Below are positions 1 to 64,000 of a DNA stretch of 64,000 nucleotides, piece after piece. The notes beneath the pieces were generated by a model. It had not been told where the DNA came from and made no database searches. It saw only the letters and a program-made list of their open reading frames with translations. Each line of letters opens with the position of its first letter. Within the stretch, counting starts at the first letter, position 1. The stretch is from positions 6,788,553-6,852,552 of the forward strand of contig NZ_KI912266.1 in the NCBI RefSeq assembly GCF_000235425.2, read 5' to 3'. This DNA comes from Pseudofrankia saprophytica. GTDB taxonomy: Bacteria; Actinomycetota; Actinomycetes; Frankiales; Frankiaceae. The translations under genes and the position numbers were made by a program.

Positions 1-95
1 GCGAACGCGGACTTGCCGTCGCAGGTGCCGTAGCGGCTACCGAGCACGCCTACGGCCGTGGATGACCCGGAGGCGGAACCGTACTGAGCGGACAT
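1..95 (-). CDS. Small conserved protein, 5' part only (runs off window)
   Basis: The first 31 codons read MSAQYGSASGSS... then VLGSRYGTCDGKSAFA and run off the left edge. The segment GSRYG-C-GK/R-AFA matches the 79-residue protein encoded at 7009-7248 almost position by position, so the two are paralogues. An SD-like GGAGAGG lies about 7 bases before the ATG. The DNA upstream of both genes is also similar (about 96-200 versus 7249-7360), including a shared GAGCCTCAGGCTCAGC stem-loop, so the duplicated unit carries its own control region. Function unknown. By analogy with the other copy, a SpoIIE-type phosphatase gene may follow outside the window; this is inference. Confidence 0.6.
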   Translation of the reverse strand, partial: MSAQYGSASGSSTAVGVLGSRYGTCDGKSAF

Positions 96-386
96 GAGGT
101 GCCTCTCCAAGGGAGTTCACCGACGTGCCCGGGCTGAGCCTGAGGCTCGTAGAGCCGCGACGCTGATGCGCGGCAGGCCGGATTGTTTCCCAGTGACCTA
201 AGCTTACGCCGCCTCTGCCCAACTGCCGACCCGGGACCGTACTGAACCGCGACCGCCAGAGCCAGCGCCATTGGCGTGATCGCCGGTAACGCCCCGCGGC
301 GGTCGTGAAACGGCAACGGTTACCGCCACCGGAGGACCTAAATCGCGATCAAAGGGCCGCCAATCGACCGCGGCAAAATCGGCCAG

Positions 387-920
387 GTGCAGATCGGAAT
401 GCTTGGGCCATTCGAGGTTCGTACGGACGAAGGCGTCCTCGCTGACCTGCCGGGCGCCCGGTCGCGCGCGCGGTTGATCGCTCTCGCGCTCGATCCAGGT
501 CACGAGGTCCCGAAGGCGACGCCCGTCGACCGGATTTGGGGTGAACGTCCGCCGTCAGAGGCGGCGAATGCCCTGCAACGCCTGGTTTCCCGGCTGTGGA
601 GGGCGCTGCCGGAAGGGGCGGTCGAGGGCAGACGGACGGCTCCCTGCTGAGGGTGGAACCCGGCGCCGTCGACGCCGTGCGGTTCGAACGCCTCGTCGAC
701 CAGGCCCACGATGACGGGGACCCGCGGTGGGTACGACTGCTGCGTGAGGCCCTTGCCCTGTGGCGCGGTACGGCCATACAGGACGCCGGGCTGCAGGACA
801 GCGCGGCGTTTGACGCGGCGCGCAGGTGTAGCCCGCCGACGACCGCCTGATCGGCCGAGCCCGCCGGTCACCGCACTACCGCTCCTTCGTCACCTGCCAC
901 GCCATTTGCCGGCCTCCTCC
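387..920 (+). pseudogene. Broken BTAD/SARP-type transcriptional regulator remnant
   Basis: A GTG at 387 opens an 87-codon frame with the winged-helix DNA-binding part of AfsR/SARP-type regulators (MLGPFEVR..., then DRIWGERPPSEAANALQRLVSRLW). It stops at about 650. The reading continues in another frame from about 596 to 850 with a BTAD-like stretch (GSLLRVEPGAVDAVRFERLV, LLREALALWRG). A third frame after about 840 (ADDRLIGRARR) resembles the next BTAD helix. At least two frameshifts have therefore separated the pieces, and no ATPase or TPR domain follows. It is called a pseudogene because each piece aligns to consecutive parts of one family. The 3' limit is approximate. Sequencing errors are a less likely alternative, as two separate shifts would be needed. 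Confidence 0.7.
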
Positions 921-988
921 CCGTCGATCAGGAGCGAAGCGGGGTGTCGACGTGACCGGCTGACGCGGTCCGGGGAGGCTCACCCGGT

Positions 989-2257
989 ATGAACGGTCGA
1001 GCAGGGAGAAGAGGCACCAATGGTACAGGTGGCGGCCGGTCTAGCAAGATCATGGTGGATCGGTCGGAGGGATTCGGTGAGCGACTGCTGGGTGTGCTGC
1101 TGGACCGCGCTCACGAGATGCCGCCACAGCTGATTGCCCCACTGGTGGCGGAAGAGATCGGCAGGATCGGCGGGCGAGACATCTCGATCCTTCTGCAGGA
1201 CTATGAGCAGCTGATACTCACGCCGCTGCCGGGCAGGAGCCTCGCGGTCGGGAAGCCCGAGCCGATCGACGACTCCCCCGCCGGCACGGCATTCCTCCGC
1301 GCGATGACTGTCGAGCAGCCACAGGCTGACGGTACGCGAATGTACCTGCCGCTGCTGGACGGTAGCGACCAGGTGGGGGTACTGGCGTTTACTCTCGACA
1401 CGGTCGATGATGATGACCGCCGGTTGCTGGGGCGACTCGCCGGCCTTGTCGCCGACATGTTGGTGACCAAGAGCAGCTACACCGACCAGTTCTTCCAGGC
1501 CCGGCGTCTCGAACCGATGAGTGTCGCCGCGGAGATCCAGTGGTCGCTGCTGCCTCCGCTGACCATGATCACCCCGCAGGTCGCGGTGGCCGGCATTCTC
1601 GAACCCGCCTACAACATCGCGGGCGACAGCTTCGACTACGCCCTCAACGACGACATCCTTCACATGGTCATCATCGACGCGATGGGCCACGACCTGGACG
1701 CCGCGGTGCTGGCGACGGTCGCGATCGGCGCCTACCGGCACGCCAGACGTGCCGATATCGGGCTTGCCGACCTGTACACGTTCATGGACGCAGCCATCCA
1801 CAAGCAGTTCGGTACCGATCACTTCGTCACAGCGCAGATGATGCGTCTGGATATCGGAACAGGTCACTTGCAGTGGGTTAACGCAGGCCATCCGGCGGCG
1901 TTGCTGATCCGCGATCGCAAGGTTATCCAGGCGCTGGAGAGCCCTGGGACCCTGCCGATCGGCTTCGGTGGTGACATACCGCAGGTCAGTGAGCAGACGC
2001 TCCTACGCGGCGACCGGGTGCTGTTCTTCACCGATGGCCTCGTCGAGGAGCATGAGACGGGCGGGCAGCAGTTCGGCGAGGAACGCCTGATCGACTTCGT
2101 CGAGAGTGCCCACGGAAACAGTGTGCGGGAGACGGTGCGGAGTCTGTCCCACGCGTTGATGCGGGAACGGCGCGGGATCACGACCGACGACGCGACGCTC
2201 TTCCTGGTCGAGTGGTGCGGGGGCACCGCCGACCATCTCGCGAGCATAGATATCTAA
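989..2257 (+). CDS. GAF-like sensor with SpoIIE-type PP2C serine phosphatase
   Basis: A 422-residue regulator. Residues about 25-150 look like a GAF-type sensor, and residues about 190-415 form a PPM/SpoIIE phosphatase domain. The acidic metal ligands are visible: D213 in AGDSFDY, D230 in IDAMGHDLDAA and D400/D401 in TTDDATLF, together with the family motifs WVNAGHPAALL and FFTDGLVEE. Such enzymes dephosphorylate STAS-domain anti-sigma antagonists in partner-switching systems, probably in the cytoplasm since no membrane segment is seen. The start is supported by a GGGGAGG about 9 bases before the ATG. The STAS-HhH gene 2361-3173 converges on it from the other strand and is a plausible but unproven partner. 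Confidence 0.9.
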   Translation: MNGRAGRRGTNGTGGGRSSKIMVDRSEGFGERLLGVLLDRAHEMPPQLIAPLVAEEIGRIGGRDISILLQDYEQLILTPLPGRSLAVGKPEPIDDSPAGTAFLRAMTVEQPQADGTRMYLPLLDGSDQVGVLAFTLDTVDDDDRRLLGRLAGLVADMLVTKSSYTDQFFQARRLEPMSVAAEIQWSLLPPLTMITPQVAVAGILEPAYNIAGDSFDYALNDDILHMVIIDAMGHDLDAAVLATVAIGAYRHARRADIGLADLYTFMDAAIHKQFGTDHFVTAQMMRLDIGTGHLQWVNAGHPAALLIRDRKVIQALESPGTLPIGFGGDIPQVSEQTLLRGDRVLFFTDGLVEEHETGGQQFGEERLIDFVESAHGNSVRETVRSLSHALMRERRGITTDDATLFLVEWCGGTADHLASIDI

Positions 2258-2360
2258 TCTGGCAAGAGCTGGTCCCGCCCGGCTGTCCCATGCCGGTCAC
2301 CGGCGCGAGGGCTCGCATCCGGCCACCGTGGTGGACGACCTGAGGTGAGGGCCGCGGATG

Positions 2361-3173
2361 TCAGGCGGGGCGCAATGTGTTGGCGGTCTTCGCCGCGTCG
2401 ATCCAGGCTTGAATCTGCCGCTCGGAGAGCCCGACAACCGGCCCGTGCCGGTCCTCGATCATCTTCTTCAGGTTGGCGGCGTTGCGACGCCCCAACTCCC
2501 TGATCGAGGCGACACCGATCTCCTCAAGGATCGTCCGATATCGGGCGCCGATGCCCTTGATCCTGTCGAGATCGCCTTCGCGGGCCTGGTGGCCACCGCT
2601 GTTGGTCGTGGTCATGGTGCTCCCCCTTTCCTGGGGAGTTCGGCGTGCGGGATGGACGTCGAGCACCGCGACCAGACCGGCCGCGACGAGCTGCTCGAAG
2701 ACGGCGGGCCGGGCGCCGCGCACACTGATCCATTTCTGGCGGCGAGCCGCCAGGGAAGCGGCGCCGGCCAGCACATCCAGGCCCGCCACGTCGAGGACCG
2801 GCACGTCGCCGAGGTCGACGACCAGCAGCGGCTCCCCCGCGTGCATTCCATGGTCGAGGGCGGTCTGAAGCGCGGTGCCCGCGGCGCCGGCCATGCCGCG
2901 AACGTGGATGGTCGTGACCTGATCACGGTGCGAGGTGAAGATCCGGGCTCCTGCCGCGGCCGATACGACCTCACCATAAGTGACCTTGAGACGTTGAGTG
3001 TCGTTGTACGTCCCGAGCTGGGCAAGGGCGCGGGCCCGGTCAGTGTCGCCGAGTGGTCCCAGGAGAACATCGAGGAGGTCCCGTCGATACTCCACTACGC
3101 TCGCCAGATCCCATCGGACGGGCGATGGCTGGGATACAGCGGATCGACCGGCGGCAGGCCCCACGCGGACCAT
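2361..3173 (-). CDS. STAS domain joined in frame to a helix-hairpin-helix domain
   Basis: From the ATG at 3173 (GAGG seven bases upstream) the protein has about 270 residues. Residues about 80-175 are STAS-like, with VVDLGDVPVLDVAGLDVL where the family normally has D-S-S-G-L, so the phosphorylatable serine is missing. Residues about 200-265 (DLDRIKGIGARYRTILEEIG..., RNAANLKKMIEDRHGPVVGL) form a small HhH domain of the DUF4332/HHH type. An internal ATG at 2615 has its own strong SD (GGGGGAG) and gives an 83-residue HhH-only protein like the stand-alone gene at 10304-10558. Two products, or one fusion, are both possible. A longer frame from 3284 exists but lies in sequence conserved as leader. 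Family assignments are firm; cellular role is inferred. Confidence 0.75.
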   Translation of the reverse strand: MVRVGPAAGRSAVSQPSPVRWDLASVVEYRRDLLDVLLGPLGDTDRARALAQLGTYNDTQRLKVTYGEVVSAAAGARIFTSHRDQVTTIHVRGMAGAAGTALQTALDHGMHAGEPLLVVDLGDVPVLDVAGLDVLAGAASLAARRQKWISVRGARPAVFEQLVAAGLVAVLDVHPARRTPQERGSTMTTTNSGGHQAREGDLDRIKGIGARYRTILEEIGVASIRELGRRNAANLKKMIEDRHGPVVGLSERQIQAWIDAAKTANTLRPA

Positions 3174-3199
3174 GGGAAAACCTCGACGGGGATAGCGAT

Positions 3200-3440
3200 A
3201 CCGAGGCACTCGAAACGTTCGGGCAGGCTCACAGGCAACGTCCCATGGACGATCACCGATGGCGCCCGAGCGTGAGCGGAACACTCGCGGTCTCGCGGCA
3301 GTTACGCGGCGTTTCCGATCCCGAGCCGGCTATTTGCCTAGCTGGTTCAGCATAGCGCGAAAATTCCTGATTGTCGACCGGCGCAAAACGCCTCGCAGGA
3401 TCCCGCGGCCCTGATCCGTGCCAGCTGATCGAGAACCAAA
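3200..3440 (-). promoter_or_regulatory. Conserved promoter and leader of the STAS-HhH cassette
   Basis: On the minus strand this segment is clearly similar to 10600-10855 upstream of the second HhH gene. Both contain TCGACA, 17 bases, then TATGCT, a good -35/-10 pair for a housekeeping-like sigma factor, followed by about 100 bases of shared leader including CGGGATCGGAAACGCCGC. The conservation extends past the promoter, so the leader may itself be a regulatory RNA or protein-binding region. Promoter elements are read by eye. Confidence 0.5.
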
Positions 3441-3593
3441 AACCATCATCATACAAGGGCGGACGCACTGTGGTACAGTGAAGATCGGCCGGAATCCTAC
3501 GAATCCGGAATTCTGCGAATGTCGACGCCAGGTTGGTGTCAGCACCGGCCGTGGCCATCCGGCGGCTCTTATCGCCGGAGTTAGGCGGCCGTC

Positions 3594-4133
3594 ATGACGA
3601 CGGGCCGAACTTCCGCACTTCTCGACGAGGTCGACGCCGCGCGCTTCGACGGCGACGGCGGCGCACCCACCAAGCTCCAGGTCACCCTCGCGGACATGCG
3701 TCCCGAGCCGGTCGGCGGCGGTGAGCTACGGCTGTCACTGGCCCCGGCCCGCGGCCGGGAATCCTTCGACGGCGCCTGGTGGCCACGGACCTGGCACCTG
3801 GCCAGCGAGCTTCCCCCGCTCGTCGCCGCGTTGTCCGCCACGGGTGAGGCGCCCGGCCGGATGTCGGTCAACGGTGACATCTGGACCGACATCCCCCGCG
3901 TGCTTCCACGACCGGGCCGCCCGCCGCTGCGGATCAGCTGGTTTCGCGCCCTCGACCCCCACACGGTCACGCTGGGCGGCGCCAACCGAACACGCCTCTT
4001 CCTTCTCGTGATACCCCCCGACGCTGCCCCGGAGGCGGGGGAAGAGGTGCTCCAGATGGCCGCCACCGGCCGGCTGTCCGGCCCAGCTGGCCAGATACTG
4101 CGCCACGCGGGCGCCGCGCCATCACCAGAATGA
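3594..4133 (+). CDS. DUF5994 family protein
   Basis: A 179-residue soluble protein. The central block LRLSLAPARG...FDGAWWPRTWHLASELPPLVAAL, the later ISWFRALDPHTVTLGG and the FLLVIPPDAAPEAGEEVL segment are the hallmarks of the actinobacterial DUF5994 family. No catalytic motif or membrane segment is seen, and the family has no established function. It stands alone on the plus strand between the divergent STAS-HhH promoter region and a GAF-ANTAR gene. In actinomycetes such genes often sit among ANTAR and STAS regulators, as here, which suggests a stress-linked role (inference). Confidence 0.75.
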   Translation: MTTGRTSALLDEVDAARFDGDGGAPTKLQVTLADMRPEPVGGGELRLSLAPARGRESFDGAWWPRTWHLASELPPLVAALSATGEAPGRMSVNGDIWTDIPRVLPRPGRPPLRISWFRALDPHTVTLGGANRTRLFLLVIPPDAAPEAGEEVLQMAATGRLSGPAGQILRHAGAAPSPE

Positions 4134-4232
4134 CCACGGACCGCCCCGCCCGCTGACAACGGTCCGGTCCTCGCCGGCTGATCAGGCGGAAAAGCGCTCG
4201 CCAGACCGGCGCGACGCGACTCTCGAGATGTC

Positions 4233-5078
4233 ATGCTCGGCACGAACCTGGGGGCAACCCATGCTGGTAACCCGACCATGACCGTGTTCGACGATGGCAT
4301 CGCCAGGCCGACCCAGGAGCTGAGTTCCGAGCAGGCGCGGGCGGATGCCCTCGACCTGCGGGCGGGCCTGGCCGGTCTCGCTGGTCTGGTGTCCGGTTCC
4401 CTGGACCTTCAGGAGCTGCTGACCCGGGTGGCGAGCTTCGCCGCCCAGGCCATCCCAGGCGCCGACGGCGCCGGGGTGACGTTGCTGCGTCTCGACCGGG
4501 ATGACGACCGTATCGAGGCACTGGCGGCCAGCGCGCCGTTCGTCCGGGACATCGACGAGATCCAGTATGCGGTCCTCAACGAAGGTCCCTGTATCACCGC
4601 GACCCTCGACCGGCGCACGGTCCGCTCGGGATCACTGGGCGGCGAACGGCAGTGGCCCCGCTTCGGCCCCCGGGTCGGCCGCCTCGGTGTGCACAGCGTG
4701 CTGTCACTGCCGTTGTTGCTACCCGACCAGGTGGTTGGCGCGATCAACGTCTACGCCCACGGCAAGGACGTCTTCGACGACCACGCCGCCGAACTCGGCG
4801 AGCTGTTCGCGGCCCCGGCCGCGGTCGCGGTGCACAACGCCCAGGTGCTGGCCCAGGCGCTGAACCTCACGATCCAGCTGCAAGCCGCCCTGTCGACCAG
4901 GCCGGTCATCGATCAGGCCATCGGGCTGCTGCGCGGCCGCACCGGCGGGACCGCGGAAGAGGCATTTGCCCGGCTGCGCGCGATCAGCCAGCGCGAGAAC
5001 GTCAAACTCGCCGCCGTCGCCCAGCGCATTGTCGATGAGGCGGTCCGCCGGGCCCGAGCCCGCAATCGCGAGATATAG
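4233..5078 (+). CDS. GAF and ANTAR domain transcription antiterminator
   Basis: About 281 residues. A GAF sensor covers residues about 45-195 (LDLQELLTRVASFAAQAIPGADGAGVTLL, later VLSLPLLLPDQVVGAINVYA). A C-terminal ANTAR domain covers about 210-270 (STRPVIDQAIGLLRGRTGGTAEEAF, LRAISQRENVKLAAVAQRIV). ANTAR proteins bind paired hexaloop hairpins in nascent RNA and prevent termination; the GAF part is presumed to sense a small ligand or partner. Start is either the ATG at 4233 or the ATG at 4278 (MTVFDDG); neither has a decisive SD. A second ANTAR gene follows on the same strand after about 180 bases. Confidence 0.9.
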   Translation: MLGTNLGATHAGNPTMTVFDDGIARPTQELSSEQARADALDLRAGLAGLAGLVSGSLDLQELLTRVASFAAQAIPGADGAGVTLLRLDRDDDRIEALAASAPFVRDIDEIQYAVLNEGPCITATLDRRTVRSGSLGGERQWPRFGPRVGRLGVHSVLSLPLLLPDQVVGAINVYAHGKDVFDDHAAELGELFAAPAAVAVHNAQVLAQALNLTIQLQAALSTRPVIDQAIGLLRGRTGGTAEEAFARLRAISQRENVKLAAVAQRIVDEAVRRARARNREI

Positions 5079-5256
5079 CTCGGTCCTCGGTGCCTCCGCG
5101 GCGGCGCGGCCGGCTCGACCGAGTAGCCTGAAGATGGCACCCACGGATCCGGGGCCCTGACTCGTGTCCGGTGCCCCACCAAGCACCGCGACCCGCGGTA
5201 CTCGGCTTTGTGGCCGAAAAGGGCGTTCGGGGACGCCGTTTCGGAGTACCCCCGTC

Positions 5257-5943
5257 GTGGATATTTCCACTGCTTTGGCGGCGGACCTCGCCGCTCTCAC
5301 CGAATCGCTCGACGAACCGGGCGCGGATATCTCACGAACCCTGCGACAACTCGCCGCCGACGCCAAGAGCGCCGTAGGATCCTACCTCGGTCTCTCGGCC
5401 ATACTCTCCGCCGGAGAGAATTCCCTGATTTTCACCGTGCTCGAGGACGATGCCGAGCGCGAAGACATCCGTGCCTCGCTAAGAATGTCCCTTCCCCCGA
5501 GTACTCCCGCAGCTGAGGATCCGGCGGCTACGACTTCTCTGATCCTCTTCGCCGCGGCTCCCGGAGCGTTCCTCGACCTCGCGACCGACCTGAGCTGGCT
5601 GACCAACGACAGCGGCGGCCTCGGCACCACCGGATTCGTACTCGACGAGGACCTCACGGTGCCGCGCGACCCGGCCGCGCCCAGCGGGCTGAAGACCCAG
5701 TCGACAATCGACCAGGCCGTCGGCGTGCTGATCGGCAGAGGCAACACCCCCGAGCAGGCATATCAGCACCTCGACATGCTGGCCGCCGACGCCCGCGTCG
5801 GCCGGCCCACCGCGGCCGAGGCGATCCTTGCCGAGCTGGACGGGCCGAGCTGGACAGATCTGGGTGCCGACGACGGGCGCCCGGCGCACCCACAAGGGCC
5901 CGACGGCGAGGCGATACCGACCCTGCCGCCACGGGACCCATAG
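5257..5943 (+). CDS. ANTAR domain protein with short N-terminal sensor-like region
   Basis: From a GTG at 5257 (GGAG about nine bases upstream) the protein has 228 residues and begins VDISTALAADLAALTESLDE. An upstream in-frame GTG at 5164 would add 31 unconvincing residues. Residues about 1-140 form a compact GAF-like or unknown sensor region. Residues about 145-200 (GLKTQSTIDQAVGVLIGRGN, later EQAYQHLDMLAADARVGRPT) are the ANTAR RNA-binding domain. The tail is Pro- and Asp-rich. Together with the preceding GAF-ANTAR gene it forms a same-strand pair, although the 180-base gap leaves a common transcript uncertain. It would act in the cytoplasm on leader RNAs; targets are unknown. Confidence 0.8.
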   Translation: MDISTALAADLAALTESLDEPGADISRTLRQLAADAKSAVGSYLGLSAILSAGENSLIFTVLEDDAEREDIRASLRMSLPPSTPAAEDPAATTSLILFAAAPGAFLDLATDLSWLTNDSGGLGTTGFVLDEDLTVPRDPAAPSGLKTQSTIDQAVGVLIGRGNTPEQAYQHLDMLAADARVGRPTAAEAILAELDGPSWTDLGADDGRPAHPQGPDGEAIPTLPPRDP

Positions 5944-5979
5944 CGCCATCCGGCTGTCGGGACCAACTGTCATCCTCAG

Positions 5980-6999
5980 TCAGATGTCAGACCGTGCCGG
6001 CGGGGGCGCGGGAGACTCCTGTCGAGCCACGTCGATCGCGCGCAGCGCGAGAACAGCGATGTCGTCGGCATGGGGGCCACCGGTGAAGGCGAGCACATCC
6101 GCCTCAACGGCATCCACGAGGTCGTGCGCGCTGAGCTGCCCCGTCGCGGCGAGGAGAGCTCGGAGGCGTTCCTCGCCGTACTGTTCGCGGCCCCGTCGAG
6201 CTTCGGTGACACCGTCCGTATACAGCAACAACGTAACTCCCGGCCGCAGGGTCACGCGCACGTTCTTCAGGCCGGAGTTGTCGAACAGACCCAAGGGCAG
6301 ACCGTGATGCCCGATGGCGCGCACCGAACCGGCGGCGCTTCTCAGCAGCGCGGGCATATGCCCCGCCGACGCGAGGAGCGCGCGGGCTCCACCTGGGCCG
6401 GGAAACAGCATGACGTAGGTGGCGGTGAGGAAACGCTCGCTACCAGGACTCCGGGTGAGAAGCGCCGTATTCAGGCGGTCGAGCACCCGCGACGGAGTCT
6501 TCTCGGTCGTCGCGACGGCGCGGATCGTGTAACGCGCCAACGCCGCGATCATCGCTGCTTCCGGGCCATGGCCGCTGACGTCCCCGATCACTGCATCCCA
6601 CCGTTCCGACTCCGGTTCACGCCGTACGTGTACTCGGCCTGTGCTGCTCCTGGAGCCGGTGTCGCCGCGCGTCCGCACCGGGAACACGTCGTAGAAGTCG
6701 CCAAGCGCCCCCAGGCCGTCAGCCGCCGGCAGGCTACGCGCGGCGACCTCCATGCCTGGAACACCAGTCGTCCGTGGCGGCAGCAGACCCATGTGCGGGG
6801 CCAACCCCTGGGCCACAAGCACTCCTAGCCGCTCCGCCGCGCGGCCCGCGCGCGCGGTGTCCTCGCGCCGTCCCAGCTCCCCCGCCGCGACGGTCGCGAG
6901 ACCTTCGGTTGAGCCGCCACTTCCTTGTGCCACGCGCGATCCGGACCGAACGGCGGCCGCACGCGCCACCGTCGCGTCGGCCCGATCATGGGGCAGCAC
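5980..6999 (-). CDS. SpoIIE-type PP2C serine phosphatase
   Basis: A 339-residue protein with a GTG start only nine bases after the stop codon of the small gene 7009-7248, so the two are probably co-translated. The phosphatase domain fills residues about 80-325 and shows all core motifs: LGDFYDVF (metal ligand about D101), IGDVSGHGPEAA, ASAGHMPALL, LLYTDGVTEARRG and HADDIAVLAL. There is no obvious sensor domain in the 75-residue N-terminal part, only an Ala/Arg-rich region, so activity may be set by a partner such as the small protein (inference). Likely substrates are phosphorylated STAS antagonists. Confidence 0.9.
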   Translation of the reverse strand: MLPHDRADATVARAAAVRSGSRVAQGSGGSTEGLATVAAGELGRREDTARAGRAAERLGVLVAQGLAPHMGLLPPRTTGVPGMEVAARSLPAADGLGALGDFYDVFPVRTRGDTGSRSSTGRVHVRREPESERWDAVIGDVSGHGPEAAMIAALARYTIRAVATTEKTPSRVLDRLNTALLTRSPGSERFLTATYVMLFPGPGGARALLASAGHMPALLRSAAGSVRAIGHHGLPLGLFDNSGLKNVRVTLRPGVTLLLYTDGVTEARRGREQYGEERLRALLAATGQLSAHDLVDAVEADVLAFTGGPHADDIAVLALRAIDVARQESPAPPPARSDI

Positions 7000-7008
7000 G
7001 GCGCGGGC

Positions 7009-7248
7009 TCAGGTCAGGCCGGTAGCGGCCAATGCCTCGGCCAACGTCGACCAGCCGGAGCCGATCAGCAACCACCCGTCGTGGCCCACGCGCGGACTGG
7101 TGGGATCGTGCACCTTGACCTGCCAGCTGCCAGCGCTGGTCTCCCTGGCGAACGCGGCCCTGCCGCCACACCTGCCGTATCGGCTACCGAGCACGTGCGT
7201 CGGCGTGGGCATGGAGAGCGCGGATGTGGAACCGTTCTCAGCGGACAT
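7009..7248 (-). CDS. Small conserved protein coupled to a SpoIIE-type phosphatase
   Basis: A 79-residue soluble protein of unknown family. Its middle reads HVLGSRYGRCGGRAAFARET, followed by SWQVKVHD and a C-terminal GWLLIGSGWSTLAEALAA. A paralogue begins at the left edge of the window (<1-95) with the same VLGSRYG-C-GKSAFA core. AGAGG lies about seven bases before the ATG. The stop is nine bases from the GTG of the phosphatase gene, arguing for one transcript and a functional link. No signal peptide or membrane segment is seen. Candidate roles are a phosphatase partner or sensor; this is inference. Confidence 0.7.
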   Translation of the reverse strand: MSAENGSTSALSMPTPTHVLGSRYGRCGGRAAFARETSAGSWQVKVHDPTSPRVGHDGWLLIGSGWSTLAEALAATGLT

Positions 7249-7825
7249 GAGGTGCCTCTACAGAAGAGATCACCGAGGCGCCCGGCGCTGAGCCTGAGGC
7301 TCGTGGGGCGGCGACACTGACGCGCGGCGACCCCAGCCCGAGCTGGCTGTTTCCCAGCGGGGTCATCGTACGCCGTCCCTATCCCGTTGTCCGGCTCCGG
7401 ACGGAACGATCAGACCTCTGAAATGCCAGAGGGCGGCGGGAAATCCCGTCTCGACAGCCACGTCAATGGCCGCTCGTAGTCTTCACGTGCTCCGTGCTGA
7501 ACGGATCGCCGGACGACCGCCGAAGGGCGCCGGGCGATCGTACTCGCGGCCAAGGCCAGTTCGAGTCCGCCCGGCCGGCGAGGCTGTTGCCGCCGGGGCT
7601 GCGATCGTCCGGAGGCAGCGCGGCGCATCGCCGGTCAACGCTCTGCTCGACGACGCCGCTGTCGCCGAGCAGAGCAGCTGGAGGCCGGCGGGGCCCGCAC
7701 CACCGGCGAACCCGGGGACCCAGCTCGTCGAAGGTCAGGGGTACCGCGGCGCACCGTCACCTGCGTGTCCATGCTGTAGGGAGGAGCCGAGTCGGATCGG
7801 GTTCCGTCCGCCCGGAAGTGCCCGG
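7249..7825. other. Gene-free stretch upstream of the small-protein gene
   Basis: The first 110 bases repeat the region at 96-200, including the GAGCCTCAGGCTCAGC stem-loop and CTGGGAAACA on the minus strand, and so are probably control DNA. No convincing gene is seen in the rest; open frames here lack family motifs. Confidence 0.5.
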
Positions 7826-8317
7826 CTACTGGCCTACGGACATTGCGGAGACCAGCCTGCGGGCCTGGCCGACGAAGCGGTGTTCGATCAGGACCTCGTA
7901 TTTTGTCGCGACGACCCGGCTGATCGAGGAGAAGTCCCGGGCACCACCGTGGGTTGCGGCGCGGAATCCGATCTGGCTCCAGACCAGTCCAAAGGCCGCG
8001 CCCAGGAAAGGAGTGGTAATCAGGAATCCGATCTGGTTCTGTGTGCTGAAAAGCGCGAAGGCGATGCCGACGAACAAACCCATCCAGAGGCCGGAGACCG
8101 CACCCGCGATCGCGGCCTTGCCGTGGGTGAGGCGCCCGGTGACGCGCTCGACCGACCTCAGTTCGGTACCGACGATGACGACGTTCTCGACGGGGAAATC
8201 GTGGTCGGCCAGGTAGTCGACCACGTACTGGGCCCGGGGATAGTCGTCGTATATCCCCAGCGATATCGGATCTTCCAGGTTCAGCGCTGGACGCGGACCG
8301 TCGGGTTGGGTGGTCAC
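7826..8317 (-). CDS. General stress protein 17M-like membrane protein
   Basis: A 163-residue protein. The N-terminal half (LGIYDDYPRAQYVVDYLADHDFPVENVVIVGTEL in parts, then SVERVTGRLTHGKAAIAG) matches the domain of the YflT/general stress 17M family. Two hydrophobic stretches follow (GAVSGLWMGLFVGIAFALF and FLITTPFLGAAFGLVWSQIG), so residues about 70-125 probably form a membrane hairpin, and a short C-terminal part resumes the soluble fold (ATKYEVLIEHRFVGQARRLV). Such proteins are induced by general stress in actinobacteria; the biochemical role is unknown. The gene lies near GlsB, DoxX and STAS genes on the same strand. Confidence 0.85.
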   Translation of the reverse strand: MTTQPDGPRPALNLEDPISLGIYDDYPRAQYVVDYLADHDFPVENVVIVGTELRSVERVTGRLTHGKAAIAGAVSGLWMGLFVGIAFALFSTQNQIGFLITTPFLGAAFGLVWSQIGFRAATHGGARDFSSISRVVATKYEVLIEHRFVGQARRLVSAMSVGQ

Positions 8318-8435
8318 TTCTTGTGCCTCATTCCGAGAGGAGATTCCGGAGCTGGCGAGATGGAGCGTCCCGTTCTCCGCCCGGCCGTCCGCCCTGGTCC
8401 CCGCGGACGGTGCAGGGCGACACGAAGACGGCTTC

Positions 8436-9110
8436 TCATGCGAGCCAGGGCAGGCGTCGTACCAGTGGGGTCGCTACCCAGGCGCGGCCCAGTCCCAGCG
8501 TGCGGCCGGCGCCCAGGCAGGCGAGGACGACCAGCACGGCGGCGTAGATGAGGTGCTCGTCCATGAACGGGTTGCTGGCCGACGGGAGGACGGCGCTCCA
8601 CATCATGACGGTCAGGACTGCCCCGGCGGTCGCGGCCAGCCACATCCCGATGCCGAGCATCAGCGCCGCGCCGATCGCGAGCAGTGCAACCATGAACAGC
8701 ACGTCAGCGAAGGCCGTGCCGGCCAAGGAATGGTAGAAGCCCGTGAACGGGCCCTTGGCGGCGGAGCCGAGGAATCCCTTGGTAGGGCTGCCGCCGTGGA
8801 TCCAGGCCTTCGCCGAGGTCGTGTCGTGGCCCAGCCCGAACGCCTTGTCCAGGAACGCCCACAGGAACACCCAGCCCAACGCGAGCCGGACGACCGCCAG
8901 CAGGTAGCGGACGACCGGAGCCGAGTCTCCACCGCCGGCGGCCGTCGAGACCGGCTGTTGTCCGGGCGCGGATGGCCGGTCTGCATGGTTCTGGGATGCC
9001 ATGCTGGCTGACCGGGCTTCGGCGTCATCGACGGCCGGCCGCGTCATGGTGCCAACGGGTCGGTCGATGGTCTCCACCGGGGCGTGGTGATTCTTGGCGA
9101 TGTCGACCAT
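8436..9110 (-). CDS. DoxX-like membrane protein
   Basis: From the ATG at 9110 (AAGGA about 11 bases upstream) the protein has 224 residues. After a polar N-terminal part of about 65 residues come four hydrophobic segments typical of the DoxX/thiosulfate-quinone oxidoreductase large-subunit-like family: YLLAVVRLALGWVFLWAFLD, then about residues 125-150, 155-180 and a last one (LIYAAVLVVLACLGAG). The central loop contains GLGHDTTSAKAWIHGGSPTK and GPFTGFYHSLAG, characteristic of actinobacterial members. Function in this clade is not established; a redox or stress role is assumed. A longer in-frame extension to 9299 exists but lacks conserved features. Confidence 0.85.
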   Translation of the reverse strand: MVDIAKNHHAPVETIDRPVGTMTRPAVDDAEARSASMASQNHADRPSAPGQQPVSTAAGGGDSAPVVRYLLAVVRLALGWVFLWAFLDKAFGLGHDTTSAKAWIHGGSPTKGFLGSAAKGPFTGFYHSLAGTAFADVLFMVALLAIGAALMLGIGMWLAATAGAVLTVMMWSAVLPSASNPFMDEHLIYAAVLVVLACLGAGRTLGLGRAWVATPLVRRLPWLA

Positions 9111-9368
9111 CGCGCTCACGTTCCTTCGATTCTCGTCGATCGGGTCCGCGGGCGAGCGGCAGATGACCCTCGAAGCCCGGGAAAGACACCTTGACCCGCT
9201 GGTCGTTCCACGGAACGAAGACCAGCGGCAGGCTAAGGACGGCGACGAAAAAGATGGTCGCCGTTCAGGTTCGACCAGTGCGCGTGGAGCGCACGACATG
9301 CCGGCGAGGCGCGGGCTGCGTGTTGTCCGATGCAGGCGGCCGGAGGTCCGGCGACGCGTCGGTGGCGG

Positions 9369-9824
9369 TCATGACGACGCCCCGTCCTGGGCCCAGCTGG
9401 TAAGTGCGCCGGCGGGACCGCCGACCGCGGCGGGTATCAGAGTCCCCATGACCGGTGCGGGACGCACATCCAGCCGTTCAACCAGGCGGGTCAGCGCGAA
9501 CAGCCGGTAGATACGGGGGCGGGCGCCGATGACCATGATCGGGATGTCGGCACGGGCCGCCCGGTTCGCCGCGTCGAACAGGACTCCCAGCCCGCAGGCG
9601 CCCAGAACCGACACGCCGCCAAGGTCGACGACCAGCAGCAGGGGCGCCCGGTCCAGGCCAGCGCTCAACGCCGCGCGGAACGCGGCCCGGGTCGCCAGGT
9701 CGATCTCACCGTGTGCACGCACGATCGTTCTGTCGGGCGGCGCGTAGATGTCGGCATGAAATCGGGAGACGAATCTGTCCGGGCGCTGCGCCAACGCCTC
9801 GGACGTGTGGGCGGGGGTTTTCAT
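9369..9824 (-). CDS. STAS-domain anti-sigma factor antagonist-like protein
   Basis: About 151 residues from the ATG at 9824, which lies six bases after the stop of the GlsB gene, so translation is probably coupled. Residues about 20-125 are a STAS fold (TIVRAHGEIDLATRAAFRAAL, LLLVVDLGGVSVLGACGLGV, AARADIPIMVIGARPRI). In active antagonists the loop reads D-S-S-G-L with a phosphorylated serine. Here it is G-A-C-G-L (A76, C77), so normal kinase control is unlikely. It may act as a constitutive binder or have a different partner (inference). The start is uncertain because no SD is visible. Confidence 0.8.
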   Translation of the reverse strand: MKTPAHTSEALAQRPDRFVSRFHADIYAPPDRTIVRAHGEIDLATRAAFRAALSAGLDRAPLLLVVDLGGVSVLGACGLGVLFDAANRAARADIPIMVIGARPRIYRLFALTRLVERLDVRPAPVMGTLIPAAVGGPAGALTSWAQDGASS

Positions 9825-9829
9825 CACGA

Positions 9830-10153
9830 TCAGCGGCGCGAGGTCGTGCGCCGACGCCGCCGAGGCGAGCGGTTCGACGCGCGCCGTCGAGGCGAGCGGC
9901 CCGACCCGCCGGTCACCAGGCGCACGGCCAGCAGCACGATGACGGCCCCGACGATCGCGGTGATCCACGTCGACAGGCTGAAGAACGTGTCGAGCGACTT
10001 GACATTGAAGATCATCTTGGCGAGCCAGCCACCGAGCAGGGCGCCGACGATCCCGGAGACACCCGCGACCACCCAGCCCGTCCGCTCTCCGGTGAGCTTC
10101 TCGGCGATCAGGCCAGCGACGAGCCCCAGTACGATCCAGGCGATGATGCCCAT
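9830..10153 (-). CDS. GlsB/YeaQ/YmgE family stress membrane protein
   Basis: A 107-residue protein starting MGIIAWIVLGLVAGLIAEKL, the signature first helix of the GlsB/YeaQ/YmgE (transglycosylase-associated) family. Two further hydrophobic helices follow (GWVVAGVSGIVGALLGGWL and WITAIVGAVIVLLAVRL). The C-terminal 20 residues are an Arg-rich tail (RSPRRRRRTTSRR) not usual in the core family, which may contact membrane lipids or nucleic acid. AGGGA stands six bases before the ATG. It precedes the STAS gene by only five bases, indicating a two-gene unit. The family is linked to general stress; its molecular action is not known. Confidence 0.9.
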   Translation of the reverse strand: MGIIAWIVLGLVAGLIAEKLTGERTGWVVAGVSGIVGALLGGWLAKMIFNVKSLDTFFSLSTWITAIVGAVIVLLAVRLVTGGSGRSPRRRASNRSPRRRRRTTSRR

Positions 10154-10303
10154 GTTTTCCCTGCTATTCGTTGTTGGCCGGCTGTTTTTAGTGCACCGGC
10201 GGGCACTCGCCGCGTCATCCCCAGGTTGTCGTGCAGTGGAGCGGCGTGGCGGGGTGTGGTGGTATCAGGCGGCCATGGTGGGCGACCGGATGAACCGCGG
10301 ATA

Positions 10304-10558
10304 TCAGGCAGGACGCGATGCTCCGACGGTCCTTGCCTTGTCGATCCAGGTTTGAATCTGTAGCTCGGTGAGCCCGATGACCGGCCCGTGCCGGTCCTCG
10401 ATCATCACCTTCAGGTTCGCGGCGTTGCGGTGACGTAGTTCCCTGATCGACGCGACCCCGACTTCCTCCAGGATCGCGCGGTACCTGACGCCGATGCCCT
10501 TGATCTTGTCCAGATCGCCTTCGTGAGCCTGGTGGCGGTCGATGTCGGTCGCACTCAT
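10304..10558 (-). CDS. Small helix-hairpin-helix domain protein
   Basis: An 84-residue protein, essentially one HhH domain: GDLDKIKGIGVRYRAILEEVG, SIRELRHRNAANLKVMIEDR and HGPVIGLTELQIQTWIDKAR. It is a close paralogue of the C-terminal part of 2361-3173. GGGAGT lies five bases before the ATG. The KGIG turn is the expected hairpin; such domains bind DNA or RNA backbones or mediate protein contacts, but the role of this free-standing version is unknown. Here the gene follows directly on the leader that, in the other copy, is interrupted by a STAS coding segment. Confidence 0.8.
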   Translation of the reverse strand: MSATDIDRHQAHEGDLDKIKGIGVRYRAILEEVGVASIRELRHRNAANLKVMIEDRHGPVIGLTELQIQTWIDKARTVGASRPA

Positions 10559-10880
10559 GAGACTCCCTTTCCTGGGAGTTCAGCGTGCGGGAAAAAGGAA
10601 ACACCGGCGGAAACGACGACACCAAGGCGCCGGAAAAATTGGGGAAACTTCACGGGCAACGTCCCAGGGGCGATCACTGGTGGCGCTCGAGCGTGAGTAA
10701 CACACTCGCGGTCTCGCGGCAGCTATGCGGCGTTTCCGATCCCGAGCCGGCTATTTCCTAGCTACTTGAGCATATCCCGAAAACGCCTGGTTGTCGACCC
10801 GGCGCGAAACGCACCGCACGATCCCACGGCCCGTACCGCGCCAAGAGCCGGTTGTTTTGACCAGCACCCGGGCTCAGGAG
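10559..10880 (-). promoter_or_regulatory. Promoter and leader of second HhH cassette
   Basis: This 322-base gene-free stretch aligns with the leader at 3174-3440. It carries TCGACA, 17 bases and TATGCT on the minus strand, the shared CGGGATCGGAAACGCCGC, and then the sequence CCCGCACGC-GAACTCCC-AGGAAAGGG before the start codon. Relative to the first copy it lacks exactly the STAS coding segment. Confidence 0.5.
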
Positions 10881-11900
10881 TCACGGAGTCCTCGACCCGA
10901 GTAGGCGCCGGGCGTGCTGCTCCGTGGAGAGCAGGGCGAGGGTGGCCGCCGCCCCCTGGTTGGCGTTGCGTCCTCCGGGTTCGAGGCCGTCGTGGCAACC
11001 GCCGGTCGTGGTGTCGACCAGCGGCGTGCCGGCGTCGTTCTCGCCGAGGAACCAGCCGTGGGCCTGCCCGAGACCGGTGAGCCAGTCGCGCTGGCCGGTC
11101 GCCGCGTGGGCCCGCGCGCAGGCGTCCGCGATGGCCGCCGCCTCGATGGGCTGCTGGTCGAAGCCAGGCCTGAGATCACCCCTAGGGCGCCGGCCGCCGA
11201 CGGGGGTCAGCGACAGAATGTCGCCCCGGGTCTCCACGTAGAGCAGCCAGGCCAGCAACCGCAGACCGTTCGCACCTGCCGTCCGGTCGGACAGGCACAT
11301 GCCGGCCAGGATCAGCGCCTCCGGCACCGCCGCGTTGGCATAGCGCAGCGTGGGGTCCGGCCAGGGCCATCCGGGATCATCCTTGATCGGGCCGATCTCG
11401 GTAACCGCGTCGGCGAGCAGAGTACGAGCCGGCTCGTCGTCCGGGTGGGCCAGCAGCAGCTCGCCCGCTCCGAGCGCGGCGAAGGTCATGGCCCGCGGCC
11501 AGGGGGAACGGCGGGCGGCACTGACCTGGAACCCGGCCCGGGCCCGCGCCCGCAGCCGCCGGGTGGGCGCCAGCGCCGCCGCGGTACCCAGCCCCCACAG
11601 GGCCCGGCCCCAGCAGTCACCAAGTTCGGGGTCGTCCCACCAGCGGCCTTCGCTGTCGCGCCGGTTGGCAACCATGCCGTCCGGCGCCTGCGCCGCCAGC
11701 ACGAAGTCGAGATAGAGGTCCAACAGCCGGATGAGTTCCGGAAGCAGCGACGGCTCGCGGGAGAGGACCACCAGCCCGCGCGCGACGTCGTCCACGCAGT
11801 ACCCGTGCTCCCGGCGCGGCGCCGAGCCCAGAGCACGTCGGAACAGGCCGATGTCGTCGCTGAGCCGGAAGAGATGAGCGAACGAGATCGCCGGCGTCAC
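10881..11900 (-). CDS. Conserved actinobacterial protein, probable alpha/alpha-toroid fold
   Basis: A 339-residue soluble protein starting at a GTG that overlaps the stop of the XRE-TPR gene in a GTGA junction. Helical repeats with recurrent motifs run throughout: FAHLFRLSDDIGLFRRALGS, HGYCVDDVARGLVVLSRE, WWDDPELGDCWGRALWGLG, FDQQPIEAAAIADACARAHA, GWFLGENDAGTPLVD and GLEPGGRNANQGAAATLALL. These resemble six-hairpin glycosidase-like proteins that actinobacteria encode beside glycosyltransferases. A carbohydrate-related role is likely but unproven, as no family catalytic pair can be assigned by eye. Overlap with the regulator gene suggests the two are made together. Confidence 0.65.
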   Translation of the reverse strand: MTPAISFAHLFRLSDDIGLFRRALGSAPRREHGYCVDDVARGLVVLSREPSLLPELIRLLDLYLDFVLAAQAPDGMVANRRDSEGRWWDDPELGDCWGRALWGLGTAAALAPTRRLRARARAGFQVSAARRSPWPRAMTFAALGAGELLLAHPDDEPARTLLADAVTEIGPIKDDPGWPWPDPTLRYANAAVPEALILAGMCLSDRTAGANGLRLLAWLLYVETRGDILSLTPVGGRRPRGDLRPGFDQQPIEAAAIADACARAHAATGQRDWLTGLGQAHGWFLGENDAGTPLVDTTTGGCHDGLEPGGRNANQGAAATLALLSTEQHARRLLGSRTP

Positions 11901-13255
11901 CGGGCCGCCGTGGTCTCGGCGAGCTGCTGATCGAGGTCGCGGGCAGCCGAGACGGACGGGTGCCGGCGCAGGCGGCGGCGGATCTCGTCGGCGCGCCGCG
12001 CGTTGCGCCGGGACCGGGTGACCGCCAGTAGTGGGACGGCCTGGGCGGCCAACGCGCAGCCGGTGTCGAGGTTGCCCAGGTCGATCTGCACACCCGCGCG
12101 GCGCAGCAGGTAGGTCGCCCGATCGCGCGGTTTCTCGGCCGGGTGGGCCGCCTGTGCCTGGCTGAGCCATCCGTCGGCGGACAGCAGGTTTCCTAGATCG
12201 ATGTAGCAGCAGCCAATCTGAGCCTGGAACTCGGCCTCGTCGAAGTAGCACGCCCAGGCTGGCTCCTGCGTCGTCGCCTGGTCGAACGCGGCCTCGGCGA
12301 TGCCGAGTTCGCGCTGGCAGGAGGCTTCGTCGACGAGCGCCGCGTGTGCCCGGGCCTGGCGCATGTGCAGCATCGCGCCGACCCGGCCGGTGGTGCCGCC
12401 CGCCGTGCGCACGGCCGCCTCCGCCAACCCGAGTGCCTCGACGGGTTGAGAGAAGTCGATGCACTGCAGCGACATGTTCTTCAGCACGTTCGCGCCGAGC
12501 AGGCGGTCACCGCCGATGTGCGCGGCGTGCAGCGCGGTCGCCCAGTAGCGCTGCGCGCCCGTCTGGAATCCGGCGTCGAAGGAGACCCAGCCGGCGAGCC
12601 GGGCGAGCTCGGCCGCCACGATGTGCAGCTCACGGCCGATCCGCTCGGAGAAGCGGCCGCGGGCGAGCAGCTCCGTCACCACCCCGAGCTCCGCGTCGAC
12701 GAGCCGGCGCACGCTCCCCCCGCCGAGCCGGTCGTCCATCACCCGCAGGCCGGGGATGTTGTGCGCCATCCGGTGCACGATCTGATCATCGACAAGACCG
12801 CCGTCCAACGCGCCGGCCAGGCAGGCGGGCCCCAGCCCCAGCCACTGGTCGGCGAGCGCGGCGACGCTGGCGCCGTTGATGGCGAGGAAGCCGCGACGGT
12901 CGTTTACCGCGTCCTGGACGACATTGATCATCGAGGTCAGACTGCCGGCCTGGGTCCACGGGTAGTCGATGCGGACGTCTTCACCGGTGGGCAGCCAGGA
13001 CGGCCACGGATGGGACTCTAACCGCTCGATCGGCACGCCCAACTCGGTCGCCAACGCCAACTGCGAGACCCGGTCCGGCACGACGCCGCGGTGCTCCCAG
13101 CGCCACACCTTCTGCCGCTCCGCGGCCATGTTCCCCTCGCCGAGGTCGCGAGCCCTCTTGGCGACGACCCGGGCGAGCTTCTGATAGGACCACCCCCGCT
13201 GGACGCGGACGAACGTCAGTGGATGCGCGCAGGCCTGGATGTGCTGCGTCATCAT
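11897..13255 (-). CDS. XRE-family regulator with TPR-like C-terminal region
   Basis: A 452-residue protein from the ATG at 13255 (GGAGG eight bases upstream); the longer frame to 13489 adds only low-complexity residues. Residues about 10-75 form an XRE-type helix-turn-helix (THPLTFVRVQRGWSYQKLARV is the nearest by pattern, then RQKVWRWEHRGVVPDRVSQL). After a linker, residues about 190-440 consist of TPR-like helical pairs (FDAGFQTGAQRYWATALHAA, ARAHAALVDEASCQRELGIA, FQAQIGCCYIDLGNLLSADG). This layout is common in large paralogous sets in Frankia and Streptomyces and usually controls adjacent genes or responds to peptides. The 4-base overlap with 10881-11900 shows a bicistron. Confidence 0.85.
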   Translation of the reverse strand: MMTQHIQACAHPLTFVRVQRGWSYQKLARVVAKRARDLGEGNMAAERQKVWRWEHRGVVPDRVSQLALATELGVPIERLESHPWPSWLPTGEDVRIDYPWTQAGSLTSMINVVQDAVNDRRGFLAINGASVAALADQWLGLGPACLAGALDGGLVDDQIVHRMAHNIPGLRVMDDRLGGGSVRRLVDAELGVVTELLARGRFSERIGRELHIVAAELARLAGWVSFDAGFQTGAQRYWATALHAAHIGGDRLLGANVLKNMSLQCIDFSQPVEALGLAEAAVRTAGGTTGRVGAMLHMRQARAHAALVDEASCQRELGIAEAAFDQATTQEPAWACYFDEAEFQAQIGCCYIDLGNLLSADGWLSQAQAAHPAEKPRDRATYLLRRAGVQIDLGNLDTGCALAAQAVPLLAVTRSRRNARRADEIRRRLRRHPSVSAARDLDQQLAETTAAR

Positions 13256-14311
13256 CGGTGATCCTCCATCCCAGCCGCCGCCACAGGCAGAACACGGTAG
13301 GGAACGACGGCCAGGCATAGACAGACTCCGCGGTCTGCCGTAGTCGGAGCGAGGATGACGGCAGCCACCATGCATGTCTCCTTGGACGCGCCGGAACAGG
13401 CACTCAGACAGGGAAGGCGGGGGACCGTGCCCCCGCCTTCTCCCGGGCCCGTCGCGCGCGCCGAAAGCTTCGGCGGGTCTGATCACCACCTCGGCGTGGT
13501 GATCTGTCGGCGGACACTACGCCAGATGCATACGCCTTTGCATGTGCAGTGCCACAGCCAGCCCACGAATCATCCATAAGGCCACGAGTGAATAACGACA
13601 GCGGGTCGACAGCGGTACCAAACCGATACACAACGATGTAGGGGGTGACCCGTCGGCCGACCAATCCGACATCTCAGACAAGGTCGCTATTTCGCAGCCA
13701 GAGGTTCGCATCCGGACCTGCGATCCAGAAGAACTCTTCTCCGCCCGTCGAACGGATTGAGCTGATTGAGCTGATTTTTATCAGCACGACAATGCTCTCG
13801 GCCGATGCACCGCCACCACGCGATCCCCGCAACCGGCACGCCGCAACCACGCTCCGTAACGCCGGCCGTAAAAGCACCCGGCACACCCTTACAGCAGGGG
13901 GGAGCCGGCCGGATGGGCCCGGATCCGGGGTTCCGGCCCCCGGATCCGGGGGCCGTTCATGATCTGGTGGGATCTTCGGAGTGATAGCTCCCAAAATTCC
14001 ACCAGATCATGAAAGCGACACCGACCATGATCTTGAGTGACGCCCATGAGGTAGGCGAGGCCGCGTAGGTCACATAGGTCGCAGCCTCCGCGGTATTTCG
14101 GGCGCGTTGGAGCATGGGCCGTGACGGTTTCGCGGACGAGTGAGTGGGTCCGGATGAGTGGGTGAGTCCGGATGAGTTCGGGTGCGAGTCGCTCTGCCTC
14201 GCGAAGCATCGTGAGCGCGTGTGCGTCCTTCTTCCGGCATGGCAAGCTGTTCGTCGAGCCGTCCGGCCCGGGACTCGCCCACGACGTAACCGGACCCTTA
14301 ACGGGCACAGC
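13256..14311. other. Gene-poor intergenic region between accessory and core parts
   Basis: No credible coding sequence is seen over about 1.05 kb. The part 13540-13800 is visibly less GC-rich than its surroundings and contains a GCTGAT-TTTT-ATCAGC hairpin near 13770. Two CCCGGATCCGGG palindromes lie near 13919-13950, and a 13-bp inverted repeat spans 13958-14011. Imperfect repeats of GTCCGGATGAGT occur at about 14138-14175. Confidence 0.6.
13958..14011. repeat. 13-bp perfect inverted repeat with 28-base spacer
   Basis: CATGATCTGGTGG at 13958-13970 is matched by its exact complement CCACCAGATCATG at 13999-14011. The core CATGATC recurs once more near 14026. There is no T-tract, so a terminator is unlikely. 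It could be an operator, a remnant end of a mobile element, or part of an interspersed repeat. Confidence 0.7.
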
Positions 14312-14343
14312 AAAATGCCGCTCGGGCTTCACCCGAACGGCAT
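14312..14343 (-). terminator. Rho-independent terminator after tRNA-Ala
   Basis: On the minus strand ATGCCGTTCGGG and CCCGAGCGGCAT form a 12-bp stem (one G-U pair) with a 5-base loop, followed by TTTT. It lies about 55 bases past the 3' end of the tRNA and is the obvious end of that transcript. Confidence 0.8.
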
Positions 14344-14396
14344 GCTGTCTTCCGAGATCCTGAGCCGCCAACGTCATGCTACAAACGTGGCAACTC

Positions 14397-14473
<77 letters not shown>

Positions 14474-14561
14474 GTATTTGATTTTCCTTCACCGCGCTTC
14501 GAACCCTACTACATGGTTCGCGGTTCCGGTTTGGTGCCTGTCGGTACCTCTTGCCCGCCGG

Positions 14562-15290
14562 TCAGGCCGGTGGTCGAGAGTGTACCGGATCCGTGTCCGG
14601 GGCCACCGAGGCGTCCTCGCCGGAGATCCTTGCCTGGCTAGGAAGGACGGTCCCGACGGTCACGTTCAGTGGGCCGGTGCCAACCTTATCAGGCCGGGCG
14701 ACGCCGACATTGTGCTCCACCAGCCGGAACCGTCCGTGTTCGCGCCGCAGCAGCGACCAGCAGCAGTTGCGCAGCGGGCCGAAGTGCCACCAGGTCGCCG
14801 GCGGCAGGCCGAGCAGGTGCCCGATGAGCGACCGCGCCGTCCCGCCGTGCAGGACGAACACGACGAGGCTGTCCGGCCCGGCCGGCGGCCCCGCCGCGAC
14901 GATCTCGTCGAACAGCGCGCCGGCTCGGGCCGCGACCTCGAGGTAGGTCTCGCCGCCGCCCCGGCGGATGTCCTCACCACGCCGCCAGGCGGCATCCTCC
15001 TCCGGGAACAGCCGGCCTGCCTCGGACGACGTCAGGCCCGACCAGGCACCGAGGTCGATCTCGCGCAGGCGCGCGTCCGGCCGGTACGGCAGGCCGACCG
15101 CGGCCGCGGTCGCGCGACACCGCAGCAGATCGGACGACACGACCAGGTCGGGGCCCATCGCCCGGATCACCGGGCCCACGGCGGCCACCTGGGCGCGCCC
15201 GACCGCGTCGAGTGGTGGGTCGGCCTGGCCCTGGAAGCGCCCGCGGTCGTTCCATTCCGTCCGGCCGTGCCGCAGGAGCAGCAGCCTCAC
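14562..15290 (-). CDS. Histidine phosphatase family protein (phosphoglycerate mutase-like)
   Basis: A 242-residue protein from a GTG that overlaps the rsfS stop (GTGA). The N-terminal LLLLRHGRTEWNDRGRFQGQ contains the catalytic RHG histidine and substrate-binding arginines. The second catalytic histidine is in VVFVLHGGTARSLIGHLLGL, and LREIDLGAWSGLTSSEA carries the usual acid/base glutamate region. Size and motifs fit broad-specificity phosphatases of the cobC/gpm2 type that commonly follow rsfS in actinobacteria. The true substrate cannot be told from sequence. The C-terminal 40 residues are variable. The reading frame continues upstream to 15410 but only as a shadow of rsfS. Confidence 0.88.
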   Translation of the reverse strand: MRLLLLRHGRTEWNDRGRFQGQADPPLDAVGRAQVAAVGPVIRAMGPDLVVSSDLLRCRATAAAVGLPYRPDARLREIDLGAWSGLTSSEAGRLFPEEDAAWRRGEDIRRGGGETYLEVAARAGALFDEIVAAGPPAGPDSLVVFVLHGGTARSLIGHLLGLPPATWWHFGPLRNCCWSLLRREHGRFRLVEHNVGVARPDKVGTGPLNVTVGTVLPSQARISGEDASVAPDTDPVHSRPPA

Positions 15291-15730
15291 CAGGAGGAGC
15301 CGGCCGGGCGGTCCGCGTCGGACGCCGCCGGAATGCCCGACGCACCGGCACCGACCGTCGCCCTGGCCTTGTCCCTGTCCTCGAAGTCGACGCGTGGGCA
15401 GTCCTTCCACAGCCGCTCGAGGTCGTAGAACTCGCGCTCCTCGGCACGCTGGACATGCACGACGATCTCGGAGAAGTCCAGCAGCACCCAGCGGCCCTCC
15501 CGCTCGCCCTCGCGGCGCAGCGGCTTGACCCCGACGAGCCGCAGCTTCTCCTCCACCTCGTCGACGATGGCGTTGACCTGCCGCTCGTTGTCGGCGGACG
15601 CGAGGACGAAGCAGTCCGTGAGGGCCAGCCGCTCGCTGACGTCGAGGACGACAAGGTCCTTCGCGAGCTTGTCGGCGGCGGCCTGGGCGGCGGTCAGAGC
15701 GAGCTCGACGGCCCGGGTGGAAGCGGTCAC
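15287..15730 (-). CDS. rsfS: Ribosome silencing factor RsfS
   Basis: A 147-residue protein. The conserved RsfS/Iojap core covers residues about 5-115: AADKLAKDLVVLDVSERLAL, TDCFVLASADNERQVNAIVD, GRWVLLDFSEIVVHVQRAEE and REFYDLERLWKDCP. RsfS binds ribosomal protein uL14 on the large subunit and blocks subunit joining when nutrients are scarce. The last 30 residues are a variable tail. It overlaps the following phosphatase gene by four bases and lies 266 bases downstream of nadD, the usual actinobacterial order. Confidence 0.95.
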   Translation of the reverse strand: MTASTRAVELALTAAQAAADKLAKDLVVLDVSERLALTDCFVLASADNERQVNAIVDEVEEKLRLVGVKPLRREGEREGRWVLLDFSEIVVHVQRAEEREFYDLERLWKDCPRVDFEDRDKARATVGAGASGIPAASDADRPAGSSW

Positions 15731-15996
15731 GCTACGGGTTCTCCAAGGTGGTGAGGTGGTCGGGCCAGGTCAGCCGGGGTTGCGGCGGCTGTCCGGCCCG
15801 GGGGCGCCGGACGTTGCCGGCCAAGTTACGGTAACCGGCACGGCACACGAGGTCACGGCAGTTTCGCGCCGTTCGTCCGGCCAGTGACCAGTCCCATGAT
15901 GGCCAACAGACCCTCACAGACTGACATTCCAGTCCCGGTCCGCGCCAGTGGGCCCGTCTAAGCACCGGCATCGACCCGTCACCGACCCCCGGCACA

Positions 15997-16638
15997 TCAG
16001 CCCGAGGCCGGCGGCATGGGAAGAGGCCGGTCGTGGTGGGCACGATAGAGGCCGCGCTTGGCGATGTAGCGCACGACGGCGTCCGGCGTCAGGTACCAGA
16101 TCGGCGCGCCGCGAGCGACCCGGTCGCGGATGTCGGACGACGAGATCGCCAGCGCGGGCACCTCCAGCAGGCTGACGGAGTCCGCCGGCAGGCTCGCGTC
16201 GAACGCCAGCTGGTAACCGGGCCTGGTCACACCCACGAAGTGCGCGAGCCGGAACAGTTCGTGTACGTCGCGCCAGGTGAGGATCTGGGCGAGAGCGTCC
16301 GCGCCGGTGATGAAGAAAAGCTCGGCGTCCGGGTAGAGCGCGCGCAGGTCGCGCAGGGTGTCGATCGTGTACGTCAGGCCGCCGCGGTCGACGTCGATCC
16401 GGCTGACCGTGAACTGCGGGTTCCCTGCGGTCGCGAGGAACGTCATCAGGTAGCGGTCCTCGGCCGCGGACACCTCCCGGTCGGCCTTCTGCCAGGGCTG
16501 ACCGCTGGGAACAAAGATCACCTCGTCGAGAGCGAACAGCGCGGCGACCTCGCTCGCGGCGACCAGGTGCCCGTTGTGCACCGGGTCGAACGTCCCACCC
16601 ATCACCCCCAGCCGCCTGGCCGAGGACTTAGTCAGCAC
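15997..16638 (-). CDS. nadD: Nicotinate-nucleotide adenylyltransferase
   Basis: The enzyme converts nicotinate mononucleotide and ATP to deamido-NAD in the cytoplasm. From a GTG at 16638 it has 213 residues. The nucleotidyltransferase signature [15 protein letters not shown] is at the N-terminus and [13 protein letters not shown] near the C-terminus; [19 protein letters not shown] is also typical. An upstream in-frame start at 16686 would add 16 basic residues with no better SD. Located upstream of rsfS on the same strand. Confidence 0.93.
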
Positions 16639-16686
16639 TGCCGGACAGTAACGCCACGCCCGACGGACGTGCCCTCCCCGGAGCAC

Positions 16687-17128
16687 GTCCGCCAGCCGGA
16701 GTGACCGGCGCCATACCCGTCGACAGGCGCCCGAATCGGGAGCGGATGCCTGCCGGGCCGCGAACCGGAAGGGGCGGGGTCACCGGTTGGTAACCACGTC
16801 GACTCCCAAGAGACCCACCAGGACGGGTCCTGGCAGCTAGGCTCGGGGACGCCCACGGAGGTACTTGTCACAAAGGCTGGCACCGACGGGGCACCTGACC
16901 TGGCGGTACAGGACGGGCTCGCGTGGTCCGCTCCGCGCTGGTGACGAGGAGGCCGACGATGTCGGTGCCCGGTTCGCGCTTTACCGGAGGCCACACGACC
17001 AGGCCCGGTCCGGCGCGCCCCGGCGGGTCCAACCGCCCGGTGTCGGCCGCACGGCCCGACCCGGCTCCGCCGCGCCCGGCGCCCGGCTCCGGGCCGGGCC
17101 GTCCGCTCGCGCACCGGCGAAGCCGGCC
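16687..17128. other. Divergent region between nadD and pgm
   Basis: It presumably carries the promoters of nadD and pgm. CCAGGACGGGTCCTGG near 16818-16833 is an inverted repeat. A TTG-led in-frame extension of pgm starts at 16865 behind GGAGG, but its 88 residues are low-complexity and lack family homology. Confidence 0.4.
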
Positions 17129-18805
17129 GTGGCGGTGAGCCCCGGCGTCAGCCCGTTCGCGGGCAAGCCGGCGGACCCGGCGGAGCTCGTCGACCTCGAC
17201 GCGCTGCTGGCCGCCTACCAGGACGTCCACCCGGACGCGGCCGACCCCGCCCAGCGGGTGTCCTTCGGCACGTCGGGGCACCGCGGCACGTCGACGAACG
17301 GCTCGTTCAACGCCGACCACATCCTGGCGACCACCCAGGCGATCTGTGAGTACCGGGCGGCGGCCCGCATCGACGGGCCGCTGTTCATCGGGGTGGACAC
17401 GCACGCCCTGTCCGCCCCGGCGCTGGCGAGCGCGCTGGAGGTGCTCGCGGCCCACGACGTCGACATCCGGATCGCCCCGGACGGCGAGGCCACGCCGACG
17501 CCGGTGATCTCGCACGCGATCCTCACCCACAACCGTTCCGCCCGGCCGGGCGCGGCCGACGGCATCGTCGTCACCCCGTCGCACAACCCGCCGACGGACG
17601 GCGGCTTCAAGTACAACCCACCGCACGGCGGGCCGGCGGACACCGAGGTCACCACCGCGATCCAGAACCGGGCGAACGAGCTGCTGGCCGCGGGCCTGGC
17701 CGGGGTGAGCCGGCTGCCGTACGAGAAGGCGCGGGCCGCGGCGACCGTGCACGACTACGTCACCGCCTACGTCGACGACCTGGTCGGCGTCGTCGACCTG
17801 GACGCGATCCGGGGTGCCGGGGTGCGCGTCGGCGTCGACCCGCTGGGCGGGGCGAGCCTGGTCTACTGGCAGGCGATCGCGGAGCGTTACCAGCTGGACC
17901 TGACCGTCGTGAACGACACGATCGACCCGACGTTCGGCTTCATGACCCGTGACTGGGACGGCAAGATCCGGATGGATCCGTCGTCCCCGTACGCGATGGC
18001 CTCGCTGCTGCGCCTGACGGGGGCGACCCCGGCGGACGACCGGTTGGGGTTCGACATCGCCGTCGCCAACGACGCGGACGCCGACAGGCACGGCATCGTC
18101 ACGCCCGGCGCGGGCCTGCTCAACCCGAACCACTACCTCGCGGTCGCGATCTCCTACCTGTTCGCGCACCGCACCGACTGGGCTCCGGCGGCGGCGGTCG
18201 GCAAGACGCTGGTCAGCTCGAGCCTGATCGACCGGGTGGCGGCGGGGCTTGGCCGCGACCTCGTCGAGGTGCCGGTCGGGTTCAAGTGGTTCGTGCCGGG
18301 GCTGACGGACGGAAGCCTGGGCTTCGGCGGTGAGGAGAGCGCCGGGGCGTCGTTCCTGCGGTCCGACGGCTCCGTCTGGACGACCGACAAGGACGGCCTC
18401 ATCCTCTGTTTGCTGGCCGCCGAGATCACCGCGGTCACCGGCCGTGACCCGGGCGCGCTCTACGAGGAGCTGACCGCGAGGTACGGCGCCCCCGCCTACC
18501 GCCGGGTCGACGCGCCCGCCACGGTGGCACAGAAGGACGTCCTGAAGAAGCTCACCCCCCGGGCGCTCGGCGCGGCGACGCTCGGCGGCCAGCCGGTCGT
18601 CGCGACGCTCACGCACGCGCCGGGCAACGAGGCCTCGATCGGCGGCATCAAGGTCGTCGCCGACGACGCCTGGTTCGCCGCCCGTCCGTCCGGCACGGAG
18701 GACGTTTACAAGATCTACGCCGAGAGCTTCCGCGGCCCCGCCCACCTGGACTCGGTGCTCGCCGAGGCCCAGGCCATGGTCGACGCCGCCCTCGCCCGCG
18801 GCTGA
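17129..18805 (+). CDS. pgm: Phosphoglucomutase, alpha-D-glucose phosphate-specific
   Basis: Interconverts glucose-1-phosphate and glucose-6-phosphate. From a GTG at 17129 the protein has 558 residues, close to the 546 of the E. coli enzyme, and aligns from [20 protein letters not shown] onward. Key sites: [13 protein letters not shown], the phosphoserine loop [17 protein letters not shown], the metal loop [12 protein letters not shown], the sugar-binding [13 protein letters not shown] and phosphate-binding [15 protein letters not shown] possible longer start (TTG at 16865) is noted but not preferred. No SD is evident at 17129, so a few codons of uncertainty remain. Confidence 0.92.
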
Positions 18806-19035
18806 CGCCACCCCCGCCGACGGGCGGCCGTCGCGCGCCACCGGTTGGTCACCACCCACGTGTCATCCGCTCCAACCACCCGGTCGAGATCTGATCCGGT
18901 GCCGCCCACGGCCATGCGGCCGCGCCCATCGCCGAGGCGGGAAGGCCACCCGCACAGCCCCGAAGCCCGGGCCTCGGTCCGGGACACCCGCGGACCGAGG
19001 CCGGGCAGGCCGCGTCGTCTCAGGCGGCGGCTCTC

Positions 19036-20499
19036 TCAGCCGCTGGAGCCGGCCGCCGTGTCGGCGGGGGCGGCGGGGGCGGCGGCAGTCGGGGAGCCAC
19101 CGCCCGATCCAGCAGTTCCGCCGGTTCCGCTCGATCCGTCCGTTCCGTCGGCGCTCCCCGGACCGCTGGTACCTCCGCCCGTGGAGCGGGCACGGGGGGC
19201 GTCGCCGCGGCGGCGCAGGGCGCGGGGCAGGCGGTAGAGGAGGTAGAGGACGGCCACGACGAGAACGATCAACGCGATCACGCCGAAGGCCGAGATGATC
19301 TTCTCCAGACCGGAGACGAAGTCGTGCCAGGCCGTGCGCAGCGCATGGACGAAGCCGTTCTCGTCCTTCGGCTCGTCCCTCGGGGCGCCCGTCTCCGCGA
19401 GGTCGATCGTCAGAGTGGCCAGGTCGCTCTGGTCCGCCAGCACCTTGCGCTGGCCCTCGAGCTGCTCGATCTGGATCTGCACCCCGTCGATCTGCTGCTG
19501 CACCTGGAGGATCTCGCCGACGGTCGTCGCCTTGCCGAGCAGCGTCAGGTAGGTGGCCCGCGACGTCCCGAGCGCGCCCAGACGGGCCTCGAGGTCGACA
19601 TAGTCGGCGGTGACGTCCTTGGAGCTCATGGTCGAGGTGAGGACGGTGCCCGCGTCACCGACGGCGTTCTGCAGCTTGGTGAACGAGGCGGCCGGCACCC
19701 TGATGGTGATGGTCGCGCCCTGCCGGTCGTCGTCGCCCGTCGCGGCGGTGCCGCTGACCTGGCTGTCCGCGAGGTAGCCGCCGAACCCTTCGGCCGCGGC
19801 GCTGATCTTGCGGATCGTCGGCTCGACGGCGCCGGCGGGGACCTCGACGCTCATCGACCCGGTCCACACGATCCGTGGCTGAGCCCCTGCCGGGCGGGCG
19901 GCGCCGGAGCCGCCCGCGGGTACGGGGCCCGGCTCCACAGGCCCCGTGAGGGATGGTGCTGAGGCGGCGGGCGCGGCACGCTCCGCGCTACCCGCGCCGG
20001 CGGCGCTGCCGACGCCGGCGGCGCTGTCACTGCCGGCGAACCCGCTTCCGGCGGCGGTGTCGGGCTTGACGGCGGCCGGAGCCGGCAGGCTGTAGCTCGA
20101 CGTGCGGCCGCCGTCGCCCGCGGTGCCCAACGCGACAACGATCAGGACGACGATGACCAGAACCACCGCGCCGACGAGGGCGCCGCGCCGGCTCACCCGC
20201 AGCTGGCGCCCTCCGCCGAGCGGTATCCGCGTTCCCCCGGCGTCGTCCTGACGCCTGGCGGCGTGCGTGGCGCGCGCCGCGAGCCAGCCCGCCCGCAGCG
20301 CCCCGTCACCGGCCCGTGGGGCCTGTGGAGCCGACACACCGCCCGGCGTGGCTGCCCGGGCCGCACGGGGAGCCGAGGTCTCGGCGGGGCCCTGCGCGGG
20401 TGCCTCCCTCGTCAGCGTCGCCGTGGCTCCCCCCGCGCCGCCCGCCCCCACATCGGACCCCGGCTCCACCCGGGTGCCCAGCCCCTCGTCCGCCGCCAT
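19036..20499 (-). CDS. DUF4349 membrane-anchored protein
   Basis: A 487-residue protein from the ATG at 20499 (GGAGGG five bases upstream). It has a cytoplasmic N-terminal region of about 125 residues, a single hydrophobic segment (GALVGAVVLVIVVLIVVAL), an Ala/Gly/Ser/Pro linker, the DUF4349 domain (PRIVWTGSMSVEVPAGAVEP to SDLATLTIDLAET) with a coiled-coil stretch (EILQVQQQIDGVQIQIEQLE), a second membrane segment (IALIVLVVAVLYLLYRL) and a Gly/Ser-rich tail. The domain is therefore outside the membrane. Function unknown. A partly degenerate paralogue lies at 22449-23541, with a DUF885 gene between them. Confidence 0.88.
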   Translation of the reverse strand: MAADEGLGTRVEPGSDVGAGGAGGATATLTREAPAQGPAETSAPRAARAATPGGVSAPQAPRAGDGALRAGWLAARATHAARRQDDAGGTRIPLGGGRQLRVSRRGALVGAVVLVIVVLIVVALGTAGDGGRTSSYSLPAPAAVKPDTAAGSGFAGSDSAAGVGSAAGAGSAERAAPAASAPSLTGPVEPGPVPAGGSGAARPAGAQPRIVWTGSMSVEVPAGAVEPTIRKISAAAEGFGGYLADSQVSGTAATGDDDRQGATITIRVPAASFTKLQNAVGDAGTVLTSTMSSKDVTADYVDLEARLGALGTSRATYLTLLGKATTVGEILQVQQQIDGVQIQIEQLEGQRKVLADQSDLATLTIDLAETGAPRDEPKDENGFVHALRTAWHDFVSGLEKIISAFGVIALIVLVVAVLYLLYRLPRALRRRGDAPRARSTGGGTSGPGSADGTDGSSGTGGTAGSGGGSPTAAAPAAPADTAAGSSG

Positions 20500-20629
20500 C
20501 GCTGCCCTCCGATCCGTGCCTCGCGGCACCTCGCAGGCGTTGGACGCGCCCCGCCCCCGATCGGTTTCACCTATCCAGCGCATTCCGGCGCTGTCGGGTG
20601 GCGGACAGCGTCCGGACCGGACCAACGGG

Positions 20630-22336
20630 TCAGGTGGACGTCAGCAGGGCGCGAAGGTGCCGGGGCGGGGGCGAGCCGTGGGCGAGGAGCTCGTCATGGA
20701 AGGCGCGCAGGGCCGAGGGGGCGGGGCGAAGGGCCTGGCGGAGCTCGGTGATCTCCTTCCAGCCAACGAAGTAGGTGGACAGCTGCCCCGAGGTCAGCAG
20801 GGCGCGGCGCCACTTGCCGTATGCCTCGCCCTCCTCCTGCAGGCCGCGGTTCATCATCAGCGCCATCGCCTCGGCCCTGGTCAGGCCCGCGCAGTGCACA
20901 CCGTGGTCGAGCAGGGCGTTGATGGTCATCCGCAGCTGCATCTTGAGCTGCATCAGCCGCACCGCCGGACCACCGAAGCCCGCCTCGGCCATGACCTGTT
21001 CCGCGTATACCGCCCAGCCTTCGATGAAGGATCCTGACTGCGCGGCGGCGCGCACCCTGGTCGGTCCCTGGAAACGGCGGTCGACGGCGATCTGCAGGTG
21101 ATGGCCTGGGATGGCCTCGTGGACGGTGAGGTTACGCAGGGCGGCGCGGTTGTACTCCCGGTAGAACGAACGCTTCCGCTCGTCCGACCAGCGCTCGGGC
21201 GTCGGCGCGATCGCATAGAACGCCGGCAGCGGCGCCGTTTCCAGCGGACCGGGCGTGTCGAGGTAGGCCACCGAGACGCCGCGGGCGAACTCCGGCATGA
21301 CGACGATGTCGAGCGGGTCGTCGACAGGGCTGACCAGGTCGACGTCGGCGAGAAAGGTGGTGATGTCGGCGAGCGCGGCGCGGATGTCCGCGACGACCGT
21401 CGCGTCGTCGGGCGCGTCGGCGGCGACCAGGTCCAACGCCCGCCGGACCACGTCCGCGCCCGGCCGCTCCCCGAGGTATCTGGCGGCGGCCTCGGTAATC
21501 TCCTCGGTCACCCGGTCGAGATGCTCGCGCGCCGCGGCGACCACCTGCGCGGACGTCAGATCACTCGACAGGCTGTGCGCCAGCGTCCGCTCCCACAGCG
21601 CCTGGCCGAGCCGAGGACCGCGCTCCCCCAGGCTGGTCACCTCGTCGAGGGCGGCGTCGTCCTCGGCGGGCGCCCCGGCCTGGTCGGCGGCCCCGGCCTG
21701 GTCGGGCAGCTTCGCGCGCAGCAAGTCACCGAACTCGCCGACGGCCCGCAGCGCCGCTGCCCGCGGCGGCTCGACCACCTGCCGCAGCGAAGGCTCCTCG
21801 GCGAGCGCGGCCGCGACGTCGTCGCGGATGAGGCCCGCGAGCCCCGCGGCCCGGTCCACGGCCGTCTCGAGGTGGACCCGCGGCATCGGGCCGAGGACGC
21901 GGCGGGCGGTGGCCAGCGCGTCGGGCAGCGCGGCAAGGCGGCCGGCGAGCAGGCGCAGCCGGTCTCCGGCCGGCGCGAACGGCCGCGCCAGCAGGCCGTG
22001 CAGCGCATGGCCCGGCAGGTGGACGAGCGGGTTCCATTCGTGGGCGCGCAGCTCGGCGGCGTCGAACTCCGCCGCGGTGAGCAACTCCCCCAGCATGGCG
22101 GCGTCCACCGCTGCCTCGGGCTCGAGCGCGGCGATGTCGACCCGCCCCAGCGCCGCCCGGTGCTCCCGCACCGCGGCGAGGTACCCGCGCTGCGCCTCGG
22201 GTCCGAGGTCGTCGAGCCGGTCGTCGAACCGGTGGTCGCCCAGCGCGCTCGCCCACGTCGGCCGCCGCGTCAGCAGATCTTCCAGCACTCCGTCGGCGAC
22301 CACCGTGAACTCCGCCGCCGCCCCCGGACGCGTCAT
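20630..22336 (-). CDS. DUF885 family metallopeptidase-like protein
   Basis: A 568-residue soluble protein. The zinc-binding-like helix VHEAIPGHHLQIAV at about residues 404-417 has the HExxxGHH pattern typical of DUF885 proteins, and the downstream GSFIEGWAVYAEQVMAE supplies the probable third ligand glutamate. The N-terminal half is helical with many charged residues. The family is widely annotated as putative peptidase, but substrates are mostly unknown. It ends 131 bases from the start of the DUF4349 gene at 20499 and lies after the degenerate DUF4349 gene, all on the minus strand, so the three may be one transcript. Confidence 0.85.
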   Translation of the reverse strand: MTRPGAAAEFTVVADGVLEDLLTRRPTWASALGDHRFDDRLDDLGPEAQRGYLAAVREHRAALGRVDIAALEPEAAVDAAMLGELLTAAEFDAAELRAHEWNPLVHLPGHALHGLLARPFAPAGDRLRLLAGRLAALPDALATARRVLGPMPRVHLETAVDRAAGLAGLIRDDVAAALAEEPSLRQVVEPPRAAALRAVGEFGDLLRAKLPDQAGAADQAGAPAEDDAALDEVTSLGERGPRLGQALWERTLAHSLSSDLTSAQVVAAAREHLDRVTEEITEAAARYLGERPGADVVRRALDLVAADAPDDATVVADIRAALADITTFLADVDLVSPVDDPLDIVVMPEFARGVSVAYLDTPGPLETAPLPAFYAIAPTPERWSDERKRSFYREYNRAALRNLTVHEAIPGHHLQIAVDRRFQGPTRVRAAAQSGSFIEGWAVYAEQVMAEAGFGGPAVRLMQLKMQLRMTINALLDHGVHCAGLTRAEAMALMMNRGLQEEGEAYGKWRRALLTSGQLSTYFVGWKEITELRQALRPAPSALRAFHDELLAHGSPPPRHLRALLTST

Positions 22337-22448
22337 GCCCCGAACCTAGCCGGTCGGTCGCACCAGGCCCCATCGGTTTGTATGGCTTGCGCGGGCGGTG
22401 CCTCGTCACCGCACAGCAGGCGCCGCCCGCGGGCGATCGGACCCCAGG

Positions 22449-23541
22449 TCAGGCGCCGGGCTCTTCGGCGTCCGCTTTCACGGTTCCGGGCTTCGCGGTG
22501 TCGGGCTTGTCGGTCTCGGGCTTGTCGGCCAGGCCAGCGGCAGGCTCGCTCGCCCCGACCGGTGCGCTCGCCCCGGTGGGGGTGCTCCCGCCGGCCGCCG
22601 TTGTCCCGGCCGCCGTTGTCCGGGCCGGGGCTGTCCCGGCCGGAGTGCCGACGCGCGTCGGGACGGGGCCCGGGTACCGGGGTAGCGGGGCCCAGGTGCC
22701 GGCGCCCGCATCGGGCCAGCCGGGACGGCGAGCGGCGGCGCGGCGGCGGATCGCCTGGTAGCCACGAACGAGCGGGTAGCTGGCGCCGGCGATCAGGAGC
22801 AACACGACGATCACGCCGAGCGCGGAGACGATCCCCTGGAGGCAGTAGACAAAGCTGCGCCAGGCGGTGCCGAAGGCGCGCACGAAGCCGTTCTTGGATG
22901 TCGAGTTCGCGCCCTGCTCGACGACCTCGATGGTCAGCGTCGCCAGATCACTCTGGTCGGTGAGCACCGTCAGCTGTCCCTGGATCTGCTCGATCTGGGT
23001 CTGCACGGTGGTGATCTGCTGCTGCACCGTGAGAATGTCGCCGATCGTCGTCGCCTTATCGAACAGGCTCACGAAAGTGGCCCTGGTCGCGGTCAGCGCG
23101 GCAAGACGTGCCTGAAGGTCGACGTAGTCGCCGGTGACGTCCTTTGACGACGTGGTGGCCGAGCTGACGGTGCCCACGCCGCGGACGGCGGCGCGCAACC
23201 TGTCGAACGAGCCGCCCGGAACCCGGACGGTGAGTGTCGCGCGCTGGTGGGCATCGTCGGTCGTCGACGAGATGCCACTGACCCGGCTCTCGCCGACATA
23301 GCCGCCGAGTTCCTGAGCGGCGGCGGAGATCTTGCTGATCGTGCTCTCGACGGAGCCGGCCGGGACCTCGACACTCATTGCCCCGTTCCAGACGATCCTC
23401 GGCTGGACCCCGGCGGGTGACGCGCCGCCCGGACCGCCCCCGCCGCCCCCGCCGCCCCCGCCGTGAGATGGCCACGTCCACGCTCTCGGATCCGCTACCT
23501 GGCGGTTCTTCCCGGATCTCCTCCGCCTCGCCAATGGCCAT
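22449..23541 (-). pseudogene. Second DUF4349 gene, N-terminal part lost and frame broken
   Basis: The DUF4349 domain (PRIVWNGAMSVEVPAGSVES to SDLATLTIEVVEQ), coiled coil and C-terminal membrane segment (GVIVVLLLIAGASYPLV) are intact in one frame. The best start, an ATG at 23541 behind GAGGGGAG, reads MAIGEAEEIREEPPGSGS in a different frame. The switch falls in a tandem GCCGCCCCC repeat at about 23432-23463. Compared with the paralogue at 19036-20499, the first membrane segment and about 120 residues are missing. It is therefore probably a decayed copy, unless a sequencing error or slippage in the C-runs restores the frame. Confidence 0.55.
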
Positions 23542-23652
23542 GCCCCGCTCCCCTCGATCCACCGCCCCGCGGCGTCGCGTCGTCAGCCGTTTCGACGCCG
23601 CCTGGCGGCAGTTGGTTCACGGGGAGTCGCCGGAATCCACGAGCGGGGCGGA

Positions 23653-25074
23653 TCAGGTAGGTAGCAGGCGTCCGATGAAGGCTTCGAGTTGTTCGACGTT
23701 TCGGCACTCGACCATCTCGTCGACGATGTCGGCGTAGGCCGTCGTGGCGGAGTCGCCGGAACCCCAGTAGGAGCGGGGCTCGGGGTTGAGCCAGTAGGCG
23801 TGCCGGGCCTGCTGGCAGAGGCGCCTGAACGGGACGGCCGCGGTCGCGCGGTAGTTGTTGCGGGCGTCGCCGAGGATCAGGAGCGAGGATTTCGGGCCGA
23901 CGGCGTCGGGATACTTCTCGGCGAAGACCTCGAAGGCGTGTCCGTAGTCGCTGTGGCCGTCGAACCAGACCAGGTCCGCCTCCTTGGCGATCTTGGCCAT
24001 CATGTCGCCGAGGTCGACGCCGCGCAGGAAACGGGTGATCTCGTCGGTGGTGTCGATGAAGCCGAACGCGCGCACCTTGGAGAACTGCTCGCGCAGCGCG
24101 TGGGTGAGCATCAGGGTGAAGTGCGCGAACGACGCGACCGAGCCGGAGACGTCGCAGAGCACGACCAACTCGGGCTTGTGCGGCTTGTGCGGGCGGTGCT
24201 TCGTCTCCAGCGGGACGCCGCCGGTTGCCAGCGAGGCGCGCACGGTGCGGCGGAAGTCGAGCCGGCCACTGCGGCCGAGGCGGCGCTTGGCGGTCAGTCG
24301 GGTCGCGAGCCGGCGCGCCAGTGGGTAGACCTGCCGGCGCAGCTCGACGAGGTCCTGGTGAGAGGCCCGCAGGAACTCGACCTGGTCGGTGAGCGGCTTG
24401 ACGGCGGTCCGCTCGGTTGCCTCCAGGCCGCGTTCCTCGGCCATCCGGCGGCGGATCTCGCTCTGGACCATCTCCTCGAAGGAGCGGATCCGGTCGGTGA
24501 TGGTCTGCCGGGCGATCCGCTCGGCGAGGCCGCCCTTGTCCTGGGGGCCGAGCATCGCGGCGAGCAACGCCGCGATCAGCGTGTCCGGCGACATCGCGCG
24601 CAGCACCCGGAAGACGAACCACGACTTGCCGTTCTGCCCGCCGGCAGGCGCCGAGCCGAAATTGGAGACCGCCTGGCGGGCGAGCTCACGCAGCGCGTCG
24701 TCGTCGCCGTCCAGCAGCGCCTGCTGGAGCCGGTCGCGCATCGCCTTGCGCAGCGCGTCCAGCTCCTCGGGGGTGAGGTCGCGTGACTCGTCGCTCGGCT
24801 CGCCCTCGCCCTCGCCAGGCATGCCGTCTGCCCCGCCGGCCACCCCGTCGCCGATCCGCGGCGGGAAGTACAGGTCGAACAGGGTGTCGAAGGCGTTGCG
24901 GTAGAGCGGGCGCTTGCACATCGTGGTGGCGAATGCCGCGCGGACGGCCTCCCGGTCCAGCCAGCCCACCGCGCCGACGGCGCGCGACGCGTCGACGGTC
25001 TCCGCGGTGCTCACCGGCACACCGGCGCGCCGCAGCGCCGCGGTGAAGTCGACGATGCGGTCTACCAGGTTCAT
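23653..25074 (-). CDS. vWA domain protein of the CoxE/MoxR-partner type
   Basis: A 473-residue protein. The N-terminal part (MNLVDRIVDFTAALRRAGVP, VSTAETVDASRA) and the C-terminal von Willebrand A domain, with MIDAS motif VVLCDVSGSVASF at about residues 303-315 and a metal-loop TTDEIT, match the CoxE-like family. Such proteins work with MoxR-type AAA ATPases as metal-insertion or protein-remodelling chaperones. The MoxR gene ends 36 bases upstream, so they form an operon. The client is unknown; no CO dehydrogenase genes are in the window. Confidence 0.88.
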   Translation of the reverse strand: MNLVDRIVDFTAALRRAGVPVSTAETVDASRAVGAVGWLDREAVRAAFATTMCKRPLYRNAFDTLFDLYFPPRIGDGVAGGADGMPGEGEGEPSDESRDLTPEELDALRKAMRDRLQQALLDGDDDALRELARQAVSNFGSAPAGGQNGKSWFVFRVLRAMSPDTLIAALLAAMLGPQDKGGLAERIARQTITDRIRSFEEMVQSEIRRRMAEERGLEATERTAVKPLTDQVEFLRASHQDLVELRRQVYPLARRLATRLTAKRRLGRSGRLDFRRTVRASLATGGVPLETKHRPHKPHKPELVVLCDVSGSVASFAHFTLMLTHALREQFSKVRAFGFIDTTDEITRFLRGVDLGDMMAKIAKEADLVWFDGHSDYGHAFEVFAEKYPDAVGPKSSLLILGDARNNYRATAAVPFRRLCQQARHAYWLNPEPRSYWGSGDSATTAYADIVDEMVECRNVEQLEAFIGRLLPT

Positions 25075-25110
25075 CGCGTGCCCCTCACTGCTCGCGGGAA
25101 CGCGGGCCGG

Positions 25111-26001
25111 TCAGTTGGCGCCGAGCTTGAGCTGGCTGATGGCGCGAGCTTGGTCGCTCGCGTGCTTGAGGACGACGCCGAGGGTGCTCTTGACCTCTTC
25201 CTCGTTGAGGGAGTCGAAGCCGAGGGCGAGCACCGTCTGGCCCCAGTCAATCGTCTCTGCGATCGACGGCGCCTTCTTCAGCTCCATCGCCCGCAGGGAG
25301 CGGACCGTCCGAACGAGCGCCTCGGCCATCTGCTCCGGCAGCTCCGGCACCCGGGCCAGCAGGATTTCCTTCTCCCGGGCCGCCGACGGGTAGTCGAGGT
25401 TGAGGTAGAGACAGCGGCGCTTGAGCGCCTCGGAGAGCTCGCGGGTCGCGTTCGAGGTCAGGATGACGAACGGCCGGCGCGTCGCCTGGATCGTGCCAAG
25501 CTCGGGGATCGTCACCTGGAAGTCGGAGAGCACCTCCAGCAGCAGGCCCTCGACCTCGACGTCGGCCTTGTCGGTCTCGTCGATCAGCAGCACGGTCGGC
25601 TCCTCGCGGCGAATCGCGGACAGCAGCGGCCGCGCCAGCAGGAACTCCTCGCTGAAGATGTCGTCGTGGGTCGAACGCCAGTCGGCGGCCGCGGAGCTGT
25701 CGCCGGAGGCGGCCTGGATGCGCAGCAGCTGCTTCTTGTAGTTCCACTCGTACAGCGCGCGCGCCTCGTCGAGCCCCTCGTAACACTGCAGGCGGATCAG
25801 CTCCGCGCCGACCGACGCCGCAAGCGCCTTGGCGAGCTCGGTCTTGCCGGTGCCCGCCGGTCCCTCGACCAGCAGTGGCTTGCGCAGCCGGTCGGCGAGG
25901 AAGACCGTGGTGGCGATCGCCTCGTCGGCGAGGTAGCCTGTCTCCCTCAGACGGCCGCGCACATCCGCGACGTCGGCGAAGGCGTGTTCCTGCAACGACA
26001 T
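25111..26001 (-). CDS. MoxR-type AAA ATPase
   Basis: A 296-residue AAA+ ATPase with Walker A GPAGTGKTELAKAL (about residues 46-59), Walker B VLLIDETDKAD, sensor 1 FVILTSNATRELSEAL and the arginine-finger region KRRCLYLNLDYP. GGGGAAAAG lies five bases upstream of the ATG. It precedes the vWA gene by 36 bases and presumably acts with it to remodel or activate a partner protein in the cytoplasm. No candidate client lies next to the pair. Confidence 0.93.
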   Translation of the reverse strand: MSLQEHAFADVADVRGRLRETGYLADEAIATTVFLADRLRKPLLVEGPAGTGKTELAKALAASVGAELIRLQCYEGLDEARALYEWNYKKQLLRIQAASGDSSAAADWRSTHDDIFSEEFLLARPLLSAIRREEPTVLLIDETDKADVEVEGLLLEVLSDFQVTIPELGTIQATRRPFVILTSNATRELSEALKRRCLYLNLDYPSAAREKEILLARVPELPEQMAEALVRTVRSLRAMELKKAPSIAETIDWGQTVLALGFDSLNEEEVKSTLGVVLKHASDQARAISQLKLGAN

Positions 26002-26166
26002 GGGACTTTTCCCCGCTCTACGTCCGCTTGATCCCCTCGGATCCGTTATCCGTCCGTCCTATATTGCCAGTGCGTACCGCCAGATACCTGGACTGCTACG
26101 AGTCCGGATGGTTGGGGTGCGGACGGTTATGTTTCGGACGGGTAACGATCGGCCAGCCAGAGTTCG

Positions 26167-26667
26167 TCAGGATGGCTCGTCCGTCGCGTGCAGCCGGCGG
26201 GCCAGCGCGATCGTGATCTCCTGCTCCGGCTCGAGGGCGACCACGGCGGCAAGGCCGTCGCACAGGGCCGTGACGCCGTCGGGGCCGAGGGTGGCCCGTA
26301 GCCGGTCGAGGTCGGCGGCCCGGGCCCGAAGGACCTGTGCGATGGCGTTCTCGGCGCGCGGTGTCAACGCGAGCAGGACCCGTCGCCGGTCGGCCACGTC
26401 GATCGACCGGTCGAGGTAGCCGGCCGCGGCGAGGGTGTCGACGGCACGGCTGACCGCCTGCTTGGTGACCGAGAAGAGGGTGGCCAACTCGCCGACAGAC
26501 GCCACGCCCCCTTCGACGAGTCGCAGAAGCTGCAGATCCGCCAGCCGCAGGTCGTCATGGCCGGCCGCGGCGAGTGCCACCTCGGTGCGGGCCCGCCAGA
26601 CCTGGTGGGCGGACGAGAGCCGCAGCCCGAGATCCGGCTCGCTGGATGGTTCTCCGTTGGATCCCAC
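26167..26667 (-). CDS. MarR-family transcriptional regulator
   Basis: A 166-residue protein with the MarR winged helix at residues about 35-110: LRLADLQLLRLVEGGVASVG, LATLFSVTKQAVSRAVDTLA (recognition helix) and the wing DVADRRRVLLALTPRAE. It is divergent from the secreted esterase gene at 26728, with about 60 bases between them. The spacer holds two exact GTTGACTAT repeats, a likely operator, so the regulator probably controls itself and the esterase (inference). Confidence 0.88.
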   Translation of the reverse strand: MGSNGEPSSEPDLGLRLSSAHQVWRARTEVALAAAGHDDLRLADLQLLRLVEGGVASVGELATLFSVTKQAVSRAVDTLAAAGYLDRSIDVADRRRVLLALTPRAENAIAQVLRARAADLDRLRATLGPDGVTALCDGLAAVVALEPEQEITIALARRLHATDEPS

Positions 26668-26692
26668 CGCCCCAGCCTAATAGACACCCGCC

Positions 26693-26718
26693 GTTGACTA
26701 TCAATCTTGGTTGACTAT
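26693..26718. promoter_or_regulatory. Candidate MarR operator: GTTGACTAT direct repeat
   Basis: GTTGACTAT occurs at 26693-26701 and 26710-26718, 17 bases apart, between marR-type and esterase genes. The first copy continues to TTGACTATCAA, a small dyad. TTGACT also resembles a -35 element, so binding would overlap a promoter. Confidence 0.5.
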
Positions 26719-26727
26719 TCTGTCGAA

Positions 26728-27786
26728 ATGACACGCATGACGGTCACCTCGATCGACCAGGCGGGGGTGGCGGCCCGAGGCAGCGGTCCTCGGCGGCGGG
26801 TATGCGCCGCCTTCGCGGCGGCGGCGCTCGCGACGATGATCACCGCCGGCTGCGCTGGCACCCCCGAGCGGGCGGCGCCGGTGACTCGCTCCGCGACGGC
26901 GGTGGCCGGCGCCGCGACGCCAGTGGCCGGCGCCGCGACGGCGAGCTGTGCACCCGCCCGCCCGGCGCCGTCCGCCGCCGGTACCCAGGCGTTCCGTTAC
27001 GGCGGGGGCGATCGTTCCTACCTGTTGGCGCTGCCGGACGGCTATCGGGGCACGACGGCCAGTCCGCTGGTGTTCGACTTCCATGGGTTCGGCGGCAGCG
27101 TGCGCGACCAGGAAGCGAGCACGCTGCTGGCGGCCACCGGCACCGCGCGTGGATACATCGTGGTCACCCCCGCCGCTCTCGGCGATCCGACCAAGTGGAA
27201 CATCCTCGGGACTGACGGCGCCGCCGACGACTACGGCTTCGCGCACGCGCTGCTGACTGATCTGACCTCGCGGCTGTGTGTCGACCCGGACCGGATCTAC
27301 GCCGCCGGCCACTCCAACGGCGGCGCTTTCGCCGGGCTGCTCGCCTGCCGCCCGCCCTTCCCGTTCGCGGCGGTCGCGCTGGTGTCGGGCACTCCGCCGT
27401 CGACCTGCCCGGCCGCCGCCGTCGCGGCCGGCTCCGGGCCGTCGGTACTCGCCATCAACGGGACGGCGGACACGACGGCGCCCTACGCCGACAACGTCAA
27501 CCGGCTGGACACCTTCGTCCAGAGCTACGGCTGTCGCCCGGCCTCCGGACCGACGACTCTGATGGTCGGTGTCAGCCAGCGACGCGATCTTGGCTGCGCA
27601 GGGGCGGGCGCCGCGGGCCGCGACATCGAGGTGGACCTGGTGACGGTGGACGGCGGCACTCATGTCTGGCCGGGCGGACCGGCTGCGTCCAGCGACCGCC
27701 CATCGGCGGTGGGGAACTCGGCGGCCGGCCGGACCTTCCCGGCGACCCAGGCCGTGCTCGACTTCTTCGACCACCACCGCCGGTGA
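26728..27786 (+). CDS. Secreted lipoprotein esterase of the LpqC/PHB depolymerase-like family
   Basis: About 352 residues from the ATG at 26728. Residues 22-42 are a signal sequence (RRR, then AAFAAAALATMITAGC) with a lipobox-like cysteine at 42, so the protein is probably anchored to the outer face of the membrane. The alpha/beta-hydrolase part shows FDFHGFGGSVRDQE (oxyanion region), the nucleophile elbow GHSNGG with S196, D248 in NGTADTTAPY and H312 in THVWPGG. This set matches LpqC/feruloyl-esterase-like polyhydroxybutyrate depolymerase family members. Actual ester substrate unknown. Control by the divergent MarR protein is likely. Confidence 0.87.
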   Translation: MTRMTVTSIDQAGVAARGSGPRRRVCAAFAAAALATMITAGCAGTPERAAPVTRSATAVAGAATPVAGAATASCAPARPAPSAAGTQAFRYGGGDRSYLLALPDGYRGTTASPLVFDFHGFGGSVRDQEASTLLAATGTARGYIVVTPAALGDPTKWNILGTDGAADDYGFAHALLTDLTSRLCVDPDRIYAAGHSNGGAFAGLLACRPPFPFAAVALVSGTPPSTCPAAAVAAGSGPSVLAINGTADTTAPYADNVNRLDTFVQSYGCRPASGPTTLMVGVSQRRDLGCAGAGAAGRDIEVDLVTVDGGTHVWPGGPAASSDRPSAVGNSAAGRTFPATQAVLDFFDHHRR

Positions 27787-27804
27787 CCGGCCCTCCCCCG
27801 AGGG

Positions 27805-29451
27805 TCAGATCCGGTCGTAGGCGGGCAGCGTCAGGAACTCGGCGTAGGGCTCGCCGAGCGCGGTCTGCTCGAACAGCTCGACGGCGTCCTTCCACCGTCC
27901 GGCCGCGAACGCCTCGGCGCCGCCGGCGGCCTGCAGCCGCTCGACCTCCTGGGCGAGCACGGCGCGGACCAGCTCCGCGGTGACGACCCGGCCGTCCGCG
28001 AGCTTCGCGCCCGCGGCGACCCACTGGTGGAGCTGGCTGCGGGAGATCTCGGCGGTGGCCGCGTCCTCCATGAGGTTGTCGATGCCGACGGCGCCGGTGC
28101 CGCGCAGCCAGGCCTCCAGATACCGCAGGCCGACGCTGATGTTGATCCGCACGCCGGCCTCGGTGATCTCGCCCGGGGTGGCGGCGATGTCCAGCAACTG
28201 GGCGGCGGTGACGTGGACGTCGTCGCGCTGGCGGGCGAGCTGGTTGGGCGCGTCGCCGAGCACCCCGTCGAAGACCTCGGTGCAGACGGGCACCAGATCG
28301 GGGTGCGCGACCCAGCTGCCGTCGAACCCGTCTCCCGACTCGCGCTCCTTGTCGGCCCGCACCTTCGCCAGCGCCGCCGCGTTGACCTCCGGATCCCGCC
28401 GGGACGGGATGAACGCGGCCATGCCGCCGATCGCGTGCGCGCCGCGACGGTGGCAGGTGGCGACGAGCAGCTCGGTGTACGCCCGCAGGAACGGCACCGT
28501 CATCGTCACCGAGCCGCGGTCCGGCAGCAGGAACTCCGCCGGCCGCGACGCGAACGTCTTGATGGTGGAGAACATGTAGTCCCAGCGGCCGGCGTTGAGC
28601 CCGGCCGAGTGCTCCCGCAGCTCGTAGAGGATCTCCTCCATCTCGAACGCGGCGGGCAGCGTCTCGATGAGCACCGTCGCCCGGATGGTGCCGCGCGGCA
28701 GGTCGAGCGCGTCCTCGGCGGCGGTGAACACGTCGTTCCACAGCCGGGCCTCGAGGTGGCTCTCCAGCTTGGGCAGGTAGAACGCGGGCGTGCGGCCGGC
28801 GTCGACGAGCGTGCGCGCGTTGCGGAACAGGTAGAGCCCGGCGTCGAAGAGCGACCCGGACATCGGCGCGCCGTCGACGAGCACGTGCCGCTCGGGCAGG
28901 TGCCAGCCTCGTGGGCGGACGACGAGGGTGGCCGTCTGCTCGCCGAGCCGGTAGGAGCGGCCGTCGGGATTGGTGAAGGTCAGCGTGCCGGCGATCGCCG
29001 CGGTCAGGTTGCGCTGGCCGTCCAGCAGGTTGAACCAGGTGGGGACGTTGGCGTCCTCGAAGTCGGCCATGAACAGCCGTGCGCCGCTGTTGAGCGCGTT
29101 GATCACCATCTTCGCGTCGGTCGGGCCGGTGATCTCGCAGCGGCGGTCGGTGAGATCCGGCGCCGGCGGTGCGCCCCGCCAGTCGCCGGCCCGGACGTCG
29201 GCGGTCTCGGGCAGGAAGTCGAGCGTGCCGCCGGCGGCGATCAGGGCGCGCCGCTGGGCCCGCCGGTGGAGCAGTTCCCGGCGACGGGGGCCGAACGTGC
29301 GCTGCAGGCCGGCGACGAACGCGACCGCCCCGTCGCCGAGCACCTCGCCGGCCAGCTCCGCCGCGTCGTCCGCCGCGAGCCCTCGCACGGCACGCTCGAC
29401 GCTCACCCCGTCGCTCGTCGCCCCTCGCAACCCGCCCGTCACACCCATCAC
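27805..29451 (-). CDS. aceB: Malate synthase A
   Basis: A 548-residue protein of the usual length for malate synthase A, which condenses glyoxylate with acetyl-CoA in the glyoxylate bypass. Conserved blocks include [20 protein letters not shown], the catalytic [49 protein letters not shown] and [20 protein letters not shown]. No isocitrate lyase gene is in the window. It converges on the esterase gene with only 18 bases between the stops, and its promoter lies in the repeat-bearing region 29452-29696. Confidence 0.95.
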
Positions 29452-29589
29452 GCCCTCCGTCCCTGGCTACCCGCTCCAGTCTGGCCGCCCAGGACCCAAA
29501 CCGATGCCCGGCGCGGAGATATATCCGCCACGCCTGGACTCGGACACGATGAAGCTGTTCGCAGGTCAGGGAAGAAGATCCACCTGCTC

Positions 29590-29695
29590 GTCGGGCGCAG
29601 CCCGACATCGGGAGTTCCAGGGGGTCGCGCCCCCTGGGCAGACATCGTCGTGTGGCCGCTGGGAGCCGCCCGGAGGGCGGCGAACAGGGTTCGCC
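29590..29695 (-). repeat. Structured intergenic repeat, copy 1 (after proA)
   Basis: Two modules: GTCGGG-GC-GCCCGACATCGG followed by CCAGGGGGTCGCGCCCCCTGG, then GAGCCGCCCGGAGGGCGGCG. Each arm folds as a hairpin. Read on the minus strand it begins right behind the proA stop codon. Same layout as at 42662 and 57053. Confidence 0.75.
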
Positions 29696-29696
29696 G

Positions 29697-30953
29697 CTAC
29701 ACGAGGTGACCGTCGCCGATGGCGACCCAGGTGGTGGAGGTCAGCTCGGGCAGGCCCATGGGCCCCCGGGCGTGCAGCTTCTGGGTGGAGATGCCGATCT
29801 CGGCGCCCATGCCGAACCGCTCTCCGTCGGTGAACCGGGTGGAGGCGTTCACCATGATGGCGGCGCTGTCGCAGGTCGCGATGAAGCGGCGGGACGCGGC
29901 GAGCGAGCGGGTGACGATCGCCTCGGTGTGGCCGGTGCCGTAAGCGCGGATGTGCTCCACGGCGGCGTCCAGCGACGGGACGACCTTCACCGCGAGATCG
30001 AGCGAGAGGTACTCGGCGCCCCAGTCGTCCTCGGTCGCGGCCAGGGCCTCCGGGGCGACGGCCCGGACCGCGTCGTCGCCGTGGACCGTCACGCCGGCCT
30101 CGGTGAGCGCGCCGAGTACCCGGGGCAGGAACTCGTCGGCGACGTCGGCGTGCACGAGCAGGGTCTCGGCGGAGTTGCAGACCGACACCCGCTGGGTCTT
30201 CGAGTTGAGCGCGATCGCGACCGCCATGTCGAGGTCGGCGGCCGCGTCGACGTAGACGTGGCAGTTGCCGACGCCGGTCTCGATCACCGGCACCGTCGAC
30301 TCCTCGACGACGGCGCGGATCAGCCCCGCGCCACCGCGCGGGATGAGCACGTCGACCAGCCCGCGCAGCTGCATGAGGTGCTTGACCGACTCGTGGTCGA
30401 CGCCGGGGACCAGCTGGACGGCGTCGGCGGGCAGCCCCGCGGCCTCGGCCGCGTCGCGCAGCACGCCGACGAGCGCGATGTTGGAGTGCACCGCGGAGGC
30501 GCTGCCGCGCAACAGGGCGGCGTTGCCGCTCTTCAGGCACAGCCCGGCGGCGTCGACGGTGACGTTCGGCCGGGCCTCGTAGATGATCCCGACGACGCCG
30601 AGCGGGACGCGCACCTGGCGCAGCTCCATCCCGTTCGGCAGCACCCGGCCGCGGATCACCTCGCCGACCGGGTCGTCGAGGCCGGCGACCTGGCGCAACC
30701 CGTCGGCCATCCCGGCGAGCCTGGCCTCGGTGAGGGTGAGCCGGTCGACCATCGCGGCCGCCGTGCCGGCGGCCTGGGCGGCGGCGACGTCCTCGGCGTT
30801 GGCGGCGAGCAGCTCCTCGGCGCGCACCAGCAGCGCGTCCGCCATCCCCAGCAGCGCGGCGTCCTTCGCGGCCCGCGACAGTGGGGCCAGCGCCGCCGCG
30901 GCCCGCTTCGCGCGCACGGCGCTTGCTCGGACGTCCTCCGCGGAGACCTGCAT
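29697..30953 (-). CDS. proA: Gamma-glutamyl phosphate reductase
   Basis: A 418-residue enzyme that reduces glutamyl-5-phosphate to glutamate semialdehyde with NADPH, the second step of proline synthesis. Recognisable blocks are [35 protein letters not shown], the catalytic cysteine in [15 protein letters not shown] (about residue 257) and the C-terminal [28 protein letters not shown] precedes the ATG. Its partner proB is at 39641-40756, separated by the MMPL and sbcDC genes, although the two are usually adjacent in actinobacteria. Confidence 0.96.
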
Positions 30954-31262
30954 GACCGTTCCCTTCTCACCGGGCCCCAGGGGTCACCCCTGAGCCGGCA
31001 TCGCGGTCCACCGAACGGCCGACCGAAGATCAGCGAACATGCCGAACCGGCGCGGCGCTGGCGCGGCGCACCAGTCTCCGAGGCTACCTTCCCCCGCGCG
31101 GCCGACGCGCGTGAGACGGGCGCCCGTGAGACGGGCGCCAGCCAGCGTGGATGGTGCTGGACAGCCTGAGGCCGCGCGGCTGACCGCGCGGCCTCAGGTC
31201 TCCGGTTCCTGGAGCTGTGCCTGATCAGAAGCTGCGCCTGGATCAGGTCACCGCCTGTACGG
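30954..31262. other. Spacer between MMPL and proA genes
   Basis: It holds the terminator-like hairpin at 31165-31198 and a tandem GTGAGACGGGCGCC pair near 31109-31140. It presumably also carries the proA promoter. No gene seen. Confidence 0.5.
31165..31198 (-). terminator. 15-bp GC-rich hairpin behind the MMPL gene
   Basis: CCTGAGGCCGCGCGG and CCGCGCGGCCTCAGG pair perfectly around a CTGA loop, about 65 bases past the MMPL stop. No U-tract follows, as is common for actinobacterial terminators. Confidence 0.6.
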
Positions 31263-33521
31263 TCAGTCGGCCGCGCGGGCGAGCTTGGACGGCCACCAGA
31301 TCTTCTTGCCGATCTCGTGACTGAGCGACGGGACCAGGATCGACCGCACGATGATCGTGTCCAGCAGGACGCCGAACGCGACCGTGAAGCCGACCTCGGC
31401 GAGGAAGACCAGCGGCAGCACCGCCAGCACCGCGAACGTGGCCGCGAGCACGAGCCCGGCGGAGGTGATGACGCCGCCGGTGACGGACAGCCCGCGCGTG
31501 ATGCCACTGCGCGTGCCGAACATCAACGCCTCTTCTCGCACCCGGGTCATCAGGAAGATGTTGTAGTCGATGCCGAGTGCTACCAGGAAGACGAAGGCGA
31601 ACAGCGGGAACGCCGGATCGGCGTTGGCGAAGTCGAACACGTGGTTGAACATCACCGCCGACACGCCCAGGGACGCGGCGAACGAGAGCACCACGGTCGC
31701 GATCAGTAGCAGCGGGGCCACGAGCGCGCGCAGCAGCAGTCCGAGCACCAGGAGGATCACCAGCAGCACGATCGGGATCACCAGGTTGCGGTCGTGCCGA
31801 GAGGCCGCGTTGACGTCGTGGTTGACCGCCGTCGAGCCGCCGACGAGCGCCTCGGCGCCGGGCACCGCGCGCACGGCGTCCCGGATGCGCAGGACCGTGG
31901 CGTCCGCCTCCGACGTGTCGTACCGGTAGGCGAGCGTCGCGTCGATCGCGAGCCGGCCGTCGACCGGCTTCACCTGGATGGCCGCCGGCGGGCAGGCTCC
32001 GCCGGCCAGGTCGGCCGGCGTGACCGCCCCGGACTTCAGCGCGTCGGGGATCTTGCCGTAGTCGACCTCGACGCAGACCGAGCCCGGCTTGGTGTCCACG
32101 CCCTGGACCTTGGACACGGCGGCGATCACGGCGTTCGCCTGGTCGGCCTTCGCCGTGATGACCGCCGGGGCGCCGGCACCGGCGTCGAAGTTGGCGTCGA
32201 AGATCTTCTGTCCGACGATCGCGTCCGGCTCGGAGGTGAAGCTGTCCATCGTCGACAGGCCGCCGGTGCGCAACCCGGGCAGGAACGCGACGCAGATCAG
32301 CAGCAACACGGCGGTCGAGATCCAGCCGAGCCGGGCGCGCCGGCCGACCAGCTCGGCGATCCGCGCCCACCGGCCGTGGGTGGCGATGTCGGCCTGGTGG
32401 TCGACCTTCGGCCGGCGCGGCCAGAACACCCACCGGCCGAACAGCACCAGGAACGCCGGCAGGAAGGTCAACATGAACAGCATCGTGCAGGCGACGCCGA
32501 TCGCGCAGACCGGCCCGAGGCTCTTGTTCGAGTTCAGCTCGCCGAGCGCCAGACAGAGCAGACCCAGAACGACGGTGATACCGGACGCGGCGATCGCCGG
32601 CGCGGCACCCCGCCAGGCCGCGAGCATGGCGTTCATCCGGCTGGCGTGGTCGTGCAGCTCCTCCCGGTACCGGCTGACCAGCAGCAGCGCGTAGTCGGTG
32701 CCTGCGCCGATCACGATGACCGACAGGATGCCCTGGCTCTGGCCGGTGAGCGTCAGCACGTCGTGCTTGGCCAACGGATAGATCACCAGCGAGGACAGGC
32801 CGAGCGCGAAGACCGAGCTGAGCAACGGGAAGAACCACAGAATCGGGCTGCGGTAGACGACGAGCAGGATGATGATGACGACGAGACCTGCCGCTAGCAG
32901 CAGCTGCCCGTCGAGCCCGGCGAACGCGTCGATGAAGGCCACGAGCAGGCCGCCCGCGCCGGCACTGTGAATCTTCAGGCCGTCGGGAGCCTCGTCGCGG
33001 GCCGTATCAATGATCGACTTCTCGGTGTCGCTGAGCTTCTCCCCGTCGACCTCGACGTCGCCGTTCTTGCCGATCAGCGGAACCGAGACCGAGGCGACCG
33101 AGCCGTCCTTGTTGAACTGGGTCGGCCCGATCTGGTCGGCGGCCACCCCGTCGATCTTGCCGAAGGCCGCGCGGTCACCGTCGATCTTCGTCTTGTCGCC
33201 GTCAGTCAGGCCGCCGTCGCGCTGGTAGACGATGAAGCCCGGGATCGTCGCCACGGAGCGGTACTTCTCCGACTCGGTGTCGACCTTGGTCGACTCGGCG
33301 GACCCCGGCAGGTACGAGGCGTTGTCGTTCTTCTGGACCTCACCCAGCTTGCCCTGGAAGGGCAGGCCGACGACGCCGACGATGAAGAAGACGAAGACGA
33401 CGCCGACCGCTCCCACCCACCTGCGCCACGACGGGCGGCGCTGGTCCGGCGGCGCGGGCGGCGGTGAAGGCGGAGGCAGCTGGGTCTCCGAGCTGTCCTG
33501 CTCGGGGGCCACGTCCCTCAT
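31263..33521 (-). CDS. MMPL/RND-family membrane transporter
   Basis: A 752-residue protein with GGAGAGA before the ATG. The topology is typical of MMPL proteins: a Pro-rich cytoplasmic start, TM1 (WVGAVGVVFVFFIVGVVGLP), a large external loop, a five-helix bundle including GQSQGILSVIVIGAGTDYAL (the GxxxDY proton-relay motif), then a second half with TM7, another loop and the matching VFLVALGIDYNIFLMTRVRE. Family members export lipids or small hydrophobic compounds using the proton gradient. No biosynthetic genes or regulator stand next to it, so the cargo is open. Confidence 0.92.
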   Translation of the reverse strand: MRDVAPEQDSSETQLPPPSPPPAPPDQRRPSWRRWVGAVGVVFVFFIVGVVGLPFQGKLGEVQKNDNASYLPGSAESTKVDTESEKYRSVATIPGFIVYQRDGGLTDGDKTKIDGDRAAFGKIDGVAADQIGPTQFNKDGSVASVSVPLIGKNGDVEVDGEKLSDTEKSIIDTARDEAPDGLKIHSAGAGGLLVAFIDAFAGLDGQLLLAAGLVVIIILLVVYRSPILWFFPLLSSVFALGLSSLVIYPLAKHDVLTLTGQSQGILSVIVIGAGTDYALLLVSRYREELHDHASRMNAMLAAWRGAAPAIAASGITVVLGLLCLALGELNSNKSLGPVCAIGVACTMLFMLTFLPAFLVLFGRWVFWPRRPKVDHQADIATHGRWARIAELVGRRARLGWISTAVLLLICVAFLPGLRTGGLSTMDSFTSEPDAIVGQKIFDANFDAGAGAPAVITAKADQANAVIAAVSKVQGVDTKPGSVCVEVDYGKIPDALKSGAVTPADLAGGACPPAAIQVKPVDGRLAIDATLAYRYDTSEADATVLRIRDAVRAVPGAEALVGGSTAVNHDVNAASRHDRNLVIPIVLLVILLVLGLLLRALVAPLLLIATVVLSFAASLGVSAVMFNHVFDFANADPAFPLFAFVFLVALGIDYNIFLMTRVREEALMFGTRSGITRGLSVTGGVITSAGLVLAATFAVLAVLPLVFLAEVGFTVAFGVLLDTIIVRSILVPSLSHEIGKKIWWPSKLARAAD

Positions 33522-34488
33522 GGTGTTCTCTCCCGGTCGGTTCTCGGGCTCGCTCGTCGTCGACGGCGCAGGCGGCGGTCACTCGTGAACAGGCGTGCGG
33601 GTGTGGCGGGCGGCGCCGGCAGGCGCCCGGTGACGGCGCCCGCGAGCCACGTGGGGCTGTCGCCACCGGACGGCACCGAAGGTACTGAGCAGGTACGACA
33701 GCTCCCGTTCGAGGCGAGTGACCTCGATGATGTCGCGGCCGCCCGACGGCGCCCATCCGTTATTCGGTTGATAGGCCACTCAACCGCCCGGCCCACCCGG
33801 CGGACCGGGCCGCCCCGCACGGCGTCCCGAACCCGCCCGCGCAGGCCAAGGAACTCGGCGCGGTCATCGAGAAGACGGCCCAGATCTGAAAAACGCATCG
33901 GCCGATCGGCAAGAAGTGAGGTAGGACACAGCGGGTGCCACACCGCCTGGACACCGGCGCGCCGCCCACGCCCCAAACAGTCGTGGATGGCGGCGCGATG
34001 GTCACTGGAGCTGTCCACCGGCTTTGGGTCCAGAAAACCGGCGGCTCCTGGCGGCCCCAGACCCCCGGGGCCGGGTGGGGCTGGCCCTACCTCGGCGGCG
34101 GTCAGCCATCGCGCGGGCGAGCCGCGCGATGCCGGTCGCCATCCGCCGCCGGGCCGGTTCGTGGTGAGGTCATGGTGACCAGCCTGCTGCCTGGCGTGGC
34201 TGGCGTCGTCAGCCCGACGGCGGCATCGACGTACGTCCGCGCGCGTACGAACCGCTACGCCAGCACTCCGGCCGCGCCGAGCGGGCACGGGGTGCGAACC
34301 GGACACGAACGGATCGCCTACGCTACCGATGCTCTCGGCATCTCCACCGATCCGCCGCCCGGTGCTCGACGCCCGGCGCCCGGCGCCGCTGGACGCGGCT
34401 TTCACCGATCCGCCGCCGTGCCGCGGCGACGCGCGGGCGGGCCCGGCCCGATCGGCGGGGAGGGCTCGGACCGGCGGGAAGGGGGGAC
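33522..34488. other. Divergent gene-poor region between MMPL and sbcD
   Basis: This 967-base stretch must hold the promoters for the MMPL gene (minus) and sbcD (plus). Apart from the weak small frame at 33579-33779, nothing coding is convincing. Confidence 0.4.
33579..33779 (-). CDS. Possible small protein, unknown
   Basis: A 66-codon frame from a GTG. The first 45 residues (MAYQPNNGWAPSGG, then IIEVTRLERELSYLLSTFGA) look protein-like, with a plausible amphipathic helix, while the rest is Arg/Pro/Ala-rich like shadow translation. There is no good SD. It would precede the MMPL gene by about 57 bases. Listed with low confidence. Confidence 0.2.
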   Translation of the reverse strand: MAYQPNNGWAPSGGRDIIEVTRLERELSYLLSTFGAVRWRQPHVARGRRHRAPAGAARHTRTPVHE

Positions 34489-35958
34489 ATGCTCGTCCTG
34501 CATACGTCCGACTGGCATCTCGGGCGCGGCCTGCACGGGTATGACCTCGGCGCCGCGCAGGCCGCGTTCGTCGACCACCTCGTGGACGTGGCCCGCGCCG
34601 AGCGCGTCGGCCTCGTCGTGGTCGCGGGCGACGTGCACGACCGGGCGATCCCACCGTTGAGCGCGCTGCGCCTGTTCGACGAGGCGCTGTCCCGGCTGCG
34701 CGACACCGGCGCCCGCGTGGTGGTCATCAGCGGCAACCACGACGCGCCCGCGCGCCTGGGTGACAAGGCCGGGCTGCTCGACCCTCGCGTCCGCATCCGC
34801 ACCGACCCCGCCGAGCTCGCGACGCCCGTCGTGGTCGAGGACCGGTTCGGCCCAGTGCGGGTGTACCCGATCCCCTACCTGGAGCCCGCCGCCGTCGCCG
34901 ACCTCCTTCCCGAGGTCGCCCTTCCCGAGGTCGACGCCCCAGGCGACGGACCAGCCGGCCAGGGCGCCGATGCTGACACCGCCGGCCACGGCACCGGCCC
35001 GGACGCCGGCCTCAGTGCTCTGGCGAACGAGCGGGGTGGCTACCGGGCCTCGACCGGTGACGCCGCGGGGGTCCCGGCCGGACTGGCGCCCCTGGCGGTC
35101 GCCGAGGGGCCGGCCGAACCGCCCTTCCCGGGCATGGTCTCGCTCTTCGACGACGACGAGCTGGCGCCTAGCCTCATACCCGCTCCGGCGCGCCGCCCGG
35201 CCGCCGCCGGCCGGGGCCGGGCGGCGCCGCTGTCCCACGCGGCGACGATGCGCCGGGCGATGGCCGCCGTCCGGGCCGACCTGGCCGGCCATCCCGGCGC
35301 CAGATCGGTCGTCGTCGCGCACGCCTGGGTCACCGGCGCCGCCGGCAGCGACAGCGAGCGCGACATCAGTGTCGGCGGCATCGCGCACGTCCCGGCGTCG
35401 CTGTTCGACGGCATCACCTACACCGCGCTCGGCCACCTGCACCGGCCGCAGCGAGTCCAGGACAGGGAGCAGGTGCGCTACAGCGGCTCACCGCTGGCGT
35501 ACTCGTTCTCCGAGGCCGGTGACGCGAAGGCCACGCTGCTCGCCGAGCTCGGCCCGGCCGGCCTGACCAGGGTGGAGGCGATCCCCGTCCCGACGCGACG
35601 GCGGATGACGATCCTTCGCGGCCGGCTCGCGGACCTGCTCACCCGGCTGGAGTACGGCGAGCACGCCGACGACTTCATCGCCGCGGTGCTCACCGACCAG
35701 GCCCGCCCGATGGACGCGATGACGGCGCTGCGCGAGCGTTTCCCGCGCACCCTGGTCCTGCGCCACGAACCGGAGGACGCCGACGCCGCCGACACCGGCT
35801 CGTTCGCGCGGCGCACCCGTGGCCGCGACGACCTCGACGTCGCCGCCGACTTCGTCGGCTTCGCCCGCGGCACCTCAGCGACCGAGGCCGAACGCGAGCT
35901 GCTCGCCACCGCGCTCACCGAGGCCCGGCTCGCGGCCATGGCGGCGGAGGCCGGCTGA
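34489..35958 (+). CDS. sbcD: Exonuclease subunit SbcD (Mre11-like)
   Basis: A 489-residue nuclease subunit. All five Mre11-type phosphoesterase motifs are visible: LHTSDWHLGRGLHG, VVAGDVHDRAIPP, VISGNHDAPARLG, VVVAHAWVTG and TALGHLHRPQ. An insertion of about 100 disordered residues (around 150-250, rich in Ala, Gly and Pro) makes it longer than E. coli SbcD. With SbcC it opens and degrades hairpins and protein-blocked DNA ends. AAGGGGGGAC lies just before the ATG. The stop overlaps the sbcC start (TGATG), so the two are translated together. Confidence 0.95.
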   Translation: MLVLHTSDWHLGRGLHGYDLGAAQAAFVDHLVDVARAERVGLVVVAGDVHDRAIPPLSALRLFDEALSRLRDTGARVVVISGNHDAPARLGDKAGLLDPRVRIRTDPAELATPVVVEDRFGPVRVYPIPYLEPAAVADLLPEVALPEVDAPGDGPAGQGADADTAGHGTGPDAGLSALANERGGYRASTGDAAGVPAGLAPLAVAEGPAEPPFPGMVSLFDDDELAPSLIPAPARRPAAAGRGRAAPLSHAATMRRAMAAVRADLAGHPGARSVVVAHAWVTGAAGSDSERDISVGGIAHVPASLFDGITYTALGHLHRPQRVQDREQVRYSGSPLAYSFSEAGDAKATLLAELGPAGLTRVEAIPVPTRRRMTILRGRLADLLTRLEYGEHADDFIAAVLTDQARPMDAMTALRERFPRTLVLRHEPEDADAADTGSFARRTRGRDDLDVAADFVGFARGTSATEAERELLATALTEARLAAMAAEAG

Positions 35959-38900
35959 TGCGCCCGCATCGCCTCGAGCTGACCGCGTTCGGCGCCTTTC
36001 CCGGCGTCGTGGAGCTCGACCTCGACCAGCTGGGCGCGGGCGGCCTGGTGCTGCTGTGTGGCGAGACGGGCGGCGGGAAGACGACGCTGCTCGACGCGCT
36101 CGGCTTCGCGCTCTACGGCGCCGTCCCCGGCCTGCGCGGCGTGCGCGACCTGCGCTCCCACCACGCTGCCGCGGACGCGGCCCCGCGGGTGCGGCTGGAG
36201 TACTCGGTGCCGGCCGGGCGTTTCCGCGTCACCCGCTCCCCCGGGTGGGACCGGCCGAAGCGCCGCGGCACCGGCACGCAGCGGGAGCACCCGAAGGCGA
36301 CGTTGGAGAAGTGGACCGGATCAGGCTGGCGGACCGAGGCCACGCGTAACGACGACGTCGGCCTGGAGATCAGCCTGCACCTCGGGATGAAGCCCGAACA
36401 GTTCTTCCAGGTGGTCATGCTCCCCCAGGGCCGGTTCGCCGACTTCCTGCACGCCGACAACGACGCCCGCGAGGCGCTGCTCAAGCAGCTGTTCAGCGTC
36501 GGCCTGTTCGAGCGGGTCGAACAGTGGCTCGCTGACCGCGCCAAGCGCGCAACCGACGACTACAACGTCGCCCGCCAGTCCCTCGACCGCGTCCACGCGA
36601 AGATCATCGAAGCCGCCGGCCTGGAGGGCCACCCGGACGACGATCGGCCGAAGGACAGCCTGCCGGCCGACGAGTGGCGGGACGACGCGACGCCGGGCGG
36701 CACCGATGAACGGTCAGGGCCCGGCTGGGTGGCGTCCCTCGCCGAGGCCGCCCGTGCCGGGCAGATATCCGCCGCCGCGCGCCGCGACGCCGCCGCGCGG
36801 GCCCGCGAGCTCGCCGACCACCAGCTGGCCACGACCCGTGAGGCGGCGCGGCGAGCCGAGGATCGGACCCTCCTGCGCACCCGGCTCCTCCAGCTCGACG
36901 AGCTCGCACCTGAGATCAGCTCCCTCGCCGCGGAACTGGACGCGGCGGGCCGGGCCGGTGCGGTCAGCCGGGCCGTCGCCGACGCGGCCGGGCGGGCCGA
37001 CGAGGCCGGCCGAGCCACCCGAGACGAGGCCGCGGCCCGCGCCGCGCTCGACGCCGCCGCCGTGCCGTCCCTTGACGTGACCCCCGAGCCGGCCGGGCAG
37101 CTGCGCGCCAGCCCCGACGCGGACGCGGACGGGCTGGGCTGGCTCGCCGCGCATGCGCATACCGAGTCAGGCAGGCTTGAGGTGCTGGCGCTCGCGCTCA
37201 CCACCGCCGACGAGGCCGAGCGGGAGGTGGCGGCGGCCGACCGGGACGCCCTCATCCACGCCCAGGCCGCCGAGGTCCGCGTCACCGAGATCGAGACGAC
37301 GTTCCCCGCCGTCCGCCAGACCGCGCAGGCCCGCGTCGAACGGGCCAGGCAGGCGGCGCGGATCGCCCCGGCGCTCGCGGAGCGCGCTGACCAGCTGGCC
37401 GACCTCGCCGACGCCGTCCGCGCCCGGCAGGCGGCGCTTCTCGCCGCGGGCGACACCCAGGCCGTCGCGGTCCGCGCCCGCGCCCGCGCGGCCGAGCTGC
37501 GCCAGCAGCGGTTCGACGCGATCACCGCCGAGCTGGCCGCCGCCCTCGCCGACGACGCCCCCTGCCCGGTGTGCGGCTCGCTCGCCCACCCCGACCCGGC
37601 CGAGGTCCGCGCCGACCACGTCAACAAGGACGACGAACGGGCCGCCGACGAGGACGCCTCGCGGCGCGAGGCCGCGGCGCGGGATGCGCAGGGACGCGTC
37701 GCCGGGCTGACGGGGCAGGTGCGCACTCTGCGCGCGACGCTGCTGCGCGCCCCGGAGGCGCTGCGCGCCGACGAGCCGGCCGCCGCGGGCGCGGACGCGG
37801 GCGCGGGCGCGGTCCAGGAACTGCTGGGCGAGCTGCGCGGCACCCTGCTCGACGAGGCGGTGCTGCTCGCGGGACCGGCCGACGGCGCCGACACCGCGGC
37901 CTACCCGGCCGGCCTTTCCGCCGGGGACGGCCCGGGGCCGGCCGAGGGCAGTGCCGCCGAGCTGGCGGCGGTCGCGCGCGCGTTCGCGGCGTCCGCGGCC
38001 GATGCGGCCACGACGGCGGGCGACCTTGCCGGCGCGGAGGCGGAGCTCGCCGAACTCGCGCGCGCCGAGACCGCCGCGCACGCGGACCTCGCGACCCATC
38101 GCTCCGAGGAACGCCAGGCCGGGCTGCGCGCCGCGGCGGCCCGCGACCGGGCCGCCAGGGCGCTGGCGAAGGTTCCGGACCCGCTGCGCGACCGCGCCCG
38201 GCTCGCGCAGCGAGTCGACGCCGTGGCGGCGTTCGCCGGCAGGTGCGAGGCGGCGCGGGAGGCCGTGCTCACGGCCGCCCGGGCGGCGGGTGAAGCCCGG
38301 CGGGCCGAGGCCGCGGCGACCGCCGCCGCGACGGAGGCCGGCTTCGCCGGCCCGGCGGATGCCCTGGCCGCCGTCCGTGACACCACCTGGCTGGCCGATG
38401 CCCAGGCGCGCATCCAGGCTCACCGGGAGGAACGAGTCAAGGTCCAGTCCCGCCTGGAGGCGCCGGAGCTGGCCGGGATCACCGACGACGCGCCGATCCC
38501 GCTGGAACAGCACGAGCGCGCCGCCCAGGAGGCGAGGACGGCGCACGAGGACGCGCTGGCGGCCGTGGCGACCGCGACCGAGCGGTCCCGCCGGCTCGCG
38601 GCGCTGGTCGAGGAGTACGCCGGCGCGTACGCGGAGTTGGCGCCGCGCAGGACCACGGCGGACCAGCTGCGCGCGCTCGCCGAGCTTGCCACCGGGCGCG
38701 GGGGCAACCTGCACGGCATGCCGCTGTCGAGCTACGTGCTGGCCGCTCGGCTGGAGGAGGTCGCGCAGGCGGCGAGCCGGCGGCTGTCGGTGATGAGCGG
38801 CGGGCGCTACACCCTCGTCCACGACGCCGGCGAGCGCCGCGACCGGCGGCGACGGGCCGGCCTCGGCCTGCTCGTCGAGGACGCCTGGACCGGCCGCTCC

Positions 38901-39206
38901 CGCCCGACGGCGACCCTGTCCGGCGGCGAGACCTTCCAGGCCGCGCTGTCGCTGGCGCTGGGGCTCGCCGACGTAGTCAGCGCCGAGTCCGGCGGCCACG
39001 CCATCGACGCGCTGTTCATCGACGAGGGCTTCGGCACCCTCGACCCCGACAGCCTCGACGAGGTCATGAACGTCCTCGACGAGCTCCGCTCCGGCGGCCG
39101 CCTGGTAGGTGTCGTCAGCCACGTGGCCGACCTCCGCCTCCGCATCCCCACCCAGATCCAGGTCCACAAGGGCCCAAACGGCAGCACCGTCGACACGACC
39201 ACCTGA
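35958..39206 (+). CDS. sbcC: Exonuclease subunit SbcC (Rad50-like ATPase)
   Basis: A 1082-residue SMC-like ATPase. Walker A is CGETGGGKTTLLDALGF (about residues 34-50). A long coiled-coil region rich in Ala, Arg and Glu follows, interrupted by the zinc hook CPVCG near residue 536. The ABC signature TLSGGETFQAALSLALGLAD lies at about 984-1003 and Walker B ALFIDEGFGTLDPDSL near 1017. The zinc hook joins two coiled coils, and ATP binding drives DNA access by SbcD. It overlaps sbcD by one base. Terminators follow at 39554 and 39604. Confidence 0.96.
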   Translation: MRPHRLELTAFGAFPGVVELDLDQLGAGGLVLLCGETGGGKTTLLDALGFALYGAVPGLRGVRDLRSHHAAADAAPRVRLEYSVPAGRFRVTRSPGWDRPKRRGTGTQREHPKATLEKWTGSGWRTEATRNDDVGLEISLHLGMKPEQFFQVVMLPQGRFADFLHADNDAREALLKQLFSVGLFERVEQWLADRAKRATDDYNVARQSLDRVHAKIIEAAGLEGHPDDDRPKDSLPADEWRDDATPGGTDERSGPGWVASLAEAARAGQISAAARRDAAARARELADHQLATTREAARRAEDRTLLRTRLLQLDELAPEISSLAAELDAAGRAGAVSRAVADAAGRADEAGRATRDEAAARAALDAAAVPSLDVTPEPAGQLRASPDADADGLGWLAAHAHTESGRLEVLALALTTADEAEREVAAADRDALIHAQAAEVRVTEIETTFPAVRQTAQARVERARQAARIAPALAERADQLADLADAVRARQAALLAAGDTQAVAVRARARAAELRQQRFDAITAELAAALADDAPCPVCGSLAHPDPAEVRADHVNKDDERAADEDASRREAAARDAQGRVAGLTGQVRTLRATLLRAPEALRADEPAAAGADAGAGAVQELLGELRGTLLDEAVLLAGPADGADTAAYPAGLSAGDGPGPAEGSAAELAAVARAFAASAADAATTAGDLAGAEAELAELARAETAAHADLATHRSEERQAGLRAAAARDRAARALAKVPDPLRDRARLAQRVDAVAAFAGRCEAAREAVLTAARAAGEARRAEAAATAAATEAGFAGPADALAAVRDTTWLADAQARIQAHREERVKVQSRLEAPELAGITDDAPIPLEQHERAAQEARTAHEDALAAVATATERSRRLAALVEEYAGAYAELAPRRTTADQLRALAELATGRGGNLHGMPLSSYVLAARLEEVAQAASRRLSVMSGGRYTLVHDAGERRDRRRRAGLGLLVEDAWTGRSRPTATLSGGETFQAALSLALGLADVVSAESGGHAIDALFIDEGFGTLDPDSLDEVMNVLDELRSGGRLVGVVSHVADLRLRIPTQIQVHKGPNGSTVDTTT

Positions 39207-39553
39207 CCGGCGGTCGGCAGCTGCTGTCGCGGTCGCCAACGTCTGCCCCGGCCTTGATCGTCGCCGACGTGTTGTCAGGGTCGTGATCTGGCCGCATCCG
39301 CGACGACGACAACACGTACGCGGTGATCACGTGGGGCGAAGGATGTCCGCAACGGCATCTACCAGTCGTCAGGCTTTCGGATCGCGCGGCCATCAGCGTC
39401 GCGGAGGATCGCTGGAAACTGGCATCGGGCCAACGTCGAGGGTCTCAGTTGCCGAAATAGGTTCCACGAAGCGCTCTACTCCGCCGCGCCGCTGGACGAG
39501 GATTCACTTCTGCTAGGCTAGCTACACCCCCCAGGGATCTAGGTCGCTGGGTC
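39207..39553 (+). other. Region between sbcC and the terminator pair, possible small RNA
   Basis: No coding sequence is seen over about 350 bases. A TAGGCT -10-like hexamer near 39516 lies about 40 bases before the first terminator, so a short transcript might start here; equally, the terminators may only end the sbcDC message. Confidence 0.3.
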
Positions 39554-39584
39554 GAGGCCCGCTTCGGCGGGCCTCTGTTTTTTT
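39554..39584 (+). terminator. Strong Rho-independent terminator
   Basis: GAGGCCCGC, loop TTCG, GCGGGCCTC, then TGTTTTTTT. The 9-bp stem with a UUCG loop and seven Ts is textbook and rare in such GC-rich DNA. Confidence 0.92.
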
Positions 39585-39603
39585 GTCCTGATCCGAGGTT
39601 GGC

Positions 39604-39630
39604 AAGGCCCGCTTCGGCGGCCCTCGTTTT
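39604..39630 (+). terminator. Second, weaker terminator of the pair
   Basis: AAGGCCCGCTTCGGCGGCCCT forms a similar hairpin with one bulge, followed by CGTTTT. It looks like a diverged copy of the terminator at 39554. Confidence 0.6.
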
Positions 39631-39640
39631 GTGCGGCCAG

Positions 39641-40756
39641 TCAGCGGGTGCGCAGGAGGAGGACCAGGTCGTCGCGGTGGACGACCTCGCGTTCGTAGCT
39701 GGGCCCGAGGTCCGCGGCCAGCTCGGCGGTGCCGCGGCCGAGCATGCTGGGCAGCTCCGCGGCGTCGAAGGCGACGAGGCCGCGCGCCACCGGGTGGCCG
39801 GACGGGTCGACGAGGTCGACCGGGTCGCCGGCGGAGAAGTCGCCGTCGACGGCGGTCAGGCCGGCGGGCAACAGCGACGCCCGGCGGTCGACGACCGCGG
39901 CGACCGCGCCGACGTCGAGGTGCAGCCGGCCCTGGGGAGCGGTCGCGTGCTGTAGCCAGAGCAGCCGGGACGCTCGGCGCGGGCCGGTCGGGTGGAAGAC
40001 CGTGCCGACCTCCTCACCGGTCAGCGCGGCCGCGGCGAGCGCCGCCGACGTGACGATCGTGGTCACCCCGCCGGACGCGGCCATCCGGGCCGCGCCGATC
40101 TTCGTCGCCATCCCGCCGGTGCCGACACCGGCCGCGCCGGCGCCCTTGACGGACAGGCCCGCCAGATCGGTGTCCGACCGCACGTCACGCACCAGGTTCG
40201 CCGGCCCCAGCCGCGGGTTCGCGTCGTAGACCCCGTCCACGTCGGACAACAGCACCAGCAGGTCGGCGGAGACGAGATGGGAGACGATCGCGGCGAGGCG
40301 GTCGTTGTCGCCGAAGCGGATCTCCTGGGTGGCCACGGCGTCGTTCTCGTTGATGATCGGGACGATGCCGAGTTCGAGCAGCCGGTCGAGCGCGGTGCGG
40401 GCGTTGCGGTAATGAGTACGCCGGATGACGTCGGTCGCGGTGAGCAGCACCTGGCCGACCTGGTGACCCGAACGCCGGAACGCCTCCGCGTACTGGTGCA
40501 CCAGCGCGCTCTGCCCGACGCTCGCCGCGGCCTGCAGGGTGGCGAGGTCGCGCGGCCGGCGCGCGAGCCCCAGCGGGGCGAGCCCGGCGGCGATCGCGCC
40601 GGAGCTCACCAGCACCAGCCGGCGCCCGGCGAGCGGGCGTACCGCCGCGACGAGCGCCTCGAGCCGGTCCGCGTCCAGCCCGCCGGCGGCGGTCGTCAGC
40701 GACGACGACCCGACCTTGACGACGACCCGTTGCGCGTGCTCAACGAACGAACGCAC
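39641..40756 (-). CDS. proB: Glutamate 5-kinase
   Basis: A 371-residue kinase with a C-terminal PUA domain (about residues 275-360). It phosphorylates glutamate for proline synthesis. Motifs are VVVKVGSSSLTTAAGGLD, LVLVSSGAIAAGLAPLGL, PIINENDAVATQEIRFGDND and GTGGMATKIGAARMAASGG. The GTG start lies two bases after the obg stop, so expression is coupled to obg. Its pathway partner proA is 8.7 kb further along the same strand. Confidence 0.96.
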   Translation of the reverse strand: MRSFVEHAQRVVVKVGSSSLTTAAGGLDADRLEALVAAVRPLAGRRLVLVSSGAIAAGLAPLGLARRPRDLATLQAAASVGQSALVHQYAEAFRRSGHQVGQVLLTATDVIRRTHYRNARTALDRLLELGIVPIINENDAVATQEIRFGDNDRLAAIVSHLVSADLLVLLSDVDGVYDANPRLGPANLVRDVRSDTDLAGLSVKGAGAAGVGTGGMATKIGAARMAASGGVTTIVTSAALAAAALTGEEVGTVFHPTGPRRASRLLWLQHATAPQGRLHLDVGAVAAVVDRRASLLPAGLTAVDGDFSAGDPVDLVDPSGHPVARGLVAFDAAELPSMLGRGTAELAADLGPSYEREVVHRDDLVLLLRTR

Positions 40757-40758
40757 GC

Positions 40759-42483
40759 CTACCCCTCGTCCCCCGCCCCGCCAGACCGGCCGCCGGCCGC
40801 GTCCTCGTGGTTCCTGCCTTCGTCGTCCCTGTCTTCGCCGTCCGCATCCTCGTCGTCGCGCTCCTGGTCGTCGCCGCTCCAGGCGGCGTCGTCCCAGCCC
40901 GCGTCCCGCTCGCCTGCGCGGGTGACCACACCGTCCTCGTCGACGACGACGCCGCCCAGGGCGTCCTCGAACACGGACTCCACCTCGTCCACGTCGGTCA
41001 GCCGCCGGGCCGCGCGGGCGAGCCGCTCGCCGCGGGTCAGCCGGACCGAGGTGCGCAGCCGGTCGTCGCTGCCGCGCGGGCCGAGCAGCTGCTCGGCCGA
41101 GCGCCCGCGGCCGGCGGTGCCACCGATGGTCGCCACCGCGCCGGTCTCCTCGTCGGCGCGAGCCGCCGCGTAGCCGGCGAGGGCGCCGCGACCGGACAGC
41201 GTCGGTTCCCAGTCGAACGTGACATCGCCGATCGTGACCTCGGCCCCCGGCTCCGCGCCGAGCCGGGCGAGCTCGGCCTCGACGCCGAGCCGGCTGAGCC
41301 GGTCGGCGAGGAAGCCGATCGCCTCGTCGTTGGTGAAGTCGGTCTGGCGGATCCAGCGCAGCGGCTTCGCGCCGGTGACGACGAATCCGTCACCGACGGC
41401 GCGCACGGCGAAGTCGGGCTCGTCGACCGCGCGGGGGCGCAGCACGATCCGCGTCGCCGACGCCACCGGCGACGCGCGGCGATGCTCGGCGACCATCCCG
41501 GCGAGGTACAGCGACAGCTGCCGCACGCCCTCCCGGGTCGCGCTGCTGATCGAGAAGACCTCGAGGCCGCGGGCCCGCAGGTCGGCGGTGACCATCTCGG
41601 CGAGGTCCCGGGCGTCCGGGACATCGATCTTGTTGAGGACGACGATCCGCGGTCTGCCAGCGAGATCGGCCGAGTAGGAGGCCAGTTCCGCCTCGATCAC
41701 GTCGAGGTCGGAGAGTGGGTCGCGGTCGGACTCCAGCGTCGCGCAGTCCAGGACGTGCACGATCACCGAGCAGCGCTCGATGTGGCGGAGGAACTCCAGC
41801 CCCAGCCCGCGACCCTGGCTAGCGCCTGGGATCAGGCCGGGTACGTCCGCGACGGTGTAGGGCGGCAGGTCGCCCGCCTGGGCGACGCCGAGGTTCGGCA
41901 CCAGCGTCGTGAACGGATAGTCGGCGATCTTCGGCTTGGCGGCGCTCAGCACCGAGACCAGCGACGACTTGCCGGCGCTCGGGTAACCGACGAGCGCGAC
42001 GTCGGCTACCGACTTCAGCTCCAGGACGGCGTCGAGGCTCTCACCCGGCTCGCCCAGCTCCGCGAACCCCGGGGCCTTGCGCCGGGCGGACGCGAGCGCC
42101 GCGTTGCCTCGCCCGCCGCGCCCGCCGTGGGCCAGCACGTACACACTGCCGGCGCCGACCAGGTCGACGATCTCCTCGCCGTCCGGGGTGAGCACGACGG
42201 TGCCGTCGGGGACGGGGAGCACGAGGTCCTCGCCGTCGGCGCCGCTCTTGTTCGAACCCTGCCCCGGCCGGCCGCTGGTGGCGCGGCGGTGCGGGTGGAA
42301 GTGGAAGTCGAGCAGAGTCGTCACGCTGGCGTCGACGACCAGCCTGACGTCGCCGCCCCGGCCGCCGTTGCCGCCGTCGGGACCGCCGAGCGGCTTGTAC
42401 TTCTCTCGGTGGATCGACGCGCAGCCATGCCCGCCGTCCCCGGCACCGGCGTGCAGAATCACCCGGTCGACGAACGTGGGCAC
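40759..42483 (-). CDS. obg: GTPase Obg/CgtA
   Basis: A 574-residue GTPase involved in large-subunit ribosome assembly and stress response. The glycine-rich Obg fold is N-terminal ([40 protein letters not shown]). The G domain begins near residue 160 with [32 protein letters not shown] and [10 protein letters not shown]-terminal OCT domain follows (about residues 350-430), then an extra acidic tail of about 140 residues rich in Asp, Glu and Arg, typical of actinomycete Obg. It is in the rplU-rpmA-obg-proB block. Confidence 0.96.
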
Positions 42484-42661
42484 TGTCCCGAGCCTTTCGA
42501 TCGCTTCGCGCTACCTACGGAATACGCGCTACCTACAGATGTTGCCTGAGTGTCATCGCGCCCGCGGTGTTCTCGTGAACCGCGAACATGCCGAAGGCCG
42601 CGCCGGGCATCTGGCCAGCCCGGCGCGGCTTCTGCGTAAACCCGCGCCACGACCCTGGTAA

Positions 42662-42770
42662 GTCGGGCGAAGCCCGACATCGGGGGTCCGGGGGTCGCCC
42701 CCCGGAGCAGACATCCTGATCTGGTCACCCGGGAAGCCGACCGAAGGTCGGCGACAAGGGTGACCCGACC
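42662..42770 (-). repeat. Structured intergenic repeat, copy 2 (after rpmA)
   Basis: GTCGGGCGAAGCCCGACATC, then CCGGGGGTCGCCCCCCGG, then GCCGACCGAAGGTCGGC: three perfect hairpins in about 100 bases, the last with a UUCG loop on the minus strand. It starts about 14 bases past the rpmA stop and continues towards obg. Confidence 0.8.
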
Positions 42771-42783
42771 AGGTCAGCCCGCG

Positions 42784-43053
42784 TCAGGCCGCGGCGGCTG
42801 TCTCCAGGGCGACGATGTTGATGACGCGGCGACCGCGGCGAGTGCCGAACTGGACGTGGCCCTCGGCCAGGGCGAACAGCGTGTCGTCCTTGCCCCGACC
42901 GACGAGCGCGCCCGGGTGGAAGTGGGTGCCGCGCTGGCGGACGAGGATCTCGCCGGCCTTCACGTACTGGCCACCGAACCGCTTCACGCCCAGCCGCTGG
43001 GCGTTGGAGTCACGACCGTTGCGCGAGGAGCTCGCGCCCTTCTTGTGCGCCAT
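42784..43053 (-). CDS. rpmA: 50S ribosomal protein L27
   Basis: An 89-residue protein: [60 protein letters not shown]. These are the canonical L27 sequences; its N-terminus reaches the peptidyl-transferase centre. It starts five bases after rplU, an operon junction conserved across bacteria, and the structured repeat separates it from obg. Confidence 0.99.
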
Positions 43054-43058
43054 CTCGA

Positions 43059-43376
43059 TCAGGCCTCTTTGGTCTCGATGCCGGTGACCTTCAGCCGGGT
43101 GAACTTCTGGCGATGACCCTGCCGCTTGTGGTAACCGGTCTTGTTCTTGAACTTGTGGATCCGGATCTTCGGACCCTTGACGACGCCGACGACCTCGGCG
43201 GTCACCGCGACGGACGCGAGCGCGTCCTTGTCGGTGGTGACCGACTCACCGTCGATGAGCAGCAGCGCCGGAAGGTTCACGGCCACGCCCGGCTCACCGG
43301 GGAGAAGCTCGACGTCAACCACATCGCCGACGGCGACCCTGTGCTGCTTGCCGCCGCTGGCAACGACCGCGTACAC
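43059..43376 (-). CDS. rplU: 50S ribosomal protein L21
   Basis: From the GTG at 43376 (GGGAGA six bases upstream) the product is a 105-residue L21: [53 protein letters not shown] and [14 protein letters not shown] longer frame reaching 43556 would add 60 residues not found in L21 and is rejected. First gene of rplU-rpmA-obg-proB. Confidence 0.98.
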
Positions 43377-43855
43377 CAGTTCTCCCTGCTCCTGGGGCCC
43401 ACGCGCACCTCGAAAGCCGCCGCGCGAGCTCATCTCCTCAGGTGCCCAGTGCCCGTGCGCTCCGGCCACACCGGTCGCGCAACCACCCCGGATCTCCCAA
43501 ACGGAGTCACCCTGGGGGCCCGCGCGACGCTCAGTCGATCTTGTTGAGCTGGCCAAAGCCCGTCCGGAGTGGGCACCAAACCTACCCCGTGTCGCTCCAC
43601 CCTACAGGCCCAATGGCGAAAGGTGCTGACCGGCACCGCCTCATCCACGCCGGTTGCCCGCGCGGCGTCCCGGCCGGCGCGCGGCGTCCGCCCAACATCA
43701 GGCTCGGTACCGCCTCAATACCGGCCGCTCTCCGCTGGTAGCCAGTCCGGATGGGTACACGAGGCCGGCGCGGGCGGGTGGCCCCGTGCCTAGGGCGGGA
43801 TCACGGGCGGGTGATCCGGACGTGTCATGGTCACCACCCCGGCCGCCGAGGAACG
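43377..43855. other. Divergent region between rplU and membrane-protein gene
   Basis: It holds the rplU leader and promoter (minus) and, towards 43850, the SD of the divergent gene. No gene or strong hairpin is seen. Confidence 0.4.
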
Positions 43856-44389
43856 ATGGTTTCGGCGACGGAGACGTCCGGCGGGGGCGGGAAGGGCGGC
43901 CGGGGGATGACCGAGATGGAGTGGGAGACGGCGACCTGGGTGGCCGGCGCAGTCGCGCTGGTCGCTCTCCTGGCGGTGCCGGTGGCCTGCTGGGCGACGC
44001 TGCACGGACGGGCGCTGACGGTGCGCCTGGCGGCGGCGACCGCCGCCGCGCGTCGCAACGAGGCGGCCGCGCGCCTGGGTGACCAGGACGATCTGGTGCA
44101 GACGCTCGTCGTCGCGACCTACGCGCTGCAGCTCGGCGACCACGACAAGGCCAGGGACGCGGTGGACGGCGCGCTGCGCCGTTCACGGGTGGCCCTGGAC
44201 CAGTTGCTCGTCGAAGCCGGCCGCTGCGCGCTCGCCGGCCACGACCGTGACCGGACGCCTCCGGACGGGACGGCCGGCGATGCTCGGGACACCCGCGCTG
44301 CCGCCGGCCACGACGAGCCGCTCATCCGCCAGCGGCCGGCGCGGCCGGACGCACCGATCCCCACCGGCCACCCCCGCCACGCCGCCTAG
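43856..44389 (+). CDS. Small membrane protein with degenerate HisKA-like helix pair
   Basis: A 177-residue protein from the ATG at 43856 (GAGGA five bases upstream; MTEMEW at 43907 is an alternative). One membrane helix at about residues 22-45 (WVAGAVALVALLAVPVACWA) is followed by two amphipathic helices, LGDQDDLVQTLVVATYALQL and KARDAVDGALRRSRVALDQL. These resemble the dimerisation helices of HisKA_3-type kinases, but where those have an H-D pair this protein has Q-D, and no ATPase domain follows. It may be a kinase-derived dimerisation or decoy protein (inference). The tail is disordered. It converges on rne with a shared hairpin between. Confidence 0.55.
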   Translation: MVSATETSGGGGKGGRGMTEMEWETATWVAGAVALVALLAVPVACWATLHGRALTVRLAAATAAARRNEAAARLGDQDDLVQTLVVATYALQLGDHDKARDAVDGALRRSRVALDQLLVEAGRCALAGHDRDRTPPDGTAGDARDTRAAAGHDEPLIRQRPARPDAPIPTGHPRHAA

Positions 44390-44393
44390 TCCC

Positions 44394-44425
44394 GTTCAGC
44401 GCCAGTCGGTTGACTGGCGCTGAAC
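44394..44425. terminator. 14-bp perfect hairpin between convergent genes
   Basis: GTTCAGCGCCAGTC, loop GGTT, GACTGGCGCTGAAC. It lies five bases past the plus-strand gene and seven bases past the rne stop, so it can serve both. No T-tract on either strand. Confidence 0.7.
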
Positions 44426-44432
44426 GCTGGCC

Positions 44433-47400
44433 CTACTCGGCGGAGGCGCTGGCCTCCACGGACTCCGTCGGCTTCGCCACCGGGCGGGATGCCCGCCGCG
44501 GCCGACGGCCACGGCCGCCCGCCGAGCCCGCGTCGACGGAGGCGCTGTCCGGATCGGCCGAGTTGGCGAACACGGTCGGCCCCCCCGGCGCGGCGTGCTC
44601 CGCATCCTCGGTGGCGCCGGTGGGCGCGCCGCCGTTCTGGTGGCCCTGGGGGTAGGCCGCCGCGCCGTTCACCGGCCAGCCGGTGCCAGCCGGTTCACCG
44701 ACGGATGCCTGGCGGGCCTGGTCGTCGCCGGTCGCGATGGCGACCGGCCAGCCGGTGCCGGCCGCGGCCGGCACCGGCTGGGCCGACGTGCTCTGGGCCG
44801 GCTTCGGCTCCGCCTGCTGGGCGGCCGTCGGCGCCGGTGGGACCACGTCCGCGGAGATGACCTGGCTCGTCGCCCGGCGGGCCCGCCGGGACCGGCGGCC
44901 GCCTTCCCGCGAGGCGCCGGCCTCGGCGCCTCCCGTGGTCTCGACCGCGGCCTCGCCTGGCCCGGCGACCCCGCTGTGGCCGTCGGGGAGACCAGCGGCC
45001 TCGGGGATCTCCAGGTCGCTCTCAGCCACGCCTGGCTGCTCGCCGTCCCCGAGGGTCGCGGCCGCGAGCGCGGGGATGGCGCCGCGCCGGCCGGCGCGCC
45101 GGAGCGGGGGCACCGGGATGGGCGTGGGCGGCGGCGTCTGGTGGCCGTCCAGGTGGATGAGCACACCACGCCCGTTGCAGTGCGCGCAGGGTTCGCTGTA
45201 CGCCTCCAGCAGGCCCTGGCCGACCCGCTTGCGGGTCATCTGGACCAGGCCGAGGCTGGTCACCTCGGCGACCTGGTGGCGAGTGCGGTCCCGGCCGAGG
45301 CACTCGGTGAGCCGGCGCAGCACCAGCTCGCGGTTGCTCTCCAGGACCATGTCGATGAAGTCGATGACGATGATCCCGCCGATGTCGCGCAGCCGCAACT
45401 GACGGACGATCTCCTCCGCGGCCTCGAGGTTGTTCTTGGTGACGGTCTCCTCGAGGTTGCCGCCCTTGCCGGTGAACTTGCCGGTGTTGACGTCGACGAC
45501 CGTCATGGCCTCGGTCCGGTCGATCACCAGCGAGCCACCGGAGGGCAGCCACACCTTGCGGTCCAGTGCCTTGGCCAGCTGCTCGTCGACGCGGTACTCG
45601 GTGAACAGGTCGATCGTCCCGACGTGCCGGCGGACCCGGGGACGCAGGTCCGGCGCGACCATGTCGACGTAGTTCTCGATGGTCTCGGCCTCGCCCGAGC
45701 CCTGCACCAGCAGCTCGGTGAAGTCCTCGTTGAAGATGTCGCGGATCACCCGGACGACCAGGTCCGGCTCGCCGTACAGCAGCGCCGGGGCACTGGCCTT
45801 CTGCGCCTTGCGGGCGATGTCCTCCCACTGGGCCGCGAGGCGTTCGATGTCCCGCTCGAGCTCCTGCTCGCTCGCGCCCTCGGCGGCCGTCCGCACGATC
45901 ACGCCGCCGTCCTCGGGGGTGATCTTCTTGAGGATGCTCTTGAGACGGGACCGCTCGGTGTCCGGCAGTTTGCGGCTGATACCGGCGCTCTGCCCGTCCG
46001 GCACGTAGACCAGGTAGCGGCCCGGCAGGCTGATCTGGCTGGTCAGCCGAGCGCCCTTGTGCCCGATCGGGTCCTTGGAGACCTGGACGAGCACGGACTG
46101 GCCCGGCTTGAGCGCCTGCTCGATCTTGCGCGGCCGGCCCTCCAGCCCCGAGGCGTCGTAGTTCACCTCGCCGGCGTAGAGGACGGCGTTGCGGCCCTTG
46201 CCGATGTCGACGAACGCCGCCTCCATGCTGGCCAGCACGTTCTGCACCCGGCCGAGGTAGACGTTGCCCGCGTACGAGGCGGAGCTGGCCCTGGTGACGA
46301 AGTGCTCGACGAGGACGCCGTCCTCGAGCACGGCGATCTGGGTGCGGTCGCCGGCGTTGCGCACGAGCATCCGGCGCTCGACCGACTCACGACGGGCGAG
46401 GAACTCCGACTCGGTGACGATCGGCGGTCGGCGCCGGCCGATGTCACGGCCCTCCCGGCGCCGCTGCCGCTTCGCCTCGAGCCTGGTCGACCCGCTGACC
46501 CCGCGGACGAGGTCGTCGTCGCGGCGCGTCTCACGGACGTGGACGACCGTGTTCGGCGGGTCGTCCGGAGACGACGAGGTCTCCTCCCCGCCGGGTGAGG
46601 CCCGGCGCCGCCGGCGCCGACGGCGGCGTGAGCCGGGCCGCCCGTCGTCGTCCTCGTCCTCGTCGCCCGTGTCGGCGGCGAGCTGCTCGTCGGCCTCGTC
46701 GTCCTCGGCCTCGTCGTCGTCCTCGGCGGCGGGCTGCCCCGCGTCGCCCTCACCGGCCTCGGCGGTGGCCGCCTCGGTGGTGTCGAAGCCGTCCTCGTCG
46801 CCACGCGCCCGGCCCCGGCCACGCCGGCCGCGCCGGCGGCGGCGGGTGCCGGCCAGGTCGGCGTCCTCCAGGCCCGCCTCAGCGTCGGCGGCCTCGGGCT
46901 CCTGGGTCTCCCCGGTCTCGAGCACGGCAAGCTCGACGAGCTCGTCGCCGGCCTCCGTGGCCTCCTCGGTCTCCCGGACGGCCACCTCCGGCGCCGCCCG
47001 GTCAGGGCGCTGCTCCCCGTCGCGGGGACGGTCACGATCCCGGTCGCGATCACGGTCGCGTTCGCGGCCACGGGGGGCCGGCGGCTCGTGGGCGGCCAGG
47101 TCGGGTGCCTGGAAGGTCACCGCGGTCACCGGGCGGCGGGCCACGCGCGGCGTGGACTCCTGGGTGTCGAATCCCGCCGAGAAGGTCGACCCGGCACTCC
47201 ACCGCGGAGCGGCCGACCGGCCGCCTCCGCCCGTCCGTGCCGGTGCCTCGGCGGTCGGTGTCTCGACGGCGGGTGCCTCCGCCGCGGGTGCCTCCGCGGC
47301 AGGTGCCTGCGTGGCGGGTACATCGGTCTGGGCCGACGGCTCAGCCTCGGCCACCTCGCCGGCCGCGGGCTCCTCGGTGGCGCGGGTGCGCCGGCTGGCG

Positions 47401-48293
47401 GCGCGACGACGCGTCCTGGCCGCCGGGGCGGCCGGCTCGGCCTCGGCGGGCACCTCGGCCGCCGGCTCGGAGATCTCCGGCGTCTCGACGGGCTGGGCCA
47501 CGGCCGCGGTCGGCTCGCCCACGGCGGGAGGAACGGCCCCGGTGGGCGTCCCGGCCGTTGGCGCCTGTGCCGTCTCGGCGGACGGTTCGGCCGGCGTGGA
47601 CGCGCCGCGACGGGCGGCCCGGCTTCGGCGCCGTACCGGCGCCTCGACCGGGGTGGGCTCGACCTCGCCGGTCGCCTCGCCGGCAGCCGGCGCGCCGGCC
47701 TCGGCCGTCGACGGCTCAGCCGGCGCCGCGGCGACGGGAGCGGTGATCTCCGACTCGGGAAGCGGCGCGACGGGCGTGAGCACGGCCCGGACCGCGCGGC
47801 GTGCGCGCGACCGGCCGGGTGCCTTGGCTGGTGCCTCCTGGACCGCCGGGTCGGAGTCGACCGGCGGCGTATCGACCGGGGCGACGGCGACCGGCGCGAC
47901 ATCGACCTGCGTCGTGCTGGTTTCCGCCACGGCCTCGGTGGGCTCGCTCGCGGGCGCCGGCGGCTCGGCCTCACCGGCCGGGGCGGGTACGACCGCCCCG
48001 GCCGCCGGGTCGAGTTCGTCCTCGTCCGCGGATTCCATGTCGGTCACGGGTTCCGGGTCGGTCGTGGCCAGTACGGCCGGCGTGTCGGTCGAGTCCAGGT
48101 CGACCGGGGCCCCACTGGCGGTGGGTGGCTCCAGGCCGTCGGCAGGCTGCTCGAAGGGCAGCTCGACGGATGGCTCGCTGGGAGGACCGGCTGGTCGGCC
48201 GGCCGCGCGACGGCGTCGAGGCGAGAGGGCGGGCTGTTCCGCCGTCGTCGCTGTCTGGTTGTCGTCGCTGGGAATCTGAGTGTCGTCGGGCAC
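44433..48293 (-). CDS. rne: Ribonuclease E/G family endoribonuclease
   Basis: A 1286-residue RNase. Unlike the E. coli enzyme, the catalytic part is C-terminal to a disordered stretch of about 640 residues rich in Ala, Pro, Glu and Thr with Arg-rich patches (RRRRGRRGRGR), as in other actinobacteria. The S1 domain spans about residues 660-740 (GNVYLGRVQNVLASMEAAFV), the DNase I-like catalytic motif TVVDVNTGKFTGKGG lies near 930, and the zinc-link CAHCNGRG near 1033. A second disordered tail follows. It cuts single-stranded AU-rich RNA and matures rRNA and tRNA. GAGG stands ten bases before the GTG start. Confidence 0.95.
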   Translation of the reverse strand: MPDDTQIPSDDNQTATTAEQPALSPRRRRAAGRPAGPPSEPSVELPFEQPADGLEPPTASGAPVDLDSTDTPAVLATTDPEPVTDMESADEDELDPAAGAVVPAPAGEAEPPAPASEPTEAVAETSTTQVDVAPVAVAPVDTPPVDSDPAVQEAPAKAPGRSRARRAVRAVLTPVAPLPESEITAPVAAAPAEPSTAEAGAPAAGEATGEVEPTPVEAPVRRRSRAARRGASTPAEPSAETAQAPTAGTPTGAVPPAVGEPTAAVAQPVETPEISEPAAEVPAEAEPAAPAARTRRRAASRRTRATEEPAAGEVAEAEPSAQTDVPATQAPAAEAPAAEAPAVETPTAEAPARTGGGGRSAAPRWSAGSTFSAGFDTQESTPRVARRPVTAVTFQAPDLAAHEPPAPRGRERDRDRDRDRDRPRDGEQRPDRAAPEVAVRETEEATEAGDELVELAVLETGETQEPEAADAEAGLEDADLAGTRRRRRGRRGRGRARGDEDGFDTTEAATAEAGEGDAGQPAAEDDDEAEDDEADEQLAADTGDEDEDDDGRPGSRRRRRRRRRASPGGEETSSSPDDPPNTVVHVRETRRDDDLVRGVSGSTRLEAKRQRRREGRDIGRRRPPIVTESEFLARRESVERRMLVRNAGDRTQIAVLEDGVLVEHFVTRASSASYAGNVYLGRVQNVLASMEAAFVDIGKGRNAVLYAGEVNYDASGLEGRPRKIEQALKPGQSVLVQVSKDPIGHKGARLTSQISLPGRYLVYVPDGQSAGISRKLPDTERSRLKSILKKITPEDGGVIVRTAAEGASEQELERDIERLAAQWEDIARKAQKASAPALLYGEPDLVVRVIRDIFNEDFTELLVQGSGEAETIENYVDMVAPDLRPRVRRHVGTIDLFTEYRVDEQLAKALDRKVWLPSGGSLVIDRTEAMTVVDVNTGKFTGKGGNLEETVTKNNLEAAEEIVRQLRLRDIGGIIVIDFIDMVLESNRELVLRRLTECLGRDRTRHQVAEVTSLGLVQMTRKRVGQGLLEAYSEPCAHCNGRGVLIHLDGHQTPPPTPIPVPPLRRAGRRGAIPALAAATLGDGEQPGVAESDLEIPEAAGLPDGHSGVAGPGEAAVETTGGAEAGASREGGRRSRRARRATSQVISADVVPPAPTAAQQAEPKPAQSTSAQPVPAAAGTGWPVAIATGDDQARQASVGEPAGTGWPVNGAAAYPQGHQNGGAPTGATEDAEHAAPGGPTVFANSADPDSASVDAGSAGGRGRRPRRASRPVAKPTESVEASASAE

Positions 48294-48406
48294 GGGATAT
48301 GAAGCCTCCGGGCTCCCGGGCGCGCTGCCTCAGGGCAGTCGCGGCCGCGCAGAAGCCACTGTCTCGTCCGGCGGACAAACCGCCGTAATCCTGCGACGCC
48401 CTGGCG

Positions 48407-49192
48407 TCAAGCTGTGAGTCGACCCGCCAACCGGCCCGTCTCGCTATGGTTCGGCACCCCGGTAGGGGCGACCAACGGGTCCGTCAGCGTCCCGCCCACA
48501 CAGACCAGTCCCTGCTCGAGCCTGGTTGGCTCCGGCGGAACCGGGAACGTCAGCGGCGGAACGGCGACCACTCCGAGGGCAGTCAGCACGTCGTCTGGTC
48601 GCACAGCGGGCGTCGTATGCCGCACGACCACATCCAGTATCGCACAGTCGCGCGTCTCCGCACGGCAAACGCCGCAGATCACCGCTCGCCGCACGTCGAC
48701 GAGGCCGCGGCCAGACTTGGTTTTGCGCTCGACCTCGAGACTTTCCCGAGCCAGCAGCGCGTCCAGCGCCCGGGCGACGTCGTCCGCCGGCACGCCCGGC
48801 AGGCGCACGCTCCAGCGGGACGCCTCGATCCGGTCTGCCAGTGGACCACCCTCCGCCGGCACGCAGGCGAGCAGGTCGAGCCCAGGCGGCAGGGCCGCGT
48901 CCAAGGCGACCCGCAGCGCCTCCGGGTCGACGTCCTCGACGAGCGCGAGCTCGACGTACTCGGCCTCGCTGGCCGCCCCGGTGGGCACCCCGTTGATCCA
49001 CGAGACCCTCGGATGCGGGCTGAAGCCGGCCGAGAAGGCCATGGGCACGCGCGCGCGGCGCAGCCCACGCTCGAAGCTGCGCGCGATGTCGAGCTGGGAG
49101 AGGAACCGCAGCCGGCCCCGCTTGGCGAACCGCAGCCGCACCCGCGCGACCGGCGGTGGCGGCGGCGGGCCGTCAGGGCGCCGCGGCGGCAC
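48407..49192 (-). CDS. TIGR03936 family radical SAM-associated protein (DUF2344)
   Basis: A 261-residue protein: VRLRFAKRGRLRFLSQLDIA, SFERGLRRARVPMAFSAGFS, PHPRVSWINGVPTGAASEAE and EYVELALV are the DUF2344 signature. Its start overlaps the end of the radical SAM gene by 20 bases. In some bacteria the two are fused, showing that they work together, possibly in RNA or cofactor modification, but the reaction is unknown. It is followed by rne on the same strand. Confidence 0.9.
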   Translation of the reverse strand: MPPRRPDGPPPPPPVARVRLRFAKRGRLRFLSQLDIARSFERGLRRARVPMAFSAGFSPHPRVSWINGVPTGAASEAEYVELALVEDVDPEALRVALDAALPPGLDLLACVPAEGGPLADRIEASRWSVRLPGVPADDVARALDALLARESLEVERKTKSGRGLVDVRRAVICGVCRAETRDCAILDVVVRHTTPAVRPDDVLTALGVVAVPPLTFPVPPEPTRLEQGLVCVGGTLTDPLVAPTGVPNHSETGRLAGRLTA

Positions 49193-51188
49193 GGGCCTTC
49201 TCCTGCCCCGTCGCCGGCACCATCGCGGCCGGGGCCCCGGCCGGCGCGCGCGCGGGCAGCGGCGGCACCGGGGTCAGCGGCAGCAGCGTGCGGCGCGTCG
49301 GTCCGATCTCGATCTGTGAGCCCGTCGTCGGGCAGACGCCGCAGTCGTAGCAAGGTGTCCAGCGGCAGTCGTCGATCTCGACCGCGCCGCGCAGCGCGTC
49401 CTGCCAGTCCGACCACAGCCAGTCGCGGTCGAGGCCCGCGTCGAGGTGGTCCCAGGGCAGCACCTCGCGTTCGGGGCGCTCCCGGGTGGTGAACCAGTCC
49501 AGCGAGACGCCCAGCGGCTCGAGCTCGGCGGCCGCTGCGCGCTGCCAGCGCTCGAAGGAGAAGTGCTCGCTCCAGCCGTCGAAGCGCCCGCCCTCGCGCC
49601 ACACCCGTTCGATCACCCGGCCCACCCGGCGGTCGCCACGCGAGAGCAGGCCCTCGACGATCCCCGGCCGGCCGTCGTGATAGCGGAACCCGACGGCACG
49701 GGAGATCTCCCGGTCGGCCCGGACGGTGTCCCGCAGCAGCTTGAGCCGTTGGTCGGTGACCTCCCAGGGCGCCTGCCCGACCCACTGGAACGGGGTGTGT
49801 GGCTTGGGCACGAACCCGCCGATGGAGACCGTGCAGCGGATGTCACGGTGCCCACTGGCCTTGCGACCAGCCTTGATCACCTCGCGGGCGAGCTTCGCGA
49901 TGCCGAGCACGTCCTCGTCGGTCTCCGTCGGCAGGCCGCACATGAAGTAGAGCTTCACCTGTCGCCAGCCCTGCGCGTACGCGGTGCTGACGGTGCGGAT
50001 CAGGTCCTCCTCGCTGACCATCTTGTTGATGACCTTGCGAAGACGCTCCGAACCGCCCTCGGGAGCGAAGGTGAGGCCGCTGCGACGGCCGTTGCGGGAG
50101 AACTCGTTGGCCAGAGTGACGTTGAACGCGTCGACCCGGGTCGACGGCAGCGACAACGACGTGTTCGTGCCCTCGTAGCGGTCGGCGAGTTGGGTCGCGA
50201 GCTCGCCGATCTCGCTGTGGTCGGCGCTCGACAGCGACAGCAGCCCCACCTCGGAGAATCCGGATGCCGACAGGCCGGCGTCGATCATCGCGCCGATCGT
50301 GTCGATCGAGCGCTCGCGAACCGGCCTGGTGATCATTCCGGCCTGGCAGAACCGGCAGCCACGGGTGCAGCCGCGGAAGATCTCCACGCTCATCCGCTCG
50401 TGCACGGTCTCCGCGAGCGGCACCAGCGGCGTCTTCGGGTACGGCCAGGAGTCCAGGTCGGACAGCGTGTGCTTGGCCGGGCGAGCGGGCACGTCGTCGC
50501 GGTTGGGGGTGACGGCGGCGATCGCGCCGTCGCTGCCGTAGGTGACGTCGAAGAACGCCGGCACGTACACGAGGCGACGCCGCGCAAGGCGGGCGAGCAG
50601 CTCCGTGCGGCCGCCGGGCGAGCCCGCGGCCTTGAACGCGCGGACCACGTCGGTGATGTCGAGGACGGCCTGTTCGCCGTCGCCGAGGACGACGGCGTCG
50701 ACGAAGTCGGCGACGGGCTCCGGGTTGAACGCCGAGTGCCCGCCCGCGATCACCAGCGGGTGCCCGTCGCCGCGGTCGGCGGCGTGCAGCGGGATGCCGG
50801 CGAGGTCGAGCGCGGTCAGCAGGTTGGTGTAGCCGTGCTCGCTGGCGAAGCTGACGCCGAGGACGTCGAAGTCGCCGACCGGGCGGTGGGCGTCGACGGT
50901 GAACTGGGGCACGTCGTGCTCGCGAAGCAGCGCCTCCAGGTCCGGCAGCACCGCGTAGGCGCGCTCGGCGAGCACGTCCGGCTGCTCGTTGAGGACCTCG
51001 TAGAGGATCTGCAGGCCCTGGTTGGGCAGGCCGACCTCGTAGGCGTCCGGGTACATCAGGCACCAGCGGACGGCGGCGGACTCCCAGGGCTTGACGGTGG
51101 AGTTCCCCTCACCGCCGACGTACTGCACGGGCTTGCGGACCCTGGGCAGCAGCGGCTCCAGGCGGGGGAACAGCGACTGTCCGGCCAT
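49173..51188 (-). CDS. TIGR03960 family B12-binding radical SAM protein
   Basis: A 671-residue enzyme. An N-terminal cobalamin-binding-like region (PDAYEVGLPNQGLQILYEVL, VLGVSFASEHGYTNLLTALD, VIAGGHSAFNPEPVADFVDA) precedes the radical SAM barrel with the cluster motif RGCTRGCRFCQAGMITRP (CxxxCxxC, about residues 272-279). The C-terminal third includes CYDCGVCPTTGSQIEIGPTR, a further cysteine cluster. The product of this enzyme is not established. It overlaps the DUF2344 gene by 20 bases, and rodA ends 21 bases upstream. Confidence 0.93.
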   Translation of the reverse strand: MAGQSLFPRLEPLLPRVRKPVQYVGGEGNSTVKPWESAAVRWCLMYPDAYEVGLPNQGLQILYEVLNEQPDVLAERAYAVLPDLEALLREHDVPQFTVDAHRPVGDFDVLGVSFASEHGYTNLLTALDLAGIPLHAADRGDGHPLVIAGGHSAFNPEPVADFVDAVVLGDGEQAVLDITDVVRAFKAAGSPGGRTELLARLARRRLVYVPAFFDVTYGSDGAIAAVTPNRDDVPARPAKHTLSDLDSWPYPKTPLVPLAETVHERMSVEIFRGCTRGCRFCQAGMITRPVRERSIDTIGAMIDAGLSASGFSEVGLLSLSSADHSEIGELATQLADRYEGTNTSLSLPSTRVDAFNVTLANEFSRNGRRSGLTFAPEGGSERLRKVINKMVSEEDLIRTVSTAYAQGWRQVKLYFMCGLPTETDEDVLGIAKLAREVIKAGRKASGHRDIRCTVSIGGFVPKPHTPFQWVGQAPWEVTDQRLKLLRDTVRADREISRAVGFRYHDGRPGIVEGLLSRGDRRVGRVIERVWREGGRFDGWSEHFSFERWQRAAAAELEPLGVSLDWFTTRERPEREVLPWDHLDAGLDRDWLWSDWQDALRGAVEIDDCRWTPCYDCGVCPTTGSQIEIGPTRRTLLPLTPVPPLPARAPAGAPAAMVPATGQEKARAAAAP

Positions 51189-51209
51189 GGGTGCCAGCCT
51201 ACCCAGTCC

Positions 51210-52442
51210 TCAGAGGGCATACGGGTCCGTGCGCGACCGGAGTCGGACGTTCTGCAACAGGCCCACTGCCAGCATGTTCGCGAACATGGCCGAGCCACCG
51301 TACGAGACGAACGGCAGGGGCAGGCCCGTGACCGGCATGATGCCCAGGGTCATCCCGACGTTGACGAACGCCTGGAACGCGAACCAGCACACCACCCCGG
51401 TGCCGACCAGCGCGCCGAAGGAGTCGTCGGAGGCGCTGGCGATCGACAGCGCCCGCCACAGCACCACGCCGAGCGCGACCAGGATCCCGCCCGCGCCGAG
51501 GAAGCCAAGCTCCTCGCCGGCGACGGTGAACACGAAGTCGGTCTGCTGCTCGGGGACGAACTGCCCCTGGGTCTGCTGGCCGTGCAGCAGGCCACGGCCA
51601 TAAATCCCGCCGTTGGCGATCGCCGTCTTGGCCTGGTCGACGTTGTAGCCGGTGGTCGAGTTGGTGGCGGCGTCGGCCGAGACGAACGAGGTGAGCCGGG
51701 CCTCCTGGTAGGGCTTGAGCAGGTGGAACTGCAGGATCGCCGCGCCGAACAGCACGCCGCCGAGCAGCAGCCCGAGCACCCAGCGCCGCGGCGCGCCGCT
51801 GACGGCCAGCATGCCGAGGATCACGAAGACCAGCACCATGACGGTGCCGAAGTCCGGCTGCAGCATGATCAGGCCGATGGGCACCAGCGCGAGCGCGAGG
51901 ACGACGAGGACGTCGACGTCACCGGGGTGGGTCGAGCGCACCCCCTCGCGGCTGTCGCGCTTCTCGCCGAGGATCATCGCCACGCCGACGATCAGCGCGA
52001 CCTTGGCGAACTCAGACGGCTGCAGCTGGAAGCCGGCCGGCAGCACGATCCACGAGTGCGCGCCGTTGATCGTGCTGCCGACGAGGAGCACCGCGACCAG
52101 GCCCAGCAGCGAGCCCAGGTAGACGAACGGCGCGTAGGCCCGCAACAGCCGGTAGTCGAGCAACATCGCCCCGGTCGCGAGCACGAGGCCGATCGCCAGG
52201 TTCAGCAGGTGGCGCTTGAGGAAGACGTTCGGGTCGGCGCCCGCGTCCGCGAGCCGCTGCTTGGTCGCGGACCAGACGAGCAGCGCGCCGAGCACGGACA
52301 GCGCCAGGACGGCGCCCATCAGCACCCAGTCGAGCCGGCGCAGCGGCGAGTGCCGACCGGAGGCGCGGTCGCGCAGCTGCCCGATCCGGCCGCGCAGCGC
52401 GACCGGTGACGACCGCAGCGCGGTCGATCCCAGCTCGTCCAC
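51210..52442 (-). CDS. rodA: Rod shape-determining peptidoglycan polymerase RodA
   Basis: A 410-residue SEDS-family membrane protein with about ten hydrophobic segments. Diagnostic parts: NGAHSWIVLPAGFQLQPSEF, MLQPDFGTVMVLVFVILGML, YNVDQAKTAIANGGIYGRGL, FVFTVAGEELGFLGAGGILV and GLPLPFVSYGGSAMFANMLA. RodA is the glycosyltransferase that polymerises lipid II with its partner PBP2, encoded next upstream. AGGAGG stands five bases before the GTG start. A 428-base repeat-bearing gap separates it from mrdA, unusual within this operon. Confidence 0.95.
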   Translation of the reverse strand: MDELGSTALRSSPVALRGRIGQLRDRASGRHSPLRRLDWVLMGAVLALSVLGALLVWSATKQRLADAGADPNVFLKRHLLNLAIGLVLATGAMLLDYRLLRAYAPFVYLGSLLGLVAVLLVGSTINGAHSWIVLPAGFQLQPSEFAKVALIVGVAMILGEKRDSREGVRSTHPGDVDVLVVLALALVPIGLIMLQPDFGTVMVLVFVILGMLAVSGAPRRWVLGLLLGGVLFGAAILQFHLLKPYQEARLTSFVSADAATNSTTGYNVDQAKTAIANGGIYGRGLLHGQQTQGQFVPEQQTDFVFTVAGEELGFLGAGGILVALGVVLWRALSIASASDDSFGALVGTGVVCWFAFQAFVNVGMTLGIMPVTGLPLPFVSYGGSAMFANMLAVGLLQNVRLRSRTDPYAL

Positions 52443-52575
52443 TGTGCCTCCTGTTCGCTCCGTCCGGGCGGCGCGCTCCGGCCCCTTCCCTTGCTTCGCG
52501 GCGGGAAGGGACCTCCGCGCGCCGTCCTCCTCCGCTCACGGGCGCTCCGGCGACCTCGCTGCGGCCCGGCCCACC

Positions 52576-52618
52576 TCGCTTCGCTCGTGGGCCGGGCCTC
52601 CGCGGAGGCGCGCCTCCG
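52576..52618. repeat. 43-base direct repeat, copy A
   Basis: Begins TCGCTTCGCTCGTGGGCCGG and continues through the palindrome GCCTCCGCGGAGGC to GCGCCTCCG. It is identical to 52683-52725 and offset by 107 bases. Confidence 0.85.
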
Positions 52619-52682
52619 CGCCGCACGGTCACCCACCGCTGAACGTCACCAACCCACGAACAGCCTCTGTTTGTGGGGCACT

Positions 52683-52725
52683 TCGCTTCGCTCGTGGGCC
52701 GGGCCTCCGCGGAGGCGCGCCTCCG
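52683..52725. repeat. 43-base direct repeat, copy B
   Basis: Identical to 52576-52618. The same core also occurs imperfectly at about 52791-52823. Confidence 0.85.
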
Positions 52726-52870
52726 GGCCAGCGCGGTCGCGTGGCGCATGAACGGTACGAACTCAGCTAGGCGCCGAGGGAGGGCCGCTTTGCGTCGCTC
52801 GTGGGCTCGGTTTCCGCGCCGTCGCCCAGTGCCTACCTGTCCTCCTCGCGCCGTCGTGGACGGTCGCCGG

Positions 52871-55195
52871 CTAGCCGGCGGTGCCCGCGGGTGGCGCTCG
52901 CGGCCCGGCGGAGGGGCTGGCGGACCTTCCGGACGGGCCCGGGCTCACCGACGGCACGGGGGCGAGGACCGTCGGCGCCACGAGCGCCCCGCCCCCGCCG
53001 GACGGAAGACCGGTGCCGTCGGACGGCGGGGCCAGCGCGGCTGGTCCCGGAGTCACCGCTGCCCCACCCGTCGCGTCCGCAGGGGCGGGCGCGAGCGTCG
53101 CGTCCCGTCCCACGGCCGGCAGGTCCGCGGGCGGCAGGCCGCCGGGCAGCTCCGCCGGGCGGCCGACACCGAAGATCGCCTGGTAGATCGCCTTCGCCGC
53201 CGGCGCCGCGTAGGTGGCGCCGGTGCCGGAGTCGGGAATGTCGACGACGATGGCGTAGCGCGGGTCGTTCACCGGCGCGAACGAGGCGAACCAGGACGTG
53301 TCGCCGTGGCCCTCGACCTCGGCGGTGCCGGTCTTGCCGCCGACCGGGATGACGTTGTTCGGCCAGTCGGCGAAGACGCCGGTGGCCGTGCCGCCGCCCT
53401 CGGTGGTCACGCCGTGCAGCGAGTCGCGGATGTAGGCCAGCACCTCCGGCGGGACCGGCAGCTTGCCCTTGACCACCGGCTCGAACCGCTTGACGACCTT
53501 CCCGTCCGGCGAGACGACGGCCTTGGCGACCTGGGGCTCGTAGAGCGTCCCGCCGTTGGCGATCGCCGCGTAGGCCGCGGCCAGCTGCAGCGGGCTGATC
53601 GACAGGTACTGGCCCTGGCCGATGGAGAACTGCGCGGCCGCGCCGGCGTTGTACAGATAGCCGTCGGCGCAGGCCTCGGCGGCGTACTGCTGGTAGCGCT
53701 TGGCCGTCGCCGGGTCCTTGACATCCGGGTAGCCGTTCTTCGCCCGCTCGCAGTAGGAGCCCTTCAGCTCCTCCCAGATGGCCTTCGCCTGGTCCCGGTC
53801 GACGATGCTGCCCGTAGTCTCGCCCGGCAGGTCGATGCCAGAGCGCGAGCCGAAGCCCATCGCCTCGGCCATCTTCACGAAGTTCTCCGCCGGCGGCGGG
53901 TACGGCCCCTTGCCGTTGCGCAGCCCGCCGTCGCGCAGCCACTCGTCGTAGGCGAACTTGTCGAAGATCACGTCGCAGGAGATCACCAGCGCCCGGTGCA
54001 GGGTGATCGGGCCCGCGGACGACCCCTCGAAGTTGTGGAAGGTCTGGCCACCGATCTGCAGCGTCGGCGCGCAGTCGAAGTTCTGGTTCGGCTTGGCGCC
54101 GAGCTTGGCCATCGCGACCGAGGTCGACACCGGTTTGAAGGTCGACCCGACGGCGCCGGAGCCCTGGTAGGCCCGGGACAGCAGCGGGATGCCGTTGGCC
54201 GGGTCGGACAGGGCCGCGTAGTCCTGCTGGGAGACCCCGCCGACGAACACCGACGGGTCGAACGTCGGCAGGCTGACCAGGGCCACGACACCGCCGGTCT
54301 TGACGTCCAGCACCACCGCGGAGGCCGTCCGGGCCTGCTGCCCGCCCGGCAGCTTGTCCAGGGTCGAGCGCAGCGCCTCCTCGGCGGCGGCCTGCACGCC
54401 GCGGTCCAGGTTGAGCACGACGTGGTCGCCGGGGACGGGCGCGGTGTTCGACGCGGTGCCCGAGACCCGGCCGAACCGGTCGACCTCCAGCCCCTCCACA
54501 CCGTCGACGCCGCGCAGCTCGGAGTCGTAGACGGACTCCAGCCCCGCCACGCCGACCAGGCTGTTGAGGTGGTACGCGCCTGGCGTCGCCTCGGCGTCCT
54601 TGCCCTGCTTCTTCAGGTCGGCGTCCTGCCGGTCGAGCTGGTCCTGGCTGACGGGCGCGAGGTAGCCGAGCTCGTGAGCGGCGAGTGAGCCGAACGGGTA
54701 CTCGCGGACCGCCTGCAGGTCGGCGGTGATGCCGGGGAACCGCTCGGGATGCTCGATGATCGCGAGTGCCTGGGCGGGGCTCACGTCCTTGGCGATCGGT
54801 ACCGGCTGGTAGGGCGAGCCGTTCCAGCACGGCTGGGGGATCTTCGGCCCGCAGAACCGGATCTTCTTCCCGATGTCGTCGACGGACATGCCGATCACCG
54901 ACGACAGCGCGGCGAAGACCGCCTTGCCGCCGTCGACCTGCCGGTCGGTGGTCGAGCGGTTCACCGAGATGACCAGCGAGCTGCGGTTGCGCACCAGCTG
55001 CTCGCCCTGGTCGTCGAGGATCATGCCCCGGGGCGCCGGGGTGACGACCTCCCGGACCCGGTTGGTCTCGGCGACCTTGCGGTAGTGGTCGCCGTCGAGG
55101 ATCTGCAGCGTCCACAGCCGCGCGCCGAGCGTCACCAGCAGCGACACCGCGAGCACCCGCAGGATGATGATGCGGACGCGCATCCCGTCGTTCAC
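52871..55195 (-). CDS. mrdA: Penicillin-binding protein 2
   Basis: A 774-residue transpeptidase partner of RodA. It has one N-terminal membrane helix (IIILRVLAVSLLVTLGARLW), a pedestal domain with ETNRVREVVTPAPRGMILDD, and a transpeptidase domain with the catalytic serine S351 in GSTFKPVS, a second motif SCD near 408 (S-x-D, as usual for PBP2) and KTG at K621 in PVGGKTGTAE. After about residue 690 comes a Pro/Ala/Gly-rich tail longer than in E. coli. It cross-links side-wall peptidoglycan. The gene starts 34 bases after the mreD stop. Confidence 0.96.
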   Translation of the reverse strand: MNDGMRVRIIILRVLAVSLLVTLGARLWTLQILDGDHYRKVAETNRVREVVTPAPRGMILDDQGEQLVRNRSSLVISVNRSTTDRQVDGGKAVFAALSSVIGMSVDDIGKKIRFCGPKIPQPCWNGSPYQPVPIAKDVSPAQALAIIEHPERFPGITADLQAVREYPFGSLAAHELGYLAPVSQDQLDRQDADLKKQGKDAEATPGAYHLNSLVGVAGLESVYDSELRGVDGVEGLEVDRFGRVSGTASNTAPVPGDHVVLNLDRGVQAAAEEALRSTLDKLPGGQQARTASAVVLDVKTGGVVALVSLPTFDPSVFVGGVSQQDYAALSDPANGIPLLSRAYQGSGAVGSTFKPVSTSVAMAKLGAKPNQNFDCAPTLQIGGQTFHNFEGSSAGPITLHRALVISCDVIFDKFAYDEWLRDGGLRNGKGPYPPPAENFVKMAEAMGFGSRSGIDLPGETTGSIVDRDQAKAIWEELKGSYCERAKNGYPDVKDPATAKRYQQYAAEACADGYLYNAGAAAQFSIGQGQYLSISPLQLAAAYAAIANGGTLYEPQVAKAVVSPDGKVVKRFEPVVKGKLPVPPEVLAYIRDSLHGVTTEGGGTATGVFADWPNNVIPVGGKTGTAEVEGHGDTSWFASFAPVNDPRYAIVVDIPDSGTGATYAAPAAKAIYQAIFGVGRPAELPGGLPPADLPAVGRDATLAPAPADATGGAAVTPGPAALAPPSDGTGLPSGGGGALVAPTVLAPVPSVSPGPSGRSASPSAGPRAPPAGTAG

Positions 55196-55229
55196 GGCCG
55201 CCCCCCGCCCCGCACGGCCGCCCCGCCCC

Positions 55230-55784
55230 TCACGGCCGCCTCACCCACCGCGTCCGCCTGGTCCGGCGCACACCCGCCGCCATGGCCGGGAACAGGAACG
55301 GGGTCAGGAGCGCCGCGTACAGCGCCCCCACCACCGCGCGCAGGAACGCCTGACCGGGAGTGCCGGCGGCGTTGTCGCTGAGCAGCCCGGCGACGGCCAC
55401 GTTCGCGAGCGTCCCGCCGGCGACCGCGCCGGACACGACCAGCAGCGCGATCGCGACCGACCGCTCGGTCGCCTCGGCGAGCAGGCCCACGAGGTAGCCG
55501 AGCAGGCAGCACACCAGCGCCGACCGGCCGAGAACATGGGTGGACATCAGATCGCCGAACAGGCCGACGACGAAGCCGAGCACCGCCCCGGTGACCGGCC
55601 CCTCCAGGAGCGCCGCGGTGCCGAGCAGCATCAGCACCAGGTCCGGATGACCGCCCGGCAGCGGCAGCCGCGTCACCACGCTCACCTGCGCGATCGCGGC
55701 AGCCAGGAGTATCACCGCGAGCGCGGCGAGCGTCAGCGCGTGGACCTCGCCCTCGCGGTCCGGCTCGAACAGCTGGACGCTCAT
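55230..55784 (-). CDS. mreD: Rod shape-determining protein MreD
   Basis: A 184-residue integral membrane protein with five or six hydrophobic segments (ALTLAALAVILLAAAIAQVS, HPDLVLMLLGTAALLEGPVT, GAVLGFVVGLFGDLMSTHVL, ALVCCLLGYLVGLLAEATER). GLFGDLMS is a conserved MreD signature. The ATG overlaps the mreC stop in an ATGA junction. It belongs to the elongasome with MreC, RodA and PBP2. Confidence 0.9.
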   Translation of the reverse strand: MSVQLFEPDREGEVHALTLAALAVILLAAAIAQVSVVTRLPLPGGHPDLVLMLLGTAALLEGPVTGAVLGFVVGLFGDLMSTHVLGRSALVCCLLGYLVGLLAEATERSVAIALLVVSGAVAGGTLANVAVAGLLSDNAAGTPGQAFLRAVVGALYAALLTPFLFPAMAAGVRRTRRTRWVRRP

Positions 55785-56662
55785 CCGGTCGAGTCACCTC
55801 CCCCTGCCGGCGCGGTGCGTGGCGGCAGCACCCGGTCGCCCGGGTCGGTGGGCGGCTTGCCGACGACGATGCCGACCAGGTCGAGTGTGCCGACGGAGAC
55901 GTACGGCTTCACTTCGGCCGTCCTAGACAGCCCGTCCGCGTCGGTGACCTTGGTGACCTCGCCAATCGGCACGCCGGCGACGTAGTCGAGGCTCCCGAAG
56001 GTGACGAGGCGCTCGCCGGGCCGCACCCGGTACGAGGCGTCGTACAGCGTGAAGACGAGCTTGTTCGGACCGGACCCGCCGGCGACGGAGCCGAGCAGCT
56101 GGGTGCCCTCCAGCCTCGCGCCGATCCGGCTGCGCGGGTCGCAGAAGAGCCGGACGACGGCGGTGTGGTCGGTCAGCGAGACGACCGTGCCGACCAGGCC
56201 CTTGGAGTTGACCACGATCTTGTCCACGGCCAGGCCGTCCGCCTTGCCCGCGTTGACGGTGACCGTCCAGTCGGTGCCGCTGACGTCTCCGACGGCGATC
56301 ACCCGGGCCGGGACGATCGTGTACTGGCCCTTGTCCGCGAGCAGCCGCAGCGCGGACAGCTCGGACGCCTGCCGGGCGACCTCGTCCCCGTCGGCGAGCT
56401 GGCGGCGCAGGTCGGCGTTCTCCTTGGCCAGCTCGTCGGCACGGTCGTGGTAGCGGTTCGGGTGGAACAGCGAGGAGGCCGTCCGCCCGATCGGCCGCAC
56501 GACCGTGGTCACGCCGCTCTCGACGCCGCCGACGACCGTGTGCACGACGCCGCGCGCCCCGCCGGAGCTCTCGCCCGTCCGATAGTCGATCGTGATCAGC
56601 GCGAAGGTGATGACGAGCAGGACCGCGACGACGAGCCGGGAACGCTTCAGGTCACGTCCCAC
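55781..56662 (-). CDS. mreC: Rod shape-determining protein MreC
   Basis: A 293-residue protein with one N-terminal membrane helix (LVVAVLLVITFALITIDYRT), a coiled coil (HDRADELAKENADLRRQLAD) and an external beta-barrel domain (ARVIAVGDVSGTDWTVTVNA, GLVGTVVSLTDHTAVVRLFC, LVTFGSLDYVAGVPIGEVTK). It bridges MreB filaments and the external PBP2. GAGGAG precedes the GTG start by five bases. Confidence 0.94.
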   Translation of the reverse strand: MGRDLKRSRLVVAVLLVITFALITIDYRTGESSGGARGVVHTVVGGVESGVTTVVRPIGRTASSLFHPNRYHDRADELAKENADLRRQLADGDEVARQASELSALRLLADKGQYTIVPARVIAVGDVSGTDWTVTVNAGKADGLAVDKIVVNSKGLVGTVVSLTDHTAVVRLFCDPRSRIGARLEGTQLLGSVAGGSGPNKLVFTLYDASYRVRPGERLVTFGSLDYVAGVPIGEVTKVTDADGLSRTAEVKPYVSVGTLDLVGIVVGKPPTDPGDRVLPPRTAPAGGGDSTG

Positions 56663-56960
56663 GACATCTCCTCACCGTCCCAGCCCGACGCCGCCATTCC
56701 GGACATCGCCCGACCCGACATTCCCGTGCCCCGCAGGGCGGCTCGGCGCCAGCTCGCGACCCGCCCGGCGGTGCTTAACGCCTGCCGGCACGGACGAACC
56801 AGTCCACCCCCGGGTTCCCACGCCCGGCGATTTTCCGAAACGTTGTTCGACCAGCGCCCAATTGTTCCGTCAACCGGGCGCGGTCACACAAAACGACGTC
56901 ACCCCGCCCACGGCTCGGCCCTGGTCGCTGCGACCCTGAAGGGACGACCCCCCAAGGTCA

Positions 56961-57005
56961 CGCGAAGCCCGACATCGAGGGCCCGGAGGTCGCCTCGGAG
57001 TAATA
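56961..57005 (-). repeat. Structured intergenic repeat, partial copy 3
   Basis: CGCGAAGCCCGACATCGAGG then GCCCGGAGGTCGCCTCGGAG: module 1 in a diverged form, without module 2. It is in tandem with copy 4, about 50 bases away. Confidence 0.65.
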
Positions 57006-57052
57006 CGATCCAGCCCTCCTGACCGCGACCCCCTGACCGCAACGACCCCTAA

Positions 57053-57153
57053 GGTCGAGCGAAGCCCGACATCGGGGGTCCGGGGGTCGCCCCCCGGAGC
57101 AATATTGGTGAGCAGGCCTCGGCGAAGCCGCCCCGAGGGCGGCGAGCAGAGTC
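57053..57153 (-). repeat. Structured intergenic repeat, copy 4 (after mreB)
   Basis: GCGAAGCCCGACATCGGGGG, then TCCGGGGGTCGCCCCCCGGA, then GAAGCCGCCCCGAGGGCGGC: almost identical to the copy at 42662 in module 1. It lies about 18 bases past the mreB stop. Confidence 0.8.
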
Positions 57154-57170
57154 CACCCCAACCCGCCTGC

Positions 57171-58205
57171 TCACCGCCGACGCGGTTCGGAGATGAGGAC
57201 CTGCTGCAGGGCTTCGAACTCCTCGACGCATTTGCCGGAGCCCATGGCGACGGAGTGCAGTGGATTGTCGGCGATGTGGATCGGCATGCCGGTCTCGTTG
57301 CGCAGCCGCTCGTCGAGGCCGCGCAGCAGGGCGCCGCCGCCGGTCAGCACGATGCCGCGGTCCATGACGTCGCCAGCGAGCTCGGGCGGGCAGCGGTCCA
57401 GCGTGACCTTCACGGCGTCGATGACCGCGTTCACCGGCTCCTCGATGGCCTTGCGGATCTCCTCGGCGGTGACCACGATCGTCTTCGGCAGGCCGGTTAC
57501 GAGGTCGCGACCACGGATCTCGGCGCTTGGCTCGTCCGGCACCTTGTACGCGGAGCCGATCGCCATCTTGATCTCCTCGGCGGTCCGCTCGCCGAGCATC
57601 AGCGAGTACTCCTTCTTCACGTAGGAGATGATCGCCGTGTCCAGCTCGTCGCCCGCGATCCGGATGGACTGGCTGGTCACGATGCCGCCGAGCGAGATCA
57701 CCGCGACCTCGGTGGTGCCGCCGCCGATGTCGACGACCATGTTGCCGGTCGGCTCGTGCACGGGCAGGCCCGCGCCGATGGCGGCGGCCATCGGCTCCTC
57801 GATGATGTAGACCCGGCGGGCACCCGCCTCGTAGCCGGCGTCCTTGACGGCCCGCTGCTCGACGCCGGTGATCCCACTCGGCACGCAGACGACAAGCCGG
57901 GGCTTGGCGAAGTGCCGGCGGCGGTGAACCTTCTGGATGAAGTAGCGCAGCATCCGCTCGGTGGTCTCGAAGTCCGCGATCACGCCGTCCTTGAGCGGGC
58001 GGACCGCGACGACGTTGCCCGGCGTCCGACCGATCATGCGCTTGGCGTCGGTGCCGACCGCGAGGATGCCCGTGGTGGTGGTGTTGATCGCGACGACGCT
58101 CGGCTCGTTGAGCACGATCCCACGCCCGCGTACGTAGACGAGCGTGTTGGCGGTGCCAAGGTCGACCGCCATGTCACGACCGAGGAATGACAAAGAACTG
58201 GACAT
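57171..58205 (-). CDS. mreB: Rod shape-determining protein MreB
   Basis: A 344-residue bacterial actin starting at the ATG at 58205 (GGGAGGG about 13 bases upstream); a longer frame to 58298 adds non-homologous residues. Nucleotide-binding motifs are [40 protein letters not shown] and [18 protein letters not shown]. It organises side-wall synthesis by MreC, MreD, RodA and PBP2 encoded downstream. Its presence with a full mre/rod set in a tip-growing actinomycete suggests a role in spore or aerial-cell wall (inference). Confidence 0.96.
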
Positions 58206-58997
58206 CGTCGGGCCGACCCTCCCGGAGATGCGGTCCTGGGCGCCACCGTGCTCAGCCCGGGCTCGCCGGGCCCGCCGGCCCGCCCTCGAACAGATCAAGG
58301 TTCTTAGGCTCTTGGACTTCGGGATGCTGCTCTAGCTTGGTATCACTCACTTCGGTAATACAGGCTTCTACTTGACCGTGCTGGCCGCGGCTTGCCCGGG
58401 GGACGCCGGTACCACGGGATTGGAGCTGCATTTACTTTTCTACGGTAGACGGGTGGGCCTCGCGTGGGACGATTCAGGGCGTCCGGCGTGCCCCATGGCG
58501 ACACCTGAAAGGTTAGACCGCGCCACCGACAGCCCGCCCCCCAGCGAGGACGTGTCACCCATGGTGCCGACAGGTCATCGCCGCCCAGCCCGGCCCTCGC
58601 CGCCCATCGCGACCACCTCCGGACTCACCGCCACCGGCCGGCGGGTCCGCCCGCCGACACCCGGTCCTACCCTCGCAAACCGCCCGGCCGCCCGGCGGGA
58701 CGCCACGCCGGACCACGGCGCCGACTCACCCGGGAAGAGCGACCCGGAAGACGGGGGTCAGCGTCCAGACAACCCGGTATAGCCCCGTGGATCGATCGGG
58801 AAGGCGCGGGTCAGCGCCTAGAGGGCTCGGCATAGCCCCGTGGATCCGATCCGCCGGGGCGGATCGGATCCACGGGGACCCCGACGTCCAGGCACCACGG
58901 GGAACCCGACATCCAGGCGTCGGGGGGTTCACGACGTCCTGGCGCGATTCGCCGGGAGAGGAGCTCCCGGCGGGGCCGTCAGGTCAGGCCCGGGCTG
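58206..58997. other. Long spacer between ndk and mreB, with repeats and a palindrome
   Basis: The right part (58740-58930) contains a 20-bp perfect palindrome (58836-58877), two imperfect copies of a unit ending ATAGCCCCGTGGATC (near 58781 and 58833), and two copies of CACGGGGA-CCCGAC-TCCAGGC (58871-58893 and 58896-58918). The left part holds the mreB promoter. No gene is supported. Confidence 0.55.
58836..58877. repeat. 20-bp perfect palindrome
   Basis: CCCCGTGGATCCGATCCGCC pairs exactly with GGCGGATCGGATCCACGGGG around a 2-base centre. It lies about 120 bases past the ndk stop and could end that transcript, but there is no T-tract. Confidence 0.8.
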
Positions 58998-59411
58998 TCA
59001 GGTCAGGCCCGGGAAGAACAGGTCGATCTCCCGCTTGGCGGACTCGGGCGAGTCCGAACCGTGGACGAGGTTCTGGCCGATCTCCAGGGCGTAGTCGCCG
59101 CGGATGGAACCGGGAACGGCCTTCACCGGGTCGGTGACGCCCATCAGGCCGCGCGTGCCCTCGATCGCGCGCGGGCCCTCCACGACCAGCGCGACCAGCG
59201 GGCCGGAGGTGATGAACTCGACCAGCTCGCCGAAGAACGGCTTGGTCGCGTGCTCGCCGTAGTGCGTCTCGGCGACGGACTTCTCCAGCGTGCGCAGCTC
59301 CAGGGCAACCAGGCTGAGGCCCTTACCCTCGAGACGGCTGATGATCTCCCCGACGAGGCCGCGGCTGACGCCGTCGGGCTTGACCAGGACGAGGGTGCGC
59401 TCGGCGGACAC
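58998..59411 (-). CDS. ndk: Nucleoside diphosphate kinase
   Basis: About 137 residues from the GTG at 59411 (GAGGAG close upstream); an ATG at 59423 adds four residues. Motifs: [60 protein letters not shown] with the phosphoryl-accepting H117. It balances nucleoside triphosphate pools by transferring a phosphate from ATP. Confidence 0.97.
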
Positions 59412-59714
59412 TGGACTCCTCATTTCGCGTCATCGTTGACAGAGCGGATGTAACGCACCGTGCCGGTCGCGTTGTGGCCGATCGCGTTGCGGCAGGTCGC
59501 GTTGTGATCCACGCCGGGGCCGGGGCCCTAGCGCTCTCGGCCCAACCTACAGGGCCCTACGACCGTCCATTTGGGCGGCGCCGGCGACATGACCTCCATC
59601 CCGCCGGCAGGCCGACCGCGGACCTGGTCCGCCTAACGGATCGGGTCCGACCACAGTGGTCGAAAAGCGACGATCATCGGACGGCGAGGGACGCGCGGCG
59701 GGCGACCACAGGAC
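59412..59714. other. Spacer between folC and ndk
   Basis: No gene, repeat or clear terminator is seen in about 300 bases; the ndk promoter presumably lies here. Confidence 0.4.
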
Positions 59715-61112
59715 TCACCGAGCCAGCAGGTGACGGGCCTCGCCCACGGTGGTCAGCGAGCCGGTCACGACGACGCCGCCACCACCGAGGTCGGCGTCCT
59801 CCTCCACCAGCCGTACCGCCGCCTCGATCGCGTCGTCGAGCCGTGGCGCGACCTCCACCCGGTCCGTCCCGAAGATCTCGACGGCGACCGCGGCGAGCTC
59901 GTCGACCGGCCGCGCCCGCGGCGACGCGCTCTGCGTGACCACGATGGAGCTGAACACCGGCTCCAGCACCGACAGCATGCCGAGCGCGTCCTTGTCGGAG
60001 AGCAGGCCGACCACGCCGACGACGAGGTCGAACGCGAACGCGTCGGTGAGCGCCTCGGCCAGCGACTGCGCGCCGGCCACGTTGTGGGCCCCGTCGAGCA
60101 CGATGGTCGGCGAGCGGCGGACGACCTCGAGCCGCCCCGGGGACGTGACACTCGCGAACCCGCCCCGGACGGCCTCGACGTCCAGCGGCTCGGCCCCGCC
60201 ACCGAGGAACGCCTCGACGGCGACGAGCGCGCACGCGGCGTTGTGCGCCTGGTGCTCACCGTGCAGCGGCAGGAAGATCTCGTCGTAGACGCCGCCGAGG
60301 CCGCGCAACGCCAGCATCTGACCGCCGACGGCCACCTGCCGCCGGGCCACCCCGAACTCCAGCCCCTCCCGGGCGAGCGGGGTACCCAGCTCGGCGGCGC
60401 GCTCGGCGAGCACCCGGGCCGCGCCCAGCGGCTGCGTGCCGAGCACGGCGAGGCCGCCGGGCCGCAGGATGCCGGCCTTCTCCGCGGCGACCTCCTCGAC
60501 GGTGGAGCCGAGCTCGGGATGGTCGAGGCCGATCGGCGTCACCACCTGCACGACGCTGTCGACGACGTTGGTCGCGTCCCAGGTGCCGCCCATCCCGACC
60601 TCGACGATGCCCACGTCCACCGGGGCGTCGGCGAAGGCCGAGAAGGCCATGGCGGTCAGCAGCTCGAAGAAGGTGACCCGCTCGGCGTGCCGGCCGTCGA
60701 CGAGCTCGACGTAGGGCAGCACGTCGTCGAACGCCCGCGCGAACACCTCGGCGCTGGCCGGGTGCCCGTCGATGCTGATCCGCTCGGTGACGCTCTCCAG
60801 GTGCGGCGAGGTGTACCTGCCGGGCCGCAGCCCGAACCCGCGCAGCAGCGCGTCGATCATCCGAGCCGTCGACGTCTTGCCGTTCGTGCCGGTCAGGTGA
60901 ACGACCGGGAACGAACGCTCGGGATGGCCGAGCAGGTCGACGAGGTCGCGCATCCGCTCCAGGTCGGGGATCATCCGATGCGGGAACCGCCCGGCGAGCG
61001 CCTTCTCCACCCGCGACAGGTCGTCCCTCGCGGTGTCCCCGCCGCCGCCCGCGGCCCCGTCGGAACCGCCCCTCGTGCTCGCCGGCCGGCCGTCTCGCCC
61101 GTTGTCCACCAC
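59715..61112 (-). CDS. folC: Folylpolyglutamate synthase / dihydrofolate synthase
   Basis: A 465-residue Mur-ligase-family enzyme that adds glutamate to folates. The P-loop is HLTGTNGKTSTARMIDALLR (about residues 72-91), followed by GRYTSPHLESVTERISIDGH, DVGIVEVGMGGTWDATNVVD, QVVTPIGLDHPELGSTVEEV and the C-terminal IVLDGAHNVAGAQSLAEALT. The first 35 residues are a Gly-rich, probably disordered extension. Start is the GTG at 61112 or a little further in. Confidence 0.95.
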   Translation of the reverse strand: MVDNGRDGRPASTRGGSDGAAGGGGDTARDDLSRVEKALAGRFPHRMIPDLERMRDLVDLLGHPERSFPVVHLTGTNGKTSTARMIDALLRGFGLRPGRYTSPHLESVTERISIDGHPASAEVFARAFDDVLPYVELVDGRHAERVTFFELLTAMAFSAFADAPVDVGIVEVGMGGTWDATNVVDSVVQVVTPIGLDHPELGSTVEEVAAEKAGILRPGGLAVLGTQPLGAARVLAERAAELGTPLAREGLEFGVARRQVAVGGQMLALRGLGGVYDEIFLPLHGEHQAHNAACALVAVEAFLGGGAEPLDVEAVRGGFASVTSPGRLEVVRRSPTIVLDGAHNVAGAQSLAEALTDAFAFDLVVGVVGLLSDKDALGMLSVLEPVFSSIVVTQSASPRARPVDELAAVAVEIFGTDRVEVAPRLDDAIEAAVRLVEEDADLGGGGVVVTGSLTTVGEARHLLAR

Positions 61113-61265
61113 GCACGAAGGTTATCTCCGGATACCCCGCCGCCCCGCCGGGCGCCGGCCCGCCGAGCGCCGACGCGGCCACCGTCGACCGCCACATCTC
61201 GCGCGCGGGTGACCGACGCCACGGATCGCCCGTTTCCTGTAGGTACGCGGCTAGCGTGACCGGGC

Positions 61266-62057
61266 GTGGGCGAGTTCGAGAAGGCGATCGCCGCCGAGGT
61301 CGATGACGCCGGCGTCTGGACGGCCGGCGTCGCCGAGGGCTGGGACATCGGCGGCCACCCGCACGGCGGCTATCTCATGGCGCTGGCTGCCCGGATCGCG
61401 CTCGAGGCGACCGATCGGGAGCATCCCCTGTCGATCACCGCGCACTTCCTGCGCTCCCCCGCGATCGCGCCCGTCTCCGCCAAGCCCGCGCTGCTGCGCG
61501 CCGGGCGCTCCACCGCGGTCGTCGCCGTCGACCTGCACCAGGACGGCGAGCCCATCCTGGCCACCCTGACCACCACCGGCCGGATACCAGGCACCTCCGC
61601 GCCCGTCTTCCAGCGCGGCACCGCGCCCACCCTGCCGGCACCGGAAGCCTGCGTCGACGTCGACACCCCCGGCAACCCGTTCCGCCAGAACCTGCACGAC
61701 AGGCTCGACATCCGGCTGGACCCGGGCACCGTCGGCTGGGCAACTGGCAGGCCACGGGGGGTGGGCGAGATCCGCGGCTGGGTGCGGCCGCGCGACGGCT
61801 CCGAGCCCGACCCGCTGTTCCTCCTGGTCGCGCTGGACGCGCTGCCCCCAACGACGTTCGACTTCGGCATCTTCGGCTGGGTGCCCACGGTGGAGCTCAC
61901 GGCCCTGCTACGCGCCGCGCCGGCCCCCGGCTGGCTGCGGGTGGTGGTACGCAGCCACCTGATCGACGACGGCTGGCTCGACGAGGACGTAGAGGTCTGG
62001 GACTCCTCCGACCGCCTGGTCGCCCAAGGCCGCCAACTGGCCGGCTACCGCGCCTGA
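61266..62057 (+). CDS. Acyl-CoA thioesterase-like (double hot-dog) protein
   Basis: A 263-residue protein from a GTG at 61266. Two hot-dog folds are seen: residues about 25-110 (DIGGHPHGGYLMALAARIAL, HPLSITAHFLRSPAIAPVSA, LLRAGRSTAVVAVDLHQDGE) and about 165-260 (PLFLLVALDALPPTTFDFGI, WLRVVVRSHLIDDGWLDEDV). This is the TesB-like/acyl-CoA thioesterase layout of actinobacteria. The acyl substrate is unknown. It is divergent from folC and convergent with clpX. Confidence 0.85.
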   Translation: MGEFEKAIAAEVDDAGVWTAGVAEGWDIGGHPHGGYLMALAARIALEATDREHPLSITAHFLRSPAIAPVSAKPALLRAGRSTAVVAVDLHQDGEPILATLTTTGRIPGTSAPVFQRGTAPTLPAPEACVDVDTPGNPFRQNLHDRLDIRLDPGTVGWATGRPRGVGEIRGWVRPRDGSEPDPLFLLVALDALPPTTFDFGIFGWVPTVELTALLRAAPAPGWLRVVVRSHLIDDGWLDEDVEVWDSSDRLVAQGRQLAGYRA

Positions 62058-62068
62058 CCAGGCGGCAC

Positions 62069-62099
62069 CCCGTGGCGGGCGCGGAGCGTCCGCCACGGG
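62069..62099. terminator. Hairpin between thioesterase and clpX
   Basis: CCCGTGGCGG pairs with CCGCCACGGG around an 11-base middle that can pair further (GCGC/GCGT). Placed between convergent stops, it can serve both genes. No T-tract. Confidence 0.55.
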
Positions 62100-62105
62100 A
62101 CAGCC

Positions 62106-63398
62106 CTACGCCGACTTCTCCTGGCGGGTGTTGCGCTTGGCGGCGCTGATGTCGCGCGGCACCAGCGTGGGGTTCACGTGCTCCAGCACGACCTCGCGGG
62201 TGACGACGACGCGGGCGACGTCCTTGCGGCTCGGGATGTCGTACATCACCGACATCAGCACCTCCTCCATGATGGCGCGCAGGCCACGCGCGCCGGTACC
62301 GCGCAGGATCGCCTGGTCGGCGATCGCCTCGAGCGCGTCGGAGGTGAAGTCGAGGTCGACGTTGTCCAGCTCGAAGAGCCGCTTGTACTGGCGGACGAGA
62401 GCGTTCTTCGGCTCGGTCAGGATGCGGATCAGCGCTTCGCGGTCCAGGTTCTGCACGCTGGTGAGAACCGGCAGCCGGCCGATGAACTCGGGGATCATCC
62501 CGTACTTGAGCAGGTCCTCCGGCATGACGTCGCCGAAGACGTCGGAGGCGTCCGGGTCGTCCTTGCCGTGCAGGACGGCGCGGAAGCCGAGCGACTTCTT
62601 GCCGATCCGCGACTCGATGATCCGGTCGAGCCCCGCGAACGCGCCGCCGACGATGAACAACACGTTCGTCGTGTCGATCTGGATGAACTCCTGGTGCGGG
62701 TGCTTGCGTCCACCCTGCGGCGGCACGCTCGCCGTGGTGCCTTCGAGGATCTTCAGCAGCGCCTGCTGCACGCCCTCGCCGGAGACATCCCTGGTGATGC
62801 TCGGGTTCTCCGACTTTCGGGCGATCTTGTCGACCTCGTCGATGTAGATAATCCCGGTTTCGGCCTTCTTGACGTCGTAGTCGGCCGCCTGGATCAGCTT
62901 GAGCAGGATGTTCTCGACGTCCTCACCGACGTAGCCGGCCTCGGTGAGGGCGGTGGCGTCGGCGATCGCGAACGGCACGTTGAGCATCCGGGCGAGCGTC
63001 TGCGCGAGCAGCGTCTTGCCGCAGCCCGTCGGCCCGAGCAGCAGGATGTTGCTCTTGGCCAGCTCGACGTCGCCTTTGCCCCCCTCGCCCTGGGCAGCGC
63101 CTCCGGCCTGGATCCGCTTGTAGTGGTTGTAGACCGCAACCGACAGCGTCTTCTTCGCGGTCTCCTGGCCCACCACGTAGCCGTCGAGGAACTCGTAGAT
63201 CTCCCGCGGCTTGGGAAGTTCATCCCATTTGAGCTCGGAGGACTCGGAGAGCTCCTCCTCGATGATCTCGTTGCAGAGATCAATGCACTCGTCGCAGATG
63301 TAGACGCCGGGGCCGGCGATGAGCTTTTTCACCTGCTTCTGCGACTTCCCGCAGAACGAACACTTCAGCAGGTCGCCGCCATCACCGATGCGTGCCAC
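62106..63398 (-). CDS. clpX: ATP-dependent Clp protease ATP-binding subunit ClpX
   Basis: A 430-residue AAA+ unfoldase. It has an N-terminal C4 zinc finger ([19 protein letters not shown]), Walker [21 protein letters not shown] (about residues 118-137), Walker [15 protein letters not shown], the IGF-type loop region ([10 protein letters not shown]), and sensor 2 [15 protein letters not shown]. It feeds tagged proteins to ClpP, whose gene end lies just upstream. GTG start. The 514-base gap to clpP suggests its own promoter. Confidence 0.98.
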
Positions 63399-63912
63399 CG
63401 AGGACTCAGTCCCTTCGTCCAGACGATGGGGTCGCCTGCAGCTCGGGGGCGGCTGCCGCCGCCCGGTCGTCGCGTGTCGAGTGAGCCATCGATGTCTCCT
63501 GCGCTATCCCCGGCTCGGGGTTTCTCCCGGACCGAGGAAGCCGATCCGGAAGGTCCACCGCCGGCCAGCCCACCAGCCGCTTCGGGCCGTTGCGCCCAGC
63601 GCCCCCGTGACTGGCCAGTCGACCAGCCCGCCAGCCGGGTCAGGCACGGACACACTCCGCCCGCCGTGCCCGCGCCCAGCCGGTGCTGCCACACCGTCTC
63701 CCGCTCCCGCGGCGGCCAACCTGCCGGCCGATCCCCGCCGGCCGCCGCGAGAGATGTCACGTGGGGGACGGTACCCCGCCACACCGCCCGACGAGAGCCC
63801 TATCGCACGGCTCATTCCGGTCAGCGTGCCTGGGGCGATGACCGCCGGGCATACGAAGGAAGAACGTTTTCGCACACCCTTTGGCCCTCTAGCGTACGGC
63901 TGTTTGACACCG
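63399..63912. other. Spacer between clpP and clpX
   Basis: 514 bases without a supported gene or clear hairpin. It presumably holds the clpX promoter; open frames here have no conserved motif. Confidence 0.4.
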
Positions 63913-64000
63913 TCAGCGGGCAGCGGCCAGACGAGACGACTTACGGGTCTTGATCACTTCGTCGATCAGGCCGTACTCCTTGGCCTCGTCGGCGGAGAGG
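63913..64000 (-). CDS. clpP: ATP-dependent Clp protease proteolytic subunit ClpP, C-terminal end only
   Basis: The last 28 codons are present, reading LSADEAKEYGLIDEVIKTRK followed by SSRLAAAR and TGA. The (F/L)(S/M)-A-x-E-A-x-x-Y-G-L-I-D-x-V-I segment is the conserved end of ClpP just after the catalytic domain. The rest is outside the window to the right. The order clpP-clpX supports the call. Confidence 0.93.
   Translation of the reverse strand, partial: LSADEAKEYGLIDEVIKTRKSSRLAAAR

Follow-up and report, generated by a model that had tools for sequence, protein, structure and literature searches.

Within a 64,000-nt stretch of Pseudofrankia saprophytica DNA, referred to here as the window, a small cassette occurs twice. 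A common 5' flank stands ahead of a gene for an HhH (DUF4332) protein in both copies, and STAS coding DNA lies between flank and HhH in copy 1. The locus raises two questions: whether the STAS segment was gained by one copy or lost by the other, and what the common flank itself is.

Two cassette copies and the segment that separates them

Copy 1 (2317-3423) and copy 2 (10264-10843) are both encoded on the minus strand and match at 79% on both sides of the segment present in copy 1 only. When the two reverse-complemented regions are compared by blastn, a leader-side block of 247 columns (79%, E 4e-55) is followed by a collinear HhH-side block of 336 columns (79%, E 3e-76). Both blastn and a second alignment listing place the last 5' match at 3178/10599 and the next 3' match at 2652/10592; the gap between these is 525 nt long in copy 1 and 6 nt in copy 2, so that copy 1 carries a net 519 nt extra. 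A 26-nt leader core occurs twice in the window, while none is expected and none is found in shuffled sequence. The preliminary description was therefore right that these are two copies of one cassette with extra STAS DNA in copy 1, and alignment agrees with where it placed the segment and with its anchors, CCCGCACGC and AGGAAAGGG. Compared base by base, the flanks are alike well past the HhH coding part on both sides, and thus the likeness is not limited to that part.

Several of its details need revision. The segment that it called the STAS module is real, except that the first ~80 nt belong to an upstream small frame, STAS itself likely beginning at GTG 3095. CCCGCACGC, taken as neutral flank, codes for the 3' end of STAS ('HPAR'), and the promoter and leader, treated as mere flank, contain the unit that in fact recurs, the leader. 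The suggestion of one-step microhomology between CCC borders fits the sequence TCCC, which is common to both segment borders; a 4-base match is weak evidence, and the point is left open.

The GTG at 3095 (V-E-Y-R-R-D) is the most likely start of the STAS frame, and the same start is present in four relatives with an intact STAS. From there a single frame reads through STAS into HhH. The STAS profiles matched in copy 1 are PF13466 (E 3e-8) and TIGR00377 (E 1e-6, under its own cut-off). HhH alone could also be made from an internal ATG, judging from the SD-like sequence AGGAAAGGGGG at 2615. The in-frame fusion of STAS to HhH/DUF4332, with its internal SD-like site and ATG, is seen in two species, here and in F. 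nepalensis (L023:9262-9990).

Table 1. Positions in the window of the leaders, the two units and neighbouring genes
Feature	Position	Strand	Evidence
RNA leader, copy 1 (5' hairpin P0, three-way junction P1-P2-P3, P4)	3217..3339	-	R2 101.8 bits, E 1.6e-22
RNA leader, copy 2	10638..10760	-	R2 107.5 bits, E 6.1e-24
RNA leader before 79-aa small protein and SpoIIE-type phosphatase gene	7233..7356	-	R2 100.1 bits; found first with R1, at 7236-7352
Fourth RNA leader, P0/P1 damaged	80..192	-	R2 46.1 bits
Promoter-like site, copy 1: TATGCT (3349-3354), 17-nt spacer, TCGACA (3372-3377)	3349..3377	-	by eye
Promoter-like site, copy 2: TATGCT (10769-10774), 17-nt spacer, TCGACA (10792-10797)	10769..10797	-	by eye
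Small frame of copy 1, GTG, 45 aa, opened by leader 1	3095..3232	-	TAG overlaps STAS GTG (TAGTG)
STAS-HhH (DUF4332) fused frame, 244 aa	2361..3095	-	single open frame; profile matches
Small frame of copy 2, GTG, 32 aa	10555..10653	-	TGA overlaps HhH ATG (ATGA)
Deletion scar TCCCGCACGC..., kept 3' end of STAS coding DNA	10574..10592	-	alignment
HhH (DUF4332) small protein, 84 aa, stand-alone in copy 2	10304..10558	-	PF14229 E 3.9e-8
Transglycosylase-associated (GlsB/YeaQ-type) membrane protein behind copy 2	9830..10153	-	PF04226 E 7e-11
Second STAS gene (STAS2) behind copy 2	9369..9968	-	PF01740 E 5.7e-13
79-aa small protein, opened by the 7233-7356 leader	7009..7248	-	without Pfam or NCBIfam match
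SpoIIE-type phosphatase gene behind the 79-aa small protein	5980..6999	-	PF07228 E 2.3e-47
GAF-ANTAR gene, divergent, near leader 1	4233..5078	+	PF03861 E 1.3e-17

The direction of the change was approached by searching for the leader in 35 genomes of the window's family. This gave 9 close copies in 5 genomes: the window's own, F. nepalensis CN7, F. canadensis ARgP5, Frankia sp. AiPa1, and Frankia sp. CIT1. Behind every close copy (9/9) there is STAS, a STAS remnant, or HhH sequence. The STAS frame is intact in five (copy 1, F. nepalensis, two F. canadensis copies, and CIT1), and in the other four it is lost or broken, each time differently. Copy 2 has no STAS between leader and HhH. One F. 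canadensis copy retains just the C-terminal part of HhH (E 0.001), and GlsB (E 1.6e-4) and STAS2 (E 0.03) are left in it as weak remnants. In AiPa1, one copy has the last 27 aligned STAS residues alone, ahead of GlsB, and in the other STAS is broken. The GlsB gene of one F. canadensis copy (L024:1425-1534) looks broken, since its two match pieces lie in different frames.

The HhH side of copy 2 opens with CCCGCACGC, which in both copy 1 and F. nepalensis encodes the last part of STAS. Given this scar, copy 2 once had STAS and has lost it. The terminal STAS codons kept in copy 2 and the intact leader-STAS arrangement in five of the nine close copies thus support an origin of copy 2 by deletion of STAS between leader and HhH, which the preliminary description had offered as one alternative. 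Under its other alternative, an older leader-HhH cassette received a STAS module, and such swapping builds new regulators; this reading can point to a cleanly bounded module with TCCC at both borders. Insertion does not account for STAS codons in the copy without the module, and among the seven close copies outside the window, STAS is intact in four and present in pieces in two, and one shows a larger deletion reaching into HhH. We therefore reject insertion on the strength of the scar and regard it as extremely improbable. The preliminary description had also called for a search of related genomes for copies with and without the module; both kinds do occur, and their pattern looks like repeated loss of STAS behind a kept leader, with the cargo changing, rather than like swapping.

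F. nepalensis has a single unit, leader-STAS-HhH, followed by a GlsB-type gene such as that behind copy 2. In the window the same parts are divided, with leader-STAS-HhH at one site and leader-HhH-GlsB-STAS2 at the other, which would fit a duplication after which each copy retained a different, complementary set of parts. The F. nepalensis HhH sequence is identical to copy 2 at 84.1% of 252 nt and to copy 1 at 77.9% of 249 nt. A search of named genomes confirmed no relatives of the whole STAS-HhH protein; 589 pattern matches were rejected by tblastn.

A probable structured RNA leader ahead of the start codon

The common 5' flank is apparently an undescribed structured RNA leader of about 120 nt, predicted at four places in the window. 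R1, a covariance model built from the nine close leaders, also found the leader ahead of the small protein and SpoIIE gene, and found it at the same pre-SpoIIE place in the four named relatives and in G027 (L050:6792 and other weak R1 matches were left aside). That leader is part of a repeat pair, 1-174 / 7148-7328. The fourth leader precedes a 77-aa relative of the 79-aa small protein, whose frame leaves the left end of the window. Altogether there are 61 distinct model matches. The counts of P0, start codons, hexaloops, and frames use 58 of them, leaving out L080:1501 and L119:1501, which are the same as two L103 matches, and L117, which apparently lies inside a gene.

Several elements make up the leader. 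A TAYGNT-type -10 hexamer, identified by eye, is positioned some 6-8 bases before P0, and -10-like hexamers, again by eye, stand at similar spacing before leaders. P0 varies among GCUG/CAGC, GCUA/UAGC, GUUG/CAAC, and others. It is present in 54 of 58 leaders (permuted mean 46.6, max 52), a count made with a 5' window widened after the result of a narrower first test, which had given 40/58 and a mean score of 2.63 vs 1.89 +/- 0.15 for permuted sequences. When the 5' arm is taken 10, 20, or 30 nt upstream, the count is 22, 6, or 7 of 58. The junction that follows consists of a closing stem P1, a variable P2, and the GAGC/GCUC hairpin P3. In L027:7976 and L103:5549 the bases of P2 are different and still complementary, and P2 of L048:5269 has about 50 nt extra that fold as an extension (energy z -0.09). 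The last hairpin, P4 (GGUGA...CACC), has a 3' arm that overlaps the Shine-Dalgarno (SD) region. The start codon lies at one place in 53 of 58 leaders (35 ATG, 13 GTG, and 5 TTG), although this place is partly built into the model. Strictly conserved unpaired bases are few, and so a ligand pocket is not evident.

Covariation supports this structure. A structure derived from the nine close leaders alone was discarded, since they are too conserved (double changes in 1 of 36 pairs), and the signal appeared once twelve more distant leaders were added. In the resulting sequence-only MAFFT alignment of 21 leaders (A4), 95.9% of the cells are paired, 12 of the 21 pairs show double changes, and the covariation score is 0.430, compared with 0.267 +/- 0.016 for shuffled and at most 0.135 for slid alignments. 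P1 alone, in a sequence-only alignment of 36 leaders (A7), is 97.0% paired, with 22 double-change cells vs 7.1 +/- 2.0 when shuffled. (The 50-nt insertion of L048:5269 kept this leader out of both A4 and A7.) The model-fitted alignment A6, which contains all of the A7 leaders and takes in 47 of 52 R2 matches (L105, L106, L107, L108, and L109 were not used), has double changes in 17/21 pairs and a score of 0.401 vs 0.225 +/- 0.009. For the 16 leaders outside the window's family, also model-fitted, the values are 16/21 pairs and 0.379 vs 0.149 +/- 0.018; four rows of this set are places from which R3 was built, and L117 is included. The compensatory changes span bases up to about 65 nt apart.

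Folding energies tell a different part of the story. Those of nine single leader cores are ordinary (z -0.5 to +1.6), seven leader pieces range from z -2.5 to +1.5, and the minimum-energy fold of a middle piece of copy 1 lacks P1. An extra-stable fold was rejected for this reason, and the case for an RNA rests on covariation rather than on stability. In minimum-energy folds, the SD-like 5-mer is paired at 70.9% of positions vs 65.7% when the 5' part is shuffled, and at least 4 of its 5 bases are paired in 29 of 53 leaders vs 50.5% in the control. Thus, the idea that P4 hides the ribosome site, which we infer, is backed by covariation and not by folding energies.

The leader does not seem to belong to a known RNA family, for which three scans with the Rfam 15 covariance models gave no support. 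No match covers the leaders in window 1-14000 (E up to 5) or those in 16 further loci (E up to 1); the few chance matches away from leaders are all below gathering score.

Genes behind the leader and its distribution

At E <= 0.05, model R2 has 44 matches in the window's family, spread over 22 of 35 genomes; for two of the 44, E is above 0.02. In a sample of the class it is present in 27 of 393 genomes at E <= 0.01; 6 are outside the family, and 3 of these have E below 1e-4. R3 finds 13 matches in 10 of 401 genomes of a second family, that of G331, at E <= 0.001, one of the 13 being L117. In a phylum sample of 396, R3 matches the window's own genome alone, a result that is also a control against false matches, and in the order of G053, that genome is the sole match among 3. 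All four leader matches of the window's own genome lie within the first 11 kb of the window. The leader was not found in the plasmids searched, nor its core pattern in the viral contigs searched. G023 has two divergent leader pairs, at L049:803-1114 and L049:4675-4992. One pair lies between two Usp genes; the other separates an ABC transporter gene from a 156-aa frame that has no Pfam match.

The place of the leader in front of start codons allows the frames that it opens to be compared. In the 53 leaders with the fixed start, the frame is 61-100 aa in 23, more than 100 aa in 14, and at most 60 aa in 16. The middle class is mostly the small protein that precedes SpoIIE in the window. Proteins of this kind are about 75-90 aa long (..GSWQVKVHDP..GHDGW..), and no other frame follows the leader as often within the window's family; two members have no Pfam match and one has no NCBIfam match. 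Genes of more than 100 aa that are opened directly encode Usp, an ABC ATPase, phosphoketolase, STAS, STAS-ANTAR, glycosyltransferases, and a LuxR-type response regulator; this class also holds two frames that are doubtful, L102 and L095:6609, and the AiPa1 frame continuing into GlsB. Further downstream are a second Usp, an Acg/Rv3131-family oxidoreductase (NF047509), P-type ATPases, and STAS genes. A GAF frame downstream of one leader has as its best solved relatives the DosT/DevS-type kinases 2vzw (E 1.5e-47), which we take to be DosT, and 2w3d (E 9.8e-39). Its gene may be broken, as the 270-aa frame ends inside the domain, and a kinase role is suggested by likeness only. Usp, the Acg/Rv3131-family protein, the P-type ATPases, and the GAF frame are presumably Dos-type dormancy genes.

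Two members of the shortest class belong there for incidental reasons: window:80 because the locus ends, and a CIT1 leader because its small-protein frame stops early. This CIT1 frame, behind a SpoIIE-type leader (L027:1518-1642), stops after 24 codons and looks broken. Where a STAS-type copy has a STAS start (six copies), the leader-opened frame is 45-49 codons long. In four of them its stop codon and the STAS start overlap (TAGTG or TAATG); in AiPa1 b, with its broken STAS, the two are directly adjacent, and in F. nepalensis the stop precedes the start by 6 nt. Three copies have undergone deletion: in copy 2 the frame overlaps the start of HhH, in F. canadensis b it continues into the tail of HhH, and in AiPa1 a it continues into GlsB. 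That the frame is joined to the next gene in 3/3 is suggestive, the chance being near 1 in 27 if frames were random. In addition, STAS overlaps GlsB by ATGA in three copies, and behind the second-family leaders L110-L112, a 21-aa frame overlaps the P-type ATPase start, also by ATGA.

Two other observations concern the neighbourhood. The protein encoded at 10881-12464 (-), adjoining copy 2, has no Pfam match and is 48% identical over 327 aa to the product of a gene behind one second-family leader. At 387-850 (+), two overlapping frames suggest a decayed gene; together they read like what we take to be the N-terminal part of a SARP-type regulator.

Proposed mechanism, alternatives and meaning

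On balance the common flank is rather probably a structured, cis-acting mRNA leader that governs translation initiation at stress genes. Transcription would begin a few bases behind the TAYGNT-type -10 site, and the RNA would fold into the 5' hairpin P0, the three-way junction P1/P2/P3, and the last hairpin P4, whose 3' arm would lie over the Shine-Dalgarno region with the start codon directly after. P4, when formed, would block initiation until a stress signal, acting at the junction, opened it. In STAS-type copies, the leader would open the short frame, which would be coupled to STAS via the overlapping stop and start; after deletion, the leader-opened frame would be coupled to HhH instead. 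Since the same leader stands ahead of many unlinked stress genes, the leader class would mark a regulon. A more specific proposal, possible but somewhat doubtful, is that this riboswitch-like class senses a small energy- or oxygen-stress signal (or a stress protein) and sets the translation of a whole actinobacterial regulon of the stress/dormancy type, deletions re-plugging STAS, HhH, and GlsB into the switch.

The flank might instead act as DNA, as an extended promoter with an operator for a stress regulator and no RNA function. It does begin directly behind a promoter-like site, its close copies are very conserved, and single-sequence folding energies are ordinary, also at the SD. Nevertheless, compensatory changes so far apart, the exchange of P2 for another complementary sequence, and a fixed place relative to start codons are unexpected of an operator; furthermore, a simple scan of the 120 nt for GGGAC-N6-GTCCC with mismatches revealed no DosR-type box at a constant place, the best matches being scattered in position. 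This makes a DNA element unlikely. It is also quite unlikely that the leader works through translation of the short frame, by leader-peptide attenuation or translational coupling, with the RNA fold secondary. The frames of at most 60 aa, those that overlap or nearly touch the STAS start, and the overlaps of L110-L112 are what such a mechanism would use. However, the leader opens frames of more than 100 aa, stress genes among them, directly, and with most of the 61-100 aa class being the small protein, a short frame is no general feature.

An ANTAR-target RNA, bound by the adjoining GAF-ANTAR proteins, is very unlikely, although a divergent GAF-ANTAR gene lies near a STAS-type leader in the window and, by tblastn, a relative of it does so in five relative contigs (two cut by the contig end), and one leader (L121) precedes a STAS-ANTAR gene. 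Actinobacterial ANTAR RNAs often cover the ribosome binding site, according to PMC8164766, and our leader resembles the RNAs described there in being actinobacterial, near the ribosome binding site or start codon, and close to ANTAR genes. Single hexaloop hairpins with A1 and G4 are found in 27 of 58 leaders (shuffled mean 16.2, max 22). The defining arrangement of two such stem-loops with a linker of 2-25 nt, however, is found in 0/58 (shuffled mean 1.25), or in 13/58 with one variation allowed (shuffled mean 8.7, max 17), and the conserved core is a three-way junction. An ANTAR target was rejected because its defining hairpins are absent.

The structured leader can also be set beside systems with similar parts. 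It is like translational riboswitches and other SD-region leaders in its 5' position, its junction-type fold, its last hairpin at the SD region with the start codon just after, and the several genes under one RNA class. It is unlike them in having no Rfam match in the leaders scanned, in serving stress genes of many kinds, in its few strictly conserved unpaired bases, and in that hiding of the SD is not borne out by energies. Most known classes of RNA switch serve one metabolic pathway each. The DosR/DevR dormancy regulon is similar in the kinds of genes (Usp, an Acg/Rv3131-family oxidoreductase, P-type ATPases, and a DevS/DosT-like GAF frame); here the mark is an RNA, and the simple scan showed no DosR-type box at a constant place. 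As in a partner-switching stress locus, STAS (PF01740/PF13466) and SpoIIE (PF07228) genes lie close together, except that in copy 1 and F. nepalensis STAS is fused in frame to HhH/DUF4332. Titles and abstract openings of the literature searched contain no description of such an RNA, although an earlier description is possible, and a term search in a survey of 104 RNAs (PMC2864571) found no entry for Frankia, universal stress, or DosR.

The duplicated cassette is thus explained as a kept leader with changing cargo. The work provides a covariance model, defined hairpins, and named species (F. nepalensis, F. canadensis, Frankia sp. AiPa1, and CIT1) in which the leader can be found. In Frankia as well as in some other actinobacteria, this leader precedes many stress genes, whose translation it probably controls. 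If this is true, actinobacteria would use one RNA signal, shared by Usp, STAS, SpoIIE, Acg-type, phosphoketolase, and P-type ATPase genes through a single class of leader, to set part of their stress response at the level of translation.
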